From a virus: a stretch of DNA of 40,429 nucleotides. Every line of letters starts with the position of its first letter. Position 1 is the stretch's first letter. Shown here piece after piece: positions 1 through 40,429 of this stretch. A program made the position numbers and the translations under genes. The notes below the pieces were generated by a model that had not been told where the DNA came from, made no database searches, and saw nothing but the letters and a program-made list of their open reading frames with translations. The stretch is from the IMG/VR virus record IMGVR_UViG_3300010430_000173, positions 1 through 40,429 of that record; one strand, given 5' to 3'.

Positions 1-34
1 AAGGGTATGTGATGGCGCGGCGAAAAGGTTGTGC
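1..34. repeat. Terminal direct repeat, left copy (contig closure overlap)
   Basis: Identical to positions 40396-40429. The repeat lies inside one reading frame that crosses the junction without a break. It is most simply an assembly overlap of a circular or circularly permuted genome rather than a biological terminal repeat. Confidence 0.9.
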
Positions 35-116
35 GCCTTTCGTCTGCCCGCTGGCTGAATGGGTCGCTCTGCACAATGACAAACAACAACCCGTGCCGCT
101 AAGGCCGGTATCATAA
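1..116 (+). CDS. Hypothetical protein, 3' part of the gene that crosses the contig junction
   Basis: This is the C-terminal end of the frame that begins with ATG at 40321. Joined across the 34-base overlap it makes a protein of about 62 residues ending at TAA 114-116. It carries a basic stretch (MARRKG) and two cysteines (GCAP, VCPL) followed by a hydrophilic tail ending in RPVS. The reading phase is identical in both copies of the overlap, which supports the closure. I do not recognise a family. The next gene starts 14 bases after the stop, so it is probably part of the same rightward operon leading into excisionase and integrase. Confidence 0.7.
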   Translation, partial: GYVMARRKGCAPFVCPLAEWVALHNDKQQPVPLRPVS

Positions 117-129
117 CGGAGGGGTGATC

Positions 130-318
130 ATGATGATTAGAGGTATACCCGCTGCACGGTTTCTGCTTGTGACGGTTCTGATTTCGCCGCTTTTGCTGGT
201 TCAGTTTGTCTTGACCTGCCTCGCACGTCTGGGCGGTTGGGCATATGAGGCCGAAGAATGGATACACGGCAAATCCGTGCGGCGGGTCAGGGCAATGCTC
301 GGCCTAGAAACATCCTGA
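130..318 (+). CDS. Small membrane protein
   Basis: About 62 residues. The N-terminal half is one strongly hydrophobic segment (FLLVTVLISPLLLVQFVL) after a short basic start, followed by a polar, arginine-rich tail, so a single-pass inner-membrane protein with a cytoplasmic C-terminus is likely. I chose ATG 130 because a GGAGGGG ribosome site lies at 118-124. A GTG at 124 in the same frame is possible but overlaps that site. It sits immediately upstream of the excisionase and integrase genes in the same direction. Function unknown; phage genes of this kind are sometimes superinfection-exclusion or holin-like proteins, but nothing here decides that. Confidence 0.6.
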   Translation: MMIRGIPAARFLLVTVLISPLLLVQFVLTCLARLGGWAYEAEEWIHGKSVRRVRAMLGLETS

Positions 319-337
319 AATGGGAGGGGCTACCCGG

Positions 338-667
338 ATGTCAGATAGAGCGGTAGTGAAATTCAGTGTGGCTTGGGCAGCCCAACAACCTGCCTTGAAT
401 TGCTGCGAGAAGACCGTGTACCGTCTGATCGACTCTGGCGAACTCGGTTGCATCAGGCGTGAAGGTGCGTCTATCCGTATTCTTCCGCGCCATATCGAAG
501 AATACGAGGCCAGATTCGAATGTCCCGCCCGCGAAAAGAAAAGCCCGAACCCCACCTCATCCGAATTCCTGGGCGGCGCAAGTGGTACGTCTCGTGGACT
601 GAATCCGGCCGCACCAAGATTAAAAGCACAGGCCATGAAGATGAAAGCCTTGCAAACGAATGGCTAG
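338..667 (+). CDS. Excisionase-like helix-turn-helix DNA-binding protein
   Basis: 109 residues. Residues roughly 15-60 read like the excisionase/MerR-type winged helix: CCEKTVYRLIDSGELGCIRR, then RILPRHIEEYEARF, where a recognition helix is followed by the typical hairpin and a closing helix. Such proteins bind attachment-site arms and direct the integrase towards excision. The start at ATG 338 follows a GGGAGGGG site at 322-329. The last 148 bases overlap the start of the integrase gene in another frame, so the C-terminal 50 residues have biased composition and may be dispensable. Tight overlap of a small HTH gene with int is a usual xis-int arrangement. The xis role is inferred from fold and position. 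Confidence 0.7.
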   Translation: MSDRAVVKFSVAWAAQQPALNCCEKTVYRLIDSGELGCIRREGASIRILPRHIEEYEARFECPAREKKSPNPTSSEFLGGASGTSRGLNPAAPRLKAQAMKMKALQTNG

Positions 668-1599
668 ACGGATGGAAAATCGCCATCAACAGCCTGGAAG
701 ACGATCCGAAGATATCGGACATCCTGGATAAATACGTCGACGGTCGGAAAGGCCATGTCATCGATCACGCAAGGCTTAAATGGGGAGCCGAGGCCCTGAA
801 GGCCACGATAGGAAAGAAACGAGCGTCCATGCTCACCGCTGAAGACATCAAGACACACGCCGGCCGCGGCGCGGCGCCAGGGACGATCCGCAAGGAACTC
901 TCCCTGTTGAAGACCGCCGCCAGAGCCGCGAAGGTCGATCTGATCGACTTCACCCTCCCTCCGAAGCCCCCGCCCAGGGATAGGTTCATGACCAAGCAGG
1001 AAGCGGGGCGGTTCTTGAGCGCGTGCAAGCCCTACCACCTTCGCCTTGCGGTCAGGATCTGCCTCGCCACGGGATGCAGGATCGGGGCCGCGCTGGCGCT
1101 TAAATGGGACCAGGTGGATTTCGAAAGGAAGATCATCGACTTCAACGAGCCCGGCAGGCCGATCACGAAGAAACGCCGCGCCGTGGTCCCGGTTGGGAAT
1201 ACCCTGACCGCCCACCTTCAGGACGCGCACGGAATCAAGCAGTCCGATTTCGTGATCGAGTTCCGGGGCAAGCGGGTGATGAAGATCAAGAAGGCGTTCA
1301 ACACGGCCAAGGATCTGGCGAAGCTGAACTGGCTCACCCCGCACCACATGAAGCACACGGCAATTAGCTGGATGGCTGAGAGCGGCTATTCCGTGGATCA
1401 AATATCGGACTTCACCGAGACGGACGCGGAGACGGTGAGAAGGATATATCGGAAGATCAATCCGAACTCGCTGCGAGACATGGCGGATACGATGGATTCG
1501 TTTTTGCCAACGGTGTTCGCAAAAACTATTCCGAAGATGTCCGAAACGGCGGAAACCCGTCCCCGCAAACGGCGGAAAACCGGGAGATGTGTGCAATGA
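520..1599 (+). CDS. int: Tyrosine-family site-specific integrase
   Basis: 359 residues, typical for a phage tyrosine recombinase. N-terminal residues 1-50 form a basic AP2-like arm-binding region (KWYVSWTESGRTKIKSTG), residues about 62-145 a SAM-like core-binding domain, and 155-325 the catalytic domain. Visible catalytic residues are Arg187 (ATGCRIGAAL), beta-hairpin lysines 217/218 (ITKKRRAVVP), His275 with Lys278 (PHHMKHTAISW), and nucleophile Tyr310 (RRIYRKI). The second conserved arginine is Lys278, and the usual LGH box reads SDFTET, features I associate with an alphaproteobacterial integrase branch. The gene overlaps the excisionase gene and is followed at once by attP, as expected for a tRNA-targeting phage. 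Confidence 0.95.
   Translation: MSRPRKEKPEPHLIRIPGRRKWYVSWTESGRTKIKSTGHEDESLANEWLDGWKIAINSLEDDPKISDILDKYVDGRKGHVIDHARLKWGAEALKATIGKKRASMLTAEDIKTHAGRGAAPGTIRKELSLLKTAARAAKVDLIDFTLPPKPPPRDRFMTKQEAGRFLSACKPYHLRLAVRICLATGCRIGAALALKWDQVDFERKIIDFNEPGRPITKKRRAVVPVGNTLTAHLQDAHGIKQSDFVIEFRGKRVMKIKKAFNTAKDLAKLNWLTPHHMKHTAISWMAESGYSVDQISDFTETDAETVRRIYRKINPNSLRDMADTMDSFLPTVFAKTIPKMSETAETRPRKRRKTGRCVQ
1505..1526. repeat. Inverted repeat arm, left (possible integrase arm site)
   Basis: These 22 bases, inside the 3' end of int, are the exact reverse complement of 1711-1732. The pair flanks the tRNA-derived attP core almost symmetrically. Tyrosine integrases and Xis bind repeated arm sites on both sides of the core, so a role as P and P' arm sites is a reasonable inference. 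It could instead be a long-range stem in the int mRNA. Confidence 0.6.
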
Positions 1600-1624
1600 T
1601 TTCAACACGATACATGCACGGGAA

Positions 1625-1674
1625 CTGTCTTCGGGAGGCAGGGGCCGCAAGTTCGAATCTTGCCACTCCGACCA
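1625..1674 (+). other. attP: attP core: 3' half of tRNA-Pro(CGG)
   Basis: The 50 bases fold as the 3' half of a tRNA. The anticodon stem is CTGTC/GGCAG around loop TTCGGGA (anticodon CGG), followed by a five-base variable region, a T-arm GCAAG-TTCGAAT-CTTGC, then CACTCCG, discriminator A and CCA. An acceptor 3' strand ending in G72 demands C1, a hallmark of bacterial tRNA-Pro. No D-arm or 5' acceptor precedes it, so it is not a complete tRNA gene. It lies 25 bases after the integrase stop. Integration would rebuild an intact host tRNA-Pro. Positions 1600-1872 hold no gene: only this core, the right inverted-repeat arm, and the leader of the next gene. Confidence 0.87.
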
Positions 1675-1710
1675 GCAAAATCAACGCCTTAGACATTCCC
1701 CACAAAATCG

Positions 1711-1732
1711 GTTTTTGCGAACACCGTTGGCA
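1711..1732. repeat. Inverted repeat arm, right (possible integrase arm site)
   Basis: Exact 22-base inverted match to 1505-1526, located 37 bases after the end of the tRNA-like attP core. Similarity decays immediately outside the 22 bases. Confidence 0.6.
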
Positions 1733-1872
1733 GAAACCCTTCGTGTTGCGCTGCGAGCACCGGATTAGAAGTCCGAACGCTTCCGCAGAACTGCGCCAGT
1801 TTTCCGATTTTCACACACCTAAACCACCCAAGGAAACCTGCGGCTTACAGAAGCCCAGTTGGAAAGGAATGG

Positions 1873-2526
1873 ATGATGACCGTTAAGCCAATCCTGTTCA
1901 GTGCGCCGATGGTACGCGCGATGCTGGAAGGCCGGAAAAGCATGACACGGCGGGTGTTGAAGCCGCAACCGGGCGACTTGGACCAAGTAGGCTTCTCCGG
2001 CAGTGGCGAATGGTATGTGACCGCTTCCGATGGTTCGCACATGACTGAATTGCATGTACCCCACGCCCCCGGCGACCTGCTGTATGTGCGGGAAACGTGG
2101 CGCACGCTGAACCGCTTCAACTCGTGGCCTATCCCCGAAAAGGCGTGGGTTGCCTACGAGGTGGATGAAAACAAGGGCGACGCGCGACCTCTGCCACTCG
2201 GTCGCATGGGAAGGCTGCGCCCCTCCCTCCACATGCCCCGGTGGGCTAGCCGCCTCACGCTGGAAGTAACTGAGGTCCGCGTCGAGCGGGTGCAGGATAT
2301 CACTCTGGATGATATCTATGACGAGGGGATTTTTACCCCAATCGACAACACGAAAGACCCGGCCCAGCGCGCCTATGCTGACCGTCGGGCATTCATCGAC
2401 CTTTGGAACTCCCTGAACGCAAAGCGCGGCTTCGGCTGGGATGCCAACCCGTGGGTGTCTGTGACCATCTTCAAGGTTCACAAGCAAAACGTGGATGTGC
2501 TGCTGAACGAGCAGGCAGCCGCCTAA
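1873..2526 (+). CDS. ASCH/PUA-like domain protein
   Basis: 217 residues. The start (KPILFSAPMVRAMLEGRKSM followed by TRRVLKPQP) is the characteristic opening of phage ASCH-domain proteins, and the middle PGDLLYVRETW plus a late WSxxN-type stretch (LWNSLNAKRG) fit the same family. ASCH proteins have a PUA-like beta-barrel that is thought to bind RNA or nucleotides; related phage copies are often filed as hypothetical or morphogenetic proteins. No catalytic residue can be named with certainty. The start at 1873 follows GGAAAGGA at 1861-1868; ATG 1876 is an in-frame alternative. It is the first gene beyond attP, so in the prophage it would sit next to one attachment end. Confidence 0.75.
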   Translation: MMTVKPILFSAPMVRAMLEGRKSMTRRVLKPQPGDLDQVGFSGSGEWYVTASDGSHMTELHVPHAPGDLLYVRETWRTLNRFNSWPIPEKAWVAYEVDENKGDARPLPLGRMGRLRPSLHMPRWASRLTLEVTEVRVERVQDITLDDIYDEGIFTPIDNTKDPAQRAYADRRAFIDLWNSLNAKRGFGWDANPWVSVTIFKVHKQNVDVLLNEQAAA

Positions 2527-2553
2527 CCCCGTTAACGCTCTAGGAGACCCCCG

Positions 2554-2820
2554 ATGGACCGCAATGAAGTGATCGAGATAATTGCGAGGGGTATGGATGC
2601 CCGTGAAGACGACCATTGTCTGTCGTCGGCAGAACTGGCCACCGCCGCCCTCACCGCTCTGGAATCCGCTGGGCTGGCTATCGTGCCGGTGGAGGCTACG
2701 TCGGCCATGATTGCGGCGGGAAACATAAGCGATCCGCTTGGATGCGATGTAGATGATGGACAAATACCAGAGATCTACCGCGCGATCTACCGCGCCATGA
2801 TATCTGCGGCCAAGGAGTGA
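2554..2820 (+). CDS. Conserved small phage protein of unknown function
   Basis: 88 residues, acidic. It starts with an amphipathic helix (NEVIEIIARGMDA), then an alanine-rich helix (ELATAALTALESAGLAIVP), and ends with IYRAMISAA. This helix - AGLAIVPVEAT - IYRAMI pattern occurs in many small tailed-phage proteins of unknown role. Start ATG 2554 has a clear TAGGAG site upstream. It lies 27 bases after the ASCH gene and three bases before the next gene, so the three are surely co-transcribed. Confidence 0.75.
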   Translation: MDRNEVIEIIARGMDAREDDHCLSSAELATAALTALESAGLAIVPVEATSAMIAAGNISDPLGCDVDDGQIPEIYRAIYRAMISAAKE

Positions 2821-2823
2821 GGG

Positions 2824-3033
2824 ATGGCCTGCAAGCACTGCCTGCACTATCGGCCCTGGGCAAACGGGGAAAGCGGACAATGCGCCTATGACCCTCCGCC
2901 GGTCGTGCGCAACCTCGCATTGGCCCAGATCGCAGACAACGACGCCCTGCTGGAAAGGTTCCGCCGGATGTTGCAGGGGCCGCACAAGGTCATGCCGGAT
3001 TATCACTGTTCGGAATTCGTGGCCCGCAACTAG
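2824..3033 (+). CDS. Small cysteine-rich hypothetical protein
   Basis: 69 residues with cysteines at 3, 6, 20 and about 63 (ACKHCLHY, QCAYDP, HCSEF). This spacing could bind one zinc ion. The middle is a helix (LALAQIADNDALLERFRRML). The start overlaps the preceding operon closely (stop at 2820, GTGAGGG then ATG 2824). No family is recognised with confidence. Confidence 0.7.
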   Translation: MACKHCLHYRPWANGESGQCAYDPPPVVRNLALAQIADNDALLERFRRMLQGPHKVMPDYHCSEFVARN

Positions 3034-3079
3034 GTCACTGACATAAACCGCTGATCCCGCTTTAGCTTCACCGCCTATC

Positions 3080-3275
3080 GTGGTATAAGGGGGTGCGGCG
3101 CGGCGGCGCTGAAAGTGGAAGCCCTTCCAGGGCCGGAGACCGGCGCAGAGCCGGGCTGTGATGGCTACGGTGAGAATCCAACTGGATGCGGGAGGCAATC
3201 GGGTGATGCCGATTCCGAAAGGTGATGACCTCTGAGCCGGAGTAACGCCCGGCCCGCGCCAACAGTTCAACCCGT
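3080..3275 (+). ncRNA. Candidate structured RNA / leader, gene-free
   Basis: Between the stop at 3033 and ATG 3356 I see no convincing reading frame. I see consecutive short perfect hairpins: GCCGG-AGA-CCGGC at 3132-3144, ATCC-AACT-GGAT around 3177-3188, AATCGG-GTGATG-CCGATT at 3197-3214, and AGGT-GATG-ACCT near 3220-3231. GC content and stem density exceed the neighbouring genes. Parts (GGTGAGAATCC, GCGGGAGGCA) recall a cobalamin riboswitch core, but the required boxes are absent. It may be a phage ncRNA or mRNA leader; I cannot assign a family. Confidence 0.35.
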
Positions 3276-3315
3276 GCTGCGGCACCTGATCAATGTACGT
3301 AGGCGGGCAATGGAG

Positions 3316-3340
3316 CGGGAGGTTTCGGCCTCCCGTTTCC
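3316..3340 (+). terminator. Terminator-like hairpin before a small gene
   Basis: Perfect seven-base stem CGGGAGG / CCTCCCG with loop TTTCGG, followed by TTTCC. It sits just before the ribosome site (TAGGAGAGAG) of the next gene. The T-run is short, so it may be a weak terminator, an attenuator, or an mRNA-stabilising element. Confidence 0.4.
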
Positions 3341-3355
3341 ATAGGAGAGAGAACA

Positions 3356-3586
3356 ATGTTTGGCCTGTTTGAATCCCCGCATGCTGCGCAAGAGGCGGCG
3401 CGGCAACATGACCATTGCGCACAACTACGCCAACAGCAAATGGAAATGGCCGCGACCAGAGAACGCCTCACGAAGGAGTATGGATTGACCGAAGCGGACG
3501 CGGGGGCGAGAGCAATGCTCCGTGTATGGCCGAACGGTCAGGAAGACCTGATCATCGACTTCAAGGTTGTTCACTCCACGCGTTGA
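3356..3586 (+). CDS. Small hypothetical protein
   Basis: 76 residues, starting MFGLFESPHAAQEAARQHDH. It is helical and charged in its first two thirds (QLRQQQMEMAATRERLTKEY) with a beta-like end (DLIIDFKVVHST). I chose ATG 3356 because GGAGAGAG lies seven bases upstream; a longer frame from 3293 would read through the hairpin region. It is the last plus-strand gene before the convergent lysis cassette. No family recognised. Confidence 0.65.
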   Translation: MFGLFESPHAAQEAARQHDHCAQLRQQQMEMAATRERLTKEYGLTEADAGARAMLRVWPNGQEDLIIDFKVVHSTR

Positions 3587-3625
3587 CGGGTGTAAACGGC
3601 TACCTAGACCGCCCCTGTAGATTCT

Positions 3626-4147
3626 CTACCGCCCCGCCATCTTCGCCGCAATGATATCGTTCTTCTTCGCGGAACCGGCAGACGATCCGAAGTAGTACGC
3701 CCCGATCTGCGTGACCAGCGTCCCGAGCGCCCCCAGCATGACGTTTAAGGGGGCCTCTGCCGTTGCTGGGACAAGCACGAAGGCCATGATGCCCAGAACG
3801 CCGAAGAAGCCCACAAGCGCCGCAAGGGCGATAATCGCGGGCATGGGGTCGTTGGTCTTCACCTGCCGTTCTCTGGCGCTGGATCTGTCGTCGTTGGCGA
3901 GCTTGATCTCGTCTAGGTCCAGTTCCTTCATTTTGACCGCGAACGCCTGATCTGCCTCCTTCAGCTTCAGCAGGGTTTCCGGGGTAGCGGTTTGGAGCGC
4001 GGCGGCAATTTCATCCTCGCCCGCGCCCTCATTCCCGAGAACAACGCCCGCGATGGTCCTAGCCGCCATTCCGCCGAGCGGCCCGCCCAGTGCGGTGCCG
4101 AGAACAGGGGCGACCGTTCGGACGATGGATTTCCAGTCAAAAGCCAT
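3626..4147 (-). CDS. Holin, GTA 3TM type
   Basis: 173 residues. It opens with DWKSIVRTVAPVLGTALGGP, then a helical DEIAAALQTATPETLLKLKEAD segment, a charged DRSSARERQVKTNDP linker, and two hydrophobic segments (IIALAALVGFFGVLGIMAFVL; LNVMLGALGTLVTQIGAYYF). This order matches the GTA_holin_3TM family, which makes inner-membrane pores so that endolysin reaches the cell wall. The start at 4147 was chosen because the upstream endolysin gene ends at 4149 and the conserved N-terminus begins there. Holin directly behind endolysin is the expected lysis pairing. Confidence 0.85.
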   Translation of the reverse strand: MAFDWKSIVRTVAPVLGTALGGPLGGMAARTIAGVVLGNEGAGEDEIAAALQTATPETLLKLKEADQAFAVKMKELDLDEIKLANDDRSSARERQVKTNDPMPAIIALAALVGFFGVLGIMAFVLVPATAEAPLNVMLGALGTLVTQIGAYYFGSSAGSAKKNDIIAAKMAGR

Positions 4148-4148
4148 T

Positions 4149-4559
4149 TTAAGCCTCTCTGATGAGTTTGGCGATGCGGCGGGACCGATCCCCCACCTGA
4201 TGCGACCAGCGGCTATCCAGCGCCTCCCTGGCGGCTGTTTCAAAGTCGTCTTTCTCAAGGGCCAGAAGCATCCGCTTGAATTGCGACAGGCGAGGCCATC
4301 CCATGTTGAAAAGCATGTTGGCCACGGCGCGTTGGACGGGTTCGGGCTTTTCGAAGATCCAGGGGATTTGATAGGCCATTTCGTCCATGACGTTGGTGAT
4401 ATCGTTTTGAAGGAGGATCAGGACTTCCTGTTCAGTCAATCCGACGTCATCCAAATTTCGTCCAACACCTATCGTGGTCTTGCCCACCGTGTCGGTGTAG
4501 GGGTGCAGCTTCATGCCCTCGTCGCGGACAAGGTCGGTTTTAAGCAGTCCGATTTCCAT
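4149..4559 (-). CDS. Endolysin, T4-type lysozyme (glycoside hydrolase family 24)
   Basis: 136 residues. The catalytic signature is complete: Glu14 (RDEGMKLHPY), Asp23 (YTDTVGKTTIGVGRN) and Thr29, with the Asp-Thr distance of six as in T4 lysozyme. The rest follows the muramidase fold, with RAVANMLFNMGWPRLSQFKRML and a final RRIAKLI helix. It cleaves the N-acetylmuramic acid to N-acetylglucosamine bond of peptidoglycan. No signal peptide is visible, so export depends on the holin encoded immediately downstream. Its first 20 bases overlap the end of the preceding small gene. Confidence 0.93.
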   Translation of the reverse strand: MEIGLLKTDLVRDEGMKLHPYTDTVGKTTIGVGRNLDDVGLTEQEVLILLQNDITNVMDEMAYQIPWIFEKPEPVQRAVANMLFNMGWPRLSQFKRMLLALEKDDFETAAREALDSRWSHQVGDRSRRIAKLIREA

Positions 4560-4743
4560 CTCGCACCTCCCTCGCCACGCGGCGGAAGCTATCCGCGAAT
4601 TGGTCTAGTTGATCGGGCGTCATCTCTGCCTCGAAATAAGTTGGGGTTCTGTCGTGATGCTCTGAGAAGCAAACGACGATTTGAGCGCCTTCACCGTCGG
4701 GATGAGGGCGGGGGATCAGATAGAACTTGTTAGGGATGCTCAC
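4540..4743 (-). CDS. Small hypothetical protein in lysis cassette
   Basis: 67 residues with a beta-rich first half (KFYLIPRPHPDG, QIVVCFSEHHD) and a helical end (MTPDQLDQFADSFRRVAREV). The GTG start at 4743 is preceded by GGAGG and overlaps the stop of the 26-codon frame upstream by GTGA, which suggests translational coupling. It overlaps the endolysin start by 20 bases. The gene order hints at a lysis-related or virion role, but no spanin signature (lipobox or signal anchor) is present. Confidence 0.65.
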   Translation of the reverse strand: MSIPNKFYLIPRPHPDGEGAQIVVCFSEHHDRTPTYFEAEMTPDQLDQFADSFRRVAREVRDGNRTA

Positions 4744-4820
4744 GCGGCCTCCAGCATTGCGGGGTTTACGATATGGCGGGCGACCTCCCCGAACGTCTCA
4801 TGCAGAACGATGGCCTTCAT
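4740..4820 (-). CDS. Very short coupled reading frame (26 codons)
   Basis: Reads MKAIVLHETFGEVARHI and ends in a short alanine-rich tail. A GGGAGAG site lies five bases before ATG 4820, and its TGA overlaps the GTG of the next gene as GTGA. Both signals match the packing used throughout this operon, so it is probably translated. It could be a leader peptide for the following gene. No homologue known to me. Confidence 0.45.
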   Translation of the reverse strand: MKAIVLHETFGEVARHIVNPAMLEAA

Positions 4821-4844
4821 GTCTCTCCCAGACCTATACCCGTG

Positions 4845-5909
4845 CTAGGCTGCGTATGCGTCCACAGGAGGGAGAATGCGGAAGGATTCCCACTTGCACC
4901 CGTGGAAGTCTTTCGCCTGGTCGTGATGGACATGTCCGGTCCAGATGTATCGATGGTCGGACGCGGCCCACATGTCTTGACGGTCGGTCGCCATTATCAG
5001 AGGGATGTCGGCTGGCTTCTTCAGCTTGTCGCCGTGGGTGGTCGCGATCATGCAGCGACCGAAATGAAAATAGTGGATGTTGCGGGGGGACGTATCGATT
5101 GTTACGCGGGGTTCGTCCTCGTATACGGCGTTGAGGAGTTCGGCCAGCCACGGCGTGCCGGATATGTCGTGGTTCCCGACCTCAACGATAACATTGACGT
5201 GTTGGTGCTTCTCAAGCGCCCGCTTTATCATGAAGCGAGCGGTCTTGATCGCGGCCCGGATCATCCTTTGATACCGGGAATCGCTGTCCAACTGGTGTTT
5301 CGATGTCGGAGTAACGGACTCCATTGAATCGTAATGCAGGAAGTCCCCAAGGGTGACGATCAGCGCGCGTTCACTCGCCGGGGAAATAGAGACCAGATGA
5401 TCCATCGCGCCGGTCAAAAGCTGTTCACCGATGGAGATGTTGTAGTCCGCGCCCGTCTCTTCATGCCAACTCAGCATGCCAAAATGATGGTCACCAACCG
5501 GGTACGCGGTTAATAAACTGGACGTTCCTTGCTTGGGAGGCTTGACCGGCTTGTACCGTGGGAGGTCTTCCTTCAGGGCCTCGACGGTTTCGCGCATTAG
5601 ATCCGCTAGAGACTCCTTGTCTCTTTCGGTCTTGACCCACTGCACGCCGCCGTCAGGCATGGGGTAGAGGGTGGATGTCCCCTTGACTGAAAAGCCTGGG
5701 GCCGCCCGATGGGTCATATCGTAGGCGGGCGCATACCCGGACTGAGCGGCCTTCCTCTCGATCATCCGCACGGCCTTACCGACATTGGCCGAGTCTACAC
5801 CAAGAGCCTTTGCCGCAAGCCGCTCGCTGCCGTGTTCAAAGAGCGCCTCGTAATACTCCCACTGCCGGGGAGTCGCGAACTGCTCAAGGTTCGCGTCGAA
5901 GGTGCGCAT
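4845..5909 (-). CDS. Calcineurin-like metallophosphoesterase with N-terminal HTH
   Basis: 354 residues. Residues 10-52 look like a helix-turn-helix (TPRQWEYYEALFEHGSERLA, then GVDSANVGKAVRMIERKA). The C-terminal domain holds every metallophosphoesterase motif in order: D140-x-H142 (VGDHHFG), G188-D189 (TLGDFLH), G245-NHD 246-248, H292 (THGDK), and G325-H-x-H328 (WTGHVHH), so two metal ions can be bound. The substrate could be a nucleic acid or nucleotide. Related HTH-phosphoesterase proteins occur in several tailed phages, without a settled function as far as I know. The start directly follows the upstream TAA (TAAATG). Confidence 0.88.
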   Translation of the reverse strand: MRTFDANLEQFATPRQWEYYEALFEHGSERLAAKALGVDSANVGKAVRMIERKAAQSGYAPAYDMTHRAAPGFSVKGTSTLYPMPDGGVQWVKTERDKESLADLMRETVEALKEDLPRYKPVKPPKQGTSSLLTAYPVGDHHFGMLSWHEETGADYNISIGEQLLTGAMDHLVSISPASERALIVTLGDFLHYDSMESVTPTSKHQLDSDSRYQRMIRAAIKTARFMIKRALEKHQHVNVIVEVGNHDISGTPWLAELLNAVYEDEPRVTIDTSPRNIHYFHFGRCMIATTHGDKLKKPADIPLIMATDRQDMWAASDHRYIWTGHVHHDQAKDFHGCKWESFRILPPVDAYAA

Positions 5910-6260
5910 TTACGATTGCCCCTTCGCGGCCTCCCGTAAGATGCCCTCCACCGCGGAATGAGGCATAGGTCCGGGGGATGAGAAGCAATCTCCTATGTGA
6001 AGGACCAGAAGCGCCGCCCTGGAATCGTAGTAAACAACCACCCGATCCGCCTTCCAGTCGGTCTTCGGCTCCATGTCGTTAATCATGGCCGTGACTGCGG
6101 AGGCGTTCGGTTCGGGAACCTCGAAACTGGACGTGATGTTGCGCTGATTCAGAAACCCGATGAGCGTTTCGACCGGGCCGGTGCCTGCGCCGCATTTATC
6201 GGCAAGGGCGGGAGAGGACATAAAAAAAGCGGCAATCAATGCCGCGATCAGGATACGCAT
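5910..6260 (-). CDS. Exported (signal-peptide) small protein
   Basis: 116 residues. Residues 1-20 are a textbook Sec signal peptide (MRILIAALIAAFFMSSPALA) with cleavage expected before DKCGAG. The mature part, about 96 residues, has two cysteines (near 23 and 91) that could form a disulfide in the periplasm. There is no lipobox cysteine directly at the cleavage site, so it is not a classical outer-membrane spanin. It sits inside the lysis and tail-proximal operon; a role in lysis, superinfection exclusion or envelope modification is possible but unproven. Confidence 0.75.
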   Translation of the reverse strand: MRILIAALIAAFFMSSPALADKCGAGTGPVETLIGFLNQRNITSSFEVPEPNASAVTAMINDMEPKTDWKADRVVVYYDSRAALLVLHIGDCFSSPGPMPHSAVEGILREAAKGQS

Positions 6261-6270
6261 GGGATGTCTC

Positions 6271-6594
6271 CTATGTTAGAAACTTGTCGTACATCTTCGC
6301 CGCGACAATCCCTGCTCCGCTGCCGATCAGCCCGACCACGGCGATCACGCCGAGCCCACGGTTTTTCAGCGCTTTGTAATCATCGACGACAGGCCGCAAT
6401 TCGTTGGCTATCGCGTCTTTGTTTTGATTGGCTTGCCGAACCGCTTCCTTCGCAACCCCGCCGATCTCGTGCATGTCCTTCCGTTGCTGGTCCAACTTGA
6501 CGAACAGCGCCCGCAACTGACGAAGGACTTCATCCGTGCTGGCTTCCAGCTTCCCGAGGCGGTTGTAGACATCGTTAAGATCGTGGCCGCTCAT
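6271..6594 (-). CDS. Coiled-coil protein with C-terminal membrane segment
   Basis: 107 residues. Residues 5-65 form a long amphipathic helix (DVYNRLGKLEASTDEVLRQL, then VKLDQQRKDM). After a linker comes one hydrophobic segment (GLGVIAVVGLIGSGAGIVAA) and a short KMYDKFLT tail. This is the layout of small phage holin-like or DUF1515-type proteins found in alphaproteobacterial phages. The ATG overlaps the stop of a 14-codon frame (ATGA). Topology is probably N-in. It may be a second holin or antiholin next to the GTA-type holin; that is inference. Confidence 0.7.
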   Translation of the reverse strand: MSGHDLNDVYNRLGKLEASTDEVLRQLRALFVKLDQQRKDMHEIGGVAKEAVRQANQNKDAIANELRPVVDDYKALKNRGLGVIAVVGLIGSGAGIVAAKMYDKFLT

Positions 6595-6635
6595 TGGTCG
6601 TGCCCCTTGCGGCGGTCTTCTCCGGTCCAGGTCAT
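6591..6635 (-). CDS. Very short coupled peptide (14 codons)
   Basis: Encodes MTWTGEDRRKGHDQ. A near-perfect GGAGGAAG ribosome site precedes ATG 6635 by four bases, and its TGA overlaps the ATG of the following coiled-coil gene. The W-x-G-x-DRR pattern resembles the N-terminus of several phage holin-like proteins. It may be a leader peptide that couples translation, or the separated N-terminus of the next protein. Confidence 0.4.
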   Translation of the reverse strand: MTWTGEDRRKGHDQ

Positions 6636-6720
6636 TTCTTCCTCCGATTGTAGACGGGATCTCCGTTGCTCACGATGCTGCCCAATCAAACCGCGTAGAC
6701 AACAGCGGCCATGATGTGCG

Positions 6721-6736
6721 ATGGTTGCGCAACCAT
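6721..6736. promoter_or_regulatory. Perfect 16-base palindrome upstream of a plus-strand gene
   Basis: ATGGTTGCGCAACCAT reads the same on both strands. It lies 30 bases before the ATG of the plus-strand gene at 6766, in the gap between two minus-strand genes, and is in position to be an operator. No other exact copy was noticed in the window. Confidence 0.45.
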
Positions 6737-6765
6737 GCTTGGAATAAACACGGGAGAACGCCACC

Positions 6766-6984
6766 ATGACCACAACCCAAACCGACCGCCGCGCTTTTTA
6801 TGACGCGATTTATCAGGGCAACCCTGGGGCCGAGGCGCTTTTGAAATGGGCGCTTGCAATGATCGACGAACTGAACGGCGGCCCCATCGAATCCGGAGAC
6901 AGCGCCGAAATGTACGAAAAGGCAAAACGGATGGTGCATCACGATCCCGCCAGCGCCAGCGCCACGCCGACGAAATCGTTCTGA
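6766..6984 (+). CDS. Small plus-strand protein inside the minus-strand late module
   Basis: 72 residues, helical in the middle (GAEALLKWALAMIDELNGG) and mostly polar. GGGAGAA lies upstream of ATG 6766 and a perfect palindrome precedes it. It runs against the surrounding minus-strand tail and lysis genes, and its last 46 bases overlap the 3' end of the tailspike gene tail to tail. This placement suggests an independently expressed moron. Lack of recognisable motifs and the overlap lower confidence. Confidence 0.5.
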   Translation: MTTTQTDRRAFYDAIYQGNPGAEALLKWALAMIDELNGGPIESGDSAEMYEKAKRMVHHDPASASATPTKSF

Positions 6985-9731
6985 ATCGATACGCCGGTCA
7001 TGGTGGATGCGAATGCTGCATCAGCCGCCGCCCTATGCTCACCGGCCACTGCGAGTTCTTCATTCGCGGTAAGTTCGTCGTCCTCATAGAATTGCGCGAG
7101 GGACGAGGATGTGATGCCGCTACCACCAACGCCGGACACACACTGCGCGGCTTGCAGAACGAACGATCCCGCCGGGACGTTAAGGGTGAAGCTGAGGGGA
7201 CCGGCATCGGTTCCGGGATCGTATTGAGAATCGGTATCCGCCGGAGTGGTGTTCGTCGTGTTGAATTCATGGACGAACCAACCATAGGCATCTGTGGACT
7301 TGCTTAAAGTCCACGACATCGTTCCCGTGGTCCCGGTCGTTATCGGGGCGTCTGTCACCCATACCTCGACCCCAGCCCAGCCGCCTGTATGGCGGATCAA
7401 CCTTGAACAAGACTGCCCTGCTATGGTGAGGGCAGTAACCTCCGCCGCCGTATTCGGGAAGTCGTAGCCACCGAAGACAGCCAGAACGTGACGATTGCTC
7501 GACGGATTGCCGATATTGACAGTCGACCCGCTTGTGGTAATCGCGCCGGTGTTATCAATAAACCTGACAATGAACGTCGGGACCGTTGTAGCCGTCGTCT
7601 CGGTGTTGATTGCCCCGGAAGCATTCGTCGCGGTGACGACGCAGGAAATAGTGTCGCCGGCCACCCAACTGGAATCGACCGCTATGGTCTTGGACGTAGC
7701 CCCGGAAATGTTCGTGCCGTTCTTCTTCCACTGGTACGTAAACGTCGGAGCCGGATAGCCGGTATAGTACCCGACCCCCGCGATCAGCTCGGTTGCCGTG
7801 GTGTCGAATGTGGTCCCGGAGACGTTCGTGCTTTCGTAGAAGTCATAGCCCCAATTCTGGAACGCCGGGGTGAGGACCACAGGGGCAACCGTGTTGACCG
7901 GCACCGCAGCGGTAGCTGTTCCGGTTGTTGCATCATAGTTAACCTGAAGGGCTAGGTCGTTGATTGTTTCTCCGGCCCCCTCGTCTACATCCCTGGGTTG
8001 GTTCTTCGTCCACACCCCCGCGCCACTGGCGGATTGTCTGCGAAGGCCGACGAAATGAGAGACGCCCTTGAGAAGCCCAGTTTTGCTGGAGGTATCCCCT
8101 ACATCTGTATCAATGACCCACTGATACCCATCCAGCGAATATCGGAAGTCGGTCTGGGTCGGGGCCTCGGTGTAGTATTCATAGGAAGAGATATCCCACG
8201 ACGCTTGACCGTCCCCGAACGTGAAGCCTGTATAGGGAATCTGGTCCGGTACGCCTGTCCATGCGGCTGCGGAAATGAGCGGGCGGACCTGATCCAGAAG
8301 GGCTTCGTAGTCCGCATTTACATCGTAAGTTCCTGTGGTGGGATAAGGCTCCCAAGTCCTCGCCCGATCCATCCATGCCAAACGTGCAGCGTTTTCATCC
8401 GCCGTGTCGTTGACCGTCGCGCCCTCGGCCAGCATCGTATAGCCGTCGGTGAGGTACAGAACCGCAAGCAATTCACAGTAGTTGATCTTGTGACCGATCG
8501 GGGTATAGCGCCCGTCGTAGTTGGTGGATTTTTCCTCTGGGTAAGACCCCGGCATCCCGACATGCTCGTCAAAATGTGTCTGGTTGGACACGTCGTCGCG
8601 GACGGTATCCAAACCTGCGGACCCGACCGTATCCACATCCGTGGTCTTCATCCAATACGGGCCGTTGGTCGTCTGCGTCGGGGTCGTTCTCGCGGTACTA
8701 AGTAGATCTGCGCTGCCCGTGAGGCTGGCCATATACCACAGGAAGATGCCCATGCAAGCGCCTTGGCCCGCGTCAAAGCCCGGTCCCTCCCCTGGGGTAA
8801 TATTGTTTGTTCCGCCCCTGCCAACACAGGCAACCAATTGTTGACCATTGACAATTGCCCAATGGGCTATATCTCTACGCTCCGCATCGGTCGTCGCATT
8901 GTCATGTCCGACAATCAGGTAGTCGGTGTATTCCTGGACGATATGACCTGAATAGAGCGTCGTCGTGTTGGAGTTGTACTCGTTGTCCAATCGAAACCGA
9001 CGGCGTTTCTCCGGATTGGAGCTGCCGAAGTGACCATGCCAGGGTGGGACCTTCGCCGCCGCCGTCGTGGGCGTGGCAGTAAATGCGGCTGGCAGGGCGA
9101 TGTCGCGGAACTTGGACAGGTTTATGGAGTTGCGGGAAATCATCGACTTCAACGTCCCGCTTACCCCAACCTCACTATGTGCCGGTGCCAGTTTATCCGA
9201 AGTGGGGGCTTCCGAAACGATGTGAAGGGCCTTGTAGGCCCCGATGATCTGCCAACTGCCACTTGTTGCCGTGCCCAGACGGGTGGTCTTTACAATCGTC
9301 TTATTGTCACCAACCGAGACTGAATAGGCCGCTGCGGTTGCCCCCGGGTCGACGTTCAAGGCATGGGTATAGGTGGTCGTTTCCTGACCGCCCGATCCTG
9401 TGACTGCGTTGCCTATCCACTCGTCAAAACCCTGCGCTGAGTCGGTGAAAGGATCGACCACAGCCCCGTTTGCCCATGCACCCGAAGCGTTAGATGCAGC
9501 CGGTGTAATGGATGTAATTGTGAACGCCTGATCCGAAACAACGAAGGGCTCAAAATTATTCCCGTTCAGGTCCGTGAACCACCCGACATTTACGGACGTC
9601 GAAAAGTTGAATGTCACGTCCCCATAGGTCGCGTCTGCAATCGTCACGCTTGTCTCGGATGTCGTGGCGTAGGCCGCCGCGCCCCCGCTGGATACGGGCC
9701 TATGGGACAGGCCAAGTCCTAGACCAATCAT
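6939..9731 (-). CDS. Tailspike / receptor-binding tail protein
   Basis: 930 residues. The small N-terminal part is followed by beta-rich repeats of Thr, Ser and Gly. A helical central region (TDAERRDIAHWAIVNGQQLV; DAGQGACMGIFLWYMASLTG; KINYCELLAVLYLTDGYTML) resembles an alpha/alpha-barrel glycosidase or lyase core. An Ig-like domain follows (TFTYQWKKNGTNISGATSKT through AGDTISCVVTATNASG), then another beta domain. Such proteins bind and often degrade surface polysaccharide. The start at 9731 was preferred over 9746 because it overlaps the upstream stop as ATGA and is preceded by AAGGTGG. No catalytic pair can be named from reading alone. Confidence 0.75.
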   Translation of the reverse strand: MIGLGLGLSHRPVSSGGAAAYATTSETSVTIADATYGDVTFNFSTSVNVGWFTDLNGNNFEPFVVSDQAFTITSITPAASNASGAWANGAVVDPFTDSAQGFDEWIGNAVTGSGGQETTTYTHALNVDPGATAAAYSVSVGDNKTIVKTTRLGTATSGSWQIIGAYKALHIVSEAPTSDKLAPAHSEVGVSGTLKSMISRNSINLSKFRDIALPAAFTATPTTAAAKVPPWHGHFGSSNPEKRRRFRLDNEYNSNTTTLYSGHIVQEYTDYLIVGHDNATTDAERRDIAHWAIVNGQQLVACVGRGGTNNITPGEGPGFDAGQGACMGIFLWYMASLTGSADLLSTARTTPTQTTNGPYWMKTTDVDTVGSAGLDTVRDDVSNQTHFDEHVGMPGSYPEEKSTNYDGRYTPIGHKINYCELLAVLYLTDGYTMLAEGATVNDTADENAARLAWMDRARTWEPYPTTGTYDVNADYEALLDQVRPLISAAAWTGVPDQIPYTGFTFGDGQASWDISSYEYYTEAPTQTDFRYSLDGYQWVIDTDVGDTSSKTGLLKGVSHFVGLRRQSASGAGVWTKNQPRDVDEGAGETINDLALQVNYDATTGTATAAVPVNTVAPVVLTPAFQNWGYDFYESTNVSGTTFDTTATELIAGVGYYTGYPAPTFTYQWKKNGTNISGATSKTIAVDSSWVAGDTISCVVTATNASGAINTETTATTVPTFIVRFIDNTGAITTSGSTVNIGNPSSNRHVLAVFGGYDFPNTAAEVTALTIAGQSCSRLIRHTGGWAGVEVWVTDAPITTGTTGTMSWTLSKSTDAYGWFVHEFNTTNTTPADTDSQYDPGTDAGPLSFTLNVPAGSFVLQAAQCVSGVGGSGITSSSLAQFYEDDELTANEELAVAGEHRAAADAAFASTMTGVSIQNDFVGVALALAGS

Positions 9732-11335
9732 GACGCCACCTTGCAAACGATACCGCAGAAATCGACGTTCTTATTGTTCGCCGTCGCTAATCGCCAAACC
9801 ACGCTGGTCCCGGACGGTTGGGCGGAAACGTCAACAGCCGTCACCGCATAAACCTTGTTTCCGTTCTGCTTGGTTTGAACAAGAGCAAGCGTGCCGGATG
9901 AGAAGTTCGAACCACCATCCCTGGAAACGGACCCGATCAGGTCTGTGTTGACGGTGATGGCCTCATTCTCCGAAACCTCCGCGAGCAGGGAGATCGAAGC
10001 GGGCGCGGAGCCAACCGTTAAAGCGTTTCCGACAAGCGACATATTGTTCGCCGTGCCGGTCATAAGCTCCATTTCGCCAATTTCCGTCGTCGCGCCACCG
10101 TTAACGGCGGAAACGGTGATCCGGTAATAGCGGTAGGATGTGTTGTTGTAGAACGAAAACGTCCGCTGCCCGCTCCACCCGGTTTGGCCGGTTTGGGTGT
10201 CCAGCACTGTGTAGTCGGAGTCGTTGTTCGAACCCTCAAGAACCCAACTGTTCGGCGCACGGTCGGCGGAGGTAATCCCCGTCGAGTCAATCGTGTATTG
10301 CCGCGCGACGATGTCATTTCCCGCCCCGAAGTCATATTTCAGCCATGCCCCGGAGGTGACTGCGTTCGCCCCCCAGCGCGTTCCCGCGTTGCCATCAAAC
10401 GCTTTGAAAGCATCGTTGCCCGCAGCCGTGGACGAGGCCGAAGCTGTCCCGGAGGGCGTTGAAGCCGCCGTCATGGTCGGGATTTGATCGGAGCTATACG
10501 TCATCGTCGGGACGTAGCAATTCAGTGCTGTAGAGTGGGATTCGTTCGTGGACGTCGCAGCGTCAACCCCATCCGTCGTGACAAAGGCATCAACAACCCC
10601 ATCCACTAGATCGCCAGGGACGCCCGCACCAGCAGAAGCGGTTAGGGCGGTCATCCAGATATCGTAAAGGCTGGTGTCGGTGCCGATGGCCCATGCGCCG
10701 GAGGTATAAACGAGGGTGTCGCCTTCGCTCGGGCTCAACCCTGCAATATCGTCAAGGTCGTCGCTATGCGCTTGGACGCTGGATCCGATATCCCCCGTTA
10801 CAAGCGCGTCGGCGGAATACCGTTGCGCCTGGAAGGCTACACCGTCATAGAGAATATCGTAGTACTTATCGGCATCCAGAACGAGGGAAGCAGAAAGGGC
10901 CGCGTCGTTAATCTCGACTGCCTTTGTGGCCAATCCAGAGATGGCGACCGTTACCGCGTCATCCGTCGCAGCCGCGCGCATCTTGAAGCGGAACTTCTGC
11001 CCCGCCGCATAAGCCGTAATCGCGGGGGTCGGCGTAAGGGTTAGCGCGTTGGTCGTGCCCCCTGCCGTGCCGCACCAGATGAACCCGCCGTCCTGAACCT
11101 GACCGGCTGCGGCGTAATCCGTTCGCGCTTGAGCGTTCCCCACCCCGGTATGGCGGAATGTTGCCATTTTGAGGTTGGCAGAGGGGGCAGTCTGCCCGTC
11201 CGCTGCAAGGGAATTGGTGATTTCCGTTGCGAGGTCGGAAAAGTTCGAATTGACCGCCGTTTCGCTGATTACGGTGTCATAAACGAACGCCGCTTCCGGC
11301 AGGCTGTATGCTCCGGTTGAGCCGTCTCTGGCCAT
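9728..11335 (-). CDS. Tail fibre protein with F5/8 type C (discoidin-like) domain
   Basis: 535 residues. The first 60 (SLPEAAFVYDTVISETAVNS, then FSDLATEI) match the virion-attachment head common to phage fibres. A beta-rich shaft follows. Residues about 287-426 form a galactose-binding-like F5/8C or CBM32 domain: ASSTAAGNDAFKAFDGNAGT RWG, AWLKYDFG, SWVLEGSNNDSDY, RYYRITVSA. It should bind host glycans. ATG 11335 follows GGAGGT with five-base spacing. It is coupled to the downstream tailspike gene by ATGA, so the two adhesins are made together. Confidence 0.85.
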   Translation of the reverse strand: MARDGSTGAYSLPEAAFVYDTVISETAVNSNFSDLATEITNSLAADGQTAPSANLKMATFRHTGVGNAQARTDYAAAGQVQDGGFIWCGTAGGTTNALTLTPTPAITAYAAGQKFRFKMRAAATDDAVTVAISGLATKAVEINDAALSASLVLDADKYYDILYDGVAFQAQRYSADALVTGDIGSSVQAHSDDLDDIAGLSPSEGDTLVYTSGAWAIGTDTSLYDIWMTALTASAGAGVPGDLVDGVVDAFVTTDGVDAATSTNESHSTALNCYVPTMTYSSDQIPTMTAASTPSGTASASSTAAGNDAFKAFDGNAGTRWGANAVTSGAWLKYDFGAGNDIVARQYTIDSTGITSADRAPNSWVLEGSNNDSDYTVLDTQTGQTGWSGQRTFSFYNNTSYRYYRITVSAVNGGATTEIGEMELMTGTANNMSLVGNALTVGSAPASISLLAEVSENEAITVNTDLIGSVSRDGGSNFSSGTLALVQTKQNGNKVYAVTAVDVSAQPSGTSVVWRLATANNKNVDFCGIVCKVAS

Positions 11336-11401
11336 CAATGACCTCCATTAAAGGAAAATGCCGCTTCACAGCGGGGGTGCGCCTATGGCATAAGAGGCGC
11401 G

Positions 11402-11587
11402 ATGGAAGACCTAACATTCAAACTGTTTACCGCCGTCCTGGCCGGTAATCTGTTCACCGCGATGTTCATTTACGGAATGGTAAAAGCGCATCGAATGTAT
11501 GACTGGTCAGACGTTGATCTCGTTACGACACTGCAAATCATCATTCCCGCCATCATGGTCGCGGGCGGCGCTTACCTGTTCTGGTAG
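11402..11587 (+). CDS. Small two-helix membrane protein on the opposite strand
   Basis: 61 residues with two hydrophobic segments (FKLFTAVLAGNLFTAMFIYG and LQIIIPAIMVAGGAYLFW) joined by a polar loop (VKAHRMYDWSDVD). AAGAGG precedes ATG 11402. It lies on the plus strand in a 236-base gap between minus-strand virion genes and overlaps the 3' end of the next gene by 16 bases. The clean membrane topology makes a chance frame unlikely. A moron such as a superinfection-exclusion protein is one possibility; function unknown. Confidence 0.6.
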   Translation: MEDLTFKLFTAVLAGNLFTAMFIYGMVKAHRMYDWSDVDLVTTLQIIIPAIMVAGGAYLFW

Positions 11588-13263
11588 GCGTTAACAGCCG
11601 GTGCCGTAACTGGCGCATTCCGCTGCAAAAGCATCTGCGTTAGCCGTTGGATTTGAGGGTTGGGGGCCGGAACGCTACCAAGACCACCCTGAGCCATGAG
11701 TGCTTGAGCAAGCCTTGCCTGTTTCGTCGTCAAGCTTTGCGCAAGTTTCTGCGCGCCGTACCCAATTCCGGTTGGGATGGCTGCACCGACGGCGGCGCCA
11801 GCGGGACCGCCTACCGATGCCCCCGCGCTCCCCCCGATCACCGGGGCCAACGTGCCTAGCAGCATATTGCTTTGCTGACCTGATCCCGGCCCTAGCTTTG
11901 AAAGTTTCTTCAGAATGTTGGTGCTTGCCGTGCCCTTCACAACACGCTCAAGTGCCTCCACTTCTTCCGGGCCAAGCGTGCGGCGGATCTTCGGGTTCAT
12001 GAGGATCTGACGGGCTTGGATTCTCAACCCGTTCTCAACGCCGCTTGCCTGTAGGTCAGCTTTGGTGAATACGTCGTCGATCATCTCCGAACCCTTGGCA
12101 CGACGCCACGTATCGCGGCCAATCTTCATATCGTCCGCAAGCGTTACCGGGTTGCCGGATGCCACGTCGCCAGGACCAAGGCGACCGATGTAATCGTCAA
12201 CGGCATCTGTCATGATTCCGCCAAGCCGTTGCTCGTCGGGGTCGGTGCTTTTCTGCACGCCGGACACAAGCCTACGAAGAACCGTCGGTGAAGGCGGGGA
12301 AGTATTGCCTTGCGCGGCGTCGCTCATCCTGTTGAGGATGGCGGTTGCCTTCGGATGCAACGTCGGGTCAATGCCCTCTTTCTCAAGACGCTGCGTCAAC
12401 GTCGCAACCTCATCACCAAAGCTGGATGGTGCGAACTTTACTCCGGTATCATCGGCACGGTCATACGCAGCGCCTGCGATTTTCTTGAGTTCCTGCGTGG
12501 TGGGCGCGGTCTTGACGAGATTCTTTTCCGCCCCTCGCTTCAGCAGGCGTGATGTAAGACGCTTTGCCTGTGCTCCAACCAACGGCGCGGCGACGCCAAG
12601 TCCGCCACCGACAAGCCCGCCAACAAGGGCATCTTCGCCTCGATTTTGGAAACCACCCTCACCGGCGTTGAAAGAATAGAGAGCGCCTTCACCGGCACCG
12701 ATGGCAGCGGAGGCGGCAGCGCGTGTGCCAAAAGAACCAGTCTGCGCCGCGCGACCCAACTGACCAAGCGGAACCGCCGCCGTGGGAATCGCGCCAAGAA
12801 CCTCCGAACCGTAAGCAAGAACCGGGGACTCGTCACGGAACTGATCAATCCTGCCGCGTTCCTTGTCGAGATATGCTTGGTAATTCTCGCCCAGATCGCC
12901 ACCGCGCATGAGGGTATGAAGACCCGCCGCGCTGCCGGCTACAAGTTCATCACCAGCACCGAAGGTCACGCCCTGCAAAGCGCCTCGCGCCATGCCCTGA
13001 CCCGCTCCGATCTCTTCTCTCTTGGGGCCGGAAGAACCATAAAGGCGAGTAGAGCGGTCGTCTTCGGATTCACCTTCCCTTGGCTGCATCGCCTGCTGTC
13101 GCAGGTAGTCACCAAAGGAATCGTTCTTCGAGCGATAAACGGAAAGCTGGCCCGGTTCGATCTGACCAGCCAGAGCCCCCATAAGCTGCTGCTCCGTCGC
13201 ACCGTCCGGGCCATCGATCTGGTAGACAGCGCCGTCGGATAGCGTGACTTCATATGTCGGCAT
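11572..13263 (-). CDS. Large internal virion / ejection-type protein
   Basis: 563 residues. It begins with a small beta unit (YEVTLSDGAVYQIDGPDGAT EQQL), then long Gly/Ala-rich helical stretches (DALVGGLVGGGLGVAAPLVG) and a central charged helical region (DEVATLTQRLEKEGIDPTLH). A second Gly/Ala-rich segment near the C-terminus (IGGSAGASVGGPAGAAVGAA) could insert in a membrane. Amphipathic Gly/Ala-rich segments in a large protein behind the tail nozzle genes are typical of P22- and T7-type DNA-ejection proteins. Its ATG overlaps the upstream stop by one base (TGATG). Assignment rests on position and composition. Confidence 0.6.
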   Translation of the reverse strand: MPTYEVTLSDGAVYQIDGPDGATEQQLMGALAGQIEPGQLSVYRSKNDSFGDYLRQQAMQPREGESEDDRSTRLYGSSGPKREEIGAGQGMARGALQGVTFGAGDELVAGSAAGLHTLMRGGDLGENYQAYLDKERGRIDQFRDESPVLAYGSEVLGAIPTAAVPLGQLGRAAQTGSFGTRAAASAAIGAGEGALYSFNAGEGGFQNRGEDALVGGLVGGGLGVAAPLVGAQAKRLTSRLLKRGAEKNLVKTAPTTQELKKIAGAAYDRADDTGVKFAPSSFGDEVATLTQRLEKEGIDPTLHPKATAILNRMSDAAQGNTSPPSPTVLRRLVSGVQKSTDPDEQRLGGIMTDAVDDYIGRLGPGDVASGNPVTLADDMKIGRDTWRRAKGSEMIDDVFTKADLQASGVENGLRIQARQILMNPKIRRTLGPEEVEALERVVKGTASTNILKKLSKLGPGSGQQSNMLLGTLAPVIGGSAGASVGGPAGAAVGAAIPTGIGYGAQKLAQSLTTKQARLAQALMAQGGLGSVPAPNPQIQRLTQMLLQRNAPVTAPAVNAYQNR

Positions 13264-14837
13264 CAGTTGCTAACCTTTCGAACGGTGAAGCCCGTGCTTG
13301 TCTGACCCTGCGATTGCCCGCCTGCCTCGATCCCGAGCGCCTGCAGCCGATCAGGCGGGACAGTGCGAAGAACGTTGTCCATGACCTGCTGGTATCGCGC
13401 GTCGATGCGGTCGAGGGTCTTTAGCAGAATTTCTGCGTCAGTGTTGTCGGCGTCTAGCGAACCAATCTCGTTAAGCAGCAAATCAAGTTCGGCCTTGTTC
13501 AGTGCGCCGAAACCACTGGCCCCAGTTGACGACGCCTGTTTTAGCCGTAGCAACGTTCCAACAGCCACACCACTTTGCAGCGTCTTTATTTCGGACCTGA
13601 CCTTGCCCGCGTTTGTGTTAGAAAACATCCCCGGCACAGTCGAGAATGTCCCTGTGGCTGGTGCAGACGCGCCTTTCAGCAAATTGCGGATATTCTGCGT
13701 TGTCTCCAACATAATATTGGATTTTTCGACAGCTTGTGTTGCGGCGCTCTCGCTAGCCGACCGCTCGGCTTCAGCCTCTTGGACCTCTTTCCTGGTCGGC
13801 GGCAGTTCCATCACCTGCGGCTGGCCCGGTATCGGCATGTTCTGACCGGGCATCCCCTGACCCGGCATTTGCGGGGGCATCTGACCGGCAATCCCGCCCT
13901 GTTCCGGCGAATCAGACATAACCATGCCCGGTGTTACAGGTTGCGGTGCACCCACCTGCGGCGCTCCACTCGGGACGCCGGGCGCGGTAATGATGCGGTT
14001 GTCTTCAATCTTCTGTGTCGGGGCCACACCCTTCGGAATATACCCGACGAAGTTCCCTTGCGCGTCAATAAGAGCAATTTTGTCGCCCAGATCGACGCGC
14101 TGGACAGCCGAACGCTGCGGAGTGATGCCTTGCGGCAACTGCACCTGCGACGCACCGCCCTGGTTGCTCAGTTGCATCAGCACCGGGTTTCCGTTGGCGT
14201 CCGTCGCCCACACTGGGGACATGCCCATCTTTTCGCCGCCGCCGCTGCTACCGCCTGACGCCACCCATTGTTCATACGTGCCTGTGTAGCCGTCGTTTTT
14301 GGCGTATTCGTATTCCTGAACCGAATTGGGCTGTTTCGCTTGCGGCGGTGCGGACGCCATCATCCCCGGTTGGACCTGACCGCGCGGCTGATACACCATC
14401 CCACCCGCTTGCGGGTCATAGACCTGCATCAATTTGCTGTTCTGCTGCTCCTGCGCTTGTCGGGCCTGCAAGTCCTGCATCGCTAGGGACGTAGACAATT
14501 CCGCCGCGTAGGGGTTATCCCCCATTCCAGCAAGCAACTGCTGAGCCCGTGAGAGGCTTCCCGGCATTTGCACGTCCGCCATACCGTCCGGTCGTGCCCC
14601 TTCCTGCGTAGAGCCTCTCAGGCCCTCTGCTAGCGCCTTCTGGGCGGCAATCTGCGCCTGCTTGTCCGCTTCAATCTTCTTTTGGTCCTGGGCAAGCTGA
14701 TATCCGCCCAGCCCCTGTGACAGAACCGAAGCAATTCCACCAAGGTTCGTACCGTTGTTCGCCTGACGCGCGTTCCGCAACAGCAGTTGAGCGTATGGGT
14801 TGGATTGCGTGAGGTACTTCCCCGGACCGTTATACAT
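13263..14837 (-). CDS. Large internal virion / ejection-type protein, Gln/Pro-rich
   Basis: 524 residues. The N-terminal 80 residues are helical with many Gln and Ala. The middle is rich in Pro, Gln, Gly and Met (PPQMPGQGMPGQNMPIPGQP). A helical C-terminus (RKEVQEAEAERSASESAATQ; LLNEIGSLDADNTDAEILLK) resembles phage scaffold or ejection proteins. ATG 14837 follows GGAGGT; the longer frame from 14852 would overlap the previous gene more. With the genes on either side it forms a three-gene set like the P22 ejection proteins, but sequence alone does not prove that role. Confidence 0.6.
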   Translation of the reverse strand: MYNGPGKYLTQSNPYAQLLLRNARQANNGTNLGGIASVLSQGLGGYQLAQDQKKIEADKQAQIAAQKALAEGLRGSTQEGARPDGMADVQMPGSLSRAQQLLAGMGDNPYAAELSTSLAMQDLQARQAQEQQNSKLMQVYDPQAGGMVYQPRGQVQPGMMASAPPQAKQPNSVQEYEYAKNDGYTGTYEQWVASGGSSGGGEKMGMSPVWATDANGNPVLMQLSNQGGASQVQLPQGITPQRSAVQRVDLGDKIALIDAQGNFVGYIPKGVAPTQKIEDNRIITAPGVPSGAPQVGAPQPVTPGMVMSDSPEQGGIAGQMPPQMPGQGMPGQNMPIPGQPQVMELPPTRKEVQEAEAERSASESAATQAVEKSNIMLETTQNIRNLLKGASAPATGTFSTVPGMFSNTNAGKVRSEIKTLQSGVAVGTLLRLKQASSTGASGFGALNKAELDLLLNEIGSLDADNTDAEILLKTLDRIDARYQQVMDNVLRTVPPDRLQALGIEAGGQSQGQTSTGFTVRKVSN

Positions 14838-15861
14838 TGGCGACCTCCGCATAGTTCACCGCGAGGAATCCAGATATGGACCAAACCGCTTTCGGGTAGA
14901 GTTTCTGGACCTCTTGCGCCATGTACCCGATATGCAAGGGACCGCCCCAAACGTAGCGGAACAGATAGACACCCAGCCCCTTGTGTTCTCCGATCCTCTG
15001 AACATCCGTTTTCAAGCGGCGATCCGAGAACATGAACGCGGCCTGTGCGCCGGTGCCGAGAAGGTTGTACAGCCCTTGCCGCTCGGCATTCTGCTGACCT
15101 ATCTGATTTTGGGCGAGGTTGGCGTTGCCATAGATCGCACCCATAATATCTGCCGGCGCAATGCTTTGCTGGGGAGAGTTGACGAAGGACGGTCCTTGAA
15201 CCTGGGAACCGGACATCATCGCAGCCAATTCATTGAGGGGCTGGGAACGCTGCTGGATCATCTCGTTGATGCCCCGATCCCGCTGATTGGCCTCAAGCCC
15301 GTACAACTGAGAAGCCTGACCGAGCGCCGCGTTTTCCACCGCAAGCCGGGCGTCGTTTTGGGAACGGGAGAATTGATCCATCTCGTTGCGGAAGGCTTCC
15401 GTGCCCGACGTAAAGCCCTGGTTTGCGAGACGGGTTTCAAGCGCCGCGCGTTCCTGTTCCAGCTGCGGATTGATGCGCTGATAAAGAGAATCCGCAACTC
15501 GGGTCCGGGTGTCTTCGTTCAGCGTCGGCGCAGCACCAAGGGACGAGAAGTCTAGGGGCTGGGAAAGCCTGCTTCCTATCGCGTCAAGCTGGTTGTTGGC
15601 CGTCTGGCCGTATTTCTGGGACGCCTGCGTTTGCAGGTCGAAAATCGCCTGTTGTTCGGGGGACAGGGTTTGCGTCGCGGAATACTGGGGCGTGCCGTCC
15701 TCTGCCTTGCCGCGCTGGGTGTATTCCAACGTCCCGCCCGGCGTGTACTGGTTGACCATGTTGATATTGGCCTGGGCAACAGCCGCTTCCTTGTTCGCGG
15801 CGGCTTGCGCGGCGGCGGTCTTATCCGGGTCCGGCAGGGTCGGCGCTTTGGTTTTGCACAT
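14830..15861 (-). CDS. Virion protein with C-terminal S74 intramolecular chaperone-like domain
   Basis: 343 residues. The N-terminal half is helical and Gln/Ala-rich. The last 65 residues (FSDRRLKTDVQRIG, YLFRYVWGG, HIGYMAQEVQKLYPKAV, FLAVNYAEV) match the peptidase S74 domain. That domain trimerises phage fibres and then cleaves itself off at the SDRRLK serine. Finding it on an internal-protein-like body rather than a long fibre is slightly unusual but seen in related short-tailed phages. ATG 15861 has AAGGA eight bases upstream; the longer frame from 15927 overlaps the acetyltransferase gene. Confidence 0.75.
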   Translation of the reverse strand: MCKTKAPTLPDPDKTAAAQAAANKEAAVAQANINMVNQYTPGGTLEYTQRGKAEDGTPQYSATQTLSPEQQAIFDLQTQASQKYGQTANNQLDAIGSRLSQPLDFSSLGAAPTLNEDTRTRVADSLYQRINPQLEQERAALETRLANQGFTSGTEAFRNEMDQFSRSQNDARLAVENAALGQASQLYGLEANQRDRGINEMIQQRSQPLNELAAMMSGSQVQGPSFVNSPQQSIAPADIMGAIYGNANLAQNQIGQQNAERQGLYNLLGTGAQAAFMFSDRRLKTDVQRIGEHKGLGVYLFRYVWGGPLHIGYMAQEVQKLYPKAVWSISGFLAVNYAEVANV

Positions 15862-15866
15862 GATCG

Positions 15867-16334
15867 TTATCCTTGGAATTCGTAGGTCATCTGAATGGCG
15901 GTCTCTTTGAAACCCATGCGCCGCCACAGCTTGGCGACCCTCAAATCAGTCAGCGCGGCGACGTTCAGGCGCTTGCACCCCATCGCCCTCAGTTCTTGAA
16001 GCCCGTATTTGACCAAGGCTTTCCCGACGCCTCTTCGGTGTTCCTTGAGAACAAACAGGGCGTCTTCCTCGGCGATGAAGTCGCCGTTGTGCATGTCATT
16101 GGTAATGTAGACGTTCGCGTAACCGACCGGCCTCCCATCCAAGCGAGCAAGAAAAGTCAGCAACGCGCCCGCCCTTGACGCTTTCACGTACTCGTCCAGC
16201 CTTGGTGCATATGGCGAAACCTCCACGCCCTGCGCCTTGAGGCGGTCGGCCATCTCGGCATAGTGCTGGCGATAAAGAGATTCTATTTCTGGATACGTCG
16301 CCTCGAAGTCTTCCGTTGAAAAGCGATAGATCAC
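15867..16334 (-). CDS. GNAT-family N-acetyltransferase
   Basis: 155 residues. The acetyl-CoA pyrophosphate loop is visible as EHRRGVGKALVKYGL (motif A, R-x-x-G-x-G/A), preceded by the DALFVLKEHRR strand and followed by a conserved late NVAALTDLRVAKLWRRMGFK motif B. Genes of this type are common within the tail modules of short-tailed phages, where they may acetylate a virion or host protein. The target is unknown. The GTG start at 16334 overlaps the upstream stop as GTGA, so it is translated together with the nozzle protein. Confidence 0.88.
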   Translation of the reverse strand: MIYRFSTEDFEATYPEIESLYRQHYAEMADRLKAQGVEVSPYAPRLDEYVKASRAGALLTFLARLDGRPVGYANVYITNDMHNGDFIAEEDALFVLKEHRRGVGKALVKYGLQELRAMGCKRLNVAALTDLRVAKLWRRMGFKETAIQMTYEFQG

Positions 16335-17839
16335 AACTGCCCGCCCTCAACGTAGGTGTAATTCGTCGCAATCCATGACGGCCTGGCCGAAGTCGTCGAT
16401 CCACGGATACGCACCGCGGCCGAACGCCCTACCCCTCTGACACCCCGCCAGCCTCGATAAATCTGGTCCGCAGATCCCCAAGTCCCGATACCCCACTTTG
16501 AAATGCCCCACCGGGCGGCAGACGTGGCGGATTCCACCGTTACCCCTTGGAAGGTCTTGATCTGGAAATCCACGTTCATCTCAATCGCTGCGGATGGATT
16601 CCCGTCCGATTGAAAGATGGTCTCAACGAGTTTGAAGGACTTCTTCTTGTTCGGAGATCCGAAGTAGGAGAATGCTTGCAGCCCGTCCCAGTTGATGTTG
16701 GACCCGCCGTCCGAATTGCCGTCGTCGTATTTGTAGACCTTCCCATCGGTCCCGCCGAAATACGCCTCGTCCCCCTTCATGCCCCAGCAAATCGCGTTGA
16801 TGCCGGTAAACCTGCAAGGTGCCCCCGTGATGGTGTTAAACACGAACTGGTTAAACGCGGTCGTGGACTGGGGAATGTTGAAGATAAACTGCGTACCCCT
16901 CGGATAGATGAAGGGTTGCCAGCCATACAACGTCCCGAACTCCCGGACCGCGTCGTTGACCGCCTTGTTGATCTGGGAAGACAGCGCCACAATTTCCGCT
17001 TGGGATGTGTCGCGCTGAAGCCCTGCCGAAAGGGGAATAAACCCGTCCTGCGTCATCACCACGATATCGCCGCCGGCTTTGATCAGGCACCGTCGCCCAA
17101 TCGGCCGGCCAATCTCAAACCGCCCTACAAGCGACCATGTGGAAGCGGAAGCGGGATCGGTCCCCTGGTAGACAATCGCCTCGCCCTCGGACGTGAGGAA
17201 CACCGCAGCGTCGTCCATGCCGTCGCCGTTATCCCTGGTCCACGTCCCCATTGCGACGATATAGCCGCCTTTCCTCGCTACCCCGGCAAGGGAGAAGGCC
17301 GTGAACGCTCCACCAATGGCGTTGACCGCGCCGTAATGGGCTGTGAGGGAATTGACCTCCCCAACCCACAAGCGCCGTTGATGCAGGTTCGCCCAAATCA
17401 GATTGGCTTGTGTCGGTCCGGTAATCGTGGCGTTAGCCCATGTCGAACCGTTGTACGTCCTCGGAGTGTCGGCCCCGTTGCAGATGAAGAGAAACTGTCC
17501 CGCGCCTGTCCCGATCTGGACTTGCTGCCAGCGGTTATTGGATGCCCCAGTGACAACCGCAGCCCCCACGGCGCCAGACCCCGATACGTCGTAGATCGAA
17601 CCGCCATTGGCCGCGAAGAGTTCCGCCACCCCATCAACGCCGGTGTATTCAAGCAGGGACTCGACATTCCCGCTCATGCCCGTCGCGAAGGACGTATATC
17701 CACGCCGGACAGTCACCTTGTCCGTCGAGGGGAAAAGGTTGTCCAGGATAACGGCGTTTTCAATCGGCATATCGGCAAGCGCCTGCCGCGTGTCCCAACC
17801 GCCAATCGGAGGGGGGAACGCCTTGGACTTCGATTTCAT
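16331..17839 (-). CDS. Tail nozzle / packaged-DNA stabilisation protein (P22 gp10-like)
   Basis: 502 residues. The opening PPPIGGWDTRQALADMPIEN and DNLFPSTDKVTVRRGYTSFA is the signature of the phage stabilisation family. The body is almost entirely beta-strand, with repeated Trp and Gly turns suitable for a beta-propeller (WANLHQRRLWVGEVNS; GVARKGGYIVAMGTWTRDNG). Nozzle proteins extend the tail hub and close the DNA channel. The gene overlaps the adaptor gene upstream by ATGA, as expected for the gp4-gp10 order in P22-like phages. Confidence 0.82.
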   Translation of the reverse strand: MKSKSKAFPPPIGGWDTRQALADMPIENAVILDNLFPSTDKVTVRRGYTSFATGMSGNVESLLEYTGVDGVAELFAANGGSIYDVSGSGAVGAAVVTGASNNRWQQVQIGTGAGQFLFICNGADTPRTYNGSTWANATITGPTQANLIWANLHQRRLWVGEVNSLTAHYGAVNAIGGAFTAFSLAGVARKGGYIVAMGTWTRDNGDGMDDAAVFLTSEGEAIVYQGTDPASASTWSLVGRFEIGRPIGRRCLIKAGGDIVVMTQDGFIPLSAGLQRDTSQAEIVALSSQINKAVNDAVREFGTLYGWQPFIYPRGTQFIFNIPQSTTAFNQFVFNTITGAPCRFTGINAICWGMKGDEAYFGGTDGKVYKYDDGNSDGGSNINWDGLQAFSYFGSPNKKKSFKLVETIFQSDGNPSAAIEMNVDFQIKTFQGVTVESATSAARWGISKWGIGTWGSADQIYRGWRGVRGVGRSAAVRIRGSTTSARPSWIATNYTYVEGGQL

Positions 17840-18534
17840 ACCGAGTAATCGACTATCGGAGCGCCGGTGAAGTGACGACCGCCGAAGATGTCACCGGCAG
17901 ACAGAATGCCCCCGGTCGGCTGGTCGTTCTTCACAAGCTTTTTCATGTAGGTCAGCAAATCCCGGTTGGCCATTTGCGAGGGAAGCCCTTCGGATTCGAG
18001 ATAGGCAAACCGCGTCGCCAGGGTCAGCAATTCCTCGTCGAGAATTCCGGTATCCGTATCCGCCGCGAAAGCGCTCTGCGGGGTTTCGTCGGACGCTTGG
18101 CACCAGTTCTTGGAGATGTACTCGAAAGCCAAACTGTTGCCTGCGGAATAGGCCGGCAGGATGGAAACAGCACCGCCACGATAGATGTACTTCCTGCGGG
18201 TTCCTGAATAGGCGGTCGCCTTCAGGCCCTGCCACTCGACCGAGGAAACCGGGCCGTCGATCTTGCGCTTTTCGGTCCTGTCCCAAAACGCCTCGGGGAC
18301 GAACCGGTCAAAGTCGCTGGGGAGGATGGCGGTTTGCGTCTCACCGGATATGGTGGTGAACGTCTGTTCCTTTCGGAGAACCTGCCAGGGAACCGCCCGC
18401 ATCAGATCCAGGCCGCACTTATTCACGATGCGGAGCATCTTCTTTGCCGAGGGATCGGTGTTCCCCGCCAAGGTGGCAAGGTCCGGGCCGTTCACCTCGT
18501 CGAGTGCGCCCTGAACGATGGTCAGGAGCGTCAT
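17836..18534 (-). CDS. Head-tail adaptor (P22 gp4 / tail-tube A position)
   Basis: 232 residues. It opens with a helix (TLLTIVQGALDEVNGPD), then MLRIVNKCGLDLMRAVPWQV LRKEQTF, beta strands (TAILPSDFDRFVPEAFWD) and a helical end. This layout fits the adaptor family that docks onto the portal and starts tail assembly. The start was set at ATG 18534 because it overlaps the preceding stop as ATGA; the longer frame from 18603 is mostly His/Arg-rich read-through of the upstream gene. It precedes the nozzle gene by ATGA. Confidence 0.75.
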   Translation of the reverse strand: MTLLTIVQGALDEVNGPDLATLAGNTDPSAKKMLRIVNKCGLDLMRAVPWQVLRKEQTFTTISGETQTAILPSDFDRFVPEAFWDRTEKRKIDGPVSSVEWQGLKATAYSGTRRKYIYRGGAVSILPAYSAGNSLAFEYISKNWCQASDETPQSAFAADTDTGILDEELLTLATRFAYLESEGLPSQMANRDLLTYMKKLVKNDQPTGGILSAGDIFGGRHFTGAPIVDYSV

Positions 18535-18770
18535 GCGAGCGCGACCATGTTGGTGGCGTCGGTGTTGGTGCTCATCACCCGCTTGGTCTTGACGGGAATC
18601 CACGTTCCCGCCGCAACCCCGACAAAGGTCACGGAAACGCCCTCGTCATTCAGGCAAGCCACATCACCGGCACCGCCGACATAGATCGACCGGGCCGGAT
18701 AAGCCAAGTCCACAGTATCGCTCTTGCTCACTGCGAAAAACCGGCCAGACGGCCTTGTCTCGTCGCTCAT
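18531..18770 (-). CDS. Spike-base-type small virion protein (RCAP_rcc01079-like)
   Basis: 79 residues. The pattern SDTVDLAYPARSIYVGGAGD, then VTFVGVAAGTWIPVKTKRV and a closing TNTDATNMVALA follows the small beta-barrel spike-base proteins first described from the Rhodobacter gene transfer agent. In the GTA it forms the base of the head spike. It is coupled by ATGA to genes on both sides. Presence in a P22-like morphogenesis operon suggests a head or vertex decoration role. Confidence 0.78.
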   Translation of the reverse strand: MSDETRPSGRFFAVSKSDTVDLAYPARSIYVGGAGDVACLNDEGVSVTFVGVAAGTWIPVKTKRVMSTNTDATNMVALA

Positions 18771-19459
18771 GTCAGAAACTCCATTCTTTCGTGAATTCCA
18801 CGGCAAACGTGGGTTACGTCGTAATCCCCAACATCACAGAGGGCCTTGAGGAATCCGCCGCTTCGGTTTTCAAAGAAGTCAGGGAGCGTGCGGACGATTT
18901 CGGCCAGCCGTTCCGCTTGCAGAAGCAGTTCCAGCCGCGTCAGGAACGACCCCCCGCATTGCACCTGGATCAAGTCTTGAACCGGCTCGTTCCGGTAGAT
19001 GTGCGAGGTCTCCCCATAAGAGGAATCCGCGCCAAAGAGATAGATTTTCTCATATCCCGCCTTGATGCCTAAAAGGCACCCCGCAACGATTGTGGAGGGG
19101 CCTGGAATGCTTCCTGCCGTCTTCCAGCACTCTGAGGCATTGGCGAAGGTCTGAGGGTGGCAATGGGCATGGACAACAGCTTTGCCCGAACAATGGTTCG
19201 CTGCCGTGTCGCTAGGGTCCACAGTGAAGAAAAAGCACAAAACGCCATTAGCCCGAAGCCAAGGGGCGGTTTGGTTGATGGCCCAAATATCACCGGGCCA
19301 GGTACGTAATTCGTCCAGGTGTTCAGAAAGAGACGGCCCGCCGCCAACTAAGGCAAGCGGGCCGTTTCCATTCGGTTCCGGCAGATCGGGCGAGTGCCGC
19401 GCCTGTTCCTCCATCGTGGAGGCGTCAACGCAGCACCGCGCCGTAATCTTCAGCTTCAC
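18767..19459 (-). CDS. Rossmann-like MptE/DUF115-type protein
   Basis: 230 residues. The nucleotide-binding-type loop LALVGGGPSLSEHLDELRTW is followed by DIWAINQTAPWLRANGVLCF and VDPSD. Later come STIVAGCLLGIKAGYEKIYL FGADSS. This strand-loop-helix pattern with GGGPS and a late FGxD matches DUF115/MptE-like proteins that sit near surface-glycan or motility genes. A role in decorating virion glycans or nucleotides is possible. Its GTG start overlaps the upstream stop (GTGA). Function within a structural operon is unclear. Confidence 0.65.
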   Translation of the reverse strand: MKLKITARCCVDASTMEEQARHSPDLPEPNGNGPLALVGGGPSLSEHLDELRTWPGDIWAINQTAPWLRANGVLCFFFTVDPSDTAANHCSGKAVVHAHCHPQTFANASECWKTAGSIPGPSTIVAGCLLGIKAGYEKIYLFGADSSYGETSHIYRNEPVQDLIQVQCGGSFLTRLELLLQAERLAEIVRTLPDFFENRSGGFLKALCDVGDYDVTHVCRGIHERMEFLT

Positions 19460-19659
19460 GACGCCATCAAGCCCTTTTCCTGCAAGAGCGTGATAATCGC
19501 ATCGACGGCGGCGTTGGTGTTGCCCAAGGTGCCGCTCGTATTGGTGACAACCGCCGCCTGATCGGAGGGGGTCGCGCCATGGAAGCCGATAAGGTCGGTT
19601 GCGGATTGCCCCAAAACGGTGCCGTCCGAACCGCCGTCGGAAAGTTGCTTCTCAGCCAT
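19456..19659 (-). CDS. Small structural protein (head-fibre-like motif)
   Basis: 67 residues. The core DGTVLGQSATDLIGFHGATP SDQ matches the G-x-S-x-x-D-x-IGF-x-G-TP motif repeated in small phage head-fibre and decoration proteins. A variable Ala/Thr segment and a short helix (DAIITLLQEKGLM) follow. It lies 15 bases behind the coat protein gene, where decoration proteins are commonly encoded. Copy number and position on the capsid are inferred. Confidence 0.7.
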   Translation of the reverse strand: MAEKQLSDGGSDGTVLGQSATDLIGFHGATPSDQAAVVTNTSGTLGNTNAAVDAIITLLQEKGLMAS

Positions 19660-19674
19660 TTCATTTACTCCTGG

Positions 19675-20922
19675 TTAGGACGAGCCGCTCTGGCGAACAG
19701 CCAGACGCTTGTCGATGGTTCTGGCGGCATAGAGGATATCCAGGCGCCACATGGATTCGTCCGAGATGCCGTCATAGACCGGGATGACGCGAACCGACGT
19801 CCCCTTGTAGGTCTGGCGACCCACATCATTTGCACCCGGCGGCTTGATCAGCGGAACGGAAACGAGAGCGAAGGCGTTCTTGGTGAACGACATATTCTGC
19901 CGATAAACGCCGCCATCCGAGCCGACCGGGACCACCACGGCCCCATCCAGATCGGAAAGGCTGGTGTCGATGGTCTTGTGAGCACCGGTCCAGACCATCG
20001 CCGGGGAGAAGGTGATATCCACCTGGTTGCCCGAAGCGTTGGCCGTGGAAACAACGGTGAACTGCTTCTCGAAACTCAGGCGCGCCTTCGTCACCGGGTT
20101 CACCGCATAGACGCCCGTGATCTTGAACACGTCACCAACCGCAACGGCGGGAGCCGAGGCCGTGAAACCATCAACGGTGATGGTCTGTTGGTCCGTGTCC
20201 TTCACATCGGCGTAGGATATGGTCGATGTCGTTACCGAACCATCAACGGCAATGGTCGAACCCGCCCACGTCCCGAACGTATGCGTTGCCACGTTTTGGG
20301 TCATGTAGGTGTCGAGATTACCGATCATGCCAGTCGTGCCTTTACGGTAGGCGGGCTTGGCGATGGTGTCGGTGAACAAGGCCGTCTGCGACCCGACAAG
20401 GCCCCAGTGATCAGCCGGCGCAAGAACAGAGCAACGACCGTCCTGCGGCATGGCGTACTCGTCCATGCGTTCCGGTCCCTTCGCGAAGTCGGCAAACGAG
20501 TTGATCGTTTGACCCGGCGTGCCGACCCAGTTCGGGATGTCCTTGTAGAGCGCGTGAAGATCCACATCCACCTGATTGGCCAACTGGACCATTGCAGGCT
20601 TCAAGACGCGCTCAGACAGTTCCTTGATGCTCAAGGTGAGTTCCTGGGAAGTGAACTTGAAATCCACGCCCTTGCGCTTATCGACCGTGATAGTGGTCTT
20701 GCCTTCCGTCACAGTCTGCGCCGATGCCGTGGCACCATCACGGACCGTGAAGTCAGCGGGCTTACGGATGGTCAGCGTGTCGCCAACTTCGTAGCCGTTC
20801 ACGTTTTTGTTGATGTCTTCCTCGTAACCACGGAAGACTTTCTTCGCCATCACCAACTCGTTGTCGAGGATGGCCACCGCCGCTTTCGCGATGATATCGG
20901 CGGTAAGTGTCGTGTTAGCCAT
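19675..20922 (-). CDS. P22-type major capsid protein
   Basis: 415 residues, close to the 430 of P22 coat protein. The start (MANTTLTADIIAKAAVAILD NELVMAKKVFRGYEEDI) and VGDTLTIRKPADFTVRDG, then KGVDFKFTSQELTLSIKELS ER, are typical of the P22 coat family, which has an HK97 fold with an extra inserted domain. The insertion domain probably lies around residues 215-330, which are beta-rich. It assembles on the scaffold encoded just upstream. A good ribosome site (GGAGG) precedes ATG 20922. Confidence 0.92.
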   Translation of the reverse strand: MANTTLTADIIAKAAVAILDNELVMAKKVFRGYEEDINKNVNGYEVGDTLTIRKPADFTVRDGATASAQTVTEGKTTITVDKRKGVDFKFTSQELTLSIKELSERVLKPAMVQLANQVDVDLHALYKDIPNWVGTPGQTINSFADFAKGPERMDEYAMPQDGRCSVLAPADHWGLVGSQTALFTDTIAKPAYRKGTTGMIGNLDTYMTQNVATHTFGTWAGSTIAVDGSVTTSTISYADVKDTDQQTITVDGFTASAPAVAVGDVFKITGVYAVNPVTKARLSFEKQFTVVSTANASGNQVDITFSPAMVWTGAHKTIDTSLSDLDGAVVVPVGSDGGVYRQNMSFTKNAFALVSVPLIKPPGANDVGRQTYKGTSVRVIPVYDGISDESMWRLDILYAARTIDKRLAVRQSGSS

Positions 20923-20972
20923 TTCTGGCCTCCTTCATGGGAAAGCGGCGTCTCTCGACGCTGCGTTGCGTG

Positions 20973-21872
20973 TTATCCCGGCAGACCCAAAAGCTTGGCC
21001 ATCTCTCCCGGCGACATGGAGGCAACATCACGTTGCGCCTTGCCACCCTTCGAGGAACGGCCCTTCACGGGTTCTGCGGGTTTCGGTTTCGGCGATTTCT
21101 TCGCCTGGGCCTGCATCTTGTCGTACTGCGCCGCCTTCCAGACAGCCAAGGTCACTTCAGGGTTCAACGCCCAGTCACGGGACGCTTGGTCCTTGTCCAT
21201 GCCGAGATTGTTCACCGCGTAGTCGATGACTTCCGGCAGTTTCTCGGCTTTGAAGCCCTTGACCTTGGATTCGATCTTCGCCTCGCCCTCCGCGATGCGC
21301 CGTTGCATTTCTGCCTGCTGCGCTTGCGTGAGTTCGGCCTCCTTCTGGCTGACGGTACTGACGACTTGCTGGAACTCGGCCTGCTTCTTGGACAGTTGGT
21401 CCGATATGCGCCGTGCTCTATCCGGTTCGGACTGCCACAACGCATTCAAGTCCACGCCCTGAAGCTGCTCGATCTCCGCTTTGATCTGCAAACCTCTGGA
21501 ATATGCATCCAGTGTCTCGCCGTTGAGGGATTGAAGCTTCTCGACTGCGCTTTCCCGCGCTTCGATGGTCTTCGCCCGCTCTGCGATGTCCTGGGTTTTG
21601 CGTGTGTAGTCAGACCACACGCTATCTGCGAATTCCTGCGCCTGGGCTGCGACCTCTTTGGCCGTTCCTTTCGCGGAAAACGTCTTCTTGTTCCCTCCGA
21701 AGTTGAGTTCTACTTCCTCATCTTCTTCGGTTTCCTCGGGATCGGGCTCTTCACCTTCTTCCTCGGTTTCGTCTGCCTCGATCTCGTCCGTTTCGGCCTC
21801 TTCGGCTTCGACTTCCTCGACTTCGGCGGCTTCTGCTTCGATCTCCTGATCGACTACAGATTCATCACTCAT
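20973..21872 (-). CDS. Scaffolding protein
   Basis: 299 residues. The first 55 residues are extremely acidic (repeats of E, D, EAEE), then a short beta unit (EVELNFGGNKKTFSAKG), a long coiled coil (about 95-225, rich in Q, E, K, A) and a basic C-terminus (KKSPKPKPAEPVKGRSSKGG K) ending in a helix SPGEMAKLLGL. An acidic head, coiled coil and basic coat-binding tail in the gene between portal and coat is the standard scaffold arrangement in P22-like phages. It is expected to leave the head after assembly. Confidence 0.87.
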   Translation of the reverse strand: MSDESVVDQEIEAEAAEVEEVEAEEAETDEIEADETEEEGEEPDPEETEEDEEVELNFGGNKKTFSAKGTAKEVAAQAQEFADSVWSDYTRKTQDIAERAKTIEARESAVEKLQSLNGETLDAYSRGLQIKAEIEQLQGVDLNALWQSEPDRARRISDQLSKKQAEFQQVVSTVSQKEAELTQAQQAEMQRRIAEGEAKIESKVKGFKAEKLPEVIDYAVNNLGMDKDQASRDWALNPEVTLAVWKAAQYDKMQAQAKKSPKPKPAEPVKGRSSKGGKAQRDVASMSPGEMAKLLGLPG

Positions 21873-21887
21873 TAAAAAGGCTCCATC

Positions 21888-23765
21888 TTAGGGAAAAGGC
21901 GCGCCTCCCGGCGGGCCAGGGGGTTGGCCTTGCGGCCCTGGCGGTGCTCCTTGCGGCGGCACCATCGGCGGTGTGACAGGCATTCCCTCTGCCTGCTGTA
22001 TCTGCGGGGGAAGGAGCATCTTCAGACGCTCGGCAACCTTATCGGCCCCCTGGAAATCCATATGCTCAAGAACGATGTCCCCAATGAACTGCGCCGAGCC
22101 TGGAATGGCGCGCATCAACTCTATGAGGACTTCCCGCGTTTCTTCGCGCTGCGTGGCGTAGGACGGGCCGCTTGAGACGGTCACGTCGTATTTACCAATA
22201 GCGAGGTTGTAGAGTTCCGGTTCCCCGTCTTCTCCGATCATTCCGCCGCCGTCTTCCTGAGTAAGCTGAACCACCTTCTCGGCTTGGTCCTCGCCCAGAA
22301 TGCGGACGGTCTGCCTTGCGGAATAGACCGACGGGATAATCTCCACCAGACATCTCCCAGCGTACCGAATGGCTCTGGAAAGGTTGTCGATGAAGTGGAA
22401 GTTGGACACGTCCGACTCACGTTGACGAGCGAGGATCGCCTTGCCAGATGTCTCATTGGACTGCGCGCCAAGCGAACTGTCGTAGATCGACATGATTGAT
22501 TTCATGTCATCGGCGGCGGACAAGGACTCCTGAAGCACCCCGGCAGGAACACCAGCGAACGGCGTGCGCTGCGGTGCGTTCCCGGCTGATGGGTCATACT
22601 CAAGAAATGCGTGCGAACGGGTGTTAGCCGATTCCCACTTTCCTTCATGCCCATCAGGCACAAACCCAAGCGGGCCAACCCATGGGGCCTTCGGTGCCAG
22701 TGCCACGAGTTCCGTGGAAGCCGTGCGCCAGAAGTTGAACATGCTCTGAGGGTCTTTGGCGTCGCGGATCATGGAGCGGAAGTATCTCCGCCCGTCGATG
22801 ATCACTTCCTCGCCCCAAACCGGGCAAATCGGGATCATCGACCCCGGCCAATCCTCTTCCTTCAACACCTCATGCGCGTTGATGGTGCGCTTCTTGACCT
22901 CCCAGTAATCGACCTTGCGCCGGCGAACCTCTTCCAGCCCCATCATCTGGATGTAAAGCTGGGCGAGATCCTTATCCGATATTCCATCGACAGGAAGCCC
23001 GGCCTGTTCCGCCGCGACCTTCGCCATAAGCGGAAGCTGATCCTCACGAATGGGGCGCGGCATGTCCTCGCCCTGGGATTGGAACAGGATCAAGTCCCGC
23101 TCGCCCTTCTCCCTCAACCAGTAGTCCGCGACAACAACCTGTTCCTCAAGCATCCAGTTTTGGAAGTGCTCGTCGGACATCTCCCAATCCACCGGCTCGG
23201 CTTTGGGGAACTCCCTCTTGAACGCCGCTCGGCTCATCGGGTCCAGTTCGAACGCATACTCCCAATCGCTCGCATCGGCGGCGGTGGAATTGGCGTCCCA
23301 ATGGATCAACAGCGGATCGGCAACCCGGCGAATTCTCGCTTCGAGGTCGAATGAATCCGCGTGAGCGTATTCGATATCGATGCGGAAGAACCCGAAGCCC
23401 CCCGTTACGGCGTGGTCAATCGCCGTGTCATAAGCGATATCAGCGTCGGAGCCTCGCTCAATCGACCGGCACAGACCACCGATGATTTCCGCCGTGTTCT
23501 CGTCCGCTCCATTGTCCACCGGATGAACCGTGATGGACGGCTTGTTTTGACGGGCGTCGTTGACAACCTGCCGAATGAACGCGGGGAGTTTGTTGATGGT
23601 CAGGCACGGACGGCTTTCGGCCATGCGCTGCTTCTTGATCTGCTCCGGCCATTGCTCCGATAGGCGGGCAAAGCGGATGTCCTCACGCGCGGCTTGACGG
23701 TTGAAATCCGTCGCGGATTCCGACTCCTGGAATCGCTCTAGCGCGTCCCTTACGACATCATCCAT
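21888..23765 (-). CDS. Portal protein (P22-like)
   Basis: 625 residues, within the P22-like portal range (725 in P22). Recognisable stretches are FNRQAAREDIRFARLSEQWP, RPCLTINKLPAFIRQVVNDA RQNKPSI, and AYDTAIDHAVTGGFGFFRID IEY. Later come the helical stem and crown. The C-terminal tail is Pro/Gly/Gln-rich (PPQGAPPGPQGQPPGPPGG). It forms the dodecameric DNA channel at one capsid vertex and binds terminase. The ATG at 23765 overlaps the terminase stop as TAATG; an in-frame ATG at 23777 is also possible. Confidence 0.93.
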   Translation of the reverse strand: MDDVVRDALERFQESESATDFNRQAAREDIRFARLSEQWPEQIKKQRMAESRPCLTINKLPAFIRQVVNDARQNKPSITVHPVDNGADENTAEIIGGLCRSIERGSDADIAYDTAIDHAVTGGFGFFRIDIEYAHADSFDLEARIRRVADPLLIHWDANSTAADASDWEYAFELDPMSRAAFKREFPKAEPVDWEMSDEHFQNWMLEEQVVVADYWLREKGERDLILFQSQGEDMPRPIREDQLPLMAKVAAEQAGLPVDGISDKDLAQLYIQMMGLEEVRRRKVDYWEVKKRTINAHEVLKEEDWPGSMIPICPVWGEEVIIDGRRYFRSMIRDAKDPQSMFNFWRTASTELVALAPKAPWVGPLGFVPDGHEGKWESANTRSHAFLEYDPSAGNAPQRTPFAGVPAGVLQESLSAADDMKSIMSIYDSSLGAQSNETSGKAILARQRESDVSNFHFIDNLSRAIRYAGRCLVEIIPSVYSARQTVRILGEDQAEKVVQLTQEDGGGMIGEDGEPELYNLAIGKYDVTVSSGPSYATQREETREVLIELMRAIPGSAQFIGDIVLEHMDFQGADKVAERLKMLLPPQIQQAEGMPVTPPMVPPQGAPPGPQGQPPGPPGGAPFP

Positions 23766-25021
23766 TAACCCATCCATCCACCCGCCATCCCTGCCGGTTG
23801 ACGCGGCGCGGGGCGGTTAACGCGGTTGATCTTCGGAAACAGTTCCGTGAACGCCCAGACAAGAGCGTCGCAGCGATCCGGGGAGCCTGTGCCCTCAAAC
23901 CCGGATGCCGTCATTTGGCACATCTGGTCTTCCAACTCGTTGAACGTCCCAACGTGAGACACACGGCCCAAGGCGTAGAGCGAACTAATCGGCTCTGCCC
24001 GGACGTGCTTTCCTCTCGTGGCGACGACATCAATCACCCGAATGCCGGGGCGAACGCTTTGAAGGGTGTGCCGGCACATATCCCCACCCTGGTTTCGCTC
24101 GATCACAATCGCGTCCGCTTCCCACTTGTCGTAGGCGGCTATCGCTCGCTCGGCCCATTGCCTGGGAGAACCCTTCAGCGAGAAATCGTCCACGACATAC
24201 CCGCGATTGTCCGACCCCAACCCGGCAACGATAATCCCGTGCTCGTCTGAACCTTCCTCGGAACTGACCGCAGGATCTACCGCGACGAGAACCCGCGAAA
24301 GTTCGGGGGCATCGTGCCTTCTGTGATTGTTGATCGTCTGCCGGTCCCAAATCGCGCCAACGGCCATAGGTTCGTATTCGCCTAGCCAAATGTGCGCGTA
24401 GCGGTCCCGGTTGTTCTGCTCATCGTGCAGGCGTTCAGACTCAAGTTCCGCCGGGAAGAAGCGGTTCTGGTCATAGTTTATTTTTCGCGCAATCGCGTCT
24501 CCCGGCGGATTCTCCGAGCGGAAGAACTTGTCTACCGCATCGCTCGCAAGCCTCGGGTTCCATGAGAACCACAGTTCAGACCTGGGCGCCCGTATCGTCG
24601 GGCGAAGCAGTTCCAGCGACCGGGCGGAAAGCGTCTGCGCCTCCTCCACCCATGCAACGTGGAAACCTTCAAGCGACTTGATGGACTCCGCCGTGTGGTC
24701 CTGCATCCCCTGGAAGATGATCGTTCCACCGCCGGGCGTTCCGATGCTGTCATTCAGGATGTTGAACCGATCCGCCACACCGAAGGCGTTGATCTTGTCC
24801 TCTAGCAGCCGCTTCGCCGATTCCTTGAGCGTCTTCTGGACCTCACGAACGCAAACCCCACGGAAGCCTTTCGTTGTCGAAGCGTTGGCCACCATGCATT
24901 CAGCAAAGAAATGAGACTTGCCCGAGCCTCGGCCACCATAGAGCGCCTTGTAACGTGAAGGCCGAAGCATGTCCTTGAATACAGGGGAACCCTCCCCTAG
25001 TCGGATTTCTGTGCGCCCCAC
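23765..25021 (-). CDS. terL: Terminase large subunit
   Basis: 418 residues. The ATPase domain shows Walker A GGRGSGKS (29-36), Walker B VAWVEEA (122-128) with catalytic Glu126/127, and a coupling motif SWNP (153-156). The nuclease domain shows VAVDPAVS (Asp249), VIERN (Glu308) and DRCDALVW (Asp382/Asp385), an RNase H-like metal site. It cuts concatemers and pumps DNA into the head. The start is GTG 25021, preceded by GGAGGT, and overlaps the small terminase by 25 bases. An ATP-binding plus nuclease layout of this size suits headful packaging. Confidence 0.95.
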   Translation of the reverse strand: MGRTEIRLGEGSPVFKDMLRPSRYKALYGGRGSGKSHFFAECMVANASTTKGFRGVCVREVQKTLKESAKRLLEDKINAFGVADRFNILNDSIGTPGGGTIIFQGMQDHTAESIKSLEGFHVAWVEEAQTLSARSLELLRPTIRAPRSELWFSWNPRLASDAVDKFFRSENPPGDAIARKINYDQNRFFPAELESERLHDEQNNRDRYAHIWLGEYEPMAVGAIWDRQTINNHRRHDAPELSRVLVAVDPAVSSEEGSDEHGIIVAGLGSDNRGYVVDDFSLKGSPRQWAERAIAAYDKWEADAIVIERNQGGDMCRHTLQSVRPGIRVIDVVATRGKHVRAEPISSLYALGRVSHVGTFNELEDQMCQMTASGFEGTGSPDRCDALVWAFTELFPKINRVNRPAPRQPAGMAGGWMG

Positions 25022-25362
25022 AGGAACACCGGACCTCCGCCAGCACCGCTAATCTCTTGCTCGCTCTTGTCCTTCCAACCGAAGTTGTTCTTCAGGTTGA
25101 AGATGACCCCCGTGACCTGTCCACCGTAAAGATGCTGCTCAAGCGCCTGCTCAACACGAATGCGGGCGCCCTTTACGGTGCGGGAAAATTCCGGCTTCTT
25201 CTCGTACTCGGCAAGCGCACCGCGATCCACGAAGCCGAGGAAATAGCACAGCCCGGAAATGGTTGGTTTGTTCTCTGTTCCCGTGAGGCTTTCAAAGTAC
25301 GCGTCAATGCCTTCTTGCATCTGCTCCGGGTCTTCGAACATCGGGGGACGGCCTGCGGGCAT
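24997..25362 (-). CDS. terS: Terminase small subunit
   Basis: 121 residues. It opens MPAGRPPMFEDPEQMQEGID AYFESL, continues with TISGLCYFLGFVDRGALAEY and KPEFSRTVKGARIRVEQALE QHLYGGQV, and ends with a FNLKNNFGWKDKSEQEISG tail. The F-x-NP/FW-x-DK-type C-terminus and the HTH followed by a coiled coil are typical for TerS proteins that recognise the pac site. I placed the start at ATG 25362 because it overlaps the stop of a small upstream frame (TAATG) and matches the family's PAGRP start. The longer frame from 25635 is low-complexity read-through. Confidence 0.9.
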   Translation of the reverse strand: MPAGRPPMFEDPEQMQEGIDAYFESLTGTENKPTISGLCYFLGFVDRGALAEYEKKPEFSRTVKGARIRVEQALEQHLYGGQVTGVIFNLKNNFGWKDKSEQEISGAGGGPVFLWGAQKSD

Positions 25363-25472
25363 TACTGGAACTGCGCTCCGATCACACACACCGCAGCGAA
25401 AAGCACGAAGCCGGTGAGGATCTGGTACTTGAGGGGAAGTGTGCGGAAGCGGGACCACTGGGCTTTGATCAT
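25362..25472 (-). CDS. Very short membrane protein coupled to small terminase (36 codons)
   Basis: Encodes MIKAQWSRFRTLPLKYQILT followed by a hydrophobic segment (GFVLFAAVCVIGAQFQ). A strong GGAGGA site lies four bases before ATG 25472, and its TAA overlaps the terminase start (TAATG). Basic N-terminus plus one hydrophobic helix predicts a single-pass membrane peptide. It would be the first gene of the late operon. No homologue known to me. Confidence 0.6.
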   Translation of the reverse strand: MIKAQWSRFRTLPLKYQILTGFVLFAAVCVIGAQFQ

Positions 25473-25491
25473 GGTGTCCTCCAAATGAGAA

Positions 25492-25522
25492 AGGCCCGCC
25501 ACCGGTGAGGGTGAACGGGCCT
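25492..25522 (-). terminator. Terminator-like hairpin at the head of the late operon
   Basis: A seven-base stem AGGCCCG / CGGGCCT spans 25492-25498 and 25516-25522. On the minus strand it is followed by TTTCTC and then the ribosome site of the 36-codon gene. It could stop read-through from the early operon unless antitermination occurs. The T-run is modest. Confidence 0.5.
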
Positions 25523-25605
25523 CCTGGCCGATGGCGAACCATTCGGCGTTTACAGCGAAACCCCGCTGAGGCGCTTCCGTGAGAGGCGTGCGGGGTGTTG
25601 TTAAC

Positions 25606-25690
25606 GTGCGCGGGGCGGACTTGAACCGCCTTCACCCCGAAGGGCTACCGATATGTTTCAATCTGCGTTTCCGGCATAAGCCGCCGCGCC
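25606..25690 (-). tRNA. Degenerate class-II tRNA-like sequence (Leu/Ser type)
   Basis: Minus-strand features: acceptor strands GCGCGG and CCGCGC (six pairs); a D-region with A14- and GG-like bases but a weak stem; a variable arm GCCC-TTCG-GGGT; and a perfect T-arm GGCGG-TTCAAGT-CCGCC. The anticodon arm keeps only GAT/ATC and is about three bases short, and there is no encoded CCA. The long variable arm points to tRNA-Leu or tRNA-Ser ancestry. It is probably a decayed or tRNA-mimicking element; a functional tRNA seems unlikely. The surrounding 25523-25776 holds no convincing gene. Confidence 0.4.
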
Positions 25691-25776
25691 GGGAGATGCT
25701 CGGTGCTACAACGGCTCGGGTCAGGATGGAGAGCGTGTTGACCGTTTGCGCCAAGCATCTGCCGCCGGGGCGAAAT

Positions 25777-25806
25777 GGAAAACGCCCACATGTTTCCAAG
25801 CGGGCG
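25777..25806 (-). terminator. Rho-independent terminator of the early leftward operon
   Basis: On the minus strand a stem CGCCCGC / GTGGGCG (one G-U pair) with a ten-base loop is followed by TTTTCC. It lies 60 bases after the stop of the last early gene (25867), the right place to end that transcript before the late genes. Confidence 0.6.
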
Positions 25807-25866
25807 CAGAAATTCAAACCTCTATTACGCTCCAAGTTACTATGCTTCTAGACACCGTGTCAAGCA

Positions 25867-26349
25867 TCACAAACCCCAATGCCGCGCCAGCAATGAAAGC
25901 CCGCGTTCAGCCAACTTGACCATCCTCACCTCCACGTTGTCGTGCAGCAGTTGATTGACGGCCCGGTGCTGTTTGTTGTCCATGCACTCGTAGGCGCTCT
26001 GGTATGCCCGCGTAACCTTCTCGAACTCTTCCGGGTCAACCTCTCGGGACGGTCGGCGTGTCCCCGGTCCCTGGTTGGGATTCGGGGCGCAGATCATAGA
26101 CCTATACCGCTGGATGAGTGAAGACCATTTCTTGCCTGCTTCGTACTGGTGGCGCTCGATGTCGTTTCGAAGGAACCACGCATGGAGCAAGGACCCGTCC
26201 CAGGCCCGGATATAAGCCTCACCCACGCACCTTGCCCGCTGGGCCTGCATCTCCACCGTACCGAAGTCTTTGTCCTCTGTGGGGGCGTTTACCGGCTTGT
26301 GACCGGGTGTGTAGCCTCTTGCCTTACGTTTTGCGCCGCGTCGTGTCAT
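25867..26349 (-). CDS. Phage protein of unknown function, last gene of early operon
   Basis: 160 residues. It is very basic at the start (MTRRGAKRKARGYTPGHKP), with helices around AQRARCVGEAYIRAWDGSLL and a conserved-looking end (NVEVRMVKLAERGLSLLARH WG). Start ATG 26349 follows GGAGAG by five bases. Its place, last before the terminator and the late operon, is where lambdoid phages encode a late antiterminator or late-gene activator. A basic start also fits a nucleic-acid-binding protein. That role is inference from position only. Confidence 0.65.
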   Translation of the reverse strand: MTRRGAKRKARGYTPGHKPVNAPTEDKDFGTVEMQAQRARCVGEAYIRAWDGSLLHAWFLRNDIERHQYEAGKKWSSLIQRYRSMICAPNPNQGPGTRRPSREVDPEEFEKVTRAYQSAYECMDNKQHRAVNQLLHDNVEVRMVKLAERGLSLLARHWGL

Positions 26350-26381
26350 TCCGTCTCTCCAAGCCCCCTTGGTTGAACTGC

Positions 26382-26417
26382 TAACCGAATTCAGCAAGCG
26401 CTTAACCGAATTCGGTT
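26382..26417. promoter_or_regulatory. Pair of 11-base direct repeats, two turns apart
   Basis: TAACCGAATTC occurs at 26382-26392 and again at 26403-26413, exactly 21 bases apart, so both face the same side of the helix. The second copy lies in a perfect palindrome AACCGAATTCGGTT (26404-26417). They sit in the short gap upstream of the 160-residue gene and could be operators for it. Confidence 0.45.
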
Positions 26418-26422
26418 TCGCC

Positions 26423-26608
26423 CTACTCCACTTGTGTTACCGTGTAGCCCCGCTCTTTGAGGGCGGTGAGGAAGTCGTCTATGTCAACGTCTCCATCAAC
26501 GCCTATTGACCAGCCGTATCCTGCCCAATGCGTCAGATCGCCGACGAACGCCTTATGCTTCCGGCCTCCTACTGCTATTGCCTCTGCTACTGCTTCCGTG
26601 GGGGTCAT
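26423..26608 (-). CDS. Small hypothetical protein
   Basis: 61 residues. It begins with a helix (TEAVAEAIAVGG), has a Trp/Gly-rich middle (THWAGYGWSIGVDGDVDIDD) and a helical end (FLTALKERGY). Start ATG 26608 overlaps the upstream stop (ATGA) and follows AGGAGA. No family recognised. Small acidic proteins of this size occur in many early phage operons. Confidence 0.65.
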   Translation of the reverse strand: MTPTEAVAEAIAVGGRKHKAFVGDLTHWAGYGWSIGVDGDVDIDDFLTALKERGYTVTQVE

Positions 26609-26727
26609 TTCTTCTCTCCTGCGATGAAATCCATAACCTTCTCAGCCCACCCGTACCGACCGGATAGAACCGCAACCACGCAGAGGGCGGCGATAATGAG
26701 AACCGTGGCGATCAGGCCGGGGGTCAT
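26605..26727 (-). CDS. Small single-pass membrane protein (40 codons)
   Basis: One hydrophobic helix (PGLIATVLIIAALCVVAVLS) followed by a short amphipathic tail (GWAEKVMDFIAGEKK). ATG 26727 overlaps the upstream stop as ATGA, and its own stop overlaps the next gene the same way, so it is locked into the operon. Function unknown. Confidence 0.65.
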   Translation of the reverse strand: MTPGLIATVLIIAALCVVAVLSGRYGWAEKVMDFIAGEKK

Positions 26728-26978
26728 CGCTCCGGCCCTTCCGTGGGTTGGTCCTTGCCGTACCAAATCCGTTCGAGGTCGCCCTCCTTCGGCCACTCGA
26801 CCGCGTGGGCCTTGCCTGTCAGCACAGCCAATGCGGCTTTGATGCGCTCAATCGGGAACGTGTGATAGGGCTCCACGACGGCGCGGACGTAGCGTTTTCG
26901 CCCATCAATCACGACGCCCGCCTGCGTATCCGGCCCTGCAAACATTCGCCCAACCGTGTGAATGTGCCAGTTACCCAT
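26724..26978 (-). CDS. Small hypothetical protein
   Basis: 84 residues. Beta-rich start (GNWHIHTVGRMFAGPDTQ AG, VVIDGRKRYVRAVVE), then a helix (IERIKAALAVLTG) and a charged tail with a Trp (DLERIWYGKDQ). ATG 26978 overlaps the end of the replication gene by eight bases; the longer frame from 27101 is Arg/Trp-rich and unlikely. No family recognised. Confidence 0.65.
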   Translation of the reverse strand: MGNWHIHTVGRMFAGPDTQAGVVIDGRKRYVRAVVEPYHTFPIERIKAALAVLTGKAHAVEWPKEGDLERIWYGKDQPTEGPER

Positions 26979-27738
26979 TTGCCACCTCCCTCTCATCATC
27001 CACCGGGTTCTCCACCGGCTCCGGTATGCCCAGACGCCGCTTGTTGGCCTCGTGCCCCTCGGCGTCAAACCTTTCCCGTGCGAGTTCCCGACCGGCCTCA
27101 ATCTTCGCCATCTGATCCGGGCTTAGGACGTGCGTCAGGGAATCGCCCAGCAACTTTGCCTCGCCCTCCGCCATCTTGCGCCGCGCCTCCACCATCATGG
27201 CGTCATGGGCCGCGCATTCCTCGTCTGTCCATTCCGACCGTGGGCGGCGCCGCTTCGGTGCGGCGCCTGCCCGCCTCTCTTGACCGGACAGCACCGCGCT
27301 TTCGATTTTGTTCCGCTGCGCCCGCCGCTGCAGGTGATCGTCCACGACCAGTTTCCCCAAATCCCCCGGCTTCGGCAGGGACGGAAACCGGTACGTCGCC
27401 TTGAGCCGTTGAACCGCTTCCCAAGCCAGATCAGACGGAAGCGACCGCAACACCGTGGCGTAATCCTCCATCGCCTTCGCCACCCGATCCCGGTCAACGT
27501 CCTGGAACGTGTTGATCCAATCCCGCAACGAACCGAGACACACCGCCAGCGCTTCCCCGTGACAGGGCTTAAGCGCTGCGACGTAGATCGAAAGATCCGC
27601 TTTGAGGTTCGCCTTCGTAACCCCTGCCGGCAGGGTCAGCGTTCCCGGCGTCCAGGAGTCCAGCCGCTCGAAGTATCGCTTCGTCGATTGGGTCAATGCC
27701 GCCATTGTCGGGGTTTGGAGGATTGCTGGCAGGGTCAT
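26971..27738 (-). CDS. Replication P-like (helicase loader position) protein
   Basis: 255 residues, mostly helical. The core NLKADLSIYVAALKPCHGEA LAVCLGSLRDWI, LPSDLAWEAVQRLKATYRFP SLPKPGDLG, and a basic ERRAGAAPKRRRPRSEW loop look like phage replication proteins that follow an O-type initiator. These usually recruit host DnaB helicase. The AGGCGGA site supports ATG 27738. It overlaps the initiator gene by 170 bases in another frame, an unusually long overlap. Assignment relies on gene order and the helical, basic character. Confidence 0.6.
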   Translation of the reverse strand: MTLPAILQTPTMAALTQSTKRYFERLDSWTPGTLTLPAGVTKANLKADLSIYVAALKPCHGEALAVCLGSLRDWINTFQDVDRDRVAKAMEDYATVLRSLPSDLAWEAVQRLKATYRFPSLPKPGDLGKLVVDDHLQRRAQRNKIESAVLSGQERRAGAAPKRRRPRSEWTDEECAAHDAMMVEARRKMAEGEAKLLGDSLTHVLSPDQMAKIEAGRELARERFDAEGHEANKRRLGIPEPVENPVDDEREVANG

Positions 27739-28474
27739 CGTATCCGCCTTCCATGAGTTTCGTGAATTTGCTCTGCGTCAGGATGAAATCAAAATCGGGA
27801 CGCCAGTTCGGATGCTTGCCCCTAGACGGTTTGGACAGGAACGAAGATGCCCGGATCTTCGACAACGCAACGTCCCACCCCTCCAAGCCCCCACAATCGG
27901 ATAGCCTTGCTTTGAGGCGTGACCTTCTCGCATCGGTCAGCTTTTGAACCTTGGGTAATCCGATGTCGTCGGCTAAGGCGTTCCATGCCTCGACAGCTTC
28001 GTCGATAGGCGGCTTTAAGGAAGGCCCCCTGTACTCTTCTTCTAATGTATTTAATGTATTAACTTCTTTCTTATTCGTTCCGTCCGCGTTCCGTCCGCGT
28101 TCCGTCGTCGTTCCGTCTGGCGTTCCGTCTGGCGTTCCGTCCGCGTTTACAGGTATCTGGTAAGTGTCGTATTTCACTACCTTTATTCGTGTGTATCCGC
28201 GTTCCGATTGCGTTCTGACAAAACCCGCTTTTTCGAGATGCTTTAACGTGACGTGTGCTTTTGTCTTTGAGCACTCCCATGCTTTGGCGAGGAAAGAGAG
28301 GGCATAAGCGCACTCCCCACGGGACAAAGAAACGGCATCACGGCCCACCCGGATCGTGACGGGTTTCCATGCCGCGCGAAGGACCAGCCACATCGCTGCA
28401 TACTCGTCATCCTTACCCCTGAACTGAGGGTTGCCGACGATGCCGCGCCACATGAGAACGTACCCGTCACTCAC
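27569..28474 (-). CDS. Replication initiation protein with winged helix (lambda O-like)
   Basis: 301 residues. The first 115 form a winged-helix domain (DEYAAMWLVLRAAWKPVTIR, LSRGECAYALSFLAKAWECS KTKAHVTLKHLEKAGFVRTQ). A low-complexity linker with DGTPDGTPDGTTTERG repeats follows, then a helical domain (DEAVEAWNALADDIGLPKVQ KL; GKHPNWRPDFDFILTQSKF). The last motif matches many phage replisome-organiser proteins. Its linker is encoded by short GC-rich repeats near 28085-28140, possible iterons inside the gene as in lambda O. The GTG start 28474 overlaps the upstream stop (GTGA) and follows GGAG; ATG 28453 is an alternative. Confidence 0.8.
   Translation of the reverse strand: MSDGYVLMWRGIVGNPQFRGKDDEYAAMWLVLRAAWKPVTIRVGRDAVSLSRGECAYALSFLAKAWECSKTKAHVTLKHLEKAGFVRTQSERGYTRIKVVKYDTYQIPVNADGTPDGTPDGTTTERGRNADGTNKKEVNTLNTLEEEYRGPSLKPPIDEAVEAWNALADDIGLPKVQKLTDARRSRLKARLSDCGGLEGWDVALSKIRASSFLSKPSRGKHPNWRPDFDFILTQSKFTKLMEGGYDDPASNPPNPDNGGIDPIDEAILRAAGLLDAGNADPAGRGYEGEPQSGSFDLRRSA
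28080..28145. repeat. Short tandem repeats in the replication initiator gene (possible origin iterons)
   Basis: Units such as CCGTCCGCGTT, CGTCGTCGTT and CCGTCTGGCGTT recur several times in a row, giving the TDGTPDG/DGTE-type linker. An AT-rich stretch (about 28035-28075) lies right next to them. In lambda the origin sits inside gene O with iterons beside an AT-rich region, so this may be the phage origin. Confidence 0.5.
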
Positions 28475-28686
28475 TTCTTTACTCCATCCCGCCACAACAT
28501 CAGTTTGAATCCGAGAACTTGGGCGAAGTCGTTGAGGCACGCAGCGCTAGGAACATGATGACCACGAACAGCCTCATACCAAGAACCGGCGCTGTATCCT
28601 GCGCGCGAGGAAAGTTCTTCTTTGGTCAAGCCGAGCGCCTTCCGTTCCCTCTCCAGGTGCCTGATTAAGTTGCCTACGCCAGACAT
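28471..28686 (-). CDS. XRE-type helix-turn-helix regulator
   Basis: 71 residues: NLIRHLERERKALGLTKEEL SSRAGYSAGSWYEAVRGHHV P is a classical XRE/Cro HTH, with a short C-terminal helix (ACLNDFAQVLGFKLMLW). Probably an early regulator. An inverted repeat (28708-28729) lies in the short upstream gap. The ribosome site for ATG 28686 is weak (AAGG). Its stop overlaps the replication initiator start. Confidence 0.8.
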   Translation of the reverse strand: MSGVGNLIRHLERERKALGLTKEELSSRAGYSAGSWYEAVRGHHVPSAACLNDFAQVLGFKLMLWRDGVKK

Positions 28687-28707
28687 ACATTAGTGCCTTA
28701 TTTGGTT

Positions 28708-28729
28708 GTTTCGTCATTAGGAACGAAAC
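28708..28729. promoter_or_regulatory. Inverted repeat upstream of XRE regulator
   Basis: GTTTCGT at 28708-28714 and ACGAAAC at 28723-28729 are perfect inverted copies with an eight-base centre. The pair sits in the 80-base gap before the HTH gene and could be its operator or an attenuator stem. Confidence 0.45.
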
Positions 28730-28766
28730 GTGAACCGCTCCTGTGAATAGCAAGGACGGCGGGGGA

Positions 28767-28982
28767 TCAGTCCGCTCTCCCCTGCCAGTTCACCGCCTGC
28801 TTGATCTTCCCGGCTCGAACCAGTTGCTTGTCCCTGCCCCATGAGTCGAAACCCTTCTCTGGCGGCAGGGATAAAACCCTGCTGATTACACCGCGATTTA
28901 CCCCGGTCCGGTTCTGTATCTGCCGGTAGGTAAAGCCCTGCTTGCGAAGGGCCAGGATCAGCGCGACGGTCTCCTGCTTCAT
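28767..28982 (-). CDS. Small helix-turn-helix protein (resolvase-like HTH)
   Basis: 71 residues. ETVALILALRKQGFTYRQIQ NRTGVNRGVISRVLSL is a clear trihelical HTH of the resolvase/homeodomain-like type. The remainder is basic with a Trp-containing end. The start at 28982 has GGAGGG upstream and overlaps the previous 28-codon frame (ATGA). Probably a transcription regulator; target unknown. Confidence 0.75.
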   Translation of the reverse strand: MKQETVALILALRKQGFTYRQIQNRTGVNRGVISRVLSLPPEKGFDSWGRDKQLVRAGKIKQAVNWQGRAD

Positions 28983-29065
28983 GCCGCAGCCCTCCCCACG
29001 AACTTCTCAATCTCTGCCTCCCACCGCTTCGGCGCGCGATAGGCGGATAGTTGGATGATGGTCAA
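28979..29065 (-). CDS. Very short coupled reading frame (28 codons, TTG start)
   Basis: Encodes MTIIQLSAYRAPKRWEAEIE KFVGRAAA when TTG 29065 is used. AGGAG lies nine bases upstream. Its start overlaps the NinG stop and its stop overlaps the HTH gene start (ATGA), filling the gap exactly. This fits the operon's packing, but the rare start codon lowers confidence. Confidence 0.4.
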   Translation of the reverse strand: MTIIQLSAYRAPKRWEAEIEKFVGRAAA

Positions 29066-29496
29066 AGCCCCGCGCTCCTGATCTTCAGCAGCAGGACGGC
29101 GGGCGTTTCCAGGTCGTCGCCGGGCTGCATGGTTTCAAGCTGCGCTTTGTAGTCTGCGAGGATGTCGGCCTTGTCTTGCTTGGAAAGCTTGATGGTCGTA
29201 TTGCCCAGCCGCTTCAAATAATCCGCGAATTCTTTGCCGTGATAGTTCTCAGTCCACTCGGTGAATTCCATCGGGTTGGCCCCTAAATACTGGTGGCACC
29301 CCCGGCAATGGGAAACGAGATTTGGCGGGTAATAACGTGTTGCCCTTTTCGCACGTCCGCATATGTGGCTCGCATCGAGACCGCGCGCATCGCCCTGCAC
29401 GTACTGCTTACGACAGCGCAGGCAAGTCCAGGCGTCCCTCATTCGAACTAGCGTCGAAAGCACCGTGTCTATCGGGTCTCTTTTGATAGCTGTCAC
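29062..29496 (-). CDS. ninG: NinG/Rap-family recombination endonuclease
   Basis: 144 residues. It has paired zinc ligands CLRC and HCRGCH with the HNH-like ASHICGRAKRATRYYPPNLV (His44, Asn59, His63), followed by the conserved NPMEFTEWTENYHGKEFADY L and a helical tail (LSKQDKADILADYKAQL). This is the Rap/NinG family, which cuts Holliday-junction-like branched DNA during phage recombination. I placed the start at GTG 29496 because AGAGGT lies seven bases upstream; GTG 29505 is also possible. It sits in the lytic early operon, as ninG does in lambda. Confidence 0.87.
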   Translation of the reverse strand: MTAIKRDPIDTVLSTLVRMRDAWTCLRCRKQYVQGDARGLDASHICGRAKRATRYYPPNLVSHCRGCHQYLGANPMEFTEWTENYHGKEFADYLKRLGNTTIKLSKQDKADILADYKAQLETMQPGDDLETPAVLLLKIRSAGL

Positions 29497-29511
29497 TGCT
29501 CTCACCTCTGG

Positions 29512-29543
29512 AAAAAGCTGCCGGGGAACCGAAGCCCCCCGGC
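29512..29543 (-). terminator. Rho-independent terminator between membrane genes and ninG
   Basis: On the minus strand GCCGGGG pairs with CCCCGGC around GGCTTCGGTT (inner TTCG loop), followed by AGC then TTTTT. It lies after the 55-codon membrane gene and before ninG, so it would divide the early operon unless antiterminated, much like tR2 in lambda. Confidence 0.75.
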
Positions 29544-29595
29544 TAGTTCAGGGAGGGGCGCTTGATTTGCCGAGGCGGGCTCAAGCGGGGCCGGA

Positions 29596-29763
29596 CTAAA
29601 TTCTCCGTATGGCATTCACGGCCTTGTAAAATGCGAGCGCGGCAATCAGCCCGTTCAGGGAAGCGAGGACGTGGCCTCCGAACACAAAGGCGACAATCGC
29701 CATCGCTCCGCAGAAAAAAAACGTCACGATCCACGCAACGGTGCCGAGATCTCTATTTGTCAT
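29596..29763 (-). CDS. Small two-helix membrane protein (55 codons)
   Basis: Encodes MTNRDLGTVAWIVTFFFCGA MAIVAFVFGG and a second hydrophobic stretch (VLASLNGLIAALAFYKAV). GGAGA lies five bases upstream of ATG 29763, which overlaps the preceding stop by 11 bases. Two membrane helices with a short loop; N-terminus probably cytoplasmic. No family recognised. Confidence 0.65.
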   Translation of the reverse strand: MTNRDLGTVAWIVTFFFCGAMAIVAFVFGGHVLASLNGLIAALAFYKAVNAIRRI

Positions 29764-29950
29764 CGTCATCTCCCATCAGCCGCTTGAGATGTTCCTTGAG
29801 TGCATTGAGGCGCTTGAACAGGTCACGGGGCATGTAGCCCACGGTGATGAAGCCAAGCGTAAGTTCGGTAGCGAGGGGGCCACCCGAATGGTGGAAGCCT
29901 TCCCAGCCATGCCAGAAGAGGACGAGAGCGCGGCGGCGGTCTTTCATCAT
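29753..29950 (-). CDS. Small hypothetical protein
   Basis: 65 residues: basic start, a short hydrophobic stretch with Trp (RALVLFWHGWEGFHHSGG), then LGFITVGYMPRDLFKRLNAL KEHLKRLM helices and an acidic DDDD end. It overlaps both neighbours (ATGA at the start, 11 bases at the end). Function unknown; probably part of a cluster of small early membrane-associated proteins. Confidence 0.6.
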   Translation of the reverse strand: MMKDRRRALVLFWHGWEGFHHSGGPLATELTLGFITVGYMPRDLFKRLNALKEHLKRLMGDDDDK

Positions 29951-30126
29951 TCAATCTCGCTGTCTGCCGTGCGGTCGCGCCATGTCCGGCGAAAGCGGAT
30001 CGGGCCGAAAAAATGCGCGCCGGCCTTAATGCCCGCCCAAGCGCCAGCGGTAGCCAGAAGAGGCACCACGAAGCAAACCGTCGCGTAGCCGAGCATTTCG
30101 AAAAAGGTTCGAGCAAACTCGATCAT
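29947..30126 (-). CDS. Small membrane protein (59 codons)
   Basis: MIEFARTFFEMLGYATVCFV VPLLATAGAWAGIK gives one long hydrophobic helix, then a basic amphipathic tail (HFFGPIRFRRTWRDR) facing the cytoplasm. ATG 30126 overlaps the previous stop as ATGA and is preceded by GAAGGTGAGGG. Function unknown. Confidence 0.65.
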   Translation of the reverse strand: MIEFARTFFEMLGYATVCFVVPLLATAGAWAGIKAGAHFFGPIRFRRTWRDRTADSEIE

Positions 30127-30461
30127 CCCTCACCTTCCAGCGTATCCAGCAGGGCCTTGAGTGCGGCCCGCTGCGTTTCTGTTTTGATGTCGCGGCCCGT
30201 CATCTGCATGACCGCTTCGAACACCTCGTCGTATTCAGACATCAGCGTTATGAGGTCGTCGCCCCGAGGCGCGAACTTCCCGCGCCACCAGTTGCCGACA
30301 ACGTCCTTGTGTTTCCGCATACGCTGGCAAATGCGCTGGACAGGGGCCGTCTGCCCTTCGTGCGCTCTTTGCAAAGCGAGGCTCACCACATGGGCAAGCG
30401 GTAGTTGTGCCGTCGCTACTGGCATTTTGTGTGACTTCTTGCGTTGCTGTCCGGAAGACAT
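30123..30461 (-). CDS. Helix-turn-helix protein in the CII position
   Basis: 112 residues. The middle (RICQRMRKHKDVVGNWWRGK FAPRGDDLITLMSEYDEVF EAVM) reads as a helix-turn-helix of the kind that tests a promoter-bound position and picks when to bind, followed by a helical C-terminus that may multimerise. Cro-proximal, second gene of the lytic operon, it occupies the lambda cII position. I placed the start at ATG 30461 because GGAG lies six bases upstream; longer starts at 30473 and 30491 lack a ribosome site. Activator role is inferred. Confidence 0.6.
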   Translation of the reverse strand: MSSGQQRKKSHKMPVATAQLPLAHVVSLALQRAHEGQTAPVQRICQRMRKHKDVVGNWWRGKFAPRGDDLITLMSEYDEVFEAVMQMTGRDIKTETQRAALKALLDTLEGEG

Positions 30462-30535
30462 CCGTTTCTCCATGCGCCATATTTGATGCATGGACGAGAC
30501 GCGCTGGAACGGCGCATCACAGGAGACTTACAGAC

Positions 30536-30661
30536 ATGAAGACCAGACACCGCAGACCCGAGGAACCCGAGCGCTTTGCAGAGCGCAATGGGAAGCCCGT
30601 GACGGTCGGAGTGCTGGCAGAGACAATCATGAAAAGAGTTCGGAAGCGCAGGCCCGAATAG
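30536..30661 (+). CDS. Short basic reading frame opposite the early operon (41 codons)
   Basis: Encodes a basic peptide (MKTRHRRPEEPERFAERNGK ... MKRVRKRRPE) with AGGAG ten bases before ATG 30536. It runs opposite to cro and the CII-position gene in the gap between them. A translated antisense peptide is possible, but the charged composition could also arise by chance. Confidence 0.35.
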   Translation: MKTRHRRPEEPERFAERNGKPVTVGVLAETIMKRVRKRRPE

Positions 30662-30686
30662 CCGCGCAAAATAAGGGGGCCGAGAC

Positions 30687-30716
30687 GGGCGACGATAAGG
30701 GGTACAATCGTCGCCC
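30687..30716. other. Strong perfect hairpin between cro and the CII-position gene
   Basis: GGGCGACGAT and ATCGTCGCCC form a perfect ten-base stem around a ten-base loop. No T-run follows on either strand, so it is not a plain intrinsic terminator. Its place, just after cro on the lytic transcript, is where lambdoid phages have nutR and tR1. A GCGCGT / ACGCGC hairpin follows near 30735-30755. The gap 30662-30803 otherwise holds no gene. Confidence 0.5.
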
Positions 30717-30803
30717 GCTCTGCTATGCGCGTGGGGAGCTACGCGCGCCTCCCGGTGGTCAGCCGGGGGGTTCATTTAACTGTCCTATCCGATTGGTGAA
30801 GCA

Positions 30804-31007
30804 TTACGCGGCCTCGCCACCCTCCGAGAAGAAATCGTTAGCCGTCACCGATCCATCGGTTGCCTCGATAATCTTCTGCATGGTTTCGCGACGAGGGATG
30901 CGAACGCCTTGGCGAAAGCGCCAGACGGATGACGGATCAACGTCGATCTTCGCAGCGAACTTTGCGCTGCTTATCCCCGCACTTGAAAGGTAGCTGTCCA
31001 AATCCAT
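30804..31007 (-). CDS. cro: Cro-like repressor
   Basis: 67 residues. DLDSYLSSAGISSAKFAAKI DVDPSSVWRFRQGVRIP is an HTH, and the end EATDGSVTANDFF is the typical close of YdaS/Cro-type phage repressors. It is divergent from the CI gene across 123 bases with no gene between them. It should turn down CI synthesis early in lytic growth. The start was set at ATG 31007 because the longer frame reads through the operator region. Confidence 0.87.
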   Translation of the reverse strand: MDLDSYLSSAGISSAKFAAKIDVDPSSVWRFRQGVRIPRRETMQKIIEATDGSVTANDFFSEGGEAA

Positions 31008-31130
31008 CGGTTTTCCAACCCTTGTGTTCCTGTAAGGTTTCCTATGTTTCCATATCGGCAACTTTTTGGCAACAAGAAATTTCCTAATGAGCACGTGCAT
31101 CCTGTTGTGGGGGTGTGGCAGTTTCCGCCC
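31008..31130. promoter_or_regulatory. CI/Cro operator-promoter region
   Basis: The 123-base divergent gap carries repeated GTTTCC at 31037-31042 and 31046-31051, and GGCAAC at 31057-31062 and 31068-31073 (11 bases apart). GTTTCC and GGCAAC reappear together in the promoter of the early plus operon near 32277-32293. Shared words in the two regions expected to be CI-controlled suggest operator half-sites. Promoter boxes here are not clear enough to place. Confidence 0.6.
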
Positions 31131-31841
31131 ATGAACGAGAGGGACAAGGAAATTGGAGCCAACGTTAGGCGGCTCCGGAAGGAATCCGGACTGACGCAAA
31201 GTCAGGTTGCCGAGGTGTTGGGCTATTCTTCCGACAACGGCCGCGCGACCATATCAAAGATAGAGTCGGGCCAGCAGGGGTTGAGCGGGGCACAGGCCGG
31301 GAGATTGGCGAAGCTATTTAAGTGCAATGTAAATGAAATTTTACCTAACGACAGTTCATCTCAGGTCACAGTTTCGCCATATTCATTCACTAAACCCGTA
31401 AAGATTGTTGGTGTTGTACAGGCGGGCCTATGGATGCCAGTAGAAGACACATTTGCAGACTCAGGTGAAACAGTCCGTGTTTCCGAGGATGCGTGTCCAG
31501 GCGACCGGGGATACTTCGCCCTCACCGTTCGTGGCACCAGTATGAATCTGAGGTTCCCGCCAGGTACGACCCTGCTTTGCTGCCCTCTTTCTCAATTCCC
31601 GGAACTCCGCGACGGTCTGTATGTAATCGTGCGGCGTTGTCGGCATGGCGACGCCGAGATAACCGTTAAGCGATATCAGGAAACCGAAGACGGGCGGTTC
31701 CTCATGCCAGAAACGTCTGACCCTAAATGGGCCGGCCCAGTCCGGTATGTTCCGGAAGATGAACGTGTCTTCGATGATGGTGGTATACCGACTATCGAAA
31801 TCGTCGCCGTCGTCGTGTCATCAATCCAGAAGCACGTTTAA
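31131..31841 (+). CDS. cI: CI-type prophage repressor with S24 self-cleavage domain
   Basis: 236 residues. The N-terminal HTH (residues 5-65: IGANVRRLRKESGLTQSQVA EVLG, ATISKIESGQQGL) is XRE type. The C-terminal S24 (LexA/CI) peptidase domain shows the Ala98-Gly99 cleavage site (VQAGLW), Ser137 (RGTSMNL) and Lys180 (ITVKRY). The Ser-Lys spacing of 43 equals that of lambda CI. Host RecA activation should trigger self-cleavage and induction. The start at ATG 31131 begins exactly at the HTH; a longer frame from 31044 would run through the operators. The ribosome site is weak, possibly leaderless. Confidence 0.93.
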   Translation: MNERDKEIGANVRRLRKESGLTQSQVAEVLGYSSDNGRATISKIESGQQGLSGAQAGRLAKLFKCNVNEILPNDSSSQVTVSPYSFTKPVKIVGVVQAGLWMPVEDTFADSGETVRVSEDACPGDRGYFALTVRGTSMNLRFPPGTTLLCCPLSQFPELRDGLYVIVRRCRHGDAEITVKRYQETEDGRFLMPETSDPKWAGPVRYVPEDERVFDDGGIPTIEIVAVVVSSIQKHV

Positions 31842-32324
31842 CCCAGTGTGTTCGTTGGTGGGATCCAGAGCGATCTGGGCATAGGACGAACTGCCCCGCT
31901 AATCTAGCGAAGGTTCGTCCCTAGCCTGAAGCGTGTTCGTCGGAGCCGACCGTCGCTTTCCAGGCGTTGAACTGCCATATCCCAGCGTTCAACCCGGTGA
32001 CTACTTAACGGAACCTGGGATCGGTCCCGGCGGCGAGGCTTTCACCTTTCGGACTGCCCTTGCGCTATCGCCGCGCCCCACAGTAGCGCGAATCGGAAAC
32101 ATCGCTGCCGTCGTCAGACCGACCGACGTTCCGCACCTTGCGTGCCGATAAGGCAACGCTCCCCATATATAGATTGCCAGACGAGCATTGCGCAAGCGGA
32201 AAAGAGAACATTCCGCGTACAAATGAAAAAAGTTTCCAATTTCGCAACTTTTTCAGTAGTCCGCTATTGACTTGTTGTTTCCGAAACGGCAACATGGTCT
32301 CCATCAACGCGATGGAGATACGCA
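31842..32324 (+). other. 480-base gap after the repressor: hairpins, no convincing gene
   Basis: The gap contains CCAG/CTGG (31865-31878), a nested stem GGACGAAC / GTTCGTCC (31884-31891 with 31913-31920) enclosing CGCTA/TAGCG, and GTTGAAC / GTTCAAC (31966-31972 with 31987-31993). A 72-codon plus frame from 31933 lacks a ribosome site and is proline-rich; two minus frames likewise lack starts with sites. AT content rises towards 32150-32290 where a promoter lies. It may hold a regulatory RNA or leader. Confidence 0.5.
32231..32295 (+). promoter_or_regulatory. Promoter of the early rightward operon with operator-like words
   Basis: TTGACT at 32267-32272 and CAACAT at 32290-32295 are spaced by 17 bases, a plausible sigma-70-type promoter with a good -35 box and a weak -10 box. 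The spacer contains GTTTCCGAAAC, a symmetric 11-mer, with another GTTTCC at 32232-32237. The repressor operators contain the same words, so CI control is likely. Confidence 0.6.
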
Positions 32325-32636
32325 ATGAACACCGCCTTCCAGGAAACCCTTCGCCAGATCGAAGAAGCCGACAAGGCCGCCTATTCCGACGCCGTGAAGC
32401 TGCGGAACCTGATGCGGGCCAAGGGCAAGCGCTGCAACACCCATCAAGCCGACGAATTCGTGCGGGCCAGCGAGACCAACCTCATGGCCAGGATCGACCA
32501 CGCGCGGAAACTTCTGGCTGCGATGGGCGGCCATGAAGGCCCGGCCCGATGCATCATCGGCACGGCGCAATGGATCATCTGCGCTGCTGAAACCGAACTG
32601 GAACGGCGCGCGGCTTTGGCTGCGGCGGCGGAGTGA
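32325..32636 (+). CDS. Helical hypothetical protein, first gene of the early plus operon
   Basis: 103 residues, almost entirely helical (FQETLRQIEEADKAAYSDAV KLRNLMRAKG; TNLMARIDHARKLLAAM). GGAG lies seven bases before ATG 32325, about 30 bases after the promoter's -10. Two cysteines only. No family recognised. It is likely expressed immediately after induction. Confidence 0.7.
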   Translation: MNTAFQETLRQIEEADKAAYSDAVKLRNLMRAKGKRCNTHQADEFVRASETNLMARIDHARKLLAAMGGHEGPARCIIGTAQWIICAAETELERRAALAAAAE

Positions 32637-32641
32637 TCGCC

Positions 32642-33145
32642 ATGAGCACCTATCTCAAACCCTGCCGAACCTGCCCTATGAAAAACGGATGCGCGCAACG
32701 CGACGAATTCCGCGAGCGCATCGCTGGTCTGGGCCTGCGGTCGGCAACATTCAATTGCGACATTCTGGCGAAGGAAATTCGCCCCGGTCGTCGCATCAAA
32801 ACCATGCAGACGGTTGCTCTAGATTTCGAAGACTACAACGATACGACACCGGTCAGGCGAGTCGTAAAGGCAACCATCATTGGCGGCGACGTCAGCCAGT
32901 TCGCGTGCGTCATCGATCCCGGCCAGATATCGGACGATCCCGACGACCATGCGGATGGCGTGGACCTTAGCCGCCTCCGTTTTCGCAAGAGCAAGAGCGT
33001 TTCCCGCATCACCGAATTCCTAGACGAGCCGGATCTACCGGTCTGCGATTTTGGAAACATCGTTCGTGACGGGAAGTGCGAACGCTTGGGCGAAGGGTAT
33101 TGCTGCAAAGAAGTCAGCGACGAACTGGCTGCGGCTGCGGAGTGA
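32642..33145 (+). CDS. Hypothetical protein with cysteine-rich N-terminus
   Basis: 167 residues. Residues 1-45 hold several cysteines (PCRTCPMKNGC, NCDILA) that may bind a metal. A beta-rich domain follows (IKTMQTVALDFEDYNDTTPV RRVVKATIIGGD). The end (CDFGNIVRDGKCERLGEGYC CKEV) carries a second cysteine cluster. ATG 32642 follows GGAG within the previous stop (GCGGAGTGATCGCCATG). Possibly two zinc-binding clusters around a beta domain. Unknown function. Confidence 0.65.
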   Translation: MSTYLKPCRTCPMKNGCAQRDEFRERIAGLGLRSATFNCDILAKEIRPGRRIKTMQTVALDFEDYNDTTPVRRVVKATIIGGDVSQFACVIDPGQISDDPDDHADGVDLSRLRFRKSKSVSRITEFLDEPDLPVCDFGNIVRDGKCERLGEGYCCKEVSDELAAAAE

Positions 33146-33150
33146 TGGCG

Positions 33151-33480
33151 ATGCAAGCGACACGCGCAAGTTTCCTGACCGTCACGCAGAGTTTCAATCT
33201 GAACTTGGCATGCAAGCCCGTCGCAGCGGCTTACGGCAATGTCTACCTTGTCGGCAGCGTAATGGATCGCCGCGACTACAGGGACGTCGATTTGCGCACG
33301 ATCCTGGCTGATGACGAGTTCGATGCGCACTTTGCCCTCCGTCCCGTTTTGGATCTGGTCAACACCGCTGTTTCGACGTGGCTGACCGAACGGACCGGGC
33401 TGCCGATTGATTTCCAAATTCAACGCATGACGGACGCCAACCGGGAATTCCTCGGGCCACGCTCGGCGTGCGGAATCTAA
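33151..33480 (+). CDS. Nucleotidyltransferase-fold protein
   Basis: 109 residues. The signature GS (35-36) followed by Asp45-x-Asp47 (YLVGSVMDRRDYRDVDLRT) and a later Asp87 strand (LPIDFQIQRM) is that of the pol-beta-like nucleotidyltransferase superfamily, which transfers nucleotides to proteins, RNA or small molecules. Small solitary NTases occur in phages and toxin-antitoxin pairs; a HEPN or kinase partner is not visible nearby. ATG 33151 is favoured by a GGAG eight bases upstream; ATG 33145 is possible. The target is unknown. Confidence 0.6.
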   Translation: MQATRASFLTVTQSFNLNLACKPVAAAYGNVYLVGSVMDRRDYRDVDLRTILADDEFDAHFALRPVLDLVNTAVSTWLTERTGLPIDFQIQRMTDANREFLGPRSACGI

Positions 33481-33496
33481 TGGCGGAGTAACGGAC

Positions 33497-33841
33497 ATGG
33501 CCAGGACCCACACCATGCAAGTCACCGTTGAACTACTTCACCCCAGCGCGGCGAGGGAGGTCCATTTGGATGTGGAATACAAATTCTCGTCCGGTTCGTC
33601 CGACTACTTCTCCGGTTCTCTCGGGGCGTGGCTTCCGGGCGATCCGGCAGAGGTCGAGATCGAACACATCTACTGGCCGCACACCCGCCCGGCCACGCCG
33701 GAAGAACGCAAGCGCCTCGGCTGCGCGCGGGTCGATGACCAACACGACGTTCTGCTCATGCTGCCGGATGACATCTATCAGGCGATTGAGGAAGAGGTCG
33801 CGGAAAGACACGTCGATGAACCCGACTGCGACGACTACTGA
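33497..33841 (+). CDS. Hypothetical protein
   Basis: 114 residues, beta-rich start (TMQVTVELLHPSAAREVHLD VEYKF), a middle EVEIEHIYWPHTRPATPEER, and an acidic end (VDEPDCDDY). GGAG with eight-base spacing precedes ATG 33497. No family recognised. Confidence 0.65.
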   Translation: MARTHTMQVTVELLHPSAAREVHLDVEYKFSSGSSDYFSGSLGAWLPGDPAEVEIEHIYWPHTRPATPEERKRLGCARVDDQHDVLLMLPDDIYQAIEEEVAERHVDEPDCDDY

Positions 33842-33869
33842 GCGCCGCTGAATAACGGAGATAACTATC

Positions 33870-34109
33870 ATGTACAGCTACCTTTCGCACAGCATCAACG
33901 CCACGACGGACCTGGAAGGGGCCGCGCATTGGCATGACAACAATCGGGGCGGCGAACCCATTAGCCACGCCAAGGTTAGCAAGGGCTTTTGCGATCTGAC
34001 GGTTTCTGGTCACCCGAGCGACCTGCGCCGCCTCGCCGCAGCCTGCATCGAAGCGGCGGAAAAGGGCGAGGCCCTGGAAGCGGAACATGCTCCCCAGGCT
34101 GCGGAATAA
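33870..34109 (+). CDS. Small hypothetical protein
   Basis: 79 residues: YLSHSINATTDLEGAAHWHD NN, a short beta unit (KVSKGFCDLTVSGHPSDL) and a helical alanine-rich end. GGAG precedes ATG 33870. The C-terminal AAE motif and GCGGAATAA stop recall two other genes of this operon. Function unknown. Confidence 0.65.
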   Translation: MYSYLSHSINATTDLEGAAHWHDNNRGGEPISHAKVSKGFCDLTVSGHPSDLRRLAAACIEAAEKGEALEAEHAPQAAE

Positions 34110-34120
34110 GGGGAAGACAG

Positions 34121-34387
34121 ATGAGCGGATACACAAAAGAACAGGTGTCTCGGATCGTTGGACGGGCGACAGGCGGCTCTGACGGTCTGCGCGAAGAAAA
34201 CGCCGCGCTCAAGGCTGACGTGGCGGAACTGGTGGGGGCGCTGCGGAAGATAAGCCGCACGCCAGCGAAGCCGTTCCCTGATCCAGGCGCCCACTCATGG
34301 GAAGCGTTCGCCAAGGCTGTGTTTACCGCTTGGCGGGACATCCAAAACGAAACGCGCGCCATCCTCGCCAAGCACGGGGGCAAGTGA
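34121..34387 (+). CDS. Small coiled-coil hypothetical protein
   Basis: 88 residues. It has a helical leucine-bearing centre (DGLREENAALKADVAELVGA LRKI) typical of a short coiled coil, then SWEAFAKAVFTAWRDIQNET. The ATG at 34121 follows GGGGAAG; the longer frame overlaps the previous gene. Its stop overlaps the next start (TGATG). Confidence 0.65.
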   Translation: MSGYTKEQVSRIVGRATGGSDGLREENAALKADVAELVGALRKISRTPAKPFPDPGAHSWEAFAKAVFTAWRDIQNETRAILAKHGGK

Positions 34388-34545
34388 TGCGCGACGAACC
34401 CCGCTACTCCGGCTTCAAGCGGTTCTTGGCCGTGCTGGCGATCGCAATCATCATCACCCACTGGCCGTTCATTCTGAACGACTGGGGATGGATCGACCTG
34501 CCGGGCTTCGTCATGCGCGCAATTGACGTGGAGTTGGGACGATGA
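34387..34545 (+). CDS. Small membrane protein (52 codons)
   Basis: Basic start (MRDEPRYSGFKRF), one hydrophobic helix (LAVLAIAIIITHWPFIL), then a Trp-containing segment (NDWGWIDLPGF) and a short end. ATG overlaps the previous stop (TGATG) and the stop overlaps the next ATG (ATGA). Function unknown. Confidence 0.7.
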   Translation: MRDEPRYSGFKRFLAVLAIAIIITHWPFILNDWGWIDLPGFVMRAIDVELGR

Positions 34546-34895
34546 CCGCTCCCCGCCTCACGGCTCACCCGCGCCCCGGCTATTTCCAGATGCGTCTGGT
34601 CAAGGGTGGCCCCTTCGTCGCGGCGCGGATACACCGGCCCTGCCAATGCACGGTCAACGGTCCGGCGGAACACGACTGGAAGAATACCTGCGACCGGCAC
34701 CGGCCGCTCTGCGCGACCATCGACGGCAAGCCTGCCGATATCTGGCGCGTCTGGACCTACGGCAAGGAAATCGACCGCGCCGACTACGAATACCTCGCGG
34801 GCGTCGCCGACTGGTCCCGCACCTATGCCCCGGAAATGCCCGAGGCTAACCCCCGGATGCGCGTCGATCTGAACGCGATCCCGAGCATCTTCTAG
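34542..34895 (+). CDS. Conserved small phage protein
   Basis: 117 residues. The stretch GYFQMRLVKGGPFVAARIHR PCQC and DIWRVWTYGKEIDRADYEYL is a pattern I have seen in many phage proteins of unknown role encoded near recombination genes. A short cysteine pair (CQCTV, TCDRHRPLC) could bind metal. ATG 34542 overlaps the membrane gene by ATGA. Confidence 0.7.
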   Translation: MTAPRLTAHPRPGYFQMRLVKGGPFVAARIHRPCQCTVNGPAEHDWKNTCDRHRPLCATIDGKPADIWRVWTYGKEIDRADYEYLAGVADWSRTYAPEMPEANPRMRVDLNAIPSIF

Positions 34896-34911
34896 GAAGG
34901 AGACGACCACC

Positions 34912-35667
34912 ATGAGTGCAGCAGAAGAGATTGCCGGCAACGAACTGCCCCAGATGGGCCATAACCTGCCGTCCGACCCCGTCGAGGCCCTGCGCCTTCA
35001 ACTGGCCGACAAGAACAGCGACCTGACCGCCCGGCGCGACGAATTGCTGGAAGGCGTCAAGCGCGCGCCGGCGACGATCTTGGACCAGGAAACCGCCGAG
35101 AAGGTCGCCGCCTTCACCAAGCAATTGAAGGGCGCCCGGAAACTGGGCGAGGACCGGCGCAAGGCCGACAAGGAACCGCATCTCGAAGCGTGCCGAACCG
35201 TCGATACCTTCTACAAGGGCCTCATCGATCCGCTGCAGCAATCCGCCGCGACCTTGGAGGGCCGCCTGACCGTTTACCAGAAGATGGTAGCAGAGCGGGA
35301 ACGTCAGCGCCGCGAGGAAGAAGAGCGCAAGGCCGCCGAGGAAGCGGCCGCCCGCGAAGCGGCGATGCGGAACGAGGAAGACCTGGAAGCCGCCATCGCC
35401 GCCGAGGAACACGCCAAGGCCGCCAGCCAGGCCGTACAGGCCCCGGTTACGGAGTTGGGCCGGGTCACGGGCGACTACGGCGTCAACAGCAGCCTGCGCA
35501 CCTTCTGGGCGTTCGAGATCACGGGCCCCGTCGATCTGGATGCGCTGCGCCCCTACATCGACGCCGCCGCCATCGAGAAGGCGATCCGGGCGGCCATCAA
35601 GGACGGCGTCCGGGATCCGGCGATCCGCGGCGTCCGCATTTTCCGCGACAGCAAGGCCCAGGTCTGA
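34912..35667 (+). CDS. Coiled-coil phage protein upstream of RecT
   Basis: 251 residues. The middle (residues about 90-170) is a long charged coiled coil (VYQKMVAERERQRREEEERK), and the C-terminal part GDYGVNSSLRTFWAFEITGP VDLDALRPYIDAAAIEKAIR is well ordered. It is encoded just ahead of recT with a good GGAAGGAG site. Proteins of this layout often accompany RecT in alphaproteobacterial phages and may aid DNA handling. No catalytic motifs are seen. Confidence 0.7.
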   Translation: MSAAEEIAGNELPQMGHNLPSDPVEALRLQLADKNSDLTARRDELLEGVKRAPATILDQETAEKVAAFTKQLKGARKLGEDRRKADKEPHLEACRTVDTFYKGLIDPLQQSAATLEGRLTVYQKMVAERERQRREEEERKAAEEAAAREAAMRNEEDLEAAIAAEEHAKAASQAVQAPVTELGRVTGDYGVNSSLRTFWAFEITGPVDLDALRPYIDAAAIEKAIRAAIKDGVRDPAIRGVRIFRDSKAQV

Positions 35668-35703
35668 CCGACCCCGACCCTCACCACACGAAAGGAATCA
35701 ATC

Positions 35704-36939
35704 ATGTCCGGCAACGTCGCCACCCTCACCAATACCGACGAGATGCAGCAGCGCATCGCGTCGAAGATCGATCCTGCCGCTGGCAACGGCATGGCCATGA
35801 CGCAACTGCAGGGCGGGGCAACCTTCCTGCCGACGACCGCGGCGGAGGCGATGGAATTCTCAAAGATGATGTCGATCTCCGGCATCATGGTCCGCAAGCA
35901 TTTTCGCAACCACCCCGGCGCCTGCCTCGGCATGGTGATGCAGGCCATGCGCTGGGGCATGGACCCCTTCGCTGTCGCCAACAAAACCTATCTGGTCAAG
36001 AATCGCGATGGCGACGAACAAATCGCTTTCGAGGCGCAACTGATTACGGCGGTCCTGAACACCCGAGCGCCGATCAAGGGGCGGATCAAATACGAGTTCA
36101 GCGGCGACGGCGACAACAAGCGGTGCCGCGCCTATGCACACCTGGCGGAAGTCGACGAAGATCCGGTTGAGGCATGGTCGCCGCCGTTGGGCCAGATCCA
36201 CCCCAAGAACTCCCCGCTTTGGAAATCGGACCCGGAGCAGCAGCTTTGCTACTACACGTCCCGGCTTCTGGCCCGCCGTCATTTCCCGGAAGTCCTGCTC
36301 GGCGTCTATGACCCGGACGAATTGCAGGATGTCGGCAATTATCGCGCCACGGCGGACGGCCGCACGGAAGCGATCCCGCCCCGCCCGACCCGCGCCGACT
36401 TCCAGGAAGTCGAGGAAGCCGAGGAATCGCCCGACCCGTTCCGCATGGTCGATCGCTTCGGCGAGATCATCGCCGATGATATCGACGGGCGCCGCTTCGC
36501 CGGCATGATCCTGCAGCAGTTGGACCAATGCGGCACCGCTGTCGAAATCGAGACGGTGACGGAAGCGAACAGCGACGACATCCAGCGCCTGGACGAGCAC
36601 CAGCGCAACAACATGGAGGAAGGCCTGCGGGCGGCCAATGCGCGCCTGCGCAGCACCGCCAAGGCGACGGGCGCCTACCCGACCGGCACCGCTTACGAGG
36701 ACGCCGAGGAAGCCGTGCAGGAAGCGGAGACGCCCAGCCAGCAGGACGGACCGGCAAACGACGACCCCATGGTCACGATCGCCAACACGGTTGCTGCGAA
36801 GGGCACCAAGGCCCTGGACGGATGGTTCAAGAAGAACGCCGAGGGTCTGGAGTCCGACTGGATGAAGCGGCACGAGAAGGCGTTGCGCGTCAAAGCCGCA
36901 GCGGCCGACGGGCGCCAGGACCAGCCCTCCATGGTCTGA
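35704..36939 (+). CDS. recT: RecT-family single-strand annealing protein
   Basis: 411 residues. The core PGACLGMVMQAMRWGMDPFA VANKTYLV, EQIAFEAQLITAVLNTRAPI, and NSPLWKSDPEQQLCYYTSRL LARRHFPEVLLGVYDPDE are the conserved RecT/Bet signatures. The extra C-terminal 150 residues are acidic and helical, ending with a basic tail. It binds ssDNA, anneals complementary strands and promotes phage recombination. AAAGGA precedes ATG 35704. No nuclease of the RecE, YqaJ or lambda Exo type is found nearby, so a partner must be supplied otherwise or by one of the unknown genes. Confidence 0.9.
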   Translation: MSGNVATLTNTDEMQQRIASKIDPAAGNGMAMTQLQGGATFLPTTAAEAMEFSKMMSISGIMVRKHFRNHPGACLGMVMQAMRWGMDPFAVANKTYLVKNRDGDEQIAFEAQLITAVLNTRAPIKGRIKYEFSGDGDNKRCRAYAHLAEVDEDPVEAWSPPLGQIHPKNSPLWKSDPEQQLCYYTSRLLARRHFPEVLLGVYDPDELQDVGNYRATADGRTEAIPPRPTRADFQEVEEAEESPDPFRMVDRFGEIIADDIDGRRFAGMILQQLDQCGTAVEIETVTEANSDDIQRLDEHQRNNMEEGLRAANARLRSTAKATGAYPTGTAYEDAEEAVQEAETPSQQDGPANDDPMVTIANTVAAKGTKALDGWFKKNAEGLESDWMKRHEKALRVKAAAADGRQDQPSMV

Positions 36940-36959
36940 CCCCTCCCCACGGGCTCAAG

Positions 36960-37135
36960 CCCCCGTTGCCGGGACCTGGAAACAGGTGGCCCGGCTTCTG
37001 GGGTGCAGGCCCCAAGGGCCTTTGACAAGGGACCTTCCCGACAATGGAGGGTGACATGCAACAGGCGGGAGAAAGCCCCGCAACCCGGCACGACCGGGGG
37101 AGCCGGTGGAAGCCCGGCGACTTATGAGAAGGAGC
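36960..37135 (+). ncRNA. Densely structured leader between recT and the next gene
   Basis: Five consecutive perfect hairpins lie in about 170 bases: GCCGGG-ACCTG-GAAA-CAGGT-GG-CCCGGC (36968-36995, GNRA-type tetraloop); TGGGG/CCCCA (36999-37014); GCGGG/CCCGC near 37075-37090; CCCGG-CACGA-CCGGG; and GCCGG-TGGAAGC-CCGGC near 37115. The next start (GTG 37142) lies right after AAGGAG. No gene is visible. A leader RNA, small ncRNA or terminator/attenuator cluster is likely; family unknown. Confidence 0.45.
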
Positions 37136-37141
37136 GAGACA

Positions 37142-37588
37142 GTGGCAGTGCCATACGCAAGAGCGACGAGCGGCAAGCAGGCCCGGGACGAGGTTGTGAA
37201 GATCCTTAAGCATTTCGGCTGCGAGCGCGTCGGTTTCATGGACAACTTCGAAGACAAGTCGGTCCTGCTGGCGTTCGTTCATCGCGGCCGCAACGTGCAA
37301 CTGGAAGCGAGCGCGAAGGGATGGGCTGCCGCCTACCTCAAGGAGAACCCCTACACGACGCAGCGCAAGGGCACCAAGGCCGCCTACGAAGCCAAGGCCC
37401 TGACGCAAGGCATGATCGCCGTGAACAGCATCCTGCGCGACTGGGTGAAGGGACAGATCACCGCGGTCGAGTGCGGAATCCTCGAATTCGGCGCCGTCTT
37501 CATGCCGTACATGCTGGCCGATGACGGGCGGCCCTTGATCGAACACGCGCGGGAGAAGTTCCCGATGCTCGAAGACAAGACGGAATAG
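37142..37588 (+). CDS. Conserved phage protein next to recT
   Basis: 148 residues. It reads KQARDEVVKILKHFGCERVG FMDNFEDKSVLLAFVHRGRN VQLEASAKGWAAAYLKENPY, then AYEAKALTQGMIAVNSILRD WVKGQITAVECGILEF, and looks like a well-conserved mixed alpha/beta phage protein that often accompanies recT, of no known function. I placed the start at GTG 37142 because AAGGAG lies seven bases upstream. Conserved Glu, Arg and Cys residues could be catalytic, but no nuclease motif is identified. Confidence 0.75.
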   Translation: MAVPYARATSGKQARDEVVKILKHFGCERVGFMDNFEDKSVLLAFVHRGRNVQLEASAKGWAAAYLKENPYTTQRKGTKAAYEAKALTQGMIAVNSILRDWVKGQITAVECGILEFGAVFMPYMLADDGRPLIEHAREKFPMLEDKTE

Positions 37589-37602
37589 GAAGGAACGAGA
37601 CA

Positions 37603-38124
37603 ATGAACGCCATCAACATGGAAGCGCTTGGGATTTCATCTGACGACATCATGGACCGCGCGGCGCAGAAGATTGCCGACGAGGTTATGGATCACGAGCG
37701 CGTGCGTGACCTCGCAGACAATTACATTCGCGCACAGGTCGACGAGATCATTGGAAAGCGATTGGAGAGCCAGATCGAGGCAACGCTGTCCGAGGTGATG
37801 GGATCGATCCTCAACGAGGAAGTGACGCCACGGAACATTTGGGGCGAGAAGCAAGGCAAACCCACAACCATCCGCGCGGCCCTGTCCGAACGCGCCAAGG
37901 ATTTCTGGCAGGTCAAGGTGAACAAAGAGGGCAAGCCGAGCGATAGCTACGGCTCCATGCCACGTCACCAGTGGCTCATGGAGCGAACCGTGAAAGGCGA
38001 ATTCGAGAGCGCCATCAAGGCGAACATCGACGAGGTGGTGGACGGATTCAAGGCGGCAATGCGAGAGGACGCCGGGAAGTGGATCGCCACGCACATCGCC
38101 TCCGTTTTTCCGAAACAGCGTTGA
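37603..38124 (+). CDS. Hypothetical phage protein
   Basis: 173 residues, helical, with many charged residues (DHERVRDLADNYIRAQVDEI IGKRLE). Middle: TTIRAALSERAKDFWQVKVN. End: EFESAIKANIDEVVDGFKAA. AAGGA precedes ATG 37603, 14 bases after the previous gene. Could be a recombination-associated helper; no motif known. Confidence 0.7.
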   Translation: MNAINMEALGISSDDIMDRAAQKIADEVMDHERVRDLADNYIRAQVDEIIGKRLESQIEATLSEVMGSILNEEVTPRNIWGEKQGKPTTIRAALSERAKDFWQVKVNKEGKPSDSYGSMPRHQWLMERTVKGEFESAIKANIDEVVDGFKAAMREDAGKWIATHIASVFPKQR

Positions 38125-38136
38125 AGGACCAATCCC

Positions 38137-38409
38137 ATGCCGCATGACCTGATCCCCCGAGACGATACCGAGATGAAGAAGCGGTCCGTCGTGATCGCCG
38201 GCCACCGCACCAGCGTCTCCCTGGAAAACATCTTCTGGGACCGGCTGCGCGATCTGGCGGAGCGCCGAGACGTTTCCGTCAACCAGTTGGCGACCTGGAT
38301 CGACCAGGAGAGGGGCGAGGCGAATCTCTCAAGCGCGATCCGGTGCCATGTGATGCGGCAGGCGCTCGGCGAGGTGGCGGAAGGCGTGTGCCTTGGTCCG
38401 GCGCGGTGA
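38137..38409 (+). CDS. Ribbon-helix-helix (RHH_4-like) DNA-binding protein
   Basis: 90 residues. KKRSVVIAGHRTSVSLENIF WDRLRDLAERRDVSVNQLAT W is the RHH_4 pattern: a beta strand (KRSVVIAGHRTSVSLE) followed by two helices. Members are mainly alphaproteobacterial and bind DNA as dimers. It may be a repressor of the surrounding operon. AAGGA precedes ATG 38137. Confidence 0.85.
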   Translation: MPHDLIPRDDTEMKKRSVVIAGHRTSVSLENIFWDRLRDLAERRDVSVNQLATWIDQERGEANLSSAIRCHVMRQALGEVAEGVCLGPAR

Positions 38410-38443
38410 TGTGGAAACGGTCCCCCTATCAGGATGTGAGCGA

Positions 38444-39004
38444 ATGACGACTGCTGACCTGTTCTTAGAAAAAGACGCGGTAATTTCGGACTGCGGAACC
38501 TATCGGTATCTGCTGCGCCGGACATGGGACCATGACCGCCCGCGTGCCCTGTTCGTGATGCTCAACCCGTCAACGGCAGACGCGGACAACGACGACCCGA
38601 CGATCCGTTCCTGCATTCGGCTTTGCCGGTCATGGAAGTATGGCAGCTTTGAAGTCGTCAACCTGTTTGCCTTCCGGTCAACCGATCCGGACGCGCTGTT
38701 AGATGCCGCCGATCCGGTCGGACCAAGCAACACCTACAGCATCGAAGCCGCCGCCAACCGCTGCGACATGATCATCTGCGCATGGGGCGCGCACAAGTCC
38801 GCGACCTATGTGCAGGCTGGGTATCGGCCTTGGGGAACCATGGTTTTTGACCTTCTGAAAACGGCCCAGCGTCCGGCAATTTTCTGCCTCGGCACGACCA
38901 AGAGCGGTGCGCCGAAACACCCCCTATACATTGCGACGGGAACGCCGCTTGTGCGGTTCGATCCGCGTCGGTCCGTCCAGCGAGAGGTCACGGAAAATGA
39001 GTGA
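38444..39004 (+). CDS. DUF1643 family protein
   Basis: 186 residues. Recognisable by YRYLLRRTWDHDRPRALFVM LNPSTADADNDDPTIRSCIR and SFEVVNLFAFRSTDPDALLD, then DMIICAWGAHKS and the late P-x-FCLGTTKSGAPKHPLY. DUF1643 proteins are widespread in phages and some bacteria with no established function; the NPSTAD loop and IICAWG strand suggest a small-molecule-binding Rossmann-like or uracil-DNA-glycosylase-like fold. ATG 38444 follows AGGA. Its end overlaps the next gene by eight bases. Confidence 0.85.
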   Translation: MTTADLFLEKDAVISDCGTYRYLLRRTWDHDRPRALFVMLNPSTADADNDDPTIRSCIRLCRSWKYGSFEVVNLFAFRSTDPDALLDAADPVGPSNTYSIEAAANRCDMIICAWGAHKSATYVQAGYRPWGTMVFDLLKTAQRPAIFCLGTTKSGAPKHPLYIATGTPLVRFDPRRSVQREVTENE

Positions 39005-39191
39005 ACCGAGAAGCCCCCACGATGGCAAGCCGTATTACTGCACAACCTGCGGGCTGGCCTGGGGCGAATACATGGGCTGCTCCGATGTCGATTGCAGCCT
39101 GGAAACCGAGACGGCGGCGCAGCGGCGGGCGGAATTCAATCGCGAAATGGGCGCGGTCTTAGCCGACGCACTGGCGTCCTCCCCTAAATGA
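38997..39191 (+). CDS. Small zinc-ribbon-like protein
   Basis: 64 residues. PYYCTTCGLAWGEYMGCSDV DC gives C-x-x-C, then C and C with about 15 residues between, a single-zinc ribbon. A helical end (QRRAEFNREMGAVLADALAS) follows. It overlaps the DUF1643 gene by eight bases, so it is translated with it. Partner of the same operon; function unknown. Confidence 0.75.
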   Translation: MSEPRSPHDGKPYYCTTCGLAWGEYMGCSDVDCSLETETAAQRRAEFNREMGAVLADALASSPK

Positions 39192-39207
39192 GAGTTGGCC
39201 CTGATGC

Positions 39208-39663
39208 ATGACACAGCCCTTTCTACAGTTTCCCGGTGTCGTTTGGATGCCCGTCAAGGATGGCGACCCACGCGCGCGGGAACTGTTCCGGCGGCACTAT
39301 TCTTACCGCCCTTATGCGGACGGTCGCGACCCGTCTCTATTCGTTGGGCCGGGCGAAAAGATTGTCCTGATTACTCCCTGCCTGCGCGCCTTGCTGGTTT
39401 GGCGGAAGTTCATAAGCGGCGACGGCCAGGAAGGGGTGAATTGTTCGATATTCCGCAACGAGGGCGCCGGCCTTTCCAGCGAATTGATCCTTGCGGCCGA
39501 AGCCCTGGCCTGGGCGCGTTGGCCGGGCGAGCGGTTCTATACCTACGTGAACGGCCGGAAGATCAAGGGGTCAAACCCCGGATACTGTTTCAAGCGCGCC
39601 GGGTGGCGCAGTTGCGGCATCACGAAACACAACCGCTTGGCGATCCTCGAAAAGACGTTGTGA
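39208..39663 (+). CDS. Mom-like GNAT-type protein
   Basis: 151 residues. It contains ARELFRRHYSYRPYADGRDP SLFVGPGEKIVLITP, then RALLVWRKFISGDGQEGVNC SIFRNEGAGLSSELILAAEA LAWARWPGERFYTYVNG, and finally SNPGYCFKRAGWRSCGIT. The FRNEG-x-x-LSSELI and NPGYCFK-x-AGWR stretches resemble Mom-type (GNAT-fold) proteins; Mu Mom modifies adenine in phage DNA so that it resists host restriction. Mom activity is a hypothesis here. No clear ribosome site precedes ATG 39208; TTG or ATG 39204 could be alternatives in other frames. Confidence 0.65.
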   Translation: MTQPFLQFPGVVWMPVKDGDPRARELFRRHYSYRPYADGRDPSLFVGPGEKIVLITPCLRALLVWRKFISGDGQEGVNCSIFRNEGAGLSSELILAAEALAWARWPGERFYTYVNGRKIKGSNPGYCFKRAGWRSCGITKHNRLAILEKTL

Positions 39664-39699
39664 AGCGGTCCCCTCAACAACAGGCGAAGGAATAGAGCG

Positions 39700-40305
39700 A
39701 TGAAGGAATACGCCCTGGTGCCAAGCGTTGGCGACGACGAAATGGTTGACGTGATCGGTATAGGCGAAAACTCCCCGTTTGACCGGCACTATGCCAGCTA
39801 CCTTGAACCGGAAATTGGCGCGCTTCTGGTGTCCGCCTTAAAGGCACGGGATGAGGAATGCCCACGACACCCCGAAACCGCCCCCGATCCGCAGAACACC
39901 GCCGATGGTGGCCAGGGAATTGACATACCTTCACATCTCGAAACGTTGGGGCCATCAAATGCACGGGGTTTCGAGATTGTCGAGGATGCCTGCAATCGGG
40001 TGAAATCCGCCATGTATGCGGGGGTTGGACAGACCCCTATCGACACTGCCAAAACCGCTATCCCGGAACCGGTCCCGCCCCGTACCTTGGGCACCGAATC
40101 CGACCCATCCGATAACGGTACGCAATGGCGAGATATCGACAGCGCCCCGAAGGACGGAACGCGGGTACTCGTAAGCAGAACACCAGAAACCGGTTACGAC
40201 GCCTTGCGCGTCGGCGTTGATCGGTGGTTCCGGGGCCAATGGTGGTGTTCGCGGCGCGACATGAAGCCGACGCATTGGCAACCGCTGCCCAAACCTGTCG
40301 AGTAG
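39700..40305 (+). CDS. DUF551-type C-terminal domain protein
   Basis: 201 residues. The last 70 (QWRDIDSAPKDGTRVLVSRT P, then VDRWFRGQWWCSRRDMKPTH WQPLP) are the DUF551 pattern common to phage proteins. The first 130 residues are less ordered, with an acidic start, and may be a linker. GAAGGA precedes ATG 39700. Function of DUF551 is unknown; its Trp-rich strands suggest a small beta-domain that may bind ligands. Confidence 0.75.
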   Translation: MKEYALVPSVGDDEMVDVIGIGENSPFDRHYASYLEPEIGALLVSALKARDEECPRHPETAPDPQNTADGGQGIDIPSHLETLGPSNARGFEIVEDACNRVKSAMYAGVGQTPIDTAKTAIPEPVPPRTLGTESDPSDNGTQWRDIDSAPKDGTRVLVSRTPETGYDALRVGVDRWFRGQWWCSRRDMKPTHWQPLPKPVE

Positions 40306-40320
40306 GAGGGTTGACCCGGA

Positions 40321-40429
40321 TGGCAAAGAAACCCGCATTCATACCGCTTGAGCGCGAAGACCGATACGGCCCGTTCCGTCTAATGGCCTACGCCGAAGGG
40401 TATGTGATGGCGCGGCGAAAAGGTTGTGC
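40321..40429 (+). CDS. Hypothetical protein, 5' part (continues at position 1)
   Basis: Begins MAKKPAFIPLEREDRYGPFR LMAYAEGYVMARRKGC and runs off the window into the copy at position 1 (see the partial gene at 1-116). AGGAGG precedes ATG 40321. About 62 residues in total. It is a basic, probably nucleic-acid-binding or structural small protein; no family recognised. Confidence 0.7.
40396..40429. repeat. Terminal direct repeat, right copy (contig closure overlap)
   Basis: Identical to positions 1-34. Removing one copy gives a unique length of 40,395 bp. Confidence 0.9.

Follow-up and report, generated by a model that had tools for sequence, protein, structure and literature searches.

Hypermodification of their DNA is one of the main routes by which phages get round restriction, and among the enzymes involved Mom is the best-studied member of the GNAT fold. 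Mom of phage Mu is described as transferring a methylcarbamoyl group to adenine, which protects the DNA from restriction (PMC8072286, PMC8281217, PMC6483171), and Mom is counted among the anti-defence systems (PMC12724379). The structure 8bv8, whose PDB record bears the name 'methylcarbamoylase mom', is that of an inactive mutant altered at Ser124 (S124A). In jumbo phages, Mom domains are described as fused to restriction-endonuclease-fold domains (PMC7824862); the union of a Mom-type domain with a DNA enzyme is an already known theme.

The locus that we compare with these systems lies in IMGVR_UViG_3300010430_000173, a virus record of 40429 bases that was analysed whole and is here called the window. 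Its first 34 bases (1-34) are identical to its last 34 (40396-40429), which probably makes the record a complete genome, by its looks that of a circular or circularly permuted phage. Since it carries an integrase (520-1599), a repressor-type phage regulator (31044-31841) and a RecT-type recombinase (35704-36939), along with terminase, portal, major head and lysis genes recognised in profile searches, the phage is temperate. Three open reading frames on the plus strand close the row of genes on the RecT side, directly before a plus-strand gene (39700-40305) whose product has a C-terminal DUF551 according to Pfam (PF04448); past it lie the genome junction, a few small frames and then the integrase. 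Within the trio, the frames at 38444-39004 and 38997-39191 overlap by 8 nt, and the third, at 39208-39663, starts 16 nt later.

The initial annotation had assigned to these frames a DUF1643 protein, a zinc-ribbon protein and a protein with motifs resembling the GNAT fold of Mom. All three frames are present, and the identity of the first is certain (PF07799, E 2.1e-44, 151.3 bits against a curated cut-off of 22.5), whereas the zinc ribbon comes down to four cysteines (C15-x2-C18 and C28-x4-C33) in a frame of 64 codons that matches no family. Such a pattern would be compatible with a zinc ribbon or knuckle. Searches with the small protein returned no significant family (best Pfam E 0.25, best PHROG E 0.061, no match in NCBIfam or PADLOC), no relatives among the viral contigs searched and, among the best 10 of 21 phage records listed, nothing better than E 0.2; its status as a gene is based on position and codon bias.

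The third frame (39208-39663) is the one with a family behind it. Its 151-aa product matches PHROG 24928 (E 2.5e-27), to which the library assigns no function, and has no match in Pfam, NCBIfam or PADLOC. Relatives were found at 69 viral-contig loci, at 36 bacterial-genome loci whose record titles span many phyla, and in 6 phage records, one of them that of Paenibacillus phage Lily; a search started from divergent relatives led us to keep 80 further loci, some of which repeat earlier contigs. The protein thus belongs to a widespread phage family that lacks a Pfam match. With relatives in this number on viral contigs and in bacterial genomes, the FRNE and NPGYCF-AGWR motifs on which the initial annotation had been built stand beyond chance. 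We recognised no description of this family, or of its fusion with the helicase/methyltransferase discussed below, in the literature searched, in which subscription journals were mostly out of reach.

How close is this family to Mom? An AlphaFold2 model built from 55 aligned family members reached a pLDDT of 92.3, and Foldseek placed GNAT acetyltransferases at the top of its PDB matches, three of them with E up to 0.001. In a structure comparison, Mu Mom S124A (8bv8) came third (Z 12.2, rmsd 2.7, 128 aligned residues, 14% identity); rows no more than 1 below the best count as tied, so the fold is that of a GNAT and Mom is one among several equal matches. On the model, then, the 151-aa protein has a GNAT fold, the outcome foreseen in the initial annotation. 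The likeness to Mom in particular was borne out insofar as Mom is among the best structural matches, but other GNATs are tied with it and no significant sequence link was found.

At the level of profiles, a comparison of 192 aligned family rows with 12 targets gave its best score with a 28-protein Mom alignment (22.8 over 109 columns), followed by a 13-protein Mom alignment (22.0) and, next, a score of 17.9 over 10 columns; ordinary GNATs, an imperfect control with some doubtful frames, scored 11.2. The probability attached to the 28-protein comparison was just 4% (pairwise E 0.009), and the hhalign probability with Mom was 12% at most across comparisons. In these alignments HYS, Ser124 and a G-x-x-Y/C-F block are collinear between the family and Mom. 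When single sequences were compared with the profile, Mom and ordinary GNATs split only as groups (13 and 29 sequences, Mann-Whitney p 0.002). The GNAT control is weak in both comparisons because of doubtful frames among the 29, 23 of which are recognised by their own profile. Searching 13866 frames with the family profile, we found the best Mom protein at E 3.8, behind three unrelated frames. The Pfam model of Mom (PF25680) matched 0/55 and 0/10 members (58 distinct) in a scan reporting E values up to 10 by a program that drops most matches above 0.1; the control, a canonical Mom in locus L033, was matched at E 3.2e-56. Neither the protein nor its profile retrieved a GNAT in a sequence search of the PDB, where the best match was the chance-like 2nt2. 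With no match to PF25680 and no Mom protein below E 3.8, the family is Mom-like and, by the tests made, not a member of Mom; its sequences suggest that it either works like Mom or shares descent with it far back.

Thirteen residues are invariant in the 55 members (H30, Y31, S32, G49, C79, S91, A97, W105, T112, G125, C127, G132 and W133), several of which coincide with features of Mom. H30-Y31-S32 (codons at 39295-39303, plus strand) align with Mom H58-Y59-S60, and the Mom pair H58-Y59, itself invariant in 13 Mom proteins, has its counterpart H30-Y31 in 55/55 relatives. S91 (39478-39480, plus strand) aligns with Mom Ser124, an equivalence that is based on alignment and not on superposed atoms; the Ser124 column does not count as conserved among the 13 Moms, and the aligned rows show either Ser or Thr. 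The stretch 123-133 (NPGYCFKRAGW; 39574-39606, plus strand) aligns with Mom G156-F164, GYCFKRAGW being paired with GVVYQASNF. The other quoted motif, F82-R83-N84-E85 (39451-39462, plus strand), forms in the model and the family alignment a conserved loop before helix 90-104 (F in 52, R in 54, N in 52 and E in 53 of the 55), which we infer to occupy the site of the GNAT phosphate loop. The usual definition of that loop is R/QxxGxG/A, and at positions 83-88 it is matched by just 12/55 members, including the window protein (RNEGAG). N115 (39550-39552, plus strand) aligns with Mom Asp149 and is Asn in 34 members, Asp in 12 and another residue in 9. Besides H58, Y59 and D149, the 13 Moms have G81, E108, G156, Y159, N163, G168 and Y217 invariant and H183 nearly so; the C-terminal region holding H183 and Y217 is absent from the Mom-like family.

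Set against Mu Mom and PF25680, the family thus shares the GNAT fold, the HYS motif, the order and spacing of conserved blocks, a serine (threonine in some Moms) that opens the central helix, and location in phages. It differs in having no significant sequence match, in its mostly Asn residue at the Asp149 position, and in length: the window protein is some 90 residues shorter (151 as against 241 aa) and stops at the GNAT core. Unlike Mu Mom, it has no overlap with a Com gene and is linked to DNA methyltransferases. Could it nonetheless be a true Mom enzyme, making DNA of the N6-(methylcarbamoyl)adenine type? The fold, the equivalents of HYS and Ser124 and the best profile score of 12 speak for this, but with PF25680 absent from all 58 distinct members, Asn prevailing at the Asp149 position and the H183/Y217 region missing, we regard it as improbable. 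Two loci, moreover, carry a canonical Mom besides the Mom-like gene. Adenine, which had been proposed as the target at this locus, is no more than a candidate, as the Asp149 position is usually Asn and the C-terminal region of Mom is missing. The loci with both genes, 2 among the 108 collected around relatives of the Mom-like gene, are L031 (7381-8199) and L033 (11115-11933), where the canonical Mom, recognised by a profile match in the former and by PF25680 in the latter, lies some 2 kb away from the Mom-like gene. An additional gene in L033 has no Pfam match, and we take it to resemble a PAPS-reductase-type protein.

Small size, and the fact that most members have lost the usual CoA loop, would also suit a GNAT-derived insert devoid of catalysis, with a nucleic-acid-binding or structural role. 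Since H30, Y31, S32, C79, S91, T112 and C127, all polar, are invariant in 55/55, the pattern expected of an active site, we give this explanation little credence.

The company that the gene keeps also bears on its function. In Paenibacillus phage Lily, the Mom-like homologue lies just 5′ of annotated adenine and cytosine DNA methyltransferases. An initial count, made with profiles trained on Mom-like loci, found a methyltransferase in 42/108 Mom-like loci and in 15/85 DUF1643 loci (p 0.001; 5 of the 85 are duplicate contigs). As such training introduces a bias, methyltransferases were recounted with Pfam models on whole contigs, namely those of at least 20 kb (40 of the 69 viral loci), merging adjoining pieces of one gene by hand and leaving out sub-threshold matches in G044, G047 and G048 and one weaker piece in G034. 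PF01555 was over the cut-off in 13 contigs and PF00145 in 16, giving 26 contigs in total; in the other 14 of the 40, neither of these two families was found over the cut-off. The gap to the Mom-like gene was at most 1.5 kb in 12/26 contigs, compared with 2.43 expected if that gene is placed anywhere in its own contig (0/20000 random placements were as high), and at most 3 kb in 14/26, compared with 4.63. Both the initial count and the recount include related phages without thinning, so their p-values overstate independence. Measured with profiles made from the loci themselves, methyltransferase density per 10 kb declines with distance from the Mom-like gene, from 0.91 (0-1.5 kb) through 0.63, 0.33 and 0.30 to 0.11 (7.5-10 kb). 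Terminase density shows no such fall, staying at 0.11-0.20 throughout (0.19 to 0.11), and methyltransferase density around DUF1643 anchors (0.20, 0.34, 0.24, 0.31, 0.12) has no peak beside the gene. In the window itself, the profiles tried yielded no methyltransferase match.

In some relatives the two activities would reside in one polypeptide. Eleven frames, 9 of them distinct, have the in-frame order helicase N half, Mom-like domain, helicase C half, methyltransferase (L041, L104, L422, L099, L103, L125, L423, L424, L425, L426 and L430; L041, L104 and L422 are apparently one protein, and L103 is truncated N-terminally). Their record titles, mostly those of metagenome bins, name Azospirillum tabaci (L104), Syntrophomonas (L099), Odyssella (L103) and Luteibacter (L125). 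The fusion partner is a phage SNF2 helicase/N6-N4 methyltransferase: PF01555 was found in 4/4 fusions scanned with Pfam, which are 58-60% identical to L099 over the common part, and the SNF2 match of L099 is weak, slightly under the cut-off. Phage proteins of this type, annotated as DNA helicase/methylase and similar, occur in 311 matching records; among the 40 of these that were listed, the closest 21 match in two or three pieces with 83-88% covered. In three unfused homologues examined, ...AIE... runs directly into ...SVYG..., and at this very point the fused proteins carry a block of about 135 residues. These three, the DNA helicase/methylases of Mycobacterium phage Cerasum, Pseudomonas phage vB_Pae_CF69a and Flavobacterium phage FCL-2, align with the helicase halves and methyltransferase of the fusions and lack the Mom-like insert. 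The jumbo-phage fusions likewise link a Mom-type domain with an enzyme that acts on DNA, but those described here differ in their partner, an SNF2 helicase/N6-N4 methyltransferase, and in carrying the domain as an internal insert.

The loci collected also contain 19 frames with the helicase C half and methyltransferase but without the Mom-like domain, 9 of which (8 distinct) have a separate Mom-like gene in the same locus, numbers that cannot be read as frequencies because part of the loci came from a search with fused proteins. The gaps in these eight are 0, 0, 19, 670, 1096, 1873, 1995 and 2483 nt, with one pair on opposite strands. The strongest sign of a common task on DNA is that one and the same pair is met both as a fusion and as neighbouring genes. 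In a tree with several weak branches, the fused domains group with four stand-alone ones and require 3 changes; the window protein falls outside this group, yet is 54-63% identical to the fused domains. Two further open frames join a Mom-like part to an N6/N4 or D12-class methyltransferase, L277 (725-2494) and L327 (3878-5425). Neither was counted as a fusion, as the Mom-like part of the former looks frame-shifted and the latter could be two genes in one frame. The helicase/methyltransferase of L148 (8760-11600), like that of L156, has a different addition, some 100 residues long, a short way ahead of the site where the Mom-like domain sits in the fusions; the extra stretches of L148 and L150 are unlike the Mom-like insert.

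Because its relatives lie beside or inside phage DNA methyltransferases, the Mom-like enzyme probably modifies DNA, and an anti-restriction function is probable as well. The role in DNA modification proposed at the outset is therefore favoured by methyltransferase proximity and in-frame fusions, though not with the partners then named. Taken together, we read 39208-39663, with confidence that is about even, as encoding a minimal single-domain DNA-directed GNAT, Mom-related or convergent, that acts as a methyltransferase accessory and blocks restriction; its DNA substrate, catalysis by S91 and the anti-restriction role are what we infer from alignment and gene context. Such an enzyme, distantly related to phage Mu Mom or convergent on it, would move a small group from a donor (CoA-type, perhaps acyl-CoA, or other, the binding loop being altered) onto the exocyclic amine of a DNA base. 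H30/Y31 and S91, the latter opening the central helix, would be placed within the active site or close to it, just like their counterparts in Mom. The resulting accessory modification would be laid down alongside that of DNA methyltransferases and block restriction, and in some phages the helicase/methyltransferase would itself carry the Mom-like enzyme.

For most GNATs the substrate is an amine on a protein or a small molecule. Might the Mom-like protein likewise acylate a protein, such as a host restriction or transcription factor or the adjacent methyltransferase, and not DNA? Apart from the usual targets of the fold, this is suggested by the protein and small-molecule acetyltransferases that were level with Mom in the structure comparison, and by the phage GNATs that are known to modify host RNA polymerase (PMC7824862). 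Insertion within a helicase/DNA methyltransferase, proximity to methyltransferases and the restriction of the usual CoA phosphate loop to 12/55 members point the other way and make a protein target rather unlikely. The DNA-directed reading has an extension that goes further and is, for now, rather doubtful: the family may constitute a second, independent phage system for acylation or carbamoylation of DNA bases, working beside or within a translocating methyltransferase. If true, one polypeptide would travel along DNA, methylate it and add a bulkier group, yielding hypermodified DNA that withstands many restriction enzymes simultaneously. In either form, a large Mom-like family to which the libraries searched assign no function, and which sits beside or inside DNA methyltransferases, offers clear candidates for experiment, some of them small, single-domain and easily expressed.

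What, then, of the two genes upstream? A single modification module made up of the DUF1643, zinc-ribbon and Mom-like proteins is what their adjacency on one strand, with overlapping or closely spaced frames, would suggest, and the initial annotation had put it forward as a possibility. Gene neighbourhoods in the relatives argue against it. DUF1643 was found in 0/108 loci around Mom-like relatives, and the Mom-like gene in 1/85 loci around DUF1643 (80 distinct contigs), that one being L196, where the two are about 3 kb apart. As many loci are short, the 40 contigs of at least 20 kb were searched whole, revealing DUF1643 in 1/40, about 17 kb from the Mom-like gene. A small four-cysteine ORF lies upstream in 1/103 relatives (those among the 108 loci with enough upstream sequence), as compared with 19/1226 control genes. 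Of 72 Mom-like loci compared, just 5 have matches to other genes of the window; these matches lie at distances from about 1.5 kb upwards, and neither DUF1643 nor the small ORF is among them. These counts make a one-module arrangement very unlikely; the DUF1643 protein (plus strand, probably a non-partner) and the four-cysteine ORF (plus strand) most probably adjoin the Mom-like gene in this phage alone and stand outside the mechanism. An analogy with Com was also considered, as in the Mu com-mom operon, too, a Mom-type gene is preceded by a small ORF with four cysteines. The likeness is one of gene layout; here the small ORF does not overlap the Mom-like gene and the pair is not conserved, so that gene order, by the counts just given, does not support the analogy.

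Two genes deserve brief comment in their own right. The DUF1643 protein contains, in this order, the motifs MLNPSTAD, VVNLFAFR, AWG and HPLY, which are reminiscent of those of uracil-DNA glycosylases (UDG). Its structure model (pLDDT 88.9) has no clear match in the PDB: DNPH1 is the top row with a Z of 5.7, beneath the meaningful level, and UNG (5gn2) is among tied rows with 4.9. In hhalign, UDG sets scored 12.2-18.5 and six unrelated alignments 8.7-17.1, the ranges overlapping. Further away, 29062-29505 encodes an HNH endonuclease of the NinG/Rap type, where a weak match to an IscB profile (E 0.0016) probably reflects just the common HNH part.
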